Shown: in pieces, positions 1-38,646 of the stretch
How the letters are laid out: each line of letters begins with the position of its first letter
Numbering within the stretch: position 1 is the first letter of the stretch
Assembly (NCBI GenBank): GCA_017994115.1
Contig: JAGOLK010000011.1
Coordinates: 1 to 38,646 of the forward strand
Length of the DNA: 38,646 nt
Direction: 5' to 3'
From: Clostridia bacterium
GTDB taxonomy: Bacteria; Bacillota; Clostridia; Lutisporales; Lutisporaceae
Notes under the pieces: generated by a model
The model's database searches: none
Seen by the model: the letters and a program-made list of their open reading frames with translations, nothing else
What the model was told of the DNA's origin: nothing
Translations under genes and position numbers: made by a program

Positions 1-47
1 CCTCTTGAACCCCATTCAAGCGCGCTACCAAGCTGCGCCACACCCAG
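1..47 (-). tRNA. tRNA-Pro(GGG), 5' part only; gene continues beyond the window start
   Basis: Read on the minus strand from base 47, a 7-nt acceptor arm (CTGGGTG) is followed by TG, a D arm with GCGC pairing to GCGC (38-35 with 25-22) and a GG-containing D loop. The anticodon stem CTTGA/TCAAG (20-16 with 8-4) encloses a 7-base loop with GGG at positions 34-36 of the tRNA (window 13-11), which reads proline codons. The first base is C, as in bacterial tRNA-Pro. The variable loop starts at 3-1; the T arm and 3' acceptor lie outside the window. Confidence 0.93.
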
Positions 48-81
48 AAAAATATTCGCATATCATTTCTGACACCTATTG

Positions 82-110
82 AATATATCATAAAAAAGTA
101 TAAATTTCAA
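82..110 (-). promoter_or_regulatory. sigma-A-type promoter of the tRNA-Pro gene
   Basis: On the minus strand, TTGAAA (110-105) and TATATT (87-82) are separated by 17 bases. A TG one base upstream of the -10 gives an extended -10. Initiation would fall near base 75, about 28 bases before the tRNA. The bases from 111 to 300 hold no further clear signal. Confidence 0.7.
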
Positions 111-300
111 GAACATATTTTGCCGTATTATTCATACATTGCATTATTACCTTCAGAACTATTTCAATGGGAAGCTGGTACTAATTTAATTATTTGCTTA
201 ATTTATGCAGGATTATAGGAACCGGTGGAGAAATATATACCTTATGTAAATATAAAGATAAATAAGTTATACCTGTATCTTGCGAGGAGCTGCTGGCGCT

Positions 301-1569
301 ATGAGGGCAAAAAAAAATAAAATATCATCTGTTTATATATTCCCTGTATTGTTTTTTGTTATTTGTTTATCATACTTAATTAGATTCATGTTTTTCAATA
401 TTGAAACTGAAATAGTAAAATATGGCTCAGTCGAGAACTCGATAAGAGTAAAGGCATTGATAGTAAGGAATGAATCAACTACAATACTTCCGTCGGGAGT
501 GGAAATAAAATATAATGTCAATGAAGGGGAACGGGTCTCCCTGGGGAAGAAAATTCTGGAGATTGTAAAGAATAATCAGGCGGACGAAAATATTTCAATA
601 AAGATAAAGCAATTGGATGACAGGATACAAGAAATAAAACAGTCGGATATTAATAACAACTTTTTTTCAAAGGACAAAGAAAAGATAGAGACCCAGATAA
701 AGGACAGGGTGGCCGACCTTAAGAGCATCGCCAGGTCAGGAGACCTTAAAAAGCTTGATGATGTGAAAAACGACCTTGCCGCCAATTTATACAAAAAATC
801 TTTGATATACGGGGAAGGAAGCTTTTTCGGGAAGAATCTGGAGCAGCTGCAAAAGGAAAAAAGCGTCCTGGAGGGAATATACAATAACAGTATTGATGTA
901 ATATATGCCCAGGCTTCAGGAGTTGTAAGCCAAAGCCTGGACGGTTATGAGCAGATACTGAATATTGGGAATATCAAGGATTTCAAACTCAGCAATATCA
1001 GAGAAATAATGAGCTCTTTGACGGCTGACAGCCCAAAAACCAGTCAGAGTACTACGGCGGGAATTAAGATAATTGACAATTTTGAATGGTACATATGCAG
1101 TTTAATAAGCTTCGATCAGACAAAGGATATAAAAGCAGGAAAAAAAGTCAGGCTGAGATTTTCAGAGATGGGGAATGCAGAGGTTAACGGCGAGGTGTAT
1201 GAGGTATCCCAGCCGGAAGGTGACATATGCATGTTAATAATCAGGATTAGCGAGCATGTCAATGATTTCTACAAAAAGAGAATTGCCGAGGTTGATATAA
1301 TAAAGGATTATAACGAAGGCTTCGAAGTGCCGGCAAATGCTATAGTGGTTAAGGATAATACAAAAGGGCTGTATGTACTGAAAAAAGGAACTGTAAAATT
1401 CATACCTGTTGCAGTTATGAATGAAGATAAAGAAAGATGCCTTGTGAGGAATCTCAATAAGGAAGAATGGAGTTCCAAATCGGAATATGAACCTCTGAAA
1501 ATTTTTGACGAAGTAGTTACTACAACAGAAAGGGTTAAGGAGAATCAGGTTTTTACCGATAAAATATAG
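301..1569 (+). CDS. HlyD-like membrane-anchored adaptor protein
   Basis: A 422-residue protein with a basic N-terminus and one membrane anchor (about residues 10-31). An N-terminal barrel/lipoyl-like half follows, containing the stretch NVNEGERVSLGKKIL. Next come a coiled coil (about 95-200), a second lipoyl-like half, and a C-terminal beta-rich part ending near VKFIPVAVMNEDKE. This is the layout of membrane-fusion proteins that couple to exporters. The ATG at 301 is preferred over an in-frame TTG at 280 because AGGAG (285-289) precedes it by 11 bases. No exporter or outer-membrane partner is adjacent; the next gene is yggS, 13 bases away, so it probably belongs to the division cluster transcript. 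Its specific role is unknown, and the family assignment rests on architecture rather than strong motifs. Confidence 0.75.
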   Translation: MRAKKNKISSVYIFPVLFFVICLSYLIRFMFFNIETEIVKYGSVENSIRVKALIVRNESTTILPSGVEIKYNVNEGERVSLGKKILEIVKNNQADENISIKIKQLDDRIQEIKQSDINNNFFSKDKEKIETQIKDRVADLKSIARSGDLKKLDDVKNDLAANLYKKSLIYGEGSFFGKNLEQLQKEKSVLEGIYNNSIDVIYAQASGVVSQSLDGYEQILNIGNIKDFKLSNIREIMSSLTADSPKTSQSTTAGIKIIDNFEWYICSLISFDQTKDIKAGKKVRLRFSEMGNAEVNGEVYEVSQPEGDICMLIIRISEHVNDFYKKRIAEVDIIKDYNEGFEVPANAIVVKDNTKGLYVLKKGTVKFIPVAVMNEDKERCLVRNLNKEEWSSKSEYEPLKIFDEVVTTTERVKENQVFTDKI

Positions 1570-1582
1570 GAGGGGTTTAACT

Positions 1583-2281
1583 TTGCAGGAAATCAAAAAC
1601 AATATTATTGCCATATCCGGGGATATAAATGATATTTGTATCAAAAAAGGCAAAGCCCCTGACAGTATTACAATAATAGCCGTGACAAAAACCGTAGATC
1701 CCAGCCGTATGAACTATGCAATAAAATGCGGGATTAGAAATATAGGTGAGAATAAAGTGCAAGAGATAATGGCAAAATATGAAAATATTGAAGAAAGTGT
1801 TAATTGGCACCTGATTGGGCATTTACAAACCAATAAGGTAAAATATATAATAGATAAAGTAGCATTGATTCATTCTGTTGACAGCATAGGCTTGGCAGAA
1901 GAAATAAATAAAAGAGCTGAAAAGGCCGGGCTTGTAAAAGATGTGCTTGTTCAAGTGAATGTAGCACAGGAAGAGACCAAATTCGGAATAGAATATGATG
2001 ACACAGACAGCTTTGTTGAACGGTTATCAGGGCTTCCCGGCATAAGGGTAAAGGGGCTTATGACCATTGCCCCCTATTATGACGATGCTGAGCTGGCAAG
2101 GCCTGTGTTCAGGCGGTTGAAAGAAAAATTCGACATGCTGGCGGCAGCCGGTATTCCAAATGTAGATATGAAGTATTTATCCATGGGTATGACCAACGAT
2201 TATAAAGTTGCAATTGAAGAGGGTTCCAACATGGTAAGGATTGGGACAGGTATTTTTGGAGCAAGGAATTATGATTTATAA
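1583..2281 (+). CDS. yggS: YggS/YlmE-family pyridoxal-phosphate-binding protein
   Basis: A 232-residue single-domain TIM-barrel PLP carrier involved in PLP and amino-acid homeostasis. The PLP lysine lies in the motif AVTK (Lys36). The family motifs NIGENKVQE and WHLIGHLQTNK follow, and the phosphate-binding C-terminus reads SMGMTNDY ... VRIGTGIFG. The start is TTG, placed by the ribosome site AGGAGGGG (1568-1575), 7 bases upstream. As ylmE it sits directly before sepF in Bacillus too, which supports the call. The partner ylmD of Bacillus is absent here. Confidence 0.95.
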   Translation: MQEIKNNIIAISGDINDICIKKGKAPDSITIIAVTKTVDPSRMNYAIKCGIRNIGENKVQEIMAKYENIEESVNWHLIGHLQTNKVKYIIDKVALIHSVDSIGLAEEINKRAEKAGLVKDVLVQVNVAQEETKFGIEYDDTDSFVERLSGLPGIRVKGLMTIAPYYDDAELARPVFRRLKEKFDMLAAAGIPNVDMKYLSMGMTNDYKVAIEEGSNMVRIGTGIFGARNYDL

Positions 2282-2296
2282 TAAGGAGGTATAGTA

Positions 2297-2755
2297 ATGG
2301 AGTCCAATATCTTGAACAAGGTACTTTATTTTATGGGAATAGGAGAAGCTGCTGAAGAAGAACACGAAGAAGCTGAAGTATCAAAACCTCAGATAGAAGC
2401 AGTAGGCGCCGCTTCCCACCGTAGGAGCAATGTAGTAAATATACATACTGCCTCTGCACCCATGAAGGTTGTTTTGGTAGAGCCTTCTTCCTATGATGAA
2501 GTTCAATCCATCTGTGATGATCTTAGAAGCAAAAAACCTGTAATAATCAATTTTGAAGAGATGGACAAAGAAGTAGCCAAAAGGATGGTCGATTTTATCA
2601 GCGGCGCAGTATATGTACTTGACGGTACAATTCAAAAGATTTCAAACGGTATAGTGCTGGTTGCTCCGTCAAATGTGGATGTTTTGGGCAATATTAAGAG
2701 TTCTATAGGCGATGAGAATTTCGACCTGGAAGGAATTTTCAGCTGGCTTAAATAA
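2297..2755 (+). CDS. sepF: cell division protein SepF
   Basis: A 152-residue cytoplasmic protein that tethers FtsZ filaments to the membrane at the division site. The N-terminus (about residues 1-14, MESNILNKVLYFMG) fits the amphipathic membrane-binding helix of the family, followed by an acidic linker. The SepF core (about residues 55-140) contains the DLRSKKPVIINFE and SGAVYVLDGTIQKIS stretches. The strong site AAGGAGGT precedes the ATG. It sits between yggS and yggT, the conserved Gram-positive order. Confidence 0.96.
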   Translation: MESNILNKVLYFMGIGEAAEEEHEEAEVSKPQIEAVGAASHRRSNVVNIHTASAPMKVVLVEPSSYDEVQSICDDLRSKKPVIINFEEMDKEVAKRMVDFISGAVYVLDGTIQKISNGIVLVAPSNVDVLGNIKSSIGDENFDLEGIFSWLK

Positions 2756-2776
2756 TTGTAGAATGAGAGTGGTTAG

Positions 2777-3058
2777 ATGAAATTTGTCTTGGCTGCAACT
2801 TTGTCATATTTTATTGATTTTCTTAACTTTATGATACTCATTAGAGTTTTATTGTCCTGGTTCAGTTTTAATCCCGACAATAAGATAATAGTGCTTTTAT
2901 TTCAGTTAACAGATCCGATACTTGAGCCCTTTAGAAAACTTACAGGTAAACTGGGGCTCAATACGGGCATGATTGATTTTTCACCTATAATATCATTGTT
3001 ATTTCTTTATTATATAGCCAAACCTTTGCTGCTGACTTTGATATATACTTTCCTGTAA
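2777..3058 (+). CDS. yggT: YggT/YlmG family membrane protein
   Basis: A 93-residue protein with two hydrophobic segments (about residues 5-28 and 66-92). They flank the family signature region with ILVRVLLSWF-like residues (seen as LIRVLLSWFSFNPDN) and DPILEPFRKL. Family members act in the membrane near the division machinery; the exact biochemical role is not established. The stop is at 3056-3058. The 105 bases to divIVA contain no gene. In Bacillus the RNA-binding ylmH occupies that place. Confidence 0.93.
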   Translation: MKFVLAATLSYFIDFLNFMILIRVLLSWFSFNPDNKIIVLLFQLTDPILEPFRKLTGKLGLNTGMIDFSPIISLLFLYYIAKPLLLTLIYTFL

Positions 3059-3163
3059 ATGATGGTTCTGTGAAGAATAATCCTGAAGCAGTATACGATA
3101 CTACAAAAAAGGGAAGAATAGGAATTGTTATTAAGAAATACCTGTGATGGAGGTTGAAGGAAC

Positions 3164-3613
3164 ATGATAACTCCGATGGATATAAGAAACAAGGAATTTA
3201 AAAAGGCCTTCAAAGGATACAAGGAAGATGAAGTTGATGAATTTCTGGATAAGGTGATAGCAGACTATGAGAGAATTTACAGGGAAAATGGTGAGTTAAA
3301 GGACAGAATAGCCATAGACAATGAGAGGATAGAAAGCTATAACAGCATGGAAAAATCCCTTCAGAGTACTCTTCTGATAGCACAGACAACAGCAGAGGAC
3401 ATAGTTGCAAATGCGAGAAAAAAAGCGGAAATGATTATTAAGGAAGCAGAGGAGCAGGGGAGAAAGATAATAGATGAAGCAAACAGTAGTGTTATAAAGG
3501 TTAATAAGGATTTTGAAGAATTAAAGAAGGAAGTACAGGTCTTTAAGACCAGGTTCAAGACGCTGTTGGAGTCTGAACTTGAGGCTCTTAATGCAACCTT
3601 GAAGGATATATAA
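3164..3613 (+). CDS. divIVA: DivIVA-domain protein (cell division / pole organiser)
   Basis: A 149-residue protein that begins with the conserved DivIVA lipid-binding head (MITPMDIRNKEFKKAF), continued by GYKEDEVDEFLDKV. A long coiled coil follows (about residues 30-140) with few breaks, rich in Glu, Lys and Ala. DivIVA marks curved membranes and recruits division or sporulation factors. GGAGG (3149-3153) and GAAGG (3156-3160) precede the ATG. It is the last gene before a terminator, so the yggS-sepF-yggT-divIVA transcript probably ends here. It is short compared with Bacillus DivIVA. Confidence 0.93.
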   Translation: MITPMDIRNKEFKKAFKGYKEDEVDEFLDKVIADYERIYRENGELKDRIAIDNERIESYNSMEKSLQSTLLIAQTTAEDIVANARKKAEMIIKEAEEQGRKIIDEANSSVIKVNKDFEELKKEVQVFKTRFKTLLESELEALNATLKDI

Positions 3614-3655
3614 GGGTTATAAAAGTGAATATTTATGTTGAAATGTTGATAATAT

Positions 3656-3690
3656 AAAGTCATGAAGTTATTCATGGCTTTTTGTTTTTT
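3656..3690 (+). terminator. rho-independent terminator after divIVA
   Basis: An 11-bp stem, AAAGTCATGAA (3656-3666) with TTCATGGCTTT (3671-3681), has one T-G wobble and a 4-base loop. It is followed by a T-rich tract to 3690. Confidence 0.8.
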
Positions 3691-3717
3691 AATGGGGGGT
3701 CAAGGGAGAGCATATGT

Positions 3718-4008
3718 ATGGATATTGATAATACCGAAGTGAAGGAACTGGAAAGCAGGGTAGAGAAAATCGCACTTCTGCTGGAAAAGGCCAAAATTGG
3801 CGAGTATGTCAATATTATGACCAAGCCGAAAACTCTTCTCCTGAACAATTTTATAGGAGGGGTAGCCAGAGGCTTTGGAACAGCTGTAGGCTTTACAATT
3901 CTTGGAGCAGTTGTTATTTATATTCTAAGACGGTCTGTGCTTTTGAATCTTCCTTTTATAGGAGGGTTCATAGCAGAAATAGTCAAGATAGTTCAGGATC
4001 ATCTATGA
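3718..4008 (+). CDS. small membrane protein, DUF5665-like
   Basis: A 96-residue protein. Residues 1-45 are a charged, coiled-coil-like helix (EVKELESRVEKIALLLEKA). A glycine-rich turn (NNFIGGVARGFGTAVGF) leads into one long hydrophobic segment, ending in a second, shorter amphipathic helix. This matches the small clostridial DUF5665 proteins, whose function is not known. The ATG at 3718 is preferred to an in-frame TTG at 3682 because AGGGAG lies about 9 bases upstream. Its stop overlaps ATGA at 4005, and the next gene starts 21 bases further on, so the two are probably translated together. Confidence 0.75.
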   Translation: MDIDNTEVKELESRVEKIALLLEKAKIGEYVNIMTKPKTLLLNNFIGGVARGFGTAVGFTILGAVVIYILRRSVLLNLPFIGGFIAEIVKIVQDHL

Positions 4009-4028
4009 ATAAAAAGGAGGCAGTCAAT

Positions 4029-4637
4029 TTGGACAAGAATGACCTTAAGCACTTTGAGGAGTTGTTGAAGGAAGAGAAGAAAAAGAAGGAAAACTCACTT
4101 GAAGATGAGAGGACAGGGCTTGGAATTTCCATCAAAGATCTGACCGGTGAGCTTTCCTCTTATGATAATCATCCCGGAGATATGGGTAATGAGACCTTTG
4201 AGGCTGAAAAGAATTTTTCCTTCAGGACAAGGGATAAGTTTCTTCTAAGTGAGATTGAGGCTGCTTTGAACAGGATAGCTGACGGAACTTACGGTTCATG
4301 TGACATCTGTCATAATGAGATCGGCAAAGACAGGCTGGAATTAAGGCCATACTCCCGATTGTGCATCAATTGCGAAAAAAAATACGGTGCGAATGTACAA
4401 AATGAGGAGAAGGGCAGGCCTATTGAGGAGCAGGTGCTTTTTCCGCCTTTTGGCAGGACTTTTACGGATAATTCGGTTGAGGATAAGGTACAGTTTGACG
4501 GGGAAGATGCCTGGGAGTCAGTGAATGAATATAATGTAAGAATGTCGGATAATGAATTTGGAGAAGACGAATCGGCAGGGTATGTTGAAGATGTCGACCA
4601 GGTAAGTAATGAACAGTACAGGAAGCAGTTGGAATGA
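4029..4637 (+). CDS. TraR/DksA-family zinc-finger protein (YteA-like)
   Basis: A protein of about 202 residues. The N-terminal helical region (KNDLKHFEELLKEEKKKK) is followed by the YteA-type motif ELSSYDNHPGD. A C4 zinc finger reads CDICHNEIG ... LCINCEKKYG, with two CxxC pairs 17 residues apart. A long acidic tail follows. Relatives bind RNA polymerase or are linked to sporulation and stress; here the role is inferred from family only. An ATG exists at 4005 inside the stop of the previous gene. However, AAGGAGG (4014-4020) lies inside that extension and sits 8 bases before TTG 4029, so TTG is the likelier start. Confidence 0.88.
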   Translation: MDKNDLKHFEELLKEEKKKKENSLEDERTGLGISIKDLTGELSSYDNHPGDMGNETFEAEKNFSFRTRDKFLLSEIEAALNRIADGTYGSCDICHNEIGKDRLELRPYSRLCINCEKKYGANVQNEEKGRPIEEQVLFPPFGRTFTDNSVEDKVQFDGEDAWESVNEYNVRMSDNEFGEDESAGYVEDVDQVSNEQYRKQLE

Positions 4638-4658
4638 AACAGGGTTATGTGCTATAAT
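4629..4658 (+). promoter_or_regulatory. extended -10 promoter for lspA
   Basis: TTGGAA (4629-4634), 18 bases, then TATAAT (4653-4658) preceded by TG one base upstream (4650-4651). It overlaps the end of the zinc-finger gene and would start transcription near 4665, before lspA. Confidence 0.6.
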
Positions 4659-4695
4659 AACTGATGTACTCATTTGCATTTAAGGGGGAATATCA

Positions 4696-5139
4696 TTGTA
4701 TCCTGTTCTCATTGCAGCAGCGGTTATAGTTTCCGACCAGGTTATCAAGAATATATTGGCCAAAGCTTTGGCTTCAGGACCCATAACTGTAATAAAGAAC
4801 TTCTTTTACCTTGTCTATGTGGAGAACTACGGAATAGCCTTTGGTATGTTTAAAAACAAGGTATTGTTTTTTATTTTCACCAATTGTATTATATCGGCAG
4901 TGGTGGCATTCATGATTTATAAGTACCGTCGTATAAGCGTCCCTGTTACAATTTGCCTGTCTCTTATTCTGGGCGGAGCAATAGGCAATGTAATAGACAG
5001 AATAAGGTTCGGATATGTTATTGACTACCTTTCATTTACTATATTTCCGCCGGTTTTTAACCTTGCAGATTCCGCAATAGTGGTTGGCGCAATACTGCTT
5101 AGCCTGCTGCTTGTATTCGGCAAGGATATAAAGATATAA
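4696..5139 (+). CDS. lspA: lipoprotein signal peptidase (signal peptidase II)
   Basis: A 147-residue integral membrane aspartyl protease that removes the signal peptide from prolipoproteins after lipid attachment. Four membrane helices are visible. Family motifs appear in order: SDQVIKN (Asp14), ENYGIAFG (Asn44), GGAIGNVIDR (Asn98), and the catalytic pair Asp110 (GYVIDY) and Asp125 (NLADSA). The start is TTG at 4696, 7 bases after GGGGG. It is followed by the pseudouridine synthase gene, the usual lspA-rluD pairing of Firmicutes. Confidence 0.96.
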   Translation: MYPVLIAAAVIVSDQVIKNILAKALASGPITVIKNFFYLVYVENYGIAFGMFKNKVLFFIFTNCIISAVVAFMIYKYRRISVPVTICLSLILGGAIGNVIDRIRFGYVIDYLSFTIFPPVFNLADSAIVVGAILLSLLLVFGKDIKI

Positions 5140-5188
5140 ATGCGAGACGCGAGGCATGCGGGTCGGGCATGGAAATAGGGTGATATTT

Positions 5189-6127
5189 GTGGAGGTTAAA
5201 AAATTTGAAATAGGGATTGAGGATGCAGGAGAGAGGCTTGATTGCTTTCTATCCGAAAAGGTGGAAGGTTATTCAAGGACTTATATGCAAAAGCTTATTG
5301 AAGAAGGGCACTGCAAAGTCAACGAAAAAAATGCAAAGCCCAGGCTTAAGCTTCGTGAAGGTGACCGGGTGGAAGCTGTAATACCTGATCCGGTGCCTTT
5401 GGAAGTGGAGCCTGAGAAAATAGATCTGGATATAATTTATGAAGATAATGATATTATAATAATAAACAAGCCTCAGGGAATGGTGGTGCATCCTTCCCAT
5501 GGCAATTATTCCGGCACTGTTGTGAATGCCCTTATGGGGCATTGCAAAAGCCTGTCCGACTATAACAGCCTTACCGGAATAAACGGTGTTATGAGGCCAG
5601 GGATAGTACACAGGATAGATAAGGATACATCAGGTATAATAGTTGTAGCAAAGAACAATGAGGCTCATCTTTCCTTGTCAGAACAGCTTAAGGAGCACAC
5701 AATAACAAGAAAGTATACAGCCCTGCTTGAAGGCAGATTGAAGACAGACAGCGGAACAGCAGATACCCTTATAGGCAGGAATCCAAAGAATAGGAAACAG
5801 ATGGCTGTTGTAAGCGAAAACGGGAAAAGGGCTGTTACACACTATAGAGTACTTGAGAGCTTTGAGAACCATACCCTGATTGAAGCGGTGCTAGAGACAG
5901 GAAGAACCCATCAGATAAGAGTGCATATGGCATATCTGGGGCACCCTGTTGTGGGAGATACGGTATACGGCTTTAAAAAGCAGCGTTTTGACACTAAAGG
6001 GCAGCTGCTGCATGCAAGGGTACTCGGATTCATTCATCCAACCGGGAAGGAATATGTTGAATTTGAAGCACCCATTCCGGAATACTTTGAGAAAGTATTA
6101 AGGCTTTTGAGGAATGGAAGGTTATAG
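5189..6127 (+). CDS. rluD: RluA/RluD-family 23S rRNA pseudouridine synthase
   Basis: It converts uridines of large-subunit rRNA to pseudouridine. Numbered from GTG 5189 (312 residues), an N-terminal S4 RNA-binding domain (about 14-62, ERLDCFLSEK ... GDRVEAVIP) is followed by the catalytic domain with HRIDKDTSG (catalytic Asp144), then RTHQIRVHMAYLGHPVVGD. An earlier in-frame ATG at 5156 lacks a usable ribosome site. GTG 5189 follows AGGGTGAT closely and gives the usual start, just before the S4 domain. The choice between them is uncertain. It lies in the lspA transcript, and the pyr promoter starts at its stop codon. The RluD label reflects family; the exact target uridines are not readable here. 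Confidence 0.92.
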   Translation: MEVKKFEIGIEDAGERLDCFLSEKVEGYSRTYMQKLIEEGHCKVNEKNAKPRLKLREGDRVEAVIPDPVPLEVEPEKIDLDIIYEDNDIIIINKPQGMVVHPSHGNYSGTVVNALMGHCKSLSDYNSLTGINGVMRPGIVHRIDKDTSGIIVVAKNNEAHLSLSEQLKEHTITRKYTALLEGRLKTDSGTADTLIGRNPKNRKQMAVVSENGKRAVTHYRVLESFENHTLIEAVLETGRTHQIRVHMAYLGHPVVGDTVYGFKKQRFDTKGQLLHARVLGFIHPTGKEYVEFEAPIPEYFEKVLRLLRNGRL

Positions 6128-6153
6128 ACAAATTATATATGCTATGGTAAAAT
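6125..6153 (+). promoter_or_regulatory. sigma-A promoter of the pyr operon
   Basis: TAGACA (6125-6130), 17 bases, TAAAAT (6148-6153). The expected start, near 6160, places the PyrR recognition sequence at the beginning of the leader RNA. The -35 overlaps the stop region of the upstream gene. Confidence 0.72.
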
Positions 6154-6159
6154 CTATTA

Positions 6160-6829
<670 letters not shown>

Positions 6830-6856
6830 TTATTATTATGAAAGAGAGGTAATTGC

Positions 6857-8143
6857 ATGAGATTGCTTATAAAGCAATGCAGCATAATAGATCCGGGAAA
6901 TACTTATGAGGGGATTAATGATATTTATATTGAGGATGGTTTAATAAGGCTGATAGAACCTTCAATCGGGCTGGCTGCCGATAAAGTGATAGATACGGCG
7001 GGGCTTTTTCTGCTTCCGGGATTCATCGATATACATGCACATCTGAGGGAGCCCGGCTTTGAATACAAGGAAACCGTATACTCAGGGACAAGGGCCGCTG
7101 CAAGGGGAGGATACACCTCAATCTGCTGCATGCCTAACACCAAGCCGGTAATTGATGATGAAGCCTCTTTATCCATGCTCCAAAAAATCATAAAAAAGGA
7201 TGCGGCAGTAAAGGTATACCCCATAGCTGCCATATCCAAAGGCCAGACAAGCACTGAGCTTGTGGAAATGAACAAGCTCTCAGAAATGGGTGCTGTCGCT
7301 TTTTCCGATGACGGAAGGCCGGTGGCCACCGCAGCATTTATGCTGAAGGTACTGCTGAGTGCCAAGGAGGAAGACTATATAATAATAGACCACTGTGAAG
7401 AACTGAGCCTGGCTGAGGGCGGTGCGATAAACAAGGGAAGGAAATCGGAGCAGATGGGCATACGGGGGATACATCCCCTTTCAGAGGAGCTTAATGTGAT
7501 GCGGGATATTATGATTGCGGAAGAAACGGATTCGCATATTCACATAGCCCATGTAAGCACGGCCGGGTCTGCGGAAATAATAAGGGCGGCAAAGAGAAGA
7601 GGGGTCAAGGTCACATGCGAAGTGACGCCCCACCATATCGGACTGACAGAGGATATTATCACACCGGGTTTTACCGACTGCAAGGTGAACCCGCCTCTTA
7701 GGACTGCCGGAGATGTTGAGGCACTGAAGGAAGCATTGAAAGACGGCACAATTGATGTAATAGCAACCGACCATGCGCCTCACCATAAGGATGAGAAAAG
7801 TGAGGATTTCTACAGCTCTGCTTTCGGGATATCCGGTCTGGAGACTGCATTTTCCGTCTGCTATACTGAACTGGTAGAATCCGGGATACTTACATTGAAA
7901 GAATTAAGTGAAAGAATGAGCAAAAATCCGGCAAAATTATTGAAGCTGGAATCGGGAATAATCAAAACAGGCATTGCTGCCGATCTGGTACTGGTTGATA
8001 CTGCAAGGGAAATTACGGTTAATCGGGATGATTTCTTGTCAAAAGGTAAAAACACTCCCTTTCACGGGAAAACATATAAGGGCGATATTGTATACACAAT
8101 AGTTGACGGCAATGTAGCCTATGAAAATAAAACTCACCTTTAG
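6857..8143 (+). CDS. pyrC: dihydroorotase (class I)
   Basis: A 428-residue zinc amidohydrolase that interconverts carbamoyl-aspartate and dihydroorotate, the third step of UMP synthesis. Metal and catalytic residues are all readable: His60 and His62 (DIHAHLREPG), Asp151 (FSDDGRPV), His178, His231 (HIAHVST) and Asp304 (ATDHAPHH). MPNTKP near residue 91 and CEVTPHH near 253 are further family motifs. The length is typical for the Bacillus-type enzyme. AGAGAGG precedes the ATG. In Bacillus pyrB stands immediately before it; here pyrR does. Confidence 0.97.
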   Translation: MRLLIKQCSIIDPGNTYEGINDIYIEDGLIRLIEPSIGLAADKVIDTAGLFLLPGFIDIHAHLREPGFEYKETVYSGTRAAARGGYTSICCMPNTKPVIDDEASLSMLQKIIKKDAAVKVYPIAAISKGQTSTELVEMNKLSEMGAVAFSDDGRPVATAAFMLKVLLSAKEEDYIIIDHCEELSLAEGGAINKGRKSEQMGIRGIHPLSEELNVMRDIMIAEETDSHIHIAHVSTAGSAEIIRAAKRRGVKVTCEVTPHHIGLTEDIITPGFTDCKVNPPLRTAGDVEALKEALKDGTIDVIATDHAPHHKDEKSEDFYSSAFGISGLETAFSVCYTELVESGILTLKELSERMSKNPAKLLKLESGIIKTGIAADLVLVDTAREITVNRDDFLSKGKNTPFHGKTYKGDIVYTIVDGNVAYENKTHL

Positions 8144-8154
8144 GAGGGATTTGC

Positions 8155-9093
8155 TTGTTTACAGACAGACTCATAGAGAAAGTAATAAAATGCAGGAATC
8201 ATACTGTTGTGGGCTTGGATCCAAGGCTTCAGTATCTGCCTGATCATTTAATCGATGAAGCCGTGGAAGCAGTTGCGGAAGGCAGCAGAGCTTCAATTAT
8301 CGCCGAAGCATTTTTCAGGTTTAATAAAGAGATAATAGACAATGTGTATGACATTGTTTCCGCTGTGAAACCCCAGATAGCCTTTTATGAGCAGTATGGC
8401 ACTGCAGGCTTTGAATGTTATTTGAAGACCTGCAGATACGCAAAATCAAAGGGCTTATTGGTTATCGGCGATGTAAAAAGAGGCGACATAGGTTCTACGG
8501 CAGAGGCCTACTCGGATTTTTACCTTGGAAATAATGAAGCGTCGGCGGAAACCGATTGCATAACCATAAATCCGTATTTAGGCACCGACTCAATGATTCC
8601 TTTTGTAAATAACTGCGAAAAGAACGGCAAAGGGATTTTTGTGCTGGTGAAGACCTCCAACAAATCATCCAAGGATATACAGGACCTGGAGTCGGGAGGG
8701 AAGAAAGTTTATGAGCATGTGGCGGAACTGGTAGTAAGACTTGGCGAAGGGCTGACAGGCAAATACGGCTATAGCTCGGTTGGAGCGGTTGTAGGGGCCA
8801 CCTTCAGCAGCGAAGGGCAAAAGCTTAGAGAACTGATGAAAAGGGTTTATTTCCTGGTTCCGGGCTATGGTGCTCAAGGCGGCACCGCAGAGGACGCTGC
8901 CGTATGCTTTAATGATGATGGGCTTGGAGCTGTTATCAACTCCTCAAGAGGCATAATCGCAGCCTATAAGAATGAAGCATACAGGGAGAGGTTCAGTGAA
9001 AAGGAGTTCGGACATGCGGCAAGGGAAGCTGCAATAGCAATGAGGGATGATATAAACAATGAGCTTGCCGGGACAGGAAAAATAGCGTGGTAG
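8155..9093 (+). CDS. pyrF: orotidine 5'-phosphate decarboxylase, long (type 2) form
   Basis: A 312-residue enzyme for the last step of UMP synthesis, OMP to UMP plus CO2. The active-site motif GDVKRGDIGSTAEAY carries the Lys/Asp catalytic array with the GSTA ending typical of the longer subfamily. It differs from the roughly 240-residue form of Bacillus. Phosphate binding is seen near NSSRGI. The start is TTG at 8155 with AGGAGG (8142-8147), 7 bases upstream. It lies third in the operon, earlier than in Bacillus. Confidence 0.95.
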   Translation: MFTDRLIEKVIKCRNHTVVGLDPRLQYLPDHLIDEAVEAVAEGSRASIIAEAFFRFNKEIIDNVYDIVSAVKPQIAFYEQYGTAGFECYLKTCRYAKSKGLLVIGDVKRGDIGSTAEAYSDFYLGNNEASAETDCITINPYLGTDSMIPFVNNCEKNGKGIFVLVKTSNKSSKDIQDLESGGKKVYEHVAELVVRLGEGLTGKYGYSSVGAVVGATFSSEGQKLRELMKRVYFLVPGYGAQGGTAEDAAVCFNDDGLGAVINSSRGIIAAYKNEAYRERFSEKEFGHAAREAAIAMRDDINNELAGTGKIAW

Positions 9094-9107
9094 GAGTTGA
9101 AGCATAT

Positions 9108-9863
9108 ATGCAGTGTATATGTAAAATTGTTGAGAACAGGGAGCTTTGCAATGATGTATTCGAAATGAAGATAGAGTGCCCGGAAATAGTACGGGAAGCC
9201 CAACCGGGGCAATTCCTTCATTTAAAAGTTAACAAGGCAATTGATCCGCTTTTAAGGAGGCCAATAAGCATAAGCAGGATTTACAGGGATACGGGTGTCA
9301 TTTCGATTATTTATCAGTGCGTAGGCAAAGGGACAAAAGAAATGGCCGCTCTTAAGAAGGGTGAATACATAGATGTCTTGGGGCCTTTGGGCAGCGGCTT
9401 TACTTTGTTTGACGGGGGGAAATGTGCCGTAGTAGGGGGAGGAATCGGTATAGCACCGTTATTGGAGCTTGCTTGCAGCCTTAAGGATTGTGATGCCTAT
9501 TTGGGCTTCCGGTGCAATACCTTTAAGCTGGATGAATTTTCTTCAGCCTGTAAAGAGTTTTATATTGCAACAGAGGACGGAAGTACGGGAAACAAGGGTT
9601 ATGTTACCGATATTATAAAGGATATAACGAAATATGACGTTATATATGCCTGCGGCCCTAAAGCGATGCTGAAAAGAGTCAAGGAGCTTTGTGAGGACAC
9701 CGGTGTGAAATGCTTTGTATCCGTCGAGGAAAGAATGGGCTGCGGCATAGGGGCGTGCTTGGTATGTGCCTGCAAGATAAAAAAAGGGGATACATGGCAT
9801 AATAAAAAGGCCTGCACAGACGGCCCGGTATTTGCGGCTGAGGAGGTGGATTTTGATGATTAG
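9108..9863 (+). CDS. pyrK: dihydroorotate dehydrogenase electron-transfer subunit PyrK
   Basis: A 251-residue FAD and [2Fe-2S] protein that passes electrons from PyrD to NAD+. The FAD-binding half contains GQFLHLKV and LLRRPISI. The nucleotide-binding part begins at the glycine-rich [12 protein letters not shown]. The C-terminal iron-sulfur cysteines follow C-x4-C-x2-C-x12-C, from [11 protein letters not shown] to [13 protein letters not shown] 9108 follows TAGGAG (9091-9096). An in-frame GTG at 9087 overlaps pyrF and is less likely. Its end overlaps the pyrD start by 8 bases, suiting equimolar subunits. Confidence 0.95.
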
Positions 9864-10797
9864 TATGAACGTAAACATAGGGGGCATAAAGCTAAAAAAC
9901 CCCGTACTCACATCCTCGGGAACCTTCGGTTTCGGCAGGGAATACTCGAAGTTCTATGATCTTTCCATGCTTGGAGGGATTGTTGTAAAAGGCTTGACAC
10001 TGGAACCAAGAGAAGGCAACAAACCTCCGAGAATTGCGGAAACACCGGCAGGTATGCTGAACAGTGTAGGTTTGCAGAATCCCGGAGTGGAGTACTTCAT
10101 TGAGAAAGAGCTTCCGTTCCTTCGGGAATATGATGTGGCAGTCATAGCGAATATTGCAGGAAATACCGTTGAGGAATACTGCATGATGGCCCGAAGGCTG
10201 GGAAGCCTTGTTGACGGAATTGAGCTTAACATATCCTGCCCTAATGTGAAGGAAGGCGGGGCTGCATTTGGAATAAGTTCCGAATCGGTGTATAATATAA
10301 CCAGGAGGGTAAAGGAACAGTGCAAGGTACCGCTTATTGTAAAGCTTTCGCCTAATGTAGCCGACATAAAGGAAATTGCAGCAGCAGCCCAGGAAGGGGG
10401 AGCAGATGCAATTTCCCTCATTAATACTCTGCTGGGAATGGCAATAGATATCAATTCAAGAAGGCCTGTACTGGCAAACAATGTAGGGGGGCTGTCAGGC
10501 CCCGCAGTGAAGCCCGTAGCTGTGAGAATGGTATGGCAGGCAGCTCAAACTGTTGGTATACCGATAATAGGGATGGGAGGTATAAGCTGCTGGCAGGATG
10601 CAATTGAGTTCATGCTTGCAGGTGCCGACGTCGTATCAGTAGGAACAGCGAACTTCATAAATCCATATGCCCCCTTGGAAATTTTGGAAGGTATTGAAAA
10701 ATACCTCATAAAAAACCAATTCAGCAATATAAATGAATTGAAAGGAAACTTAAAAATATACGGAGGAGATAACAAGTGCTTACAAAAAAAAGAGTGA
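9856..10797 (+). CDS. pyrD: dihydroorotate dehydrogenase catalytic subunit, type 1B
   Basis: A 313-residue FMN TIM-barrel enzyme oxidising dihydroorotate to orotate, partnered with PyrK. Substrate and FMN motifs include [24 protein letters not shown] and the catalytic Cys128 in [12 protein letters not shown] cysteine base marks class 1, and the neighbouring PyrK marks class 1B. The C-terminal FMN phosphate site is [15 protein letters not shown] 9856 has AGGAGG 9 bases upstream (9841-9846). Both ends overlap their neighbours, pyrK and pyrE. Confidence 0.96.
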
Positions 10798-11351
10798 ATG
10801 GAATTCTTGAAAAGACAGGAGTGCTGCTGACGGGACATTTCCAGCTGACCTCAGGCAAGCACAGCAATAAATACTTACAGTGCGCAAAGATTTTCCAGCA
10901 CCCCGACATCAGTGCCGAGATATCAAAGGATCTGGCCGAAAAATACGACGGCTACGACATAGATATTGTAATCGGGCCTGCTGTTGGAGGGATAATACTT
11001 GCGTACGAGGTTGCAAGGCAGCTGGAAGTAAGGGCACTTTTTGCGGAGAGGGAAAACGGCATAATGACTTTGAGAAGAGGCTTTGAAATACAGCCTGGCT
11101 CAAAGGTGCTGGTGGTTGAGGATGTAATCACTACAGGAGGCTCGGTTAAAGAAGTGATTGATGTTGTGCGCTCTGCAGGGGGAGAAGTGGTTGGAGTTGC
11201 CGCAGTAGTCGACAGAAGCGGCGGCAAGGCCTTATTCGATGTACCTTTTAAAAGTGCTATAAAAATCGATATAGAGGTCTTCGACCCGTTAGATTGCCCC
11301 ATGTGCAAGTCAGGTTCCAAAGCAGTAAAACCGGGCAGCAGGAATATATAA
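10776..11351 (+). CDS. pyrE: orotate phosphoribosyltransferase
   Basis: A 191-residue enzyme joining orotate to PRPP to give OMP. The PRPP loop [13 protein letters not shown] and the catalytic-loop region ALFAERENG are present. The start is GTG at 10776, set by GGAGGAG (10762-10768), and it overlaps the pyrD end by 22 bases. It is the last pyr gene. No GC-rich terminator follows; the bases to 11480 are AT-rich and hold no gene. Confidence 0.96.
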
Positions 11352-11479
11352 TATATATTATATGATTTGAAATGTTAAATTAATAACACATAATGTATAA
11401 AAAGCCTTAAATTTCAATAGATAAAAGTATCAATAATGTCAAATTCTTTCAACTGGTTAAAAATAATACATAATGATTG

Positions 11480-11508
11480 TTGAATTTTTTGAAAAATCAA
11501 TGTATTAT
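11480..11508 (+). promoter_or_regulatory. promoter of the symporter gene, with overlapping inverted repeat
   Basis: TTGAAT (11480-11485), 17 bases, TATTAT (11503-11508). AATACAT (11465-11471) and ATGTATT (11500-11506) are inverted copies that bracket the -35 and enter the -10. ACATAATG occurs at 11388-11395 and again at 11468-11475. These could be operator sites, but AT-rich DNA makes chance matches likely. Confidence 0.6.
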
Positions 11509-11540
11509 ATTATTAATATAACAAAAAGGAGGTTTAATTA

Positions 11541-12947
11541 ATGACTGAAAAAAGAGAAAATTGGGGATCACGGTTTGGGTTTCTTATGGCAGCTGCAGGT
11601 TCAGCTGTAGGACTCGGTAACATCTGGAGATTCCCGTACCTGACCGGGATGAACGGCGGCGGGGCATTTATATTTATTTATTTAGGTTGTGTAGCACTTA
11701 TCGGACTTTCTATTATGACCGCCGAGTTTGCCGTAGGTAGAAGAAGCGGCCTTGCAGCAGTCGGCGCATACAAAAAAGTCAGTGACAAATGGACCTTTGC
11801 CGGAGCGTTGGGAGTTCTCAGCGGATTCTTCATTATGGGATTTTATCCGGTAGTTGGCGGATGGGCGATGGCTTATATCGCAAAATCCTTTACAGGATTG
11901 TTGGCTGCTCCCGAAGCAATAGGAGATGCATTTGGCGCCTTTATAAGTGCACCTGTTGAGCCGCTTGTATGGATGGTAATCTACCTGGTAATCAATGTAG
12001 TGATTGTTGCAAGAGGTATTCAAAGCGGTATTGAAGCAGCAGGTAAGGTTATGATGCCTTTACTGTATGTAATTCTGGCAGCAATAATTTTCAGAACAGC
12101 CACCCTTCCGGGTGCAGGCGAAGGGTTTAAATTCCTGTTTACACCTGACTTTTCAAAGGTAACCGGTCAGACCTTCCTGGCTGCGTTGGGGCAGGCTTTC
12201 TTCTCACTAAGCCTTGGCATGGGCTGTATGATTACATACGGAAGCTATCTGAATAAACAAGAAAAGCTGCCGCATAATGCTTTGATTGTAACCACTATGG
12301 ATACAAGCGTTGCTTTGCTGGCTGCCGTAGCTATATTCCCGGCACTTGCTGCATTCGGAATTGAGCCGACTGCAGGCCCGGGCCTTGTTTTCATAGTATT
12401 ACCGCAGGTATTTGCACAGATGGGCGGCGTAGGACCGATATTCTCAGCACTATTCTTCCTGCTTCTGTTTATAGCTGCTCTTACCTCCTCGGTATCCCTG
12501 CTGGAAGTTGTTGTTGCATATCTGATTGACCAGCATAGAATGGAAAGAAAGAAAGCTGTTTACCTTACTTCTGCAATCATGGCAGTAATGTGCATTCTTT
12601 CTTCACTGTCAATGGGAGTTATGTCAGGAGTTCAGATTTTCGGAGTCGGTTTCTTTGACTTCTTTGATATACTAACAGACAAGATATTCCTGGCAATCGG
12701 CGGAGGCCTCCTTGCAATATGTGTAGGCTTCTTCATGAATAAGGAAGACTTGAAGGATGAGCTTACAAATGGCGGAACATTAGAATTTGGATTATTCGAA
12801 TTGTGGTACAACGTAACAAAATATGTTATACCTGTTGTTATTGCATGGATTGCATTTGCAGGTATTACCGCAATAGCACAAAAAGGCCTGATGATATTTG
12901 GAATCTTGGTTATTGTTGTGCTTGCGATTTTCTCCAAGAAGCTTTAA
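11541..12947 (+). CDS. sodium-dependent neurotransmitter/amino-acid symporter (NSS/SNF family)
   Basis: A 468-residue inner-membrane transporter with about 11 hydrophobic segments, the usual bacterial number. The first helix carries the family ion/substrate signature AAGSAVGLGNIWRFPY and is followed by NGGGAF. These motifs form the sodium and substrate sites in LeuT-type transporters. Members import amino acids or related amines with Na+; the substrate cannot be read from sequence. AAGGAGG precedes the ATG. It has its own promoter and ends at a bidirectional terminator facing rqcH, so it is a single-gene unit. It has no known part in pyrimidine synthesis. Confidence 0.95.
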   Translation: MTEKRENWGSRFGFLMAAAGSAVGLGNIWRFPYLTGMNGGGAFIFIYLGCVALIGLSIMTAEFAVGRRSGLAAVGAYKKVSDKWTFAGALGVLSGFFIMGFYPVVGGWAMAYIAKSFTGLLAAPEAIGDAFGAFISAPVEPLVWMVIYLVINVVIVARGIQSGIEAAGKVMMPLLYVILAAIIFRTATLPGAGEGFKFLFTPDFSKVTGQTFLAALGQAFFSLSLGMGCMITYGSYLNKQEKLPHNALIVTTMDTSVALLAAVAIFPALAAFGIEPTAGPGLVFIVLPQVFAQMGGVGPIFSALFFLLLFIAALTSSVSLLEVVVAYLIDQHRMERKKAVYLTSAIMAVMCILSSLSMGVMSGVQIFGVGFFDFFDILTDKIFLAIGGGLLAICVGFFMNKEDLKDELTNGGTLEFGLFELWYNVTKYVIPVVIAWIAFAGITAIAQKGLMIFGILVIVVLAIFSKKL

Positions 12948-12965
12948 ATCTTAGTAATAATTATA

Positions 12966-13005
12966 TAAAAATAGAGCTGTTGCATATGCAGCAGCTCTAT
13001 TTTTT
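12966..13005. terminator. bidirectional terminator between symporter gene and rqcH
   Basis: A 13-bp stem, 12971-12983 with 12988-13000 (ATAGAGCTGTTGC against GCAGCAGCTCTAT, one G-T wobble), has a tiny ATAT loop. It is flanked by A on the left and T on the right, so it works on both strands. The rqcH stop codon (12997-12999) is inside the stem. Confidence 0.9.
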
Positions 13006-14754
13006 CATACTGTTTACCTTGGTTTCATCAGGTGTTATATACATCGTAAAGTAGTTATCATAGATTACCATTCCGGGTTTAGCGCCGCCGGGTTTCTTTA
13101 CATTCTTTCTTCTGGTATAATCCACAGGCACCTTGGAGGACATCCTGCCTTTGCTGAAAAATGCCGCTAAATTCGCTGCTTCCTCAAGGGTGTTGTTGTC
13201 CACATCTCTTCCTTCAGTCTTTATAAGGACATGGGAACCGGGAATATCTTTTGTATGAAGCCATATATCTTGGCTTGAAGCAAATTTGAGTGTAAGATAG
13301 TCGTTCTGAAGATTATTCTTCCCGACAAATATTTCAAAGCCTGAAGAGGAAACAAAACGCATAGGTATCGAGGTTTTTTTCGTCTGCTTGCCCTTTGCTG
13401 CCCTTCTTCTTAAATAGCCTTGTTCCGCCAGTTCTGTCCTGATTTCTTCCAATTCCAGCTCTTCTGTGCATTTGCTAAGGTTATCAAGCTGGGTTTCCAG
13501 ATACAATATCTCCTGCTTGTTTTCTTCAAGCTGATATTTTATCTTGATTACTGCATTTTTAGACTTGTTGTAATGCTTGTAATACCTCTGGGCGTTTTCT
13601 GAGGGGGAAAGACGGATATCCATAGGAATATCAACGTATTCGCCCTCTGAGGAGTAGTAATTCTGAAGCCTTACTTTTTCCTCGCCTCTTTGAAGATAAT
13701 ATATGTTTGACATGATGAGGTCGCCATATATCTTGTATTTTTCTGAATCGGCAGCTTCCTGAAGATCTCCGTTCAGCCTTTCAAGCTTCTTATAGCATCG
13801 TTCCAGTCTATTGGAAATAATTTTATATATATCTCCTGATTTTTGCTTAATTCTGTCCTTTTGATCCTTCTCATGATAGAATCTTTCAACTGCCTCACTC
13901 ATTTCTTGGAATTCCTGTTTCTCTAAGTTTCTGTATATTTCAAGGTCAAAGCAGGAGAAATCCAAGGCCTTGCCATCCTTGTACACTATATTCGGTTTAA
14001 AGTCTGCAGTGTTTACTTTCTTCCTGAACATTGAAAATGAGAGAAACAGCTCTTCAATCAGTTCATCGCCGCATTGCTTCAGATCTTTATCACTGTTAAC
14101 ATTTGCCCTTGTGCAGATATCACTTGAAAGCACTGAGCTGATGCCGTTATATCTGCTGGTCAGGTACTTTTCAGCCTTTATACTGCCCGGAGTATTTTTA
14201 ATACCTTCAATGAAGCTTTCCCTTGTGGCTTTAGTGGGATCAGTTTTGCCAGCCGAAGGAGGGTATTCATAGTATCCTCCCGGCAGTATTTCTCTGACGC
14301 TGCTTATTTCAAAGCTTATCCTTTTAATACTGTCTATTATCCTGCCGGTGGTTTTGTCAATAAATATGATGTTGCTGTGACGCCCCATTATTTCTGCTAT
14401 AAGGGTTTTGTGCGTACTGTAACCCATTTCGTCTGCGGAATCTATATCTATTTCAATAATTCTTTCAAATTCAGGCTGCCTGATTGATACTATACGCCCT
14501 CCTGTAAGATGCTTTCTTAGCAGCATGCAAAAGGAAGGGGGAGATGCAGGATTGGATTTGTTCTCTTCAGTAAGATGTACTCTTGGATAGGTGGAGCTGG
14601 CGCTTAACAAAAGCTTGAAGCTGTCTCCATAGCCCCTGACATTTATTATTAACTCGTCCTTTTCAGGCTGATATACTTTTTCTATTTTTCCATTCAGCAG
14701 CTTATTCTGCAGCTCATGCACAATTGAGCTGACCACCGAACCGTCGAAAGGCAT
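12997..14754 (-). CDS. rqcH: RqcH / NFACT-family ribosome quality-control protein (FbpA/YloA)
   Basis: A 585-residue protein. In bacteria it binds 50S subunits with stalled peptidyl-tRNA and adds C-terminal alanine tails for degradation; older names are fibronectin-binding protein and YloA. NFACT-N covers about residues 5-250 (MPFDGSVVSSIVHEL start). Glu97-Arg98 stands where B. subtilis has the Asp97-Arg98 pair needed for activity. A coiled coil (about 285-430) follows. NFACT-R begins near residue 460 with IFVGKNN, then DIWLHTKDIPGSHV. CACCTCC on the plus strand (14760-14766) is its ribosome site. In Bacillus yloA lies close upstream of yloC, as here, but it is inverted in this window. Confidence 0.95.
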   Translation of the reverse strand: MPFDGSVVSSIVHELQNKLLNGKIEKVYQPEKDELIINVRGYGDSFKLLLSASSTYPRVHLTEENKSNPASPPSFCMLLRKHLTGGRIVSIRQPEFERIIEIDIDSADEMGYSTHKTLIAEIMGRHSNIIFIDKTTGRIIDSIKRISFEISSVREILPGGYYEYPPSAGKTDPTKATRESFIEGIKNTPGSIKAEKYLTSRYNGISSVLSSDICTRANVNSDKDLKQCGDELIEELFLSFSMFRKKVNTADFKPNIVYKDGKALDFSCFDLEIYRNLEKQEFQEMSEAVERFYHEKDQKDRIKQKSGDIYKIISNRLERCYKKLERLNGDLQEAADSEKYKIYGDLIMSNIYYLQRGEEKVRLQNYYSSEGEYVDIPMDIRLSPSENAQRYYKHYNKSKNAVIKIKYQLEENKQEILYLETQLDNLSKCTEELELEEIRTELAEQGYLRRRAAKGKQTKKTSIPMRFVSSSGFEIFVGKNNLQNDYLTLKFASSQDIWLHTKDIPGSHVLIKTEGRDVDNNTLEEAANLAAFFSKGRMSSKVPVDYTRRKNVKKPGGAKPGMVIYDNYFTMYITPDETKVNSMKK

Positions 14755-14793
14755 AAAAACACCTCCTATTCACTCCATTGGGTTCATTTAAAT

Positions 14794-14802
14794 ATTATAT
14801 CA
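14794..14802 (-). promoter_or_regulatory. extended -10 promoter of rqcH
   Basis: The minus strand reads TGATATAAT (14802-14794), a TG-n-TATAAT extended -10, 40 bases before the start codon. The -35 position (TAGTAA) is poor, which extended -10 promoters tolerate. Confidence 0.5.
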
Positions 14803-14931
14803 CTTGAGCCGGTTATTTACTATTAATAAACATATGTTTGCACAAAATACGAAGAATGCGACACATCTGCAGGATGCATAACCCTCCGCAAGAGACAGTA
14901 TAGTATATCGAGGCACGCGCCACGTGCTTGA

Positions 14932-15219
14932 ATAATGCGTCGTATCTGAAGTTTGTATTCTTCCTGCAGAGCACTGGCCTTGTATAACAGCGAGCACTTA
15001 TTGGCTTTGGGCAACAGAATCGAGTGAAGATGCGCAGCAAAATCCGTGGGATTTACGTGAGGTAAATCCAGCACATACCAATAGGAGGTTGGGTTTATGT
15101 GCGTCAGGATTTTACAAGTATCAAGCTCTGATTCTGTCCAAAGCTAATATCGTGCGAGTCGGTATACAAGGCTATTGCCCTGAGACTATGACTGCAAACT
15201 TATAGCTACGTCGCATTAC
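14932..15219. repeat. large diverged inverted repeat with branched centre; function unknown
   Basis: Left arm 14932-15045 and right arm 15107-15219 are inverted copies. They share blocks TAATGCG, AAGTTTG, GCCTTGTATA, GCTTTGG, ACAGAATC and AAAATCC in the same order when one is read on the minus strand. The 61-base centre holds two clean hairpins. The first is GGATTTAC (15049-15056) with GTAAATCC (15062-15069). The second is GCACATACCAA (15071-15081) with TTGG (15089-15092) plus TATGTGC (15096-15102). The innermost arm pair AAAATCC/GGATTTT (15039-15045, 15107-15113) closes them as a three-way junction. Left of it are GCACG/CGTGC (14913-14927 region) and TCTGCAGGA (14866-14874), complementary to TCCTGCAGA (14962-14970). 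The gap 14767-15424 has no convincing gene. A structured RNA, a MITE-like element or a decayed inverted duplication are all possible. Confidence 0.8.
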
Positions 15220-15261
15220 TCTTTTCATCCGACATCTAAGTGCAGTTGACGATAATTAACG

Positions 15262-15290
15262 AATTTATCAGAAAATAGGAGCTAAAGCAA
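15262..15290 (-). promoter_or_regulatory. candidate promoter reading into the large palindrome
   Basis: The minus strand has TTGCTT (15290-15285), 17 bases, TAAATT (15267-15262). Initiation near 15255 would transcribe the whole palindrome leftwards. No T-rich terminator is evident at its left end, so transcription is only a possibility. Confidence 0.3.
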
Positions 15291-15328
15291 GGAAATCAAA
15301 AAAAACAAAATTTTTAGCGTAATATATG

Positions 15329-15355
15329 TTTACAAACGAGTTTATATGTTATAAT
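15329..15355 (+). promoter_or_regulatory. promoter of the yicC-remA-gmk operon
   Basis: TATAAT (15350-15355) is preceded by TG one base upstream (15347-15348), a full extended -10. TTTACA (15329-15334) lies 15 bases upstream, a short spacer. The expected start near 15362 leaves a leader of about 60 bases before yicC. Confidence 0.65.
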
Positions 15356-15424
15356 AATTCCAAAATGCAACTAAAATATATAAAATGTCCGGATATACAA
15401 CAGCGAAACGGAAGGATGATGAGT

Positions 15425-16300
15425 TTGATAAAGAGCATGACGGGCTTTGGAAGGGGAGAATTCACACAGTGTACCAGCACTTTTTCCGTTGATGTAAGGT
15501 CGGTAAATCACAGATATTGTGATGTGTCTGTAAGAATGCCAAGGTCAATGTCCGCATTGGAGGAGAAGGTAAGAGAATTCGTCAGCGAAAGGATAAGCAG
15601 AGGAAAGGTGGATGTGTACATAAACTATAGTACTTTCGGGCAGAATGCACGGGTTAAACTTGACACCAACCTTGCAAAGGCATATGTGGATTCACTTAAT
15701 ACTCTGAAAGAGATGTTTGAAATAAATGATGACATTAATTTATCGCTACTTTCAAGATTCCCCGATATTATGGCTTTGGAGACTGTTGAGCAGGATATGG
15801 AAGAACTCTGGCTGATTCTCAAAGACGCATTGGAAATGGCATTCAATGCATTGGTGGAAATGAGAAAGCGGGAGGGCGAAAGACTCAAGAATGACCTCCT
15901 GGAAAAAGTCGAAGTTATAAAGGATTATGTAAAAGGTATAAAGGAAAAATCATCTGGTATAGTTGATGAATATAAGAATAAGCTATATGATAGGATACAG
16001 GAACTGATAAAAGATATTCCCATAGACGAAAACAGGCTCCTGACCGAAGTTGCTATTTTCGCAGACAAAGCAAGTATTGATGAAGAGCTGGTAAGGCTTG
16101 AAAGTCATATGGATCAATTTAAGAAAGCACTTAACTTCAATGGGCCTGTCGGCAAGAAACTGGATTTCATAATACAGGAGATGAACAGGGAAGTTAACAC
16201 CATTGGTTCAAAAATTACCGATTTGGAAATATTGAATAATGTGATAAGCATAAAGACTGAAATTGAAAAAATAAGAGAGCAAGTACAAAATATAGAATAA
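15425..16300 (+). CDS. yicC: YicC family protein (YloC-like, endoribonuclease family)
   Basis: A 291-residue protein starting with the canonical IKSMTGFGRGE motif, followed by VRSVNHRYCDV. The C-terminal DUF1732-type end reads FIIQEMNREVNTIGSKITD. YicC-type proteins of E. coli and B. subtilis have been described as RNases; substrates here are unknown. TTG 15425 is favoured because GGAAGG is 9 bases upstream and the protein then begins exactly at the conserved motif. ATG codons at 15416 and 15419 are too close to that site, and the ATG at 15326 lies inside the promoter. Confidence 0.93.
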   Translation: MIKSMTGFGRGEFTQCTSTFSVDVRSVNHRYCDVSVRMPRSMSALEEKVREFVSERISRGKVDVYINYSTFGQNARVKLDTNLAKAYVDSLNTLKEMFEINDDINLSLLSRFPDIMALETVEQDMEELWLILKDALEMAFNALVEMRKREGERLKNDLLEKVEVIKDYVKGIKEKSSGIVDEYKNKLYDRIQELIKDIPIDENRLLTEVAIFADKASIDEELVRLESHMDQFKKALNFNGPVGKKLDFIIQEMNREVNTIGSKITDLEILNNVISIKTEIEKIREQVQNIE

Positions 16301-16312
16301 CGGAGGGTTAAT

Positions 16313-16591
16313 ATGGGTATCAAACTTATAAACATAGGTTTCGGCAATATTGTATCGGCAAACAGATTGGTTGCAATAGTAAGTCCTGAATCAGCTCCAA
16401 TCAAGAGGATAATACAGGAGGCAAGGGACAGAGGCATGCTTATTGATGCTACATACGGCAGAAGGACAAGAGCTGTAATAATAACCGACAGTGACCATAT
16501 AATTCTTTCTGCAGTGCAGCCTGAAACTGTTGCACACAGGCTTGTGGACCGTGAAGCAGAAGACAATGAAGAGGTTATGGCCGAGGATTAA
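16313..16591 (+). CDS. remA: RemA/DUF370 regulatory protein
   Basis: A 92-residue DNA-binding protein; in B. subtilis RemA activates biofilm matrix and osmoprotection genes. The whole family core is present: [19 protein letters not shown], then [16 protein letters not shown] and [23 protein letters not shown] lies upstream of the ATG. The conserved yicC-remA-gmk-rpoZ order supports the call. Its target genes in this organism cannot be inferred. Confidence 0.95.
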
Positions 16592-16608
16592 TGAAGGGTA
16601 GGATAAAT

Positions 16609-17220
16609 ATGGAGAATAGGGGTCTGCTTATTGTTATTGCAGGGCCTTCAGGTGCGGGAAAAGGTACCATATGCAGAGAATTGCTTCGAAATTACGGCAA
16701 AAACCTTGAACTTTCTATTTCAGTTACAACCAGAAAGCCCAGAGATGGAGAAGCGGAAGGGGTTCATTACTTTTTCAGGGATATGGAAGAGTTTTTCAGA
16801 ATGGTTGAGAATGGGGAACTTATAGAATTCGCAAAAGTACATGATAATTATTATGGGACTCCCAAGAAATATGTCATGGAAAAGCTTGAGGAAGGAAAGA
16901 ATGTAATACTGGAAATAGATGTGCAGGGTGCCGTGAAGGTAAAAGAGATTTTTGATGAAGCTGTTCTTATTTTTGTTATTCCGCCTACCTTTGCAGATTT
17001 GAAGAAAAGAATAGAAGGACGTGGGACAGAGACACAAAATGATATTTGTAAAAGGCTGAAAAATGCTTACGATGAAATAAGCCATGCCGTTAATTATGAT
17101 TATATTATAGTAAATGATGATATAAAGGATGCAGCAGTAAAAATAAACTGTATCCTTATTGCAGAAAAATGCAGATTGTCAAGATGTAATATAGACTTTG
17201 AGAAATTCAGGGAGGGATAA
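16609..17220 (+). CDS. gmk: guanylate kinase
   Basis: A 203-residue enzyme phosphorylating GMP to GDP. The P-loop GPSGAGKG is at residues 12-19. The GMP-binding region has SVTTRKPRDGE and GVHYFF, and EIDVQGA follows near residue 102. ATG 16609 follows AAGGGTAGGA. An in-frame ATG at 16591 overlaps the remA stop and would precede its own ribosome site. It overlaps or abuts the neighbours on both sides and is one transcript with remA and rpoZ. Confidence 0.96.
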   Translation: MENRGLLIVIAGPSGAGKGTICRELLRNYGKNLELSISVTTRKPRDGEAEGVHYFFRDMEEFFRMVENGELIEFAKVHDNYYGTPKKYVMEKLEEGKNVILEIDVQGAVKVKEIFDEAVLIFVIPPTFADLKKRIEGRGTETQNDICKRLKNAYDEISHAVNYDYIIVNDDIKDAAVKINCILIAEKCRLSRCNIDFEKFREG

Positions 17221-17221
17221 G

Positions 17222-17446
17222 ATGATATATCCTACTTTAGCGTCACTGTTGGAAAAGGTTGATAGTAAATATACACTTGTGGTTGCTGTTGCAAAAAGGG
17301 CAAGACAATTGGTAGATGGCCAGCCAAAGCTTACAAATGTAAATTCAAATAAGCCGGTATCAATAGCAATAAATGAATTATATGAAGATAAGATTACCTA
17401 TGAGAGAACCAAGCCGGTAAAAATATCGGGTGATCAAAATGCTTAG
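17222..17446 (+). CDS. rpoZ: RNA polymerase omega subunit
   Basis: A 74-residue subunit that aids folding and assembly of beta-prime. The family core reads YTLVVAVAKRARQLV, then KPVSIAINELYEDKI. The ATG at 17222 is placed by GGAGGG (17211-17216). An earlier in-frame start at 17198 inside gmk is unnecessary. Its last codons overlap the coaBC start by 8 bases, indicating coupled translation. Confidence 0.95.
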   Translation: MIYPTLASLLEKVDSKYTLVVAVAKRARQLVDGQPKLTNVNSNKPVSIAINELYEDKITYERTKPVKISGDQNA

Positions 17447-18635
17447 CGGAAAGAAAATAGTTCTTGGTGTATCGGGGGGAATAGCAGCATATAAAGCCTG
17501 TGAACTTGTAAGCAGGCTCAAGAAACTGAATGCGGATGTGCATGTCATAATGACGGCTTCAGCCGCAAAATTTGTTACTCCCCTAACCTTCCAGTCCCTT
17601 TCATTGAACCAGGTGGCTGTTGATATGTTTGATACGCCAAACTACTGGGAGATAGAACATATATCCCTGGCCAAGCTGGCGGATGTAATTGTTATTGCTC
17701 CCGCAACCGCAAATATAATCGGAAAACTTGCAAACGGCATTGCGGATGATATGCTTTCCACAACCATCATGGCCACTAAGGCAAAGGTTCTGGTTGCACC
17801 GGCAATGAATACAAATATGTACGAAAATCCTGTTCTACAAAGGAATATCAAGCTTCTTTCGGAACTGGGATATATTATGATTCCACCTGCTGAGGGGCGT
17901 CTTGCCTGCGGTGATGTCGGGAAGGGAAAGATGGCTGAACCTGCTGTTATTGAGAAAACAATTGTTGATTTGCTGAACCCCAGGCAGGATATGGCAGGCA
18001 GGACTGTTCTTGTGACTGCGGGGCCTACAAGGGAAGCTATTGATCCTGTAAGGTTCATATCCAACAATTCCACAGGAAAAATGGGATATGCAATTGCCAG
18101 GCAGGCAGCATTAAGGGGAGCAAAAGTTTATTTGGTCTCCGGGCCAACGATTCTCGATACACCGATTGGGGTGGAAAGATATGATGTCATATCCGCTGAG
18201 GAAATGTACAACAAGGTCATGGAGCTTTTTCCCATGTGTGATATAGTAATCAAGGCTGCTGCAGTAGCCGACTATGCACCAATGAACGCATACAGCCAGA
18301 AGGTGAAGAAGTCGGAAAACCAGCTTGAACTGAAGCTTAAGAAGAATCCGGATATACTTTATGAACTAGGCAAAATCAAAGGCAGTAAAATACTTGTAGG
18401 CTTTGCCATGGAGACTGAGAACCTTGTAGAGAATGCCGCAGAAAAAGTAAAGAAAAAAAACCTGGATTTTATTGCAGCCAATGATTTGAACGAGGCAGGA
18501 GCGGGTTTCGCAGCGGAAACAAATGCGGTAAAGCTTATTGACAGGGAAGGAAATATCGAGAACATTCCTCTTAAAATGAAGGATGAGATTGCAGATATAA
18601 TTCTTGATAGGATAGTAAATTTAAAGCGTACATAG
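17439..18635 (+). CDS. coaBC: bifunctional phosphopantothenoylcysteine decarboxylase / phosphopantothenate-cysteine ligase
   Basis: A 398-residue two-domain enzyme of coenzyme A synthesis. The CoaC flavin domain (about 1-180) has SGGIAAYK, His74 (EIEHISL), PAMNTNM (121-127) and Cys157 in RLACGDVGKGK. All three catalytic elements are where the E. coli enzyme has them. The CoaB domain (from about 188) starts with TVLVTAGPTREAIDPVR, followed by NNSTGKMGYAIA and KLKKNPDIL. ATG 17439 is preferred over GTG 17430, since GGGTGAT lies 5 bases upstream of it. CoaD, a later step of the same pathway, is at 37.4 kb. Confidence 0.96.
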   Translation: MLSGKKIVLGVSGGIAAYKACELVSRLKKLNADVHVIMTASAAKFVTPLTFQSLSLNQVAVDMFDTPNYWEIEHISLAKLADVIVIAPATANIIGKLANGIADDMLSTTIMATKAKVLVAPAMNTNMYENPVLQRNIKLLSELGYIMIPPAEGRLACGDVGKGKMAEPAVIEKTIVDLLNPRQDMAGRTVLVTAGPTREAIDPVRFISNNSTGKMGYAIARQAALRGAKVYLVSGPTILDTPIGVERYDVISAEEMYNKVMELFPMCDIVIKAAAVADYAPMNAYSQKVKKSENQLELKLKKNPDILYELGKIKGSKILVGFAMETENLVENAAEKVKKKNLDFIAANDLNEAGAGFAAETNAVKLIDREGNIENIPLKMKDEIADIILDRIVNLKRT

Positions 18636-18647
18636 CAGTACGCTTTT
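18623..18647 (+). terminator. hairpin at the end of coaBC
   Basis: A perfect 9-bp stem, AAAGCGTAC (18623-18631) with GTACGCTTT (18638-18646), encloses the coaBC stop codon in its 6-base loop. Only TTTT then AAG follows, so termination is probably partial. Confidence 0.6.
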
Positions 18648-18696
18648 AAGTTATGTACAGCACTGAAGATGCCGGATTGCATTGGGGGAAATCAAA

Positions 18697-21135
18697 ATGG
18701 AAAAAATATACGCAGAGGTCATAGTGGCCAATAAGTGCAAAGAAACAGACAGAACTTACAGCTATCTGGTGCCTGAAAACATGAAGGAGTCAATCCGGGT
18801 AGGCTGCAGGGTTATTGTGCCATTTGGCATGGGTAATAAGCAGATAGAGGGATATGTGGTGGGCTTGAAGGACAGTATAGACTTTAAGCCCTCAAAGATA
18901 AAGTACGTAGCAAGGCTGTTGGATGAGAAACCGGTAATGTCCCCAAAGCTTTTAGAATTGGCAAAATGGATGAAAGAAAAATACTTGTGTTACCATATTG
19001 ATGCTATACAGGCCATAGTGCCTTCTCCCGTAAGGACAAAAAGCAGCTGCAGCATTGAACTTTGCGATTGTGAACAAAATTTGGAAAAGCTTGAAAAACT
19101 GAATTCAAACATCATTATGGAAATAGTGGAGTTTCTTGAGGAAAACTCTGGCAGTGCCAAGCTGGAGGATATAAAAGAGTATTTCAGCGACAGGAAAATA
19201 GATTATTATATCAAGAAGCTTATTGAAGCAGAGGTAGTAAAAAAAGTTCAGATAATCGGCAGCAAAATAGGGGAAAAAAGGCAGAAGCGCCTGTACTTGT
19301 CGGAAGATAAAAATATACAGATAAAGAAAACTGCCAGCAAACAGAGAGAGGTATATGAACTGCTTCTCAAGTGTCCGGGTATATCCCCTGCAAAGCTTAA
19401 GGAAGCTTGCGGGGATTGCAATTCGACGATCAAGGCAATGGAGAAAAAGGGATATATTAGAATTGAAGAAATTGATGAATACAGGCCGGTCAGCTCCAAA
19501 ACATATTCCGAAAAAAGACATGAACTGACACAGGATCAGAATAAAGCCCTGTCAGTTATCAGGAACTGCTTTTCCAACGGTAAGGATGTTTTACTATTTG
19601 GAGTAACCGGCAGCGGCAAGACTGAGATTTATCTTGAACTGATTGAAGAGTATATATCAAAGGGCAAAGACTCTATAATGCTTGTACCGGAAATTTCCTT
19701 GACTCCTCAAATGGTATCAAGATTCAAGAACCGTTTCGGTGACAATATTGCTGTTTTGCACAGCAGCCTTTCAGAGGGGGAAAAATATGACGAATGGAGG
19801 AAAATCAGGGACGGTATTGTAAAAGTCGCTATTGGTGCAAGATCGGCAGTTTTTGCCCCCTTTAATAATTTGGGGATTATAATAATTGATGAAGAGCATG
19901 AGCACACATACAAATCGGGGATAAAGCCCAAGTATTTAACCCGGGAGGTAGCAGAGAAAAGATGCAGACTTGAAGGTGCAAACCTTCTTTTGGGTTCGGC
20001 CACCCCTTCCATAGAGACCTATTACAGAGCAGAGGCCGGGGATTTGGGCATGGCTGAATTGGGAACAAGGGCAAACGGCAGCCCTATGCCTGAGGTTGAG
20101 GTAGTGGATATGAGGGAGGAGCTTGAGTCAGGAAACAGGACAATATTCAGCAGGAGCCTGACTGATGCCATATTGGATAACCTGAAGAACAGGGAACAAA
20201 TGATATTATTCCTGAACAGGAGAGGCCACTCCACCTTTGTATCCTGCAGACAATGCGGAATAGTGATGAAATGTCCCAGATGCAGTATTTCACTGACCTA
20301 TCACATGAAAAACGAAAAGCTGGTTTGCCATTACTGCGGATATGAAAGGGATAATCCCACCATATGCCCGAAATGCAAGAGCAAAAATATAAAATACTTT
20401 GGAGTGGGCACTCAGAAGCTGGAGAAGGAGTTCCAGAAGAAGTTTTCAGTAAAAAATGTGCTGAGAATGGATGCGGATACAACCACGAAGAAAAATTCCC
20501 ACCAGGAGATTTTGGACAAATTCAGAAGAAGGGAAGCAAATGTGCTGTTGGGAACGCAAATGATATCAAAGGGCTTGGACTTTCCTGATGTTACATTGGT
20601 TGGAGTGATTGCGGCGGATACAAGCCTTAATCTGCCTGACTTCAGGTCCTCAGAGCGAACCTTTCAGATAATAGCACAGGTATCGGGACGCTCGGGAAGA
20701 GGCAATAAAACGGGGCGTGTAATTGTACAGACTTACAGCCCCGGGCATTACAGCATAGAATATGCACGATGCCATGATTATAAAGGCTTTTATAATAAAG
20801 AGGTTATGCTTCGCAAGGAACTCGGATACCCGCCCTTTTCCAGCATCGCAAATATAATAATCAGCGGTACTGCTGAGGAAGAGGTTATAGCATATGCCAA
20901 TGAAATAAGCAAATTCCTGGATGAAGTGCTTAAAGAGTATAAGGATGCGGAAAAGCTGGGGCCTGCAGCAGCAGCAATATCACGAATAAAAAACAGGTTC
21001 AGATGGCAGATATTGGTCAAGAGCAAGGAGGAAGAAGTGCTGAGAAAAGTGCTTGCAGGCCTTTCGGAAGCTTGTGGTGAAGGCAGGTCAAATGTGAGTA
21101 TCAGTATGGATTTGAATCCTCAAAGTATGTTATAG
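18697..21135 (+). CDS. priA: primosomal protein N' (PriA), replication restart helicase
   Basis: An 812-residue superfamily 2 DNA helicase that reloads the replisome at stalled forks. The N-terminal 3'-DNA-binding and winged-helix region occupies about residues 1-280. Walker A GVTGSGKT is at 302-309 and the DEEH box at 398-401. A cysteine-rich zinc region inserted in the second RecA lobe begins at about 517 (CRQCGIVMKCPRC, then CHYCG and CPKCKS). QVSGRSGRG is motif VI. ATG 18697 has GGGGG 8 bases upstream; the in-frame TTG at 18682 precedes that site and is less likely. Confidence 0.97.
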   Translation: MEKIYAEVIVANKCKETDRTYSYLVPENMKESIRVGCRVIVPFGMGNKQIEGYVVGLKDSIDFKPSKIKYVARLLDEKPVMSPKLLELAKWMKEKYLCYHIDAIQAIVPSPVRTKSSCSIELCDCEQNLEKLEKLNSNIIMEIVEFLEENSGSAKLEDIKEYFSDRKIDYYIKKLIEAEVVKKVQIIGSKIGEKRQKRLYLSEDKNIQIKKTASKQREVYELLLKCPGISPAKLKEACGDCNSTIKAMEKKGYIRIEEIDEYRPVSSKTYSEKRHELTQDQNKALSVIRNCFSNGKDVLLFGVTGSGKTEIYLELIEEYISKGKDSIMLVPEISLTPQMVSRFKNRFGDNIAVLHSSLSEGEKYDEWRKIRDGIVKVAIGARSAVFAPFNNLGIIIIDEEHEHTYKSGIKPKYLTREVAEKRCRLEGANLLLGSATPSIETYYRAEAGDLGMAELGTRANGSPMPEVEVVDMREELESGNRTIFSRSLTDAILDNLKNREQMILFLNRRGHSTFVSCRQCGIVMKCPRCSISLTYHMKNEKLVCHYCGYERDNPTICPKCKSKNIKYFGVGTQKLEKEFQKKFSVKNVLRMDADTTTKKNSHQEILDKFRRREANVLLGTQMISKGLDFPDVTLVGVIAADTSLNLPDFRSSERTFQIIAQVSGRSGRGNKTGRVIVQTYSPGHYSIEYARCHDYKGFYNKEVMLRKELGYPPFSSIANIIISGTAEEEVIAYANEISKFLDEVLKEYKDAEKLGPAAAAISRIKNRFRWQILVKSKEEEVLRKVLAGLSEACGEGRSNVSISMDLNPQSML

Positions 21136-21200
21136 TAATAGTAGGGCCGCCATACATGGCGACCATGTAGGATTAGATTTTTTAGGAGGAAGTAATATAT

Positions 21201-21656
21201 ATGGCAGTAAGAACAATCAGGAAAGACGGAGATGAAATCTTACGCAAGGTATCAAGAAAGGTAGAGGTTATAGATGACAGGATTCTGACCCTCCTTGATG
21301 ATATGAAGGATACTATGAAAAAAGCTGAAGGAGTGGGCCTAGCCGCTCCCCAGGTTGGAGTATTGAGAAGAGTTGTGGTAATTGATATCGGTGAAGGGCT
21401 TATTGAGCTGATAAATCCCGTTATAGTGTATGAGAGCGGAGAGCAGTTTGAAATGGAAGGCTGCCTCAGTATACCCGGAATAAAGGGAAAAGTAAAAAGG
21501 CCTGAAAAGGTCATTGTAAGGGCTCAGAACAGAAAAGGCGAGACTTTTGAAATGACAGGGACAGAACTCTTGGCAATTGCTTTTTGCCATGAAATTGATC
21601 ACCTTAACGGTATTCTTTTTACTGATAAAGCAATAATAACCGATAAGGAAGATTAA
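21201..21656 (+). CDS. def: peptide deformylase
   Basis: A 151-residue metalloenzyme removing the formyl group from new proteins. Motif 1 GVGLAAPQ is at 44-51 and motif 2 EGCLS carries metal ligand Cys88. Motif 3 CHEIDH provides His130, Glu131 and His134. AGGAGGAAG precedes the ATG. It is adjacent to fmt, which adds the formyl group, as in most bacteria. The 65 bases before it contain a small CGCCA/TGGCG hairpin without a useful T tract. Confidence 0.96.
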
Positions 21657-21678
21657 GCTTCGAAAGGGAAGAAGAAGT

Positions 21679-22614
21679 ATGAGAATAGTTTTTATGGGAA
21701 CGCCGGACTTTGCAGTTCCCTGTCTCAGAGAGCTGATTGCTCATAAGCATGAAATATCAGCTGTTGTGACTCAGCCTGACAGGCCAAAAGGAAGGGGCAA
21801 CAAGCCGGCAGAATCTGCGGTAAAAAAATTTGCCAAAGAAGCAGGAATAGCAATTTTCCAGCCAGAGAAAATAAAGGCCGGGGAATTTGTTCAGATATTA
21901 AGGGATCTGGCGCCGGAGGCCATTATTGTAGTTGCTTTCGGACAGATACTGTCTCAGGAAATATTGAATATTCCCCCCCTTGGATGCATTAATGTACATG
22001 CATCCCTTCTTCCGAAATACAGAGGGGCAGCTCCCATTAACTGGTGCATAATAAACGGAGACAAAACCACCGGTGTCACCACCATGTACATGGATAAGGG
22101 GATGGATACAGGTGATATTATATTAAAAAAGGAAATTGAAATAGGGGACGATGAGAATGCAGGGGAGCTGCATGACAGATTGTCGGAGCTTGGAGCTTTA
22201 GCATTGTCCGAGACGATGGAACTTCTGATTGAAGGCAGGATTGAGAGGACTCCCCAGAATAACGAGGAAGCTACTTATGCCCCGATAATGACAAAAGAAC
22301 TTGGCAGGATAGACTGGTCGAGAGATGCAAAAGATATCAGGAACCTGATTAGGGGAACATATCCGTGGCCCGGTGCTTTTTCATCATATAACGGAAAGAT
22401 GTTTAAGATATTAAGGGCTCAAGCTTTGGACTATAATACGGACAGCACTAATTACGGCTATATTGGCAGTGTCAGTAAAGACAGCATAGTTGTAAACTGC
22501 GGCAGCGGAAGCCTTAAAATACTGGAACTGCAGTTCGAAAATGAAAAACCTATGAGTGTGGAGGCATATCTCAGGGGACATACTATTATTGCGGGAACAA
22601 TACTGGGAAAATAG
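21679..22614 (+). CDS. fmt: methionyl-tRNA formyltransferase
   Basis: A 311-residue enzyme formylating initiator Met-tRNA with 10-formyl-tetrahydrofolate. Catalytic Asn105, His107 (NVHASLLPKYRG) and Asp143 (DKGMDTGD) match the E. coli positions within one residue. The loop QPDRPKGRG follows the first beta-alpha unit. The C-terminal tRNA-binding domain starts near WPGAFSSYNGK. It is 22 bases after def and the length is normal. Confidence 0.97.
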   Translation: MRIVFMGTPDFAVPCLRELIAHKHEISAVVTQPDRPKGRGNKPAESAVKKFAKEAGIAIFQPEKIKAGEFVQILRDLAPEAIIVVAFGQILSQEILNIPPLGCINVHASLLPKYRGAAPINWCIINGDKTTGVTTMYMDKGMDTGDIILKKEIEIGDDENAGELHDRLSELGALALSETMELLIEGRIERTPQNNEEATYAPIMTKELGRIDWSRDAKDIRNLIRGTYPWPGAFSSYNGKMFKILRAQALDYNTDSTNYGYIGSVSKDSIVVNCGSGSLKILELQFENEKPMSVEAYLRGHTIIAGTILGK

Positions 22615-22709
22615 ACAAAGGATACGAGGCTGCGAAGTTCCGGAGCAGTGATGGACAAAGAATAATGAACTATAAGTTTTAATATTTAACAAATTATGGA
22701 GGGAAAAAT

Positions 22710-23399
22710 ATGTTTTATGGTTATGGTTTAGATCCGACTTTTATTTTGATTTTACCGGCAATAATACTTGCCGCATATGCGCAGTCCAAGGTATCTTCTA
22801 CCTTTAATAAATACCTAAGAGTAAGGAACAGCTATGGGCATACGGGATATGAAGTTGCCAGAAGGATACTGGATATAAACGGGCTTCAGGATGTTCCAGT
22901 GGAGCTTGTACGGGGAAGGCTTTCCGATCATTATGATCCAAGAACGAGAGTACTCAGATTGTCCCAGGATGTATACAACAGCAATTCCCTTGCTTCCGTT
23001 GGTGTAGCTGCTCATGAGTGCGGCCATGCAATACAGCATTCGGAAGGATATGCGCCCCTTGTTATAAGAAATGCAATTGCCCCTGTGGCTACTATTGGTT
23101 CCCAGGCAGCGTGGCTATTTATTCTGGCAGGATTTATTTTTAGCTGGGTTAACCTTATAGACATAGGAATACTTTTGTTTTCGGCAGCAGTGGCATTTCA
23201 GTTAATAACGCTTCCGGTGGAATTCAACGCCAGCAGCCGGGCAATAGCCCTTTTGGAAGGCAACGGATTGGTACCCTCGGACGAAATAGGGCCCGCAAGA
23301 GAAGTTCTGAATGCTGCGGCACTTACATATGTAGCGGCAACTTTTGCGGCTGTCATGCAGTTGGTGAGGCTTTTGGTTCTGAGAGGCAGAAGGGATTAG
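22710..23399 (+). CDS. membrane-associated zinc metallopeptidase (YugP/Zn_peptidase_2 family)
   Basis: A 229-residue protein with a hydrophobic N-terminus (about 9-24) and further hydrophobic segments at about 115-165 and near 205-222. The metal-binding HECGH (102-106) lies in VAAHECGHAIQH, and a possible third ligand region follows in LPVEFNASSRA. The family is common between fmt and rsmB in Clostridia; substrates are unknown, though membrane-protein turnover is plausible. It is followed by a terminator, so the priA-fmt group probably ends here. Confidence 0.9.
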   Translation: MFYGYGLDPTFILILPAIILAAYAQSKVSSTFNKYLRVRNSYGHTGYEVARRILDINGLQDVPVELVRGRLSDHYDPRTRVLRLSQDVYNSNSLASVGVAAHECGHAIQHSEGYAPLVIRNAIAPVATIGSQAAWLFILAGFIFSWVNLIDIGILLFSAAVAFQLITLPVEFNASSRAIALLEGNGLVPSDEIGPAREVLNAAALTYVAATFAAVMQLVRLLVLRGRRD

Positions 23400-23414
23400 A
23401 GGTATATTATTCGG

Positions 23415-23448
23415 GCTACAGATAGGAATAATACTATCTGTAGCTTTT
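23415..23448 (+). terminator. rho-independent terminator after the zinc peptidase gene
   Basis: A perfect 11-bp stem, GCTACAGATAG (23415-23425) with CTATCTGTAGC (23434-23444), has an 8-base loop and is followed by TTTT. Confidence 0.8.
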
Positions 23449-23567
23449 GCGTTAATATGTTATGAATAGGGATATTGGGGAATGCAAAGTACCGACGTGA
23501 GGAAAACATACTTCCCCTACAGTCGGAGTACTTTACAAACTTCTGCATATATAAAGGAGTATTACTT

Positions 23568-24914
23568 ATGAAAAAAATTGACCTGGCCAGAGACGCGGCA
23601 GTACGGACAGTACACAGGGTGCTGAGGGAAGGTGCCTATTCCAACATAGCCCTGAAGGAGGAACTGGATAAAGACAGGCTTGAAAGGGTTGACAAAGCTC
23701 TTGTCACGGAGATAGTAAACGGCACTCTGAGAAATCTTACCCGTATTGACTGGATAATATCCCGTTTCATAAAAATGAAAAGCATAGACCCGTGGATTGA
23801 AGATATTATCAGGTGCGGAATATACCAGATACTATTTCTGGACCGAATACCTGACTCTGCAGTATGCAATGAAAGTGCCGAGCTTGCAAGGAAATATGGT
23901 AATGAAGGAACTGTCAGGCTTGTAAACGGAGTACTTAGAAATATCAGCAGAAATAAGGAAAATCTGGAATACCCGGATAAAAGCAAGAATGCCGCCTCAT
24001 ACCTGTCGGTGTTTTATACTCATCCTGAATGGATAGTAAAAAAGTGGATCAGGGATTACGGAATGGAATTCACTGAGGCCCTGCTGAAGGCAAATAATGA
24101 AAAACCTCCTTTCACAATACGCTGCAACAGGCTTAAGATTGAGAAAAAGAGGCTATTATCAATACTAGCGGAAGAGGGAATTGAATGTACTGACGGCAGC
24201 TATAATGAAGAAGCAATTCACATTAGGGGAACCTCCTCCATAGAAGCAAAGGAATCCTTCAGGAAGGGCTATTATCAGGTGCAGGATGAAAGCTCCATGC
24301 TGGTGGCCCATATTGTTGAACCTAAGCCGGGGGATAAAGTCCTTGACATATGCAGTGCGCCCGGAGGAAAGACTACCCACATGGCGGAGTTAATGGACAA
24401 TAAAGGGGAGATTGTGGCCAGGGATGTTTATGGGCACAAGCTCAGGCTTGTGGAGGAAAACTGCGCCAGGTTGGGGATAAGCATTGTAAGAACTGAACTC
24501 TTTGATGCAATGGTAAAGGATCAGGGTTCCATCGGGAAATATGACAGGGTTTTGCTGGACGCACCCTGCAGCGGTTTCGGTGTGATAAGAAGAAAACCCG
24601 ATCTTAGATGGAAGAAAGATCCAAAGAATTTAAAGGAATTGGTTGATATGCAGAAGAGGATACTGGAGCTGGCTTCCGGGTATGTAAAGCCGGGAGGAAA
24701 ATTGATATACAGTACATGTACCATAAATAGAGCAGAAAACCTTGATGTGGTAAAGGATTTTCTGTCAAATAACCCGCAGTTTCATATGGAGAGTATTATG
24801 GGGCTTGTACCGGAGAAGCTGGAGAATGATAGTGCTCATATGGGATATCTGGAGCTGTATCCGAACGTCCACGGTACAGATGGATTTTTTATAGCTAAAA
24901 TGGAAAAGAGGTAA
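23568..24914 (+). CDS. rsmB: 16S rRNA (cytosine-967-C5)-methyltransferase RsmB
   Basis: A 448-residue enzyme. An N-terminal NusB-like RNA-binding domain (about 1-135) is followed by a Rossmann methyltransferase. The SAM motif CSAPGGKT is at 262-269. DAPCSG (331-336) and the catalytic cysteine region STCT (Cys384) are the two family cysteine sites. ATG 23568 follows AAAGGAG (23553-23559) by 8 bases; an upstream in-frame extension from 23475 has no such support. It lies in an rRNA modification pair with rlmN. Confidence 0.96.
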   Translation: MKKIDLARDAAVRTVHRVLREGAYSNIALKEELDKDRLERVDKALVTEIVNGTLRNLTRIDWIISRFIKMKSIDPWIEDIIRCGIYQILFLDRIPDSAVCNESAELARKYGNEGTVRLVNGVLRNISRNKENLEYPDKSKNAASYLSVFYTHPEWIVKKWIRDYGMEFTEALLKANNEKPPFTIRCNRLKIEKKRLLSILAEEGIECTDGSYNEEAIHIRGTSSIEAKESFRKGYYQVQDESSMLVAHIVEPKPGDKVLDICSAPGGKTTHMAELMDNKGEIVARDVYGHKLRLVEENCARLGISIVRTELFDAMVKDQGSIGKYDRVLLDAPCSGFGVIRRKPDLRWKKDPKNLKELVDMQKRILELASGYVKPGGKLIYSTCTINRAENLDVVKDFLSNNPQFHMESIMGLVPEKLENDSAHMGYLELYPNVHGTDGFFIAKMEKR

Positions 24915-24920
24915 TTGAAT

Positions 24921-25973
24921 TTGCTTGATAAGAAGAATATAAAAGACCTGGGATTTGATGAGCTTGAAATATATATTGAAGAGAAACGGCTGCCCAGGTT
25001 CAGGGCGGCTCAGGTTTTCGAATGGATATATAAGGATACGGCTTCCTTTCGGGATATGACCAATCTGCCCAAGAATCTGATTGAGCAGCTGGAAGGTGAC
25101 TTCTATATCGGCAGGGCATATATTGCTGCAATGCAGCACTCAAAAACAGACAATACCAGAAAGTACCTGATTTGCTTTGAAGACGGTAATGCTGTAGAGT
25201 GTGTACTCATGGACTACAGCTATGGGAAAACCCTCTGCATATCCACGCAATTTGGCTGCAGAATGTCCTGCGAGTTCTGTGCTTCAACAACGGGAGGGCT
25301 TATCAGGTCCATGACCAGCGGAGAAATGCTTGAGGAGGTAATGGCTGTAACCCGGGACATCGGAGAAAGAATAGGCAATATCGTGCTTATGGGTACCGGG
25401 GAACCCTTTGACAATTATGAGCAGGTTATGAAGTTCATAAGGACAATTAATCACCCCAAGGGGCTGAATATAGGCCAAAGGCATATAACCCTTTCAACCT
25501 CCGGAATTGTTCCAAGGATATACGATTTTGCCGATGAAAAGCTTCAGTGCACACTGGCGATATCCCTGCACGCAGCTGATGATGAAGCCAGAAGCAAAAT
25601 AATGCCGGTGAACAGGAAATACAACATTGAGAAGCTTATGGAAGCGTGCAGGTACTATATAAATATGACAAATAAGCGGATTACCTTTGAATATGCATTG
25701 ATAAAAGATGTCAACGACAGTGTTAAAGATGCACATAAATTGGGAACACTGCTAAAAGGAATGCTTTGCCATGTGAATCTTATACCGGTGAACAAAGTGG
25801 AGGGGAAGAATTTTTCAAAAGCCTCCAAGGAGAAGATAAATTCCTTTAAGGCTGCTCTTGAGGGCTTCGGAATTGAAACAACCGTCAGGAGGGAGCTTGG
25901 CAGCGAAATTGATGCAGCCTGCGGGCAGCTGAGGCAGAAGCATATAAGTCAGCATGGAGTCACAAATATTTGA
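24921..25973 (+). CDS. rlmN: 23S rRNA (adenine-2503-C2)-methyltransferase RlmN (radical SAM)
   Basis: A protein of about 350 residues that methylates A2503 of 23S rRNA and A37 of some tRNAs. The radical-SAM cluster is C-x3-C-x2-C (Cys113, 117, 120 in FGCRMSCEFC). MGTGEPFDNY and the C-terminal catalytic cysteine in DAACGQLR are present. TTG 24921 lies 9 bases after AGAGG (24907-24911). TTG 24915 is in frame but too close, adding only two residues if used. It begins just after the rsmB stop codon. Confidence 0.95.
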   Translation: MLDKKNIKDLGFDELEIYIEEKRLPRFRAAQVFEWIYKDTASFRDMTNLPKNLIEQLEGDFYIGRAYIAAMQHSKTDNTRKYLICFEDGNAVECVLMDYSYGKTLCISTQFGCRMSCEFCASTTGGLIRSMTSGEMLEEVMAVTRDIGERIGNIVLMGTGEPFDNYEQVMKFIRTINHPKGLNIGQRHITLSTSGIVPRIYDFADEKLQCTLAISLHAADDEARSKIMPVNRKYNIEKLMEACRYYINMTNKRITFEYALIKDVNDSVKDAHKLGTLLKGMLCHVNLIPVNKVEGKNFSKASKEKINSFKAALEGFGIETTVRRELGSEIDAACGQLRQKHISQHGVTNI

Positions 25974-25998
25974 ATTTGTTAGAGGTTTTTTATATGTT

Positions 25999-26027
25999 TT
26001 GTCGAAATATTTTTTTTGTAATAAAAA
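25999..26027 (+). promoter_or_regulatory. weak candidate promoter for prpC-prkC
   Basis: TTGTCG (25999-26004), 17 bases, TAAAAA (26022-26027) in the 101-base gap after rlmN. The match at -10 is only fair; read-through from rsmB-rlmN is also possible, as no terminator is seen. Confidence 0.35.
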
Positions 26028-26074
26028 CCGAAAGCTATTTTTAATTCGGCTAAGAGTATATTTGAGGTGATTTA

Positions 26075-26842
26075 ATGAGGTCAGCCGGCAGGACGGACAT
26101 TGGTCTGGTCAGAAAAGTAAATGAAGACAGATTTTTATGCGAAAAACTTGAAGACATCGACAGCACGTATTTATACATTGTTGCCGACGGCATGGGAGGA
26201 CATAATGCGGGAGAAGTAGCAAGTTCAATAGCGGTACAAGAGGTAGCATCTTACATAAAAAACAGCATTGGGACCCTTATGCAGGGAGATGAAGAAATTA
26301 AGGATCTTGTCAGAAATGCAATTATGCATGCCAACGAAAAGGTTTACAAGACGTCTATACTTAAGAGCAACTGCCTTGGTATGGGAACAACGCTTTCAAT
26401 GGTGCTTGCAAAAAACAACAGTATTTATATAGGACATGTAGGAGACAGCAGGATATACCTTATCAGAGGAAAAGACATATCAAGGCTTACGGAGGATCAT
26501 TCCCTGGTTGCGGAGTTGGTAAAGAGAGGCACTATTAAACCGGAGGATGCATTTAATCATCCGCAGAAAAACGTCATTACAAGAGCACTCGGAACGGAAT
26601 ATTCAATTGAACCGGACGTGTACCAATATGATATGCAGTACGGCGATCTTATACTTATCTGCACTGACGGGTTGTCAAATGCGGTGTGTGAAGAAGATAT
26701 ATCCCGTGTGATGAATGCTGCTTCCGATTTAAACGGGGCTTGCGAGCTTCTGATAGAAAAAGCCAAGGAAAAGGGCGGCTATGATAACATAACAGCTGTA
26801 GCTATTCAGGTGTGTAAGGGCGGTGAAGATAATGATAGGTAG
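26075..26842 (+). CDS. prpC: PP2C-type Ser/Thr protein phosphatase (Stp/PrpC)
   Basis: A 255-residue Mn/Mg-dependent phosphatase that reverses PrkC phosphorylation. Metal and phosphate motifs are in order: RKVNEDRF, VADGMGGHNAGE, GMGTTLS, GHVGDSRIYLIR, TEDHSLV, ICTDGLSN and the closing DNITAVAIQV. No membrane segment is present. The last codons overlap prkC by 11 bases, so phosphatase and kinase are made together. Confidence 0.96.
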   Translation: MRSAGRTDIGLVRKVNEDRFLCEKLEDIDSTYLYIVADGMGGHNAGEVASSIAVQEVASYIKNSIGTLMQGDEEIKDLVRNAIMHANEKVYKTSILKSNCLGMGTTLSMVLAKNNSIYIGHVGDSRIYLIRGKDISRLTEDHSLVAELVKRGTIKPEDAFNHPQKNVITRALGTEYSIEPDVYQYDMQYGDLILICTDGLSNAVCEEDISRVMNAASDLNGACELLIEKAKEKGGYDNITAVAIQVCKGGEDNDR

Positions 26843-28808
26843 AGTATTGGGAGATAGATATGAAATATTGGAAAAAATAGGCGGCGGCGGAATGGCCTTG
26901 GTGTATAAAGCCAAATGCAGACTGTTGAATAGATTTGTTGCTATAAAGGTTCTGAGGCCGGAATTTACCGAAGATGAAGAATTTGTCAAGAAATTCAGGA
27001 GAGAAGCACAATCGGCAGCCAGTCTTTCACATCCGAATATAGTCGGGATTTATGACGTGGGAACCGAAAGCAACAGCTATTATATAGTTATGGAGTACAT
27101 CAAGGGGCAGACACTGAAAGAGCTGATAAAGAGCAAAGGGACCTTGGGGGTGGAATATTCCACTAATATCGCAATCCAGATATGCTATGCATTGGAACAA
27201 GCCCATAAAAACAATATAGTTCACCGGGATATAAAATCTCATAATATACTGATACGGGAAGACAACTCTGTGAAAGTCACGGATTTTGGAATAGCCAGAG
27301 CTGTGTCTTCAAGCACTATAACTAATACAGGCAATGTAATCGGCTCTGTGCATTATTTCTCACCCGAACAGGCAAGGGGAGGATATGTGGATGAGAAATC
27401 GGATATTTATTCACTTGGAGTCGTAATGTATGAAATGCTTACAGGAAGACTTCCTTTTGAAGGTGATTCTCCTATTGCTGTTGCTTTGAAGCATATTCAG
27501 GAAGAGCCGGAGCCTCCTTCCAGGATTAATTCCAGGATACCGAAAGCCATTGAAGCAATAATAATGAAGTGTATGGAAAAGGAAGTATCTAAAAGGTATA
27601 ACAGCGCTTCGGAGATAATAAATGACCTCAGACAGTCATTGGTAATGCCTAACGGAGACTTTGTAAAGAAAAACAGGTATACCGATGAAAATACCAGGGT
27701 TCTTGAACCTATAAAAATAATTGACAGGGAAGCAGCGGCTGAGATTAATGAAGAGCCGGAAAGCAAGGATTTGAATGAAGTAAAAGAGGAAAAAATCCTC
27801 ATCGATGATTATTCAGTTGATGCAATCCCAAAAGTAGCTGAGGGGAAAGATAAGCCTATACAGAATAAGAGGAACATGAAGCTTACTATTGCTGCTGTTT
27901 TTGGGGGATTGCTGCTGGCTTTGCTGCTGGGCGGAGGAATATTGTTCGTTAACAGCCTCTTTACCGTAAAGGAAGTTGAGGTTCCTGACATTAGGAACAA
28001 TAGCGAAGAAGAGGCAAGGGAAAAGCTCAGTGCTCTCAGCCTTATACTTGAAGTAACCGAAAGGGTATTTAACAAGGATATTCCCGAAGGAAGCATTATC
28101 AGCCAAAATCCCAAGCCCAACGAGAAGAACAAGATAACCAATCCCGTAAAAGTTGTTGTAAGCAAAGGGCCCAGGAAGGTTGTAGTTCCGAAACTTGAGG
28201 GTGAAAGCTATGACAAGGTCAAGCTCATACTTGAAGGAGAAGGGCTGATTGAGGGTACCTTTGATCAGGAATACAGCGATTATCCCAATGGTTTTGTTAT
28301 AAGGCAGAGTATAGCTCCGGGTATAAGTGTGGATGAAGGGACTACAATAGACTATGTAATAAGTATAGGGCCGGAAAAATTCATAATGCCTTCTTATATT
28401 GGAGCTGATATTGAAGATGTCAAAACGGATCTGATTATCAAAGACCTTATATTGGGGAACATAACTCCGGACAGCAACAGTGAAGCGCCATTTAATTCAG
28501 TGCTGGAGCAGAGCATAAGGCCCGGCACTGAGGTCAGCAGGAAAAGCGTAGTGGATTTTGTTGTCAACAACTATAAGCCGGAGCCTCCGCCCTCAAGCTT
28601 CAAGCTTCGTTTCACACTGCCGCCGGAGCTTGAGAGTATGAAGGTGACGGTATATAAAGTACAAAATGAAATAAGCAGCAGAATATATGAAAGCATTCAC
28701 AAATCAACCGACAGCCCCCTGGAAATACCGGTAAGCGGTGAAGGGAATGTAATTTTTGAAGTTTATATAAATGACAGCTTGCATGAAAGCGTAGCGCACA
28801 AATTTTAA
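26832..28808 (+). CDS. prkC: Ser/Thr protein kinase PrkC/PknB with PASTA repeats
   Basis: A 658-residue receptor kinase. The kinase domain (about 10-270) has the glycine loop KIGGGGMALVYKA, Lys39, the HRD catalytic motif (131-133) and DFG (151-153), with Ser/Thr in the activation loop. A charged juxtamembrane linker is followed by one membrane helix (about 351-373). Three extracellular PASTA repeats (about 379-582) bind muropeptides or lipid II in this family. A proline-rich hinge (PEPPPSS) leads to an extra beta-rich domain of about 75 residues. Kinases of this type govern growth, cell wall and spore germination. ATG 26832 follows GGTGA; GTG 26823 is an alternative. Confidence 0.96.
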   Translation: MIGRVLGDRYEILEKIGGGGMALVYKAKCRLLNRFVAIKVLRPEFTEDEEFVKKFRREAQSAASLSHPNIVGIYDVGTESNSYYIVMEYIKGQTLKELIKSKGTLGVEYSTNIAIQICYALEQAHKNNIVHRDIKSHNILIREDNSVKVTDFGIARAVSSSTITNTGNVIGSVHYFSPEQARGGYVDEKSDIYSLGVVMYEMLTGRLPFEGDSPIAVALKHIQEEPEPPSRINSRIPKAIEAIIMKCMEKEVSKRYNSASEIINDLRQSLVMPNGDFVKKNRYTDENTRVLEPIKIIDREAAAEINEEPESKDLNEVKEEKILIDDYSVDAIPKVAEGKDKPIQNKRNMKLTIAAVFGGLLLALLLGGGILFVNSLFTVKEVEVPDIRNNSEEEAREKLSALSLILEVTERVFNKDIPEGSIISQNPKPNEKNKITNPVKVVVSKGPRKVVVPKLEGESYDKVKLILEGEGLIEGTFDQEYSDYPNGFVIRQSIAPGISVDEGTTIDYVISIGPEKFIMPSYIGADIEDVKTDLIIKDLILGNITPDSNSEAPFNSVLEQSIRPGTEVSRKSVVDFVVNNYKPEPPPSSFKLRFTLPPELESMKVTVYKVQNEISSRIYESIHKSTDSPLEIPVSGEGNVIFEVYINDSLHESVAHKF

Positions 28809-28822
28809 CGAGGAGGGAATGT

Positions 28823-29704
28823 ATGCAAAAAGGTGTTATAGTAAAAGGCATCGGCGGATTCTACTATGTTGACACGGGGGAAGGGGTATACGAGTGCCGT
28901 GCCAGAGGTAAATTCAGGTTAAAGAACATAACACCTTTAATAGGGGACCATGTTGAAATTGATGTTGATACGGGAAGCCTGCAGGGTTATATAATCAACA
29001 TTCTAGAGAGGAAAAACCAGCTTATAAGGCCGACTGTAGCCAACATTGACCAGGCAGTGATAGTGTTTGCGGCAAAAAAGCCTGATATAAACATGGTGCT
29101 TATGCAGAAGTTCCTGGTTTATTCGGAGTATAAGAATCTGAATGTCACAGTTTGTATAAACAAAATTGATTTGGACCCGGAGGGCCGTTATCTTGATGTG
29201 GTCAGGATGCTTGAGGGTATTCCCTATAAGGTAATAACCACAAGTGCGAAAGTTAATTTCGGGATAGAGCAGCTGCAGGAAACACTTAAAGATAAGGTTT
29301 CGGTTTTTGCAGGCCCCTCCGGTGCGGGAAAGTCATCGTTGCTGAACTGCATTCAGCCGGGGCTTAGACTCAAGACGGGGGACCTGAGCAAAAAAATAGA
29401 CAGAGGCACACATACTACGAGGCATGCGGAGCTTATAAAGCTTGAAGAGGGCGGCATGGTAGCGGACACTCCGGGGTTTACCTCTCTTGATATCGGCGAA
29501 GTGGAGATGTCGAAGCTTGAAAGCTGCTTCCCGGAATTTGAAAACCACAAGAATTGCCAATTCGTTAACTGCATCCATGATAAGGAACCCCGTTGCGGGA
29601 TAAGAGAGGCAGTGCTCGAAGGCAAGATAAACAAAATAAGATATGATTACTACATATCTCTGTTAAATGAATTAAAGAGTGCTGCGGGGAGGAATTATAA
29701 ATGA
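28823..29704 (+). CDS. rsgA: ribosome small-subunit-dependent GTPase RsgA
   Basis: A 293-residue circularly permuted GTPase that aids late maturation of the 30S subunit. An N-terminal OB-fold covers about residues 1-65. The GTP motifs run in permuted order: NKID (113-116), P-loop GPSGAGKS (164-171), DTPG (215-218). The C-terminal zinc site is C-x4-C-x-H-x5-C (Cys245, Cys250, His252, Cys258). AGGAGGG precedes the ATG. The stop overlaps the rpe start by four bases (ATGA). Confidence 0.97.
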
Positions 29705-30360
29705 TTAAGATTGCGCCGTCTATTTTATCTGCAGATTTTGCGAATCTGGAGAGGGATATAGGGATAGTGGAGAAGGCAGGTGCCGATTGGCTTCACGTTG
29801 ATGTTATGGACGGGCATTTTGTTCCGAATATAACTATAGGCCCGGCTGTTGTAAAAAGCTTGAGGGCAAAAAGCAGCCTGGTTTTTGATGTACATCTTAT
29901 GATTGACAATCCTGAGTTATACATAAATGATTTTGCGGAAGCCGGCGCCGATATCATTACAGTACATGCAGAGGCTTCCGTACACCTGCACAGGCTGATA
30001 CAAATGATAAAGGCAAAAGGTCTGAAAGCGGGTATGGCATTGAATCCTGCCACCCCTGTCAATGTCCTGGAGCATATTATAGAGGACTTGGACATGGTAT
30101 TGATTATGAGTGTGAACCCGGGCTTTGGAGGACAAAAGTTTATTAATTCCGCTTATGAAAAGATATCCGTTGTAAGAAGCCTCATTGAGAATAAGAATCT
30201 GTCCGTTGATTTGCAGGTTGACGGAGGAATAGGGCCTGACAATATCCGACAGGTTGTCGGGAGCGGAGCTAATATAATTGTTGCGGGTTCGGCAATTTTT
30301 AACTCGTCGAACATACCGGAAACAATAAGAATTATGAAGGAAGCAGGCATAAGGAAATAA
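29701..30360 (+). CDS. rpe: ribulose-phosphate 3-epimerase
   Basis: A 219-residue TIM-barrel metalloenzyme of the pentose phosphate pathway, interconverting ribulose-5-P and xylulose-5-P. Motifs are [22 protein letters not shown] (metal ligands and catalytic Asp), [17 protein letters not shown] and QVDGGI. It starts within the rsgA stop and its own stop overlaps the thiN start by one base, which implies translational coupling. Confidence 0.97.
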
Positions 30361-30992
30361 TGAAAACTGTAATAATCAGCGGCGGTGAAATAAAGGATTA
30401 TGAATTTTGCAGCAGTATTGTCAGATCTGCAGATAAGGTTATATGTGCGGACAGCGGTACAAGGCACGCAGTGAATATGAATCTGACTCCTGATGTAATA
30501 ATAGGGGACATGGATTCATCACCGGCCCGGTTTATTGATTTTTTCAGAAAAAAAGGTGTTGAAATCATACAATACCCCAAGGAAAAGGACAAAACCGACA
30601 CACACATATGTGTGGAATACGCACTGGACTTCTCGACGGAAATAATATTGCTGGGAGCGACAGGGAACCGGATTGACCATATGATTGCAAATATCTCTCT
30701 GTTGATGCTTGGAATCCGGCGGAACATACCCATAAGCATAATAGACAACAAGAATTATATCAGGATGATTGAGGATTCCATTACACTGAAGGGAAATAAA
30801 GGTGAGTTTTTCTCCCTTATACCCTATACCGAGAAAGTAGAAGGACTGAGCACCAGGGGAGCCCATTACGAGCTTGAGGATGCAGTTATGGAGCTGGGGA
30901 ATCCCTATGGTGTCAGCAATTACTTTGAAGAAGAAACCGTAAGTATAACCATTAAGAAAGGCTTTCTGCTGGTCATCAAGTCGGAAGATTAG
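30360..30992 (+). CDS. thiN: thiamine pyrophosphokinase
   Basis: A 210-residue enzyme making thiamine diphosphate from thiamine and ATP. The N-terminal domain carries the family motifs ADSGTRHA, VIIGDMDSSP and KDKTDTH, then LLGATGNRIDH. The C-terminal beta domain (about 130-210) contains the thiamine-site stretch near STRGAHYEL. It is coupled to rpe. The same neighbourhood holds yloS/thiN in Bacillus. Confidence 0.94.
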   Translation: MKTVIISGGEIKDYEFCSSIVRSADKVICADSGTRHAVNMNLTPDVIIGDMDSSPARFIDFFRKKGVEIIQYPKEKDKTDTHICVEYALDFSTEIILLGATGNRIDHMIANISLLMLGIRRNIPISIIDNKNYIRMIEDSITLKGNKGEFFSLIPYTEKVEGLSTRGAHYELEDAVMELGNPYGVSNYFEEETVSITIKKGFLLVIKSED

Positions 30993-31046
30993 AAACCTGA
31001 GAGAAAAAAACAGCTTGGCGGCCTGAAAAATCCGTGTCAAATAAGA

Positions 31047-31088
31047 CTCTGCATTAATATTATATAATGTAGGGTTTTTATCTTTTTT
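31047..31088 (+). terminator. rho-independent terminator after thiN
   Basis: A 10-bp stem, CTCTGCATTA (31047-31056) with TAATGTAGGG (31065-31074), has two wobbles and an 8-base AT loop, followed by TTTTTATCTTTTTTT. TATTAT/TATAAT inside the loop and right arm could also act as a -10 for the small genes downstream, so the hairpin and a promoter may overlap. Confidence 0.7.
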
Positions 31089-31117
31089 TGCCATTATTCC
31101 GTCAGGGGGATTTAACA

Positions 31118-31273
31118 ATGAGGTATACATATAAGAGATATGCCGGCTGCTTGTGTATCATACTGTCTGTCTTCCTTGTCTCAAGATTCATGCCGCTTTT
31201 TCTATGGTATTTGGCAGTGGCGGCAGTTGTTGCAATGATAGGATTTCTGCTGTACAATTGCTTTTTTATATAG
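31118..31273 (+). CDS. 51-residue hydrophobic membrane protein, unknown function
   Basis: A short basic N-terminus (MRYTYKRYAG) is followed by two hydrophobic segments (about 10-25 and 27-50) with a Met-Pro turn between them. AGGGGGA (31103-31109), 8 bases upstream, selects this ATG over an in-frame ATG at 31088. It is paired with the next small membrane gene, 18 bases downstream. It occupies the thiN-rpmB interval, where B. subtilis encodes the 26-residue SpoVM, but it shows no SpoVM resemblance. Confidence 0.7.
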   Translation: MRYTYKRYAGCLCIILSVFLVSRFMPLFLWYLAVAAVVAMIGFLLYNCFFI

Positions 31274-31291
31274 TATAGGAGGAATGACATC

Positions 31292-31444
31292 ATGAGTTTA
31301 TTAAAAAGAAAAAAATTGATTGGCTTCCTTACATTCTGCATAGGGCTGGGAATACTGTTTGCAATCCTGGTTCCTACAATAGGCTGGGTGATGTTTTCGG
31401 CAATCTGCCTTATTGGCATCGGAATATTTCTTATAAAATACTGA
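31292..31444 (+). CDS. 50-residue hydrophobic membrane protein, unknown function
   Basis: It begins MSLLKRKKLIGF: a basic head followed by two membrane segments (about 10-27 and 31-49) separated by a Pro-Thr turn, ending IKY. A strong AGGAGG (31277-31282) is 9 bases before the ATG, which makes real translation likely despite the length. Size, topology and spacing match the preceding gene, so the two may be a functional pair or old duplicates, although sequence identity is low. A bidirectional terminator follows. Confidence 0.75.
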   Translation: MSLLKRKKLIGFLTFCIGLGILFAILVPTIGWVMFSAICLIGIGIFLIKY

Positions 31445-31466
31445 GAGATGTTATTTCAAAAAAGTC

Positions 31467-31494
31467 AAAAAGCGCTTAACCGCGCTTTTATTTA
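31467..31494. terminator. bidirectional terminator between the small genes and rpmB
   Basis: An 8-bp stem, AAAAGCGC (31468-31475) with GCGCTTTT (31482-31489), has a 6-base TTAACC loop. T runs follow on both strands. It serves the plus-strand small genes and the minus-strand rpmB, whose stop is at 31497. Confidence 0.85.
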
Positions 31495-31496
31495 CG

Positions 31497-31688
31497 TTAT
31501 ATTGCTCTCTGTACTTTACCCGATCTTAAACATCTGGTGCATACATGCAATCTCTGTGGAGTACCGTTTACAACGGCTTTTACAGTTCTGACGTTAGGCA
31601 GCCAGATCCTGCGGCTATGTCTGTTTGAGTGGCTTACCTTGTTTCCGGAAATCATGCCTTTTCCGCAAACCTCGCAATGTCTCGCCAT
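31497..31688 (-). CDS. rpmB: 50S ribosomal protein L28
   Basis: A 63-residue ribosomal protein with the bacterial L28 core. The start is MARHCEVCGKG, the middle reads HSNRHSRRIWLPN, and the end reads HVCTRCLRSGK. The two CxxC pairs form a zinc ribbon. The start at 31688 is fixed by GGAGGTG on the minus strand, and the longer in-frame extension to 31727 overlaps the promoter. It is monocistronic with its own promoter and terminator. Confidence 0.97.
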   Translation of the reverse strand: MARHCEVCGKGMISGNKVSHSNRHSRRIWLPNVRTVKAVVNGTPQRLHVCTRCLRSGKVQRAI

Positions 31689-31717
31689 GGAATACACCTC
31701 CTTATAAAAACAAATAT

Positions 31718-31746
31718 ATTTTAACACAACCCGTTATAAATGGCAA
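31718..31746 (-). promoter_or_regulatory. strong sigma-A promoter of rpmB
   Basis: The minus strand has TTGCCA (31746-31741), 17 bases, TAAAAT (31723-31718). Initiation would fall about 20 bases before the start codon. Confidence 0.8.
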
Positions 31747-31904
31747 CAATATGTTTTCATGTTTTAAGCATTGCGGCAACAGGTAAATTATAGTATCATT
31801 TAATATGTCACAATTTGTTAGTATTATTTGTATCATATAAAATACTTATTATAAAGCAAGGCAAGAAAATTTTTCTAAATTCGAAAATTTTACTGCTGAT
31901 GCGT

Positions 31905-31910
31905 TATAAT
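31905..31910 (+). promoter_or_regulatory. -10 element of the yloU-fakA promoter
   Basis: A perfect TATAAT lies 34 bases before the yloU ATG. The upstream AT-rich DNA offers only a poor -35 (TTCGAA at 31880-31885, 19-base spacer). The 31747-31904 stretch shows no other element. Confidence 0.5.
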
Positions 31911-31943
31911 ATATAATAATAATAAAAAGCGGGAGGAGATTAC

Positions 31944-32294
31944 ATGGCTGCCATATACAAAACTCAGTATGGTGAAGTTAATATAACAGATGATGTTTTA
32001 GCAACCATTTCAGGACTTGCAGCTACTGAATGCTACGGTTTGGTAGGAATGGCAAGCAAGAATGCCAAAGACGGCCTGGTTGAGCTTCTTAAGAGGGAGA
32101 ACCTTGCTAAAGGTGTAAAGGTTACAACAGAAGGTGAAGAGATAATAGTGGATTTATATATTGTTGTTGAATTTGGTACAAAGATATCCACTATTGCAGA
32201 TAATATTATCAGTAAGGTAAAATATACTGTAGAAAATCTGACAGGCTTGAAAGTAAAGAAAGTAAATATAAATGTACAGGGCGTCAGAGTATAA
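31944..32294 (+). CDS. yloU: Asp23/Gls24 family envelope-stress protein (YloU-like)
   Basis: A 116-residue protein of the Asp23 family. It starts with the family pattern YGEVNITDDVLATISGLAA and continues CYGLVGMA, VDLYIVVEFG and VKKVNINVQGV. Asp23 proteins associate with the membrane and influence envelope stress. GGGAGGAG precedes the ATG. It is followed after 22 bases by fakA, a pair conserved in most Firmicutes. Confidence 0.94.
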   Translation: MAAIYKTQYGEVNITDDVLATISGLAATECYGLVGMASKNAKDGLVELLKRENLAKGVKVTTEGEEIIVDLYIVVEFGTKISTIADNIISKVKYTVENLTGLKVKKVNINVQGVRV

Positions 32295-32316
32295 CTCTGG
32301 AAAGGAGGTACATATC

Positions 32317-33954
32317 TTGTCAACAAAAAATATTGATGGTATACAGTTAAGGAACATGTTTTTATCCGGCGCAAATAATCTGGAAAACAATAAAGGAATT
32401 GTAAACTCTCTAAATGTATTTCCTGTGCCTGACGGTGACACCGGAACAAATATGTCGCTTACAATGCAGCTGGCTGTGAAGGAAATCATAGCTGTAAAGA
32501 ATATTGAAATTCAAAGCGTGGCCAATGCCGCTGCCAATGGTTCTCTTATGGGAGCAAGAGGCAATTCGGGAGTTATACTTTCACAAATATGGAGAGGCTT
32601 TGCCAAGGCATTGAAGAATCAAAAAAGCATGGATACAAATTTATTGGCCAATGCGCTTATGGAAGGCTCCAATACTGCTTACAAAGCAATAATGAAGCCT
32701 ACTGAAGGGACTATTCTTACAGTCATTCGGGAAACAGCAGAATATGCAATGAAGGTTTATGAAAATTTTGAGGATAATGTACTGTTTTTGGAAGAAATAA
32801 TAGAGAAGGCAAATAGTGTATTGCGCAGGACTCCTGAAATGCTTCAGGTGCTTAAGAATGCCGGAGTTGTTGATGCAGGCGGTAAAGGCCTTATTTATAT
32901 AATTGAAGGAATGTATCAGTACCTGAAGACGGGTGAAATGATAGAACTAAGAGCTGCGGCAGATAGTGAAGAGCATGACAGGGCGCTATTTAAAGAAGAG
33001 GAAATTGTGTTCGGCTATTGTACCGAATTTTTCATAAAAGGAAGAAAACTCAGGCTGGAAAAGTTCAGAGATGAGGTAGTGACGATGGGAGACTCACTTC
33101 TTGTTGTCGGGGATGAGAATCTTTTGAAGGTTCATATACATACCAACAATCCTGGCAAGGTGCTGGAACTGGCGATGGCCCAAGGTGAGCTTTCCAGTAT
33201 AAAGATAGATAATATGAGGGAACAGCACAATGAACTCCTGTTTAATAAGGAGGAGCACAAAGCTGCGGAAGAATCGGAACAAACTCCAATACCTATGGAG
33301 AGGTATGGAACCATAGCTGTTGCAATGGGAGAAGGCATATCTTCCATATTCAAGGACTTGGGGGTAAACGAAATAATAGAAGGCGGGCAAACAATGAATC
33401 CAAGTACTGAGGATATATTAAACAGTGTGAATAAAATCAATGCGGAAACGATATATATATTCCCCAATAACAGCAATATCATTCTTGCAGCAAATCAGGC
33501 AAAGTCAATGTCTGATAAAAATGTAATAGTTGCGGCAACAAAATCCATTCCTCAGGGGATATCCGCACTTATGGCGCTTAATCATGATAAGGGAATTGAG
33601 GAGAACAATAAAAAGATTGAAAAGGCAATTGCAAATGTAAAGTCAGGCCTGGTTACCTATGCAGTGAGAAATTCCAACTATGACGGAATAAATATAGAAG
33701 AGGGTAACGTACTTGGCATGGTTGAAGGAAAAATCAGCGGGGTAGGCAATGATATTCTTGAAGTCAGCCATAAGGTTCTCGATGATATGGTGGATGAAGA
33801 TTCTTCTTTGATTTCCATTTATTACGGAAGCGAAGTGAAAGAAGAGGAAGCCCTGAAGCTGAAGGAAGAAATCGGTGAACTGTACAATGACTGCGAAATA
33901 GAACTACACTTCGGCGGACAGCCTCTATATTATTATATACTCTCAGTAGAATAA
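32317..33954 (+). CDS. fakA: fatty acid kinase subunit FakA (DAK2 domain, YloV)
   Basis: A 545-residue kinase that phosphorylates FakB-bound fatty acids for phospholipid synthesis. The N-terminal nucleotide-binding DhaL-like domain carries PDGDTGTNM (Asp39, Asp41), GARGNSGVILSQ and DAGGKG. The middle domain (about 230-330) and the C-terminal DegV-like domain complete the family layout. TTG 32317 has AAAGGAGG (32301-32308), 8 bases upstream. The longer frame from 32272 overlaps yloU. No fakB is in the window. Confidence 0.94.
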   Translation: MSTKNIDGIQLRNMFLSGANNLENNKGIVNSLNVFPVPDGDTGTNMSLTMQLAVKEIIAVKNIEIQSVANAAANGSLMGARGNSGVILSQIWRGFAKALKNQKSMDTNLLANALMEGSNTAYKAIMKPTEGTILTVIRETAEYAMKVYENFEDNVLFLEEIIEKANSVLRRTPEMLQVLKNAGVVDAGGKGLIYIIEGMYQYLKTGEMIELRAAADSEEHDRALFKEEEIVFGYCTEFFIKGRKLRLEKFRDEVVTMGDSLLVVGDENLLKVHIHTNNPGKVLELAMAQGELSSIKIDNMREQHNELLFNKEEHKAAEESEQTPIPMERYGTIAVAMGEGISSIFKDLGVNEIIEGGQTMNPSTEDILNSVNKINAETIYIFPNNSNIILAANQAKSMSDKNVIVAATKSIPQGISALMALNHDKGIEENNKKIEKAIANVKSGLVTYAVRNSNYDGINIEEGNVLGMVEGKISGVGNDILEVSHKVLDDMVDEDSSLISIYYGSEVKEEEALKLKEEIGELYNDCEIELHFGGQPLYYYILSVE

Positions 33955-33972
33955 AATTATTGAGGTGTACAA

Positions 33973-36036
33973 ATGAATTATATTGATGATTCCATAATCA
34001 ATTTAAAGGGAATAGGACCGGCAAAGGCCAAGCTTTTTAGTAAGCTTGGCCTGTACACTATTGGGGATTTGTTGGAGTACTTTCCAAGGGGTTATAAAGA
34101 TAAAAGCGAGATAACAAAAATCAGGGATATAAGGCCCGACGAAAGCTATACCGTAAGGGTGCGTGCCGCAGGAAAGGCCCAGGAGGGCAGAACCAGGAGC
34201 AGGCTTATTATTACAAAGCTGACGGTATTTGATGATACAGGCAGGTTGAATGCAGTGTGGTTCAACAACAGATTTATTAAAAATGCTTTCAGGGAAGGGG
34301 ACGAAATACTGATGCACGGTAAGGTAAAGCGCATTGGTAAGGACCTTGTCATGGAGGTCCCCGAATATGAAAGGCTGTCCGACAGAGAAAGCATAAACCT
34401 GATGAGAATTACGCCGTATTATTCCCTTACCGAAGGCCTGTTACAAAAGGATATACGAAAGGCGGTATACGCAGCATTAAAATATGCCGATGAAAAGCAG
34501 GCGGATTTGTTTCCGGAGGAATTGCGAAGAAAATATGGGCTTGCCGAGATAAATTTCTGCATCAGCAATATTCATTTTCCGGAATCTATGGATAAGCTGG
34601 AGCTGGCAAGGAAAAGGCTGATATTTGAAGAGTTTTTTATGCTGCAGTCCGGCTTGATTCATATAAAAAAGCTGAACAATGCCGGTCAAAAGGGTATCAG
34701 GTTTAAAAAGACAAGTGAAATAAAAGAGTTTATTGAAGGTTTACCTTTCAAGCTTACTTCAGCACAAGCAAGAGTTTTTGAGGAAGTCAGCAAAGACATG
34801 GAAGGCGCGGGCATTATGAACAGGCTTGTACAGGGGGATGTAGGCTCAGGCAAGACTGTTATTGCCGCTCTTGCACTGTTCAAATGTGTAAGAAGCGGAT
34901 ATCAGGGCACAATGATAGTACCCACGGAAATACTTGCGGAACAGCATATGGAGACTTTAACAAATCTGCTCAAAAATACCGGTATTGTAATTGCACTGCT
35001 GAAGGGCGGAATGACGGGGAAGGAAAAACAAAAAGTGCTGGAGGGAATAAAAGAAGGAAAAATAGACGTGGTTGTGGGAACTCATGCACTTATTCAAGAC
35101 AATGTAAGCTTTGATAAGCTGGGACTTGTTATTACCGATGAGCAGCACAGGTTCGGTGTAAGACAGAGAGCTTTGCTTTCGGCAAAAGGAGAAAATCCGG
35201 ATATGCTGGTGATGACTGCAACTCCCATACCAAGAACCCTTTCGCTTATAGTATACGGGGACCTGGATGTGTCAATAATAGATGAAATGCCTCCCGGCAG
35301 AAAAAAAGTAGAGACATATTTCATAGATTCCACCAAAAAGGAAAGGCTTATGAATTTTGTCAAAAAGGGCCTTGATGAGGGGCGGCAAGCATATTTTGTA
35401 TGCCCGCTTGTTGAGGAGTCTGACAAGCTGGAGCTTAAATCAGCGATAGAGTACAGTGAAGAACTAAAAAACAGATACTTCCGGAACTATAATGTAGGCT
35501 TGCTTCACGGCAGAATGAAAGCCGACCAGAAGAATGAAGTAATGTACAGGTTCAGGGAAAAAGAAATTCATATACTTGTATCAACAACTGTAATTGAAGT
35601 AGGGGTAAATATCCCCAACGCCGCCTATATGGTAATAGAAGACGCTGACAGATACGGAATGGCCCAGTTGCACCAATTGAGGGGGAGGGTAGGAAGAGGC
35701 GAACACCAATCCTATTGCATATTAATATCTGATACCGGGAATGAGATAGCGCGGGAAAGGCTTAAATATATGACAAAAACGGAAAATGGCTTTGAGATAG
35801 CCGAGAAGGACATGGAATTCCGAGGAAGCGGAGAGGTGCTTGGGCAAAGACAGCACGGACTGCCCGGCTTCAAGCTTGCTGATGTGTTTCGTGATGCGAA
35901 GCTTCTTAAGATGTCAAAGGAAGCAGTAGAATACGTGTATGAAAACAATAAGCTATTAAATGAGGATTATAAGAAGATGAAAGCAATACTGGATCAAAGG
36001 TTCCAGAAGATGCTGGATGAAATAACGCTTAATTAG
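33973..36036 (+). CDS. recG: ATP-dependent DNA helicase RecG
   Basis: A 687-residue fork-regression helicase. The N-terminal wedge/OB domain (about 1-160) starts LKGIGPAKAKLFSKLG. Walker A GDVGSGKT is at 288-295 and DEQH at 389-392. QLRGRVGRG is motif VI, and the TRG-like region near FRGSGEVLGQRQHG follows. GAGGTG precedes the ATG. It is the end of the yloU-fakA-recG run; the sdaAB-sdaAA genes found here in Bacillus are absent. No classic terminator follows. Confidence 0.97.
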   Translation: MNYIDDSIINLKGIGPAKAKLFSKLGLYTIGDLLEYFPRGYKDKSEITKIRDIRPDESYTVRVRAAGKAQEGRTRSRLIITKLTVFDDTGRLNAVWFNNRFIKNAFREGDEILMHGKVKRIGKDLVMEVPEYERLSDRESINLMRITPYYSLTEGLLQKDIRKAVYAALKYADEKQADLFPEELRRKYGLAEINFCISNIHFPESMDKLELARKRLIFEEFFMLQSGLIHIKKLNNAGQKGIRFKKTSEIKEFIEGLPFKLTSAQARVFEEVSKDMEGAGIMNRLVQGDVGSGKTVIAALALFKCVRSGYQGTMIVPTEILAEQHMETLTNLLKNTGIVIALLKGGMTGKEKQKVLEGIKEGKIDVVVGTHALIQDNVSFDKLGLVITDEQHRFGVRQRALLSAKGENPDMLVMTATPIPRTLSLIVYGDLDVSIIDEMPPGRKKVETYFIDSTKKERLMNFVKKGLDEGRQAYFVCPLVEESDKLELKSAIEYSEELKNRYFRNYNVGLLHGRMKADQKNEVMYRFREKEIHILVSTTVIEVGVNIPNAAYMVIEDADRYGMAQLHQLRGRVGRGEHQSYCILISDTGNEIARERLKYMTKTENGFEIAEKDMEFRGSGEVLGQRQHGLPGFKLADVFRDAKLLKMSKEAVEYVYENNKLLNEDYKKMKAILDQRFQKMLDEITLN

Positions 36037-36109
36037 GCCTCGAATTATTTCCTAAGTTAACATAATTTACAGTGTTTAAAAAATTGTAAACGGAGTAAAT
36101 TAATAATAC

Positions 36110-36171
36110 ATAAACCGCATCAAGGATTTACGCTGCATCAGGATTACATCCAACAGGATATTGCGGTTTAT
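36110..36171 (+). repeat. inverted repeat enclosing a tandem repeat in the spore-protein leader
   Basis: ATAAACCGCA (36110-36119) and TGCGGTTTAT (36162-36171) are perfect 10-base inverted copies. Inside, GCATCAAGGATT (36117-36128) and GCATCAGGATT (36135-36145) are near-identical direct copies. It ends 16 bases before the AGGAGGTG of the next gene, so the transcript could fold into a stem just upstream of the ribosome site. Confidence 0.6.
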
Positions 36172-36200
36172 ACACGTAATACAAACAGGAGGTGCTACAT

Positions 36201-36410
36201 ATGCCAAGAAATAACACATCAAACAGGACTTTGATACCGGAAGCAAAGGCTGCTTTGAAAACTTTCAGGGATCAGATAGCTACTGAATTAGGAACGGATC
36301 TTACAGGCTATAACGGTGATAAGACGTCCTGGGAGTGCGGAAAAGTAGGCGGAGAAATGGTAAGAAGGATGATTGAACAGGCAGAAAGAAGCATGTCAGG
36401 AAGAAGATAA
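36201..36410 (+). CDS. alpha/beta-type small acid-soluble spore protein
   Basis: A 69-residue DNA-coating protein of dormant spores that protects DNA from UV and heat. It carries both family signatures: PEAKAALKTFRDQIATELG, where the germination protease site lies, and KVGGEMVRRMIEQAE. AGGAGGTG lies 6 bases before the ATG. Such genes are normally read by forespore sigma-G; no good sigma-G promoter stood out in the 164 bases upstream. A strong terminator follows, so it is a single gene. Confidence 0.96.
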   Translation: MPRNNTSNRTLIPEAKAALKTFRDQIATELGTDLTGYNGDKTSWECGKVGGEMVRRMIEQAERSMSGRR

Positions 36411-36420
36411 TTATAAAAAA

Positions 36421-36453
36421 GGCGCTGGTTATTACGGTCAGCGCCATTTTTTT
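36421..36453 (+). terminator. strong terminator of the spore-protein gene
   Basis: A GC-rich 7-bp stem, GGCGCTG (36421-36427) with CAGCGCC (36439-36445), is extended by G-T wobbles, then A and seven T. Confidence 0.92.
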
Positions 36454-36752
36454 ATATGAAAAAATACTGATGACAACACTCTAATTAAATGTTAAAGCAT
36501 TGACATCAGTATCGGGAGAGGAGAAATTGAAGGAAGAGCTCTATGGGGAAATTTAGTTACAAATAACTAACGTCCCTGATATATATGTTGTTCAAATAAG
36601 TTTTTTTTATTCAATTAAAATTATTTTACATACCTTCCTTTTAATGCATTTCATAAAAAGCCTCAATTTTTATTAAACTGATAATGGCAGATTTCTTATA
36701 TCGCAGGACTTGTCGATTTTATGATATTTTATGATATAATTCTAATAAATTT
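36454..36752. other. non-coding gap before rsmD with two hairpins
   Basis: No convincing gene is present. ATACTGATG (36464-36472) pairs with CATCAGTAT (36504-36512). TTAGTTA (36553-36559) pairs with TAACTAA (36564-36570) around a CAAA loop. Between them GGGAGAGGAG precedes TTG and a nine-codon frame (MKEELYGEI) ending at 36556. TGATATAAT (36732-36740) is an extended -10 promoter candidate reading towards rsmD. The rest is AT-rich and unremarkable. Confidence 0.5.
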
Positions 36753-36781
36753 TTGTATAAAAATAGTATTTATGTTAAAAT
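36753..36781 (+). promoter_or_regulatory. promoter of rsmD-coaD
   Basis: TTGTAT (36753-36758), 17 bases, TAAAAT (36776-36781), with TG one base before the -10. A second extended -10 at 36732-36740 lies just upstream, so two start sites are possible. Confidence 0.7.
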
Positions 36782-36842
36782 GTAATTGAAATGGGCAAAA
36801 TCAATCGGCGTTACTGACAATAATAGACTTGGAGGTAATCTT

Positions 36843-37418
36843 TTGCGGGTTATTGCAGGAGAGTATAAGGGAAGACGACTTGATCCCATTGAAGGCAGGG
36901 ATATCCGCCCTACCTCTGACAAAGTTAAGGAATCTCTTTTTAATATACTTGGGGATGCTGTAATTGACAGTGTATTTCTGGATTTGTTCAGCGGTACCGG
37001 AGGAATAGGCATTGAAGCATTGAGCCGCGGGGCAAAGCATGTGGTATTTATTGATTCCAGCGTCAAGAGTATCAAGGTACTGAGGGGAAACCTGAACCGG
37101 CTGAATATAAAGGATTGTGCTGAGGTCTATAATGCGGACTATAAAACGGCAGTCAACAAATTGCATGAACACGGGAAGAGTTTTGATATAATATTTATTG
37201 ATCCTCCTTACAGAATAGGAATGGCTGAGTCAGCTTTGAAGGAGATTGATAATAAAAATATTCTTAAACAATCCGGTTTGATTGTAGTTGAGCATGATTC
37301 AAAGGAGGATATGCCGCAAAAAGTTGGGAAGCTATTCTTATACCGTTTTAAGAAATATGGAAATACAATACTATCGTTTTATTCTATTGACGAACAGTCG
37401 CAGCAAAAGGAGGAGTAA
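36843..37418 (+). CDS. rsmD: 16S rRNA (guanine-966-N2)-methyltransferase RsmD
   Basis: A 191-residue SAM-dependent methyltransferase. TTG 36843, 6 bases after GGAGGT, gives the family's usual beginning [12 protein letters not shown]; a longer frame from 36786 has no ribosome site. The SAM motif [11 protein letters not shown] is at 47-57 and the catalytic DPPY at 120-123. It is followed by coaD, 2 bases after its stop, the widespread rsmD-coaD pair. Confidence 0.95.
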
Positions 37419-37420
37419 TT

Positions 37421-37897
37421 TTGAAAATAGCAGTGTATCCCGGAAGCTTTGATCCTGCTACTAACGGACATATTGATATTATTAAAAGATCCGGAGCACT
37501 TTTTGACAGGGTTATTGTAGCAGTATTGAGCAATCCGAGTAAGAATCCGATTTTTTCTGTTGAGGAACGAGTGGACATACTAAAAAGGACATGCGGAGAT
37601 ATAAAGAATGTTGAAATTGACAGTTTCTCGGGGCTTTTGATTGATTATTGCAAGAGTAAAAACGCAAATGTAATAGTTAAAGGGTTAAGGGCAGTTTCAG
37701 ACTTTGAATATGAGCTGCAAATGGCTCATATGAATAAGAAGCTCAATCAGGAAATAGAAACGGTGTTCATAATGACTAGCAGCCGATACTCATATCTGAG
37801 TTCCAGCCTGGTAAAGGAAGTAGCACAATTTGGCGGCTGCATAAGAGGGCTGGTACCGGAAATTATTGAGAAGGAGATTTATGAAAGGCTTAAATAG
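37421..37897 (+). CDS. coaD: phosphopantetheine adenylyltransferase
   Basis: A 158-residue nucleotidyltransferase that makes dephospho-CoA from phosphopantetheine and ATP. The nucleotide-binding [14 protein letters not shown] (the TxGH-like site here reads NGH), [11 protein letters not shown] and the C-terminal [10 protein letters not shown] motif are present. The start is TTG with AAAGGAGGAG 5 bases upstream. It complements coaBC elsewhere in the window. Confidence 0.97.
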
Positions 37898-37969
37898 CGG
37901 TTCAGGCACGGACTATCATACGTGTGAAATAAATATTCACAAATGAATTATTACAGGGAGGTTGGTATT

Positions 37970-38506
37970 ATGGAGGTTATGCTGCTGCTCGACGCCCTTG
38001 AAGATATACTGGATAAGGCGCCGAATCTGCCCTTATCAAGTAAGTCCATGATTAATAAGGAAGAATTGCAGGAAATAATAAAGGAAATAAGAATAAAGCT
38101 GCCCGATGAGATAAAACAGGCTCAATGGATTAAGGAAGAAAGGCAGAAAATACTTATAGAAGCAAAAAAAGAAGCTGAAAATCTGAGAAAAGAATGCGAA
38201 GATAAACTGAACAAGGTTAAGGAAGAACGTCAGAGGGTTCTTGCCGAAGCTGAAAAAGAAGCTGAAATACTTAAGAAGGAAGCTGACAAAAAGGTTCAGG
38301 AGCTTATTGATGAAAGTGATATAATAAAAAAGGCAAATGAACAGGCAAAAGAACTTATTATTGCTGCTCAGATAGATGCTAAAAAGATAAGGCTGGGTTC
38401 CAAAGCATACGCGGACGAGCTGCTGGCGGAACTTGAAAAACACACGGAAAAAATAATAGAAACAATAAGGAACAACAGGGATGAGCTTAAGAATTACAAG
38501 AGCTGA
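37970..38506 (+). CDS. coiled-coil protein, annotated as ATPase-like in clostridia
   Basis: A 178-residue, highly charged protein. The N-terminus is MEVMLLLDALEDILDKAP, a hydrophobic/acidic helix. A loop (PNLPLSSKSMIN) is followed by a nearly unbroken Glu/Lys/Ala coiled coil (about 40-178) with repeated RQ(K/R)(I/V)L-(I/A)EA-(K/E)KEAE units. It resembles ATP-synthase b-type or DivIVA-like stalks and has no nucleotide-binding motif, so an enzymatic label is not justified. ATG 37970 follows GGGAGG by 8 bases; ATG 37943 lacks a site. It is common after coaD in clostridia. Confidence 0.8.
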   Translation: MEVMLLLDALEDILDKAPNLPLSSKSMINKEELQEIIKEIRIKLPDEIKQAQWIKEERQKILIEAKKEAENLRKECEDKLNKVKEERQRVLAEAEKEAEILKKEADKKVQELIDESDIIKKANEQAKELIIAAQIDAKKIRLGSKAYADELLAELEKHTEKIIETIRNNRDELKNYKS

Positions 38507-38606
38507 TAAGTGGTACAAGGGGGACGTCAGACTGTGTGGCAACATTTGTGAAATAGCCTGTAACAGTCAGTCCTTGGAACTGTCACACTGATTAATATAA
38601 TGATTT

Positions 38607-38646
38607 AAGAAACTGGCACCCTATATTAGTGCCAGTTTCTTTCTTT
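38607..38646 (+). terminator. strong rho-independent terminator at the window end
   Basis: A perfect 13-bp stem, AAGAAACTGGCAC (38607-38619) with GTGCCAGTTTCTT (38629-38641), has a 9-base loop and is followed by TCTTT up to the window edge. Confidence 0.92.

Follow-up and report, generated by a model that had tools for sequence, protein, structure and literature searches.

A dispersed MITE-like palindromic repeat in Clostridia carries a predicted RNA of divergent TwoAYGGAY type that probably acts as a decoy for CsrA

The palindrome between rqcH and yicC in the 38,646-nucleotide stretch of DNA analysed here (the window) is best explained as a MITE-like palindromic repeat carrying a divergent TwoAYGGAY-type RNA of ~175 nt that is most likely a CsrA decoy, a combined reading to which we assign a probability of roughly 0.68. 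Under this explanation, the plus strand of the window would be transcribed, CsrA, a dimeric regulator, would be offered loops of GGA type by the two tip hairpins, and the RNA would serve as a decoy whose dose climbs with copy number, while the shell ends would owe their movement to an enzyme that this analysis did not recover. Judged by sequence comparison, the feature is a non-autonomous MITE-like repeat, dispersed and polymorphic between species, and its core of ~175 nt is a structured RNA, its predicted fold preserved in different species and genera through compensatory changes. A sequence-only reading of the same DNA had posed a folded RNA and a MITE-like element as alternatives, with many dispersed copies that carry target duplications counting for the latter. 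Both descriptions turned out to be true: the dispersed copies with inverted termini exist, and so do the homologs and the covariation expected of an RNA.

The element lies between two divergent genes, named as in that reading: rqcH (open frame 12997-14754, minus strand) and yicC (15326-16300, plus strand); the rqcH-yicC gap measures 376 bp in G000, the genome that contains the window. The palindrome was recovered where it had been placed, in both sequence and fold, with its hairpins, closing stem and long rod (arms roughly 14930-15038 and 15114-15222), but its outer limit had to be moved, as the shell starts further left, at 14838. There, an outer left shell end (TTGCACAAAATACGAAGAATGCGAC, 14838..14862, unstranded), which fits the consensus of 116 shell ends, adjoins a truncated, core-deleted end of family B, a second TwoAYGGAY-type palindromic repeat (approximately 14876..14917, minus strand; a 44-bp match to family B). 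The family-A palindromic element itself spans ~299 bp (14930..15228, plus strand; copies 91-95% identical), from a left shell end GAATAATGCGTCG (14930..14942, plus strand), the first conserved block in the copy alignment, to a right shell end GTCGCATTACTCTTTTCAT (15210..15228, unstranded), an inverted match to the left end. The structured RNA core occupies 14988..15161 on the plus strand, matching positions 1-175 of our covariance model R1 at 200 bits (E 5e-50, this copy being in the model). On the same strand, AAAATCC (15039-15045) pairs with GGATTTT (15107-15113) to close a three-way junction, both halves being supported by the covariation analysis. Tip hairpin 1 (15049-15069, plus strand) is a perfect 8-bp stem, GGATTTAC-GTGAG-GTAAATCC, with its loop at the first AYGGAY loop site of relatives; tip hairpin 2 (15071-15102, plus strand) reads GCACATA..CCAAT-AGGAG-GTTGG-GTT-TATGTGC, with a GTT bulge and its AGGAG loop at the second AYGGAY site of relatives.

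The predicted fold is far more stable than chance, with 14900-15250 reaching -138.8 kcal/mol against -95.4 +/- 5.9 for dinucleotide shuffles (n=100; z -7.36), none of which equaled it. In a consensus structure of 60 pairs built from 17 diverse copies, 15 pairs show two-sided changes with pairing kept, and two pairs of the junction closing stem (helix 4) are changed on both sides. Paired cells amount to 98.5%, against 25-43% in slid-partner controls, and no shuffle reached the observed covariation score. Compensation is also evident in the tips: the hairpin 1 stem GGATTTAC/GTAAATCC becomes AGGTTTAC/GTAAACCT in congeners, and the hairpin 2 stem CCAA/TTGG becomes CCGG/CCGG or CTTA/TAAG. The earlier proposal that pairing was kept while the sequence drifted is correct and finds strong support in this covariation. 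Unusual mismatches (A.C and tandem G.A) and the 3-nt bulge are conserved among copies as well. A tandem G.A in a stem is a TwoAYGGAY feature according to PMC4333381, and the opposing family-A strands GCGA/GAGT would permit one.

Homology, together with the consensus energy of each strand (-73 against -44), served to assign the plus strand, because the argument from G-U pairs proved weak: an asymmetry of 127 G-U against 13 A-C at first count shrank to 16 against 12 on pairs predicted for both strands, and the argument was dropped. Promoter-like sites within the element did not exceed chance expectation, and a terminator was not found. An open frame that starts downstream of the AGGAGG loop (ATG TGC GTC ...) is short and was discarded, because other copies do not preserve its stop codon and the SD-like loop is not constant from species to species.

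A genome search for other copies, as the sequence-only reading had proposed, recovered ~17 near-full-length copies in G000 (a 1.97-Mb MAG), mostly at 91-95% identity, along with centre-deleted copies, and further copies in five congeners. By plain DNA similarity, the element is limited to six genomes of the genus among 22 genomes of the family examined; in named genomes, exact hairpin 1 matches fell in MAGs labelled Gracilibacteraceae and Bacillota. The copies occupy many unrelated loci and share common ends, GAATAATGCGRC...CGCATTATTC, forming a shell with 25-bp inverted termini (TTGCACA..GAAGAATGCGAC). The end motif matches G000 at 59 sites, whereas the reversed control gives 2, and its extended consensus over the 116 shell ends is TTGCACAWAAGAAGAATAATGCGAC. 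Many dispersed copies, inverted termini and lack of coding capacity, all expected of a MITE, were thus found, and orthologous sites proved polymorphic for presence or absence of the element. An autonomous partner should show a pair of these ends around a gene-sized insert; the end matches listed from four genomes included no such pair, and no transposase with these termini turned up, although MAG gaps remain.

Comparison of orthologous sites shows that the contents of shells at the same site differ between species. The common ends enclose at least four palindromic contents (families A, B, C and D), and near-empty shells also occur; family B, ~295 bp long, has full copies elsewhere in G000. At the orthologous rqcH-yicC gap, the close relative G002 has the same left shell end followed by 28 bp of family C, an unrelated repeat; the contents are different again in G001 and G003, and a shell is absent from G004. 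Long unique flanks allowed the same comparison at four more loci. G000 has A where G002 has C (L003/L163); A+B+D, D and an empty shell alternate at L009/L153/L172; A+B corresponds to C at L016/L167; and a near-empty shell corresponds to C at L141/L165.

Several additional palindromes accompany these shells. Family C (GGGGACACGGGGACGTTTC...GTCCCCGTGTCC) sits within the same shells at many loci (L156, L157, L160 and L163, in shells of G002 and G001) and looks REP-like; REP-associated tyrosine transposases are a possible link. Family D is an imperfect palindrome of ~200 bp (GCAAATACCGACGTGGGGAAG...) found in shells or beside A/B copies (L153 from 1267 onwards, L168, and the left flanks of L109/L110). 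Near-empty shells hold palindromes of ~20-40 bp such as GAAGAATGCGACGCATTCTTC (L171 1029-1049, L144 1993-2019, L141 2082-2119). A repeated, terminator-like hairpin, AAAAGGTGCCGCTAACTACTT..AAGTAGTTTTGCGGCACCCC, with a conserved AACTACTT loop region, occurs beside shells (right flanks of L075, L077 and L156; left flank of L011).

TwoAYGGAY (RF01731) was found in 2010 with no function assigned (PMC2864571) and was proposed in 2014, without validation, as a CsrA-binding Clostridia RNA, because of two TwoAYGGAY matches to the CsrA site (PMC4333381). The window element shares with this family the rod, three-way junction and two tip hairpins, the strand and the occurrence in Clostridia. Searches with R1 recovered homologs that span the entire model from nine genomes belonging to other genera of the bacterial family (E 1e-5 to 1e-19) and matched family B of G000 at 92 bits. 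Whereas the window has no RF01731 match at the gathering score of 43 bits, nor at E up to 5, homologs found with R1 exceed that score (L196, 58.6; L180, 57.4; L181, 52.7; L195, 49.0), as does the family-B copy L149 in G000 (45.2). The initial statement that no known RNA class was recognized therefore stands for the window copy at the Rfam threshold and fails for close relatives and for family B.

Instead of two AYGGAY loops, the window copy has GUGAG in hairpin 1 and AGGAG in hairpin 2; several relatives, such as L180, carry the CANGGANG form in both hairpins. Across family A, hairpin 1 carries GUGAG, GUGAU or ACGAG as its loop in 38 of 40 copies (all those automatically readable), the hairpin 2 loop is mostly AGGAN, and no copy has two GGA loops together; in family B, hairpin 1 has AUGGAG in 6 of 14 copies. 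Because it falls below the Rfam threshold and has GUGAG/AGGAG loops, the window copy is, on this comparison, a divergent TwoAYGGAY relative that we do not file as a member. It further differs from the published family in being borne on shelled, dispersed repeats, a setting unmentioned in the available parts of PMC4333381 and PMC2864571. Nine TwoAYGGAY copies were read in G057 and four in G036, within each genome as similar repeats with inverted outer ends, and in G215 (L252-L258) the outer stems differ from copy to copy yet stay complementary. Multi-copy, repeat-borne TwoAYGGAY is therefore not special to this genus.

A link to CsrA is suggested, indirectly, by co-occurrence. Across 291 genomes of the class, RF01731 was present in 27 and csrA in 95, with csrA in 23 of the 27 RNA-positive genomes against 72 of the 264 RNA-negative ones. 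Outside the element's own family, all 20 TwoAYGGAY-positive genomes have csrA, compared with 67 of 258 others, over nine families (Fisher p 1.5e-11, ignoring phylogeny). Within its own family, RNA presence and csrA presence showed no association, and csrA was not found in six RNA-bearing MAGs. One of the genomes lacking a csrA hit, G000, also yielded no fliW or flagellin, which its incompleteness (MAG 81% complete) may explain. In G001, csrA is probably missing through an assembly gap, because flagellin stands at a contig end where csrA would adjoin; we therefore set this absence aside as counter-evidence. A gene cluster of fliW, csrA and flagellin was seen in G002 (contig C157, L206), with a DNA match in neither G000 nor G003. 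The CANGGANG-form loops of relatives fit the CsrA-site model given in PMC4333381, which also describes the CsrA pairing; in their GGA loops on hairpins, paired in relatives, these RNAs resemble CsrB/RsmZ-type sRNAs. They differ in having two sites on a compact junction rather than many, and the likeness is one of loops, with no sequence homology claimed. Literature titles and abstracts on CsrA decoys tied to palindromic repeats held nothing on this RNA. Because one of its loops is degenerate (GUGAG) and the other reads AGGAG, the window copy itself may act as a decoy only weakly, may be decaying, or may have changed its partner.

The dispersed copies, inverted termini, swapped cargo and near-empty shells would also suit a purely DNA-level palindromic repeat of MITE/REP-like type without a functional RNA, in which either hairpin-templated correction or a transposase reading folded single-stranded DNA maintains the pairing. 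We consider this unlikely: the core has been conserved between genera whose ends are different, the conserved A.C, tandem G.A and 3-nt bulge have not been corrected to perfect pairs, and relatives both reach a curated RNA family, RF01731, and co-occur with csrA. The position between divergent rqcH and yicC might instead suggest that the element regulates these genes locally in cis or serves as a boundary for them. Such a role is highly improbable, given that copies sit at many unrelated loci, that the orthologous gaps of other species hold different repeats or none, and that the best promoter-like site (15329-15358) falls between the element and yicC. The only Rfam match in the window at E up to 5 was to drz-Agam-1, an HDV-like self-cleaving ribozyme, on the minus strand at 15038-15103 (cmscan, 14.3 bits, E 4.6). 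We attribute it to chance and give a ribozyme next to no credence: the score is far below the 37 bits of the gathering threshold, a pseudoknot is not required by the simple hairpins that covary, and homology indicates the plus strand.

A further alternative concerns the binding partner. Family A could have left CsrA for another partner, with its loops fixed as C-NNGAN-G rather than CANGGANG; the near-uniform hairpin 1 loops described above, in which GA is kept and the stems compensate, are consistent with such a switch. Against it, recent spread of a degenerate master copy would equally give uniform loops, and family A could still bind CsrA because AGGA is kept in hairpin 2 of most copies, so that we hold the switch to be doubtful. 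Similarly speculative is a broader proposal in which TwoAYGGAY-type CsrA decoys would have spread in the genomes of Clostridia as mobile palindromic cassettes swapped in common docking shells, transposition would set the decoy dose, and family A loops would have switched to a new partner.

The preferred reading, a repeat-borne CsrA decoy, places the element beside MITEs and REP/BIME repeats, which are likewise short, non-coding and intergenic in many copies with inverted ends. Here, in contrast, the repeats contain an RNA core that is conserved and shows compensatory changes, the cargo varies inside a common shell, and the end matches listed from four genomes revealed no autonomous partner. 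An orphan RNA family is thereby connected with the way it spreads, on mobile palindromic repeats, which two further families of Clostridia show as well; strong co-occurrence in nine families connects it with csrA. Taken together, repeat spread and csrA co-occurrence make the 2014 prediction that TwoAYGGAY RNAs are CsrA-binding Clostridia sRNAs (PMC4333381) directly testable, and the loop variants offer a natural series for gauging CsrA tolerance. Hairpin 2 also varies in length: in some family-A copies (L017 in G000, contig C93; L108 in G005, contig C23; L111/L112 in G004), it is lengthened by ~50-80 nt; in all three species this extension has an identical location and resembles a pair of additional hairpins, GTGGGC..GCCCAC and CTTTTG..CAAAAG.
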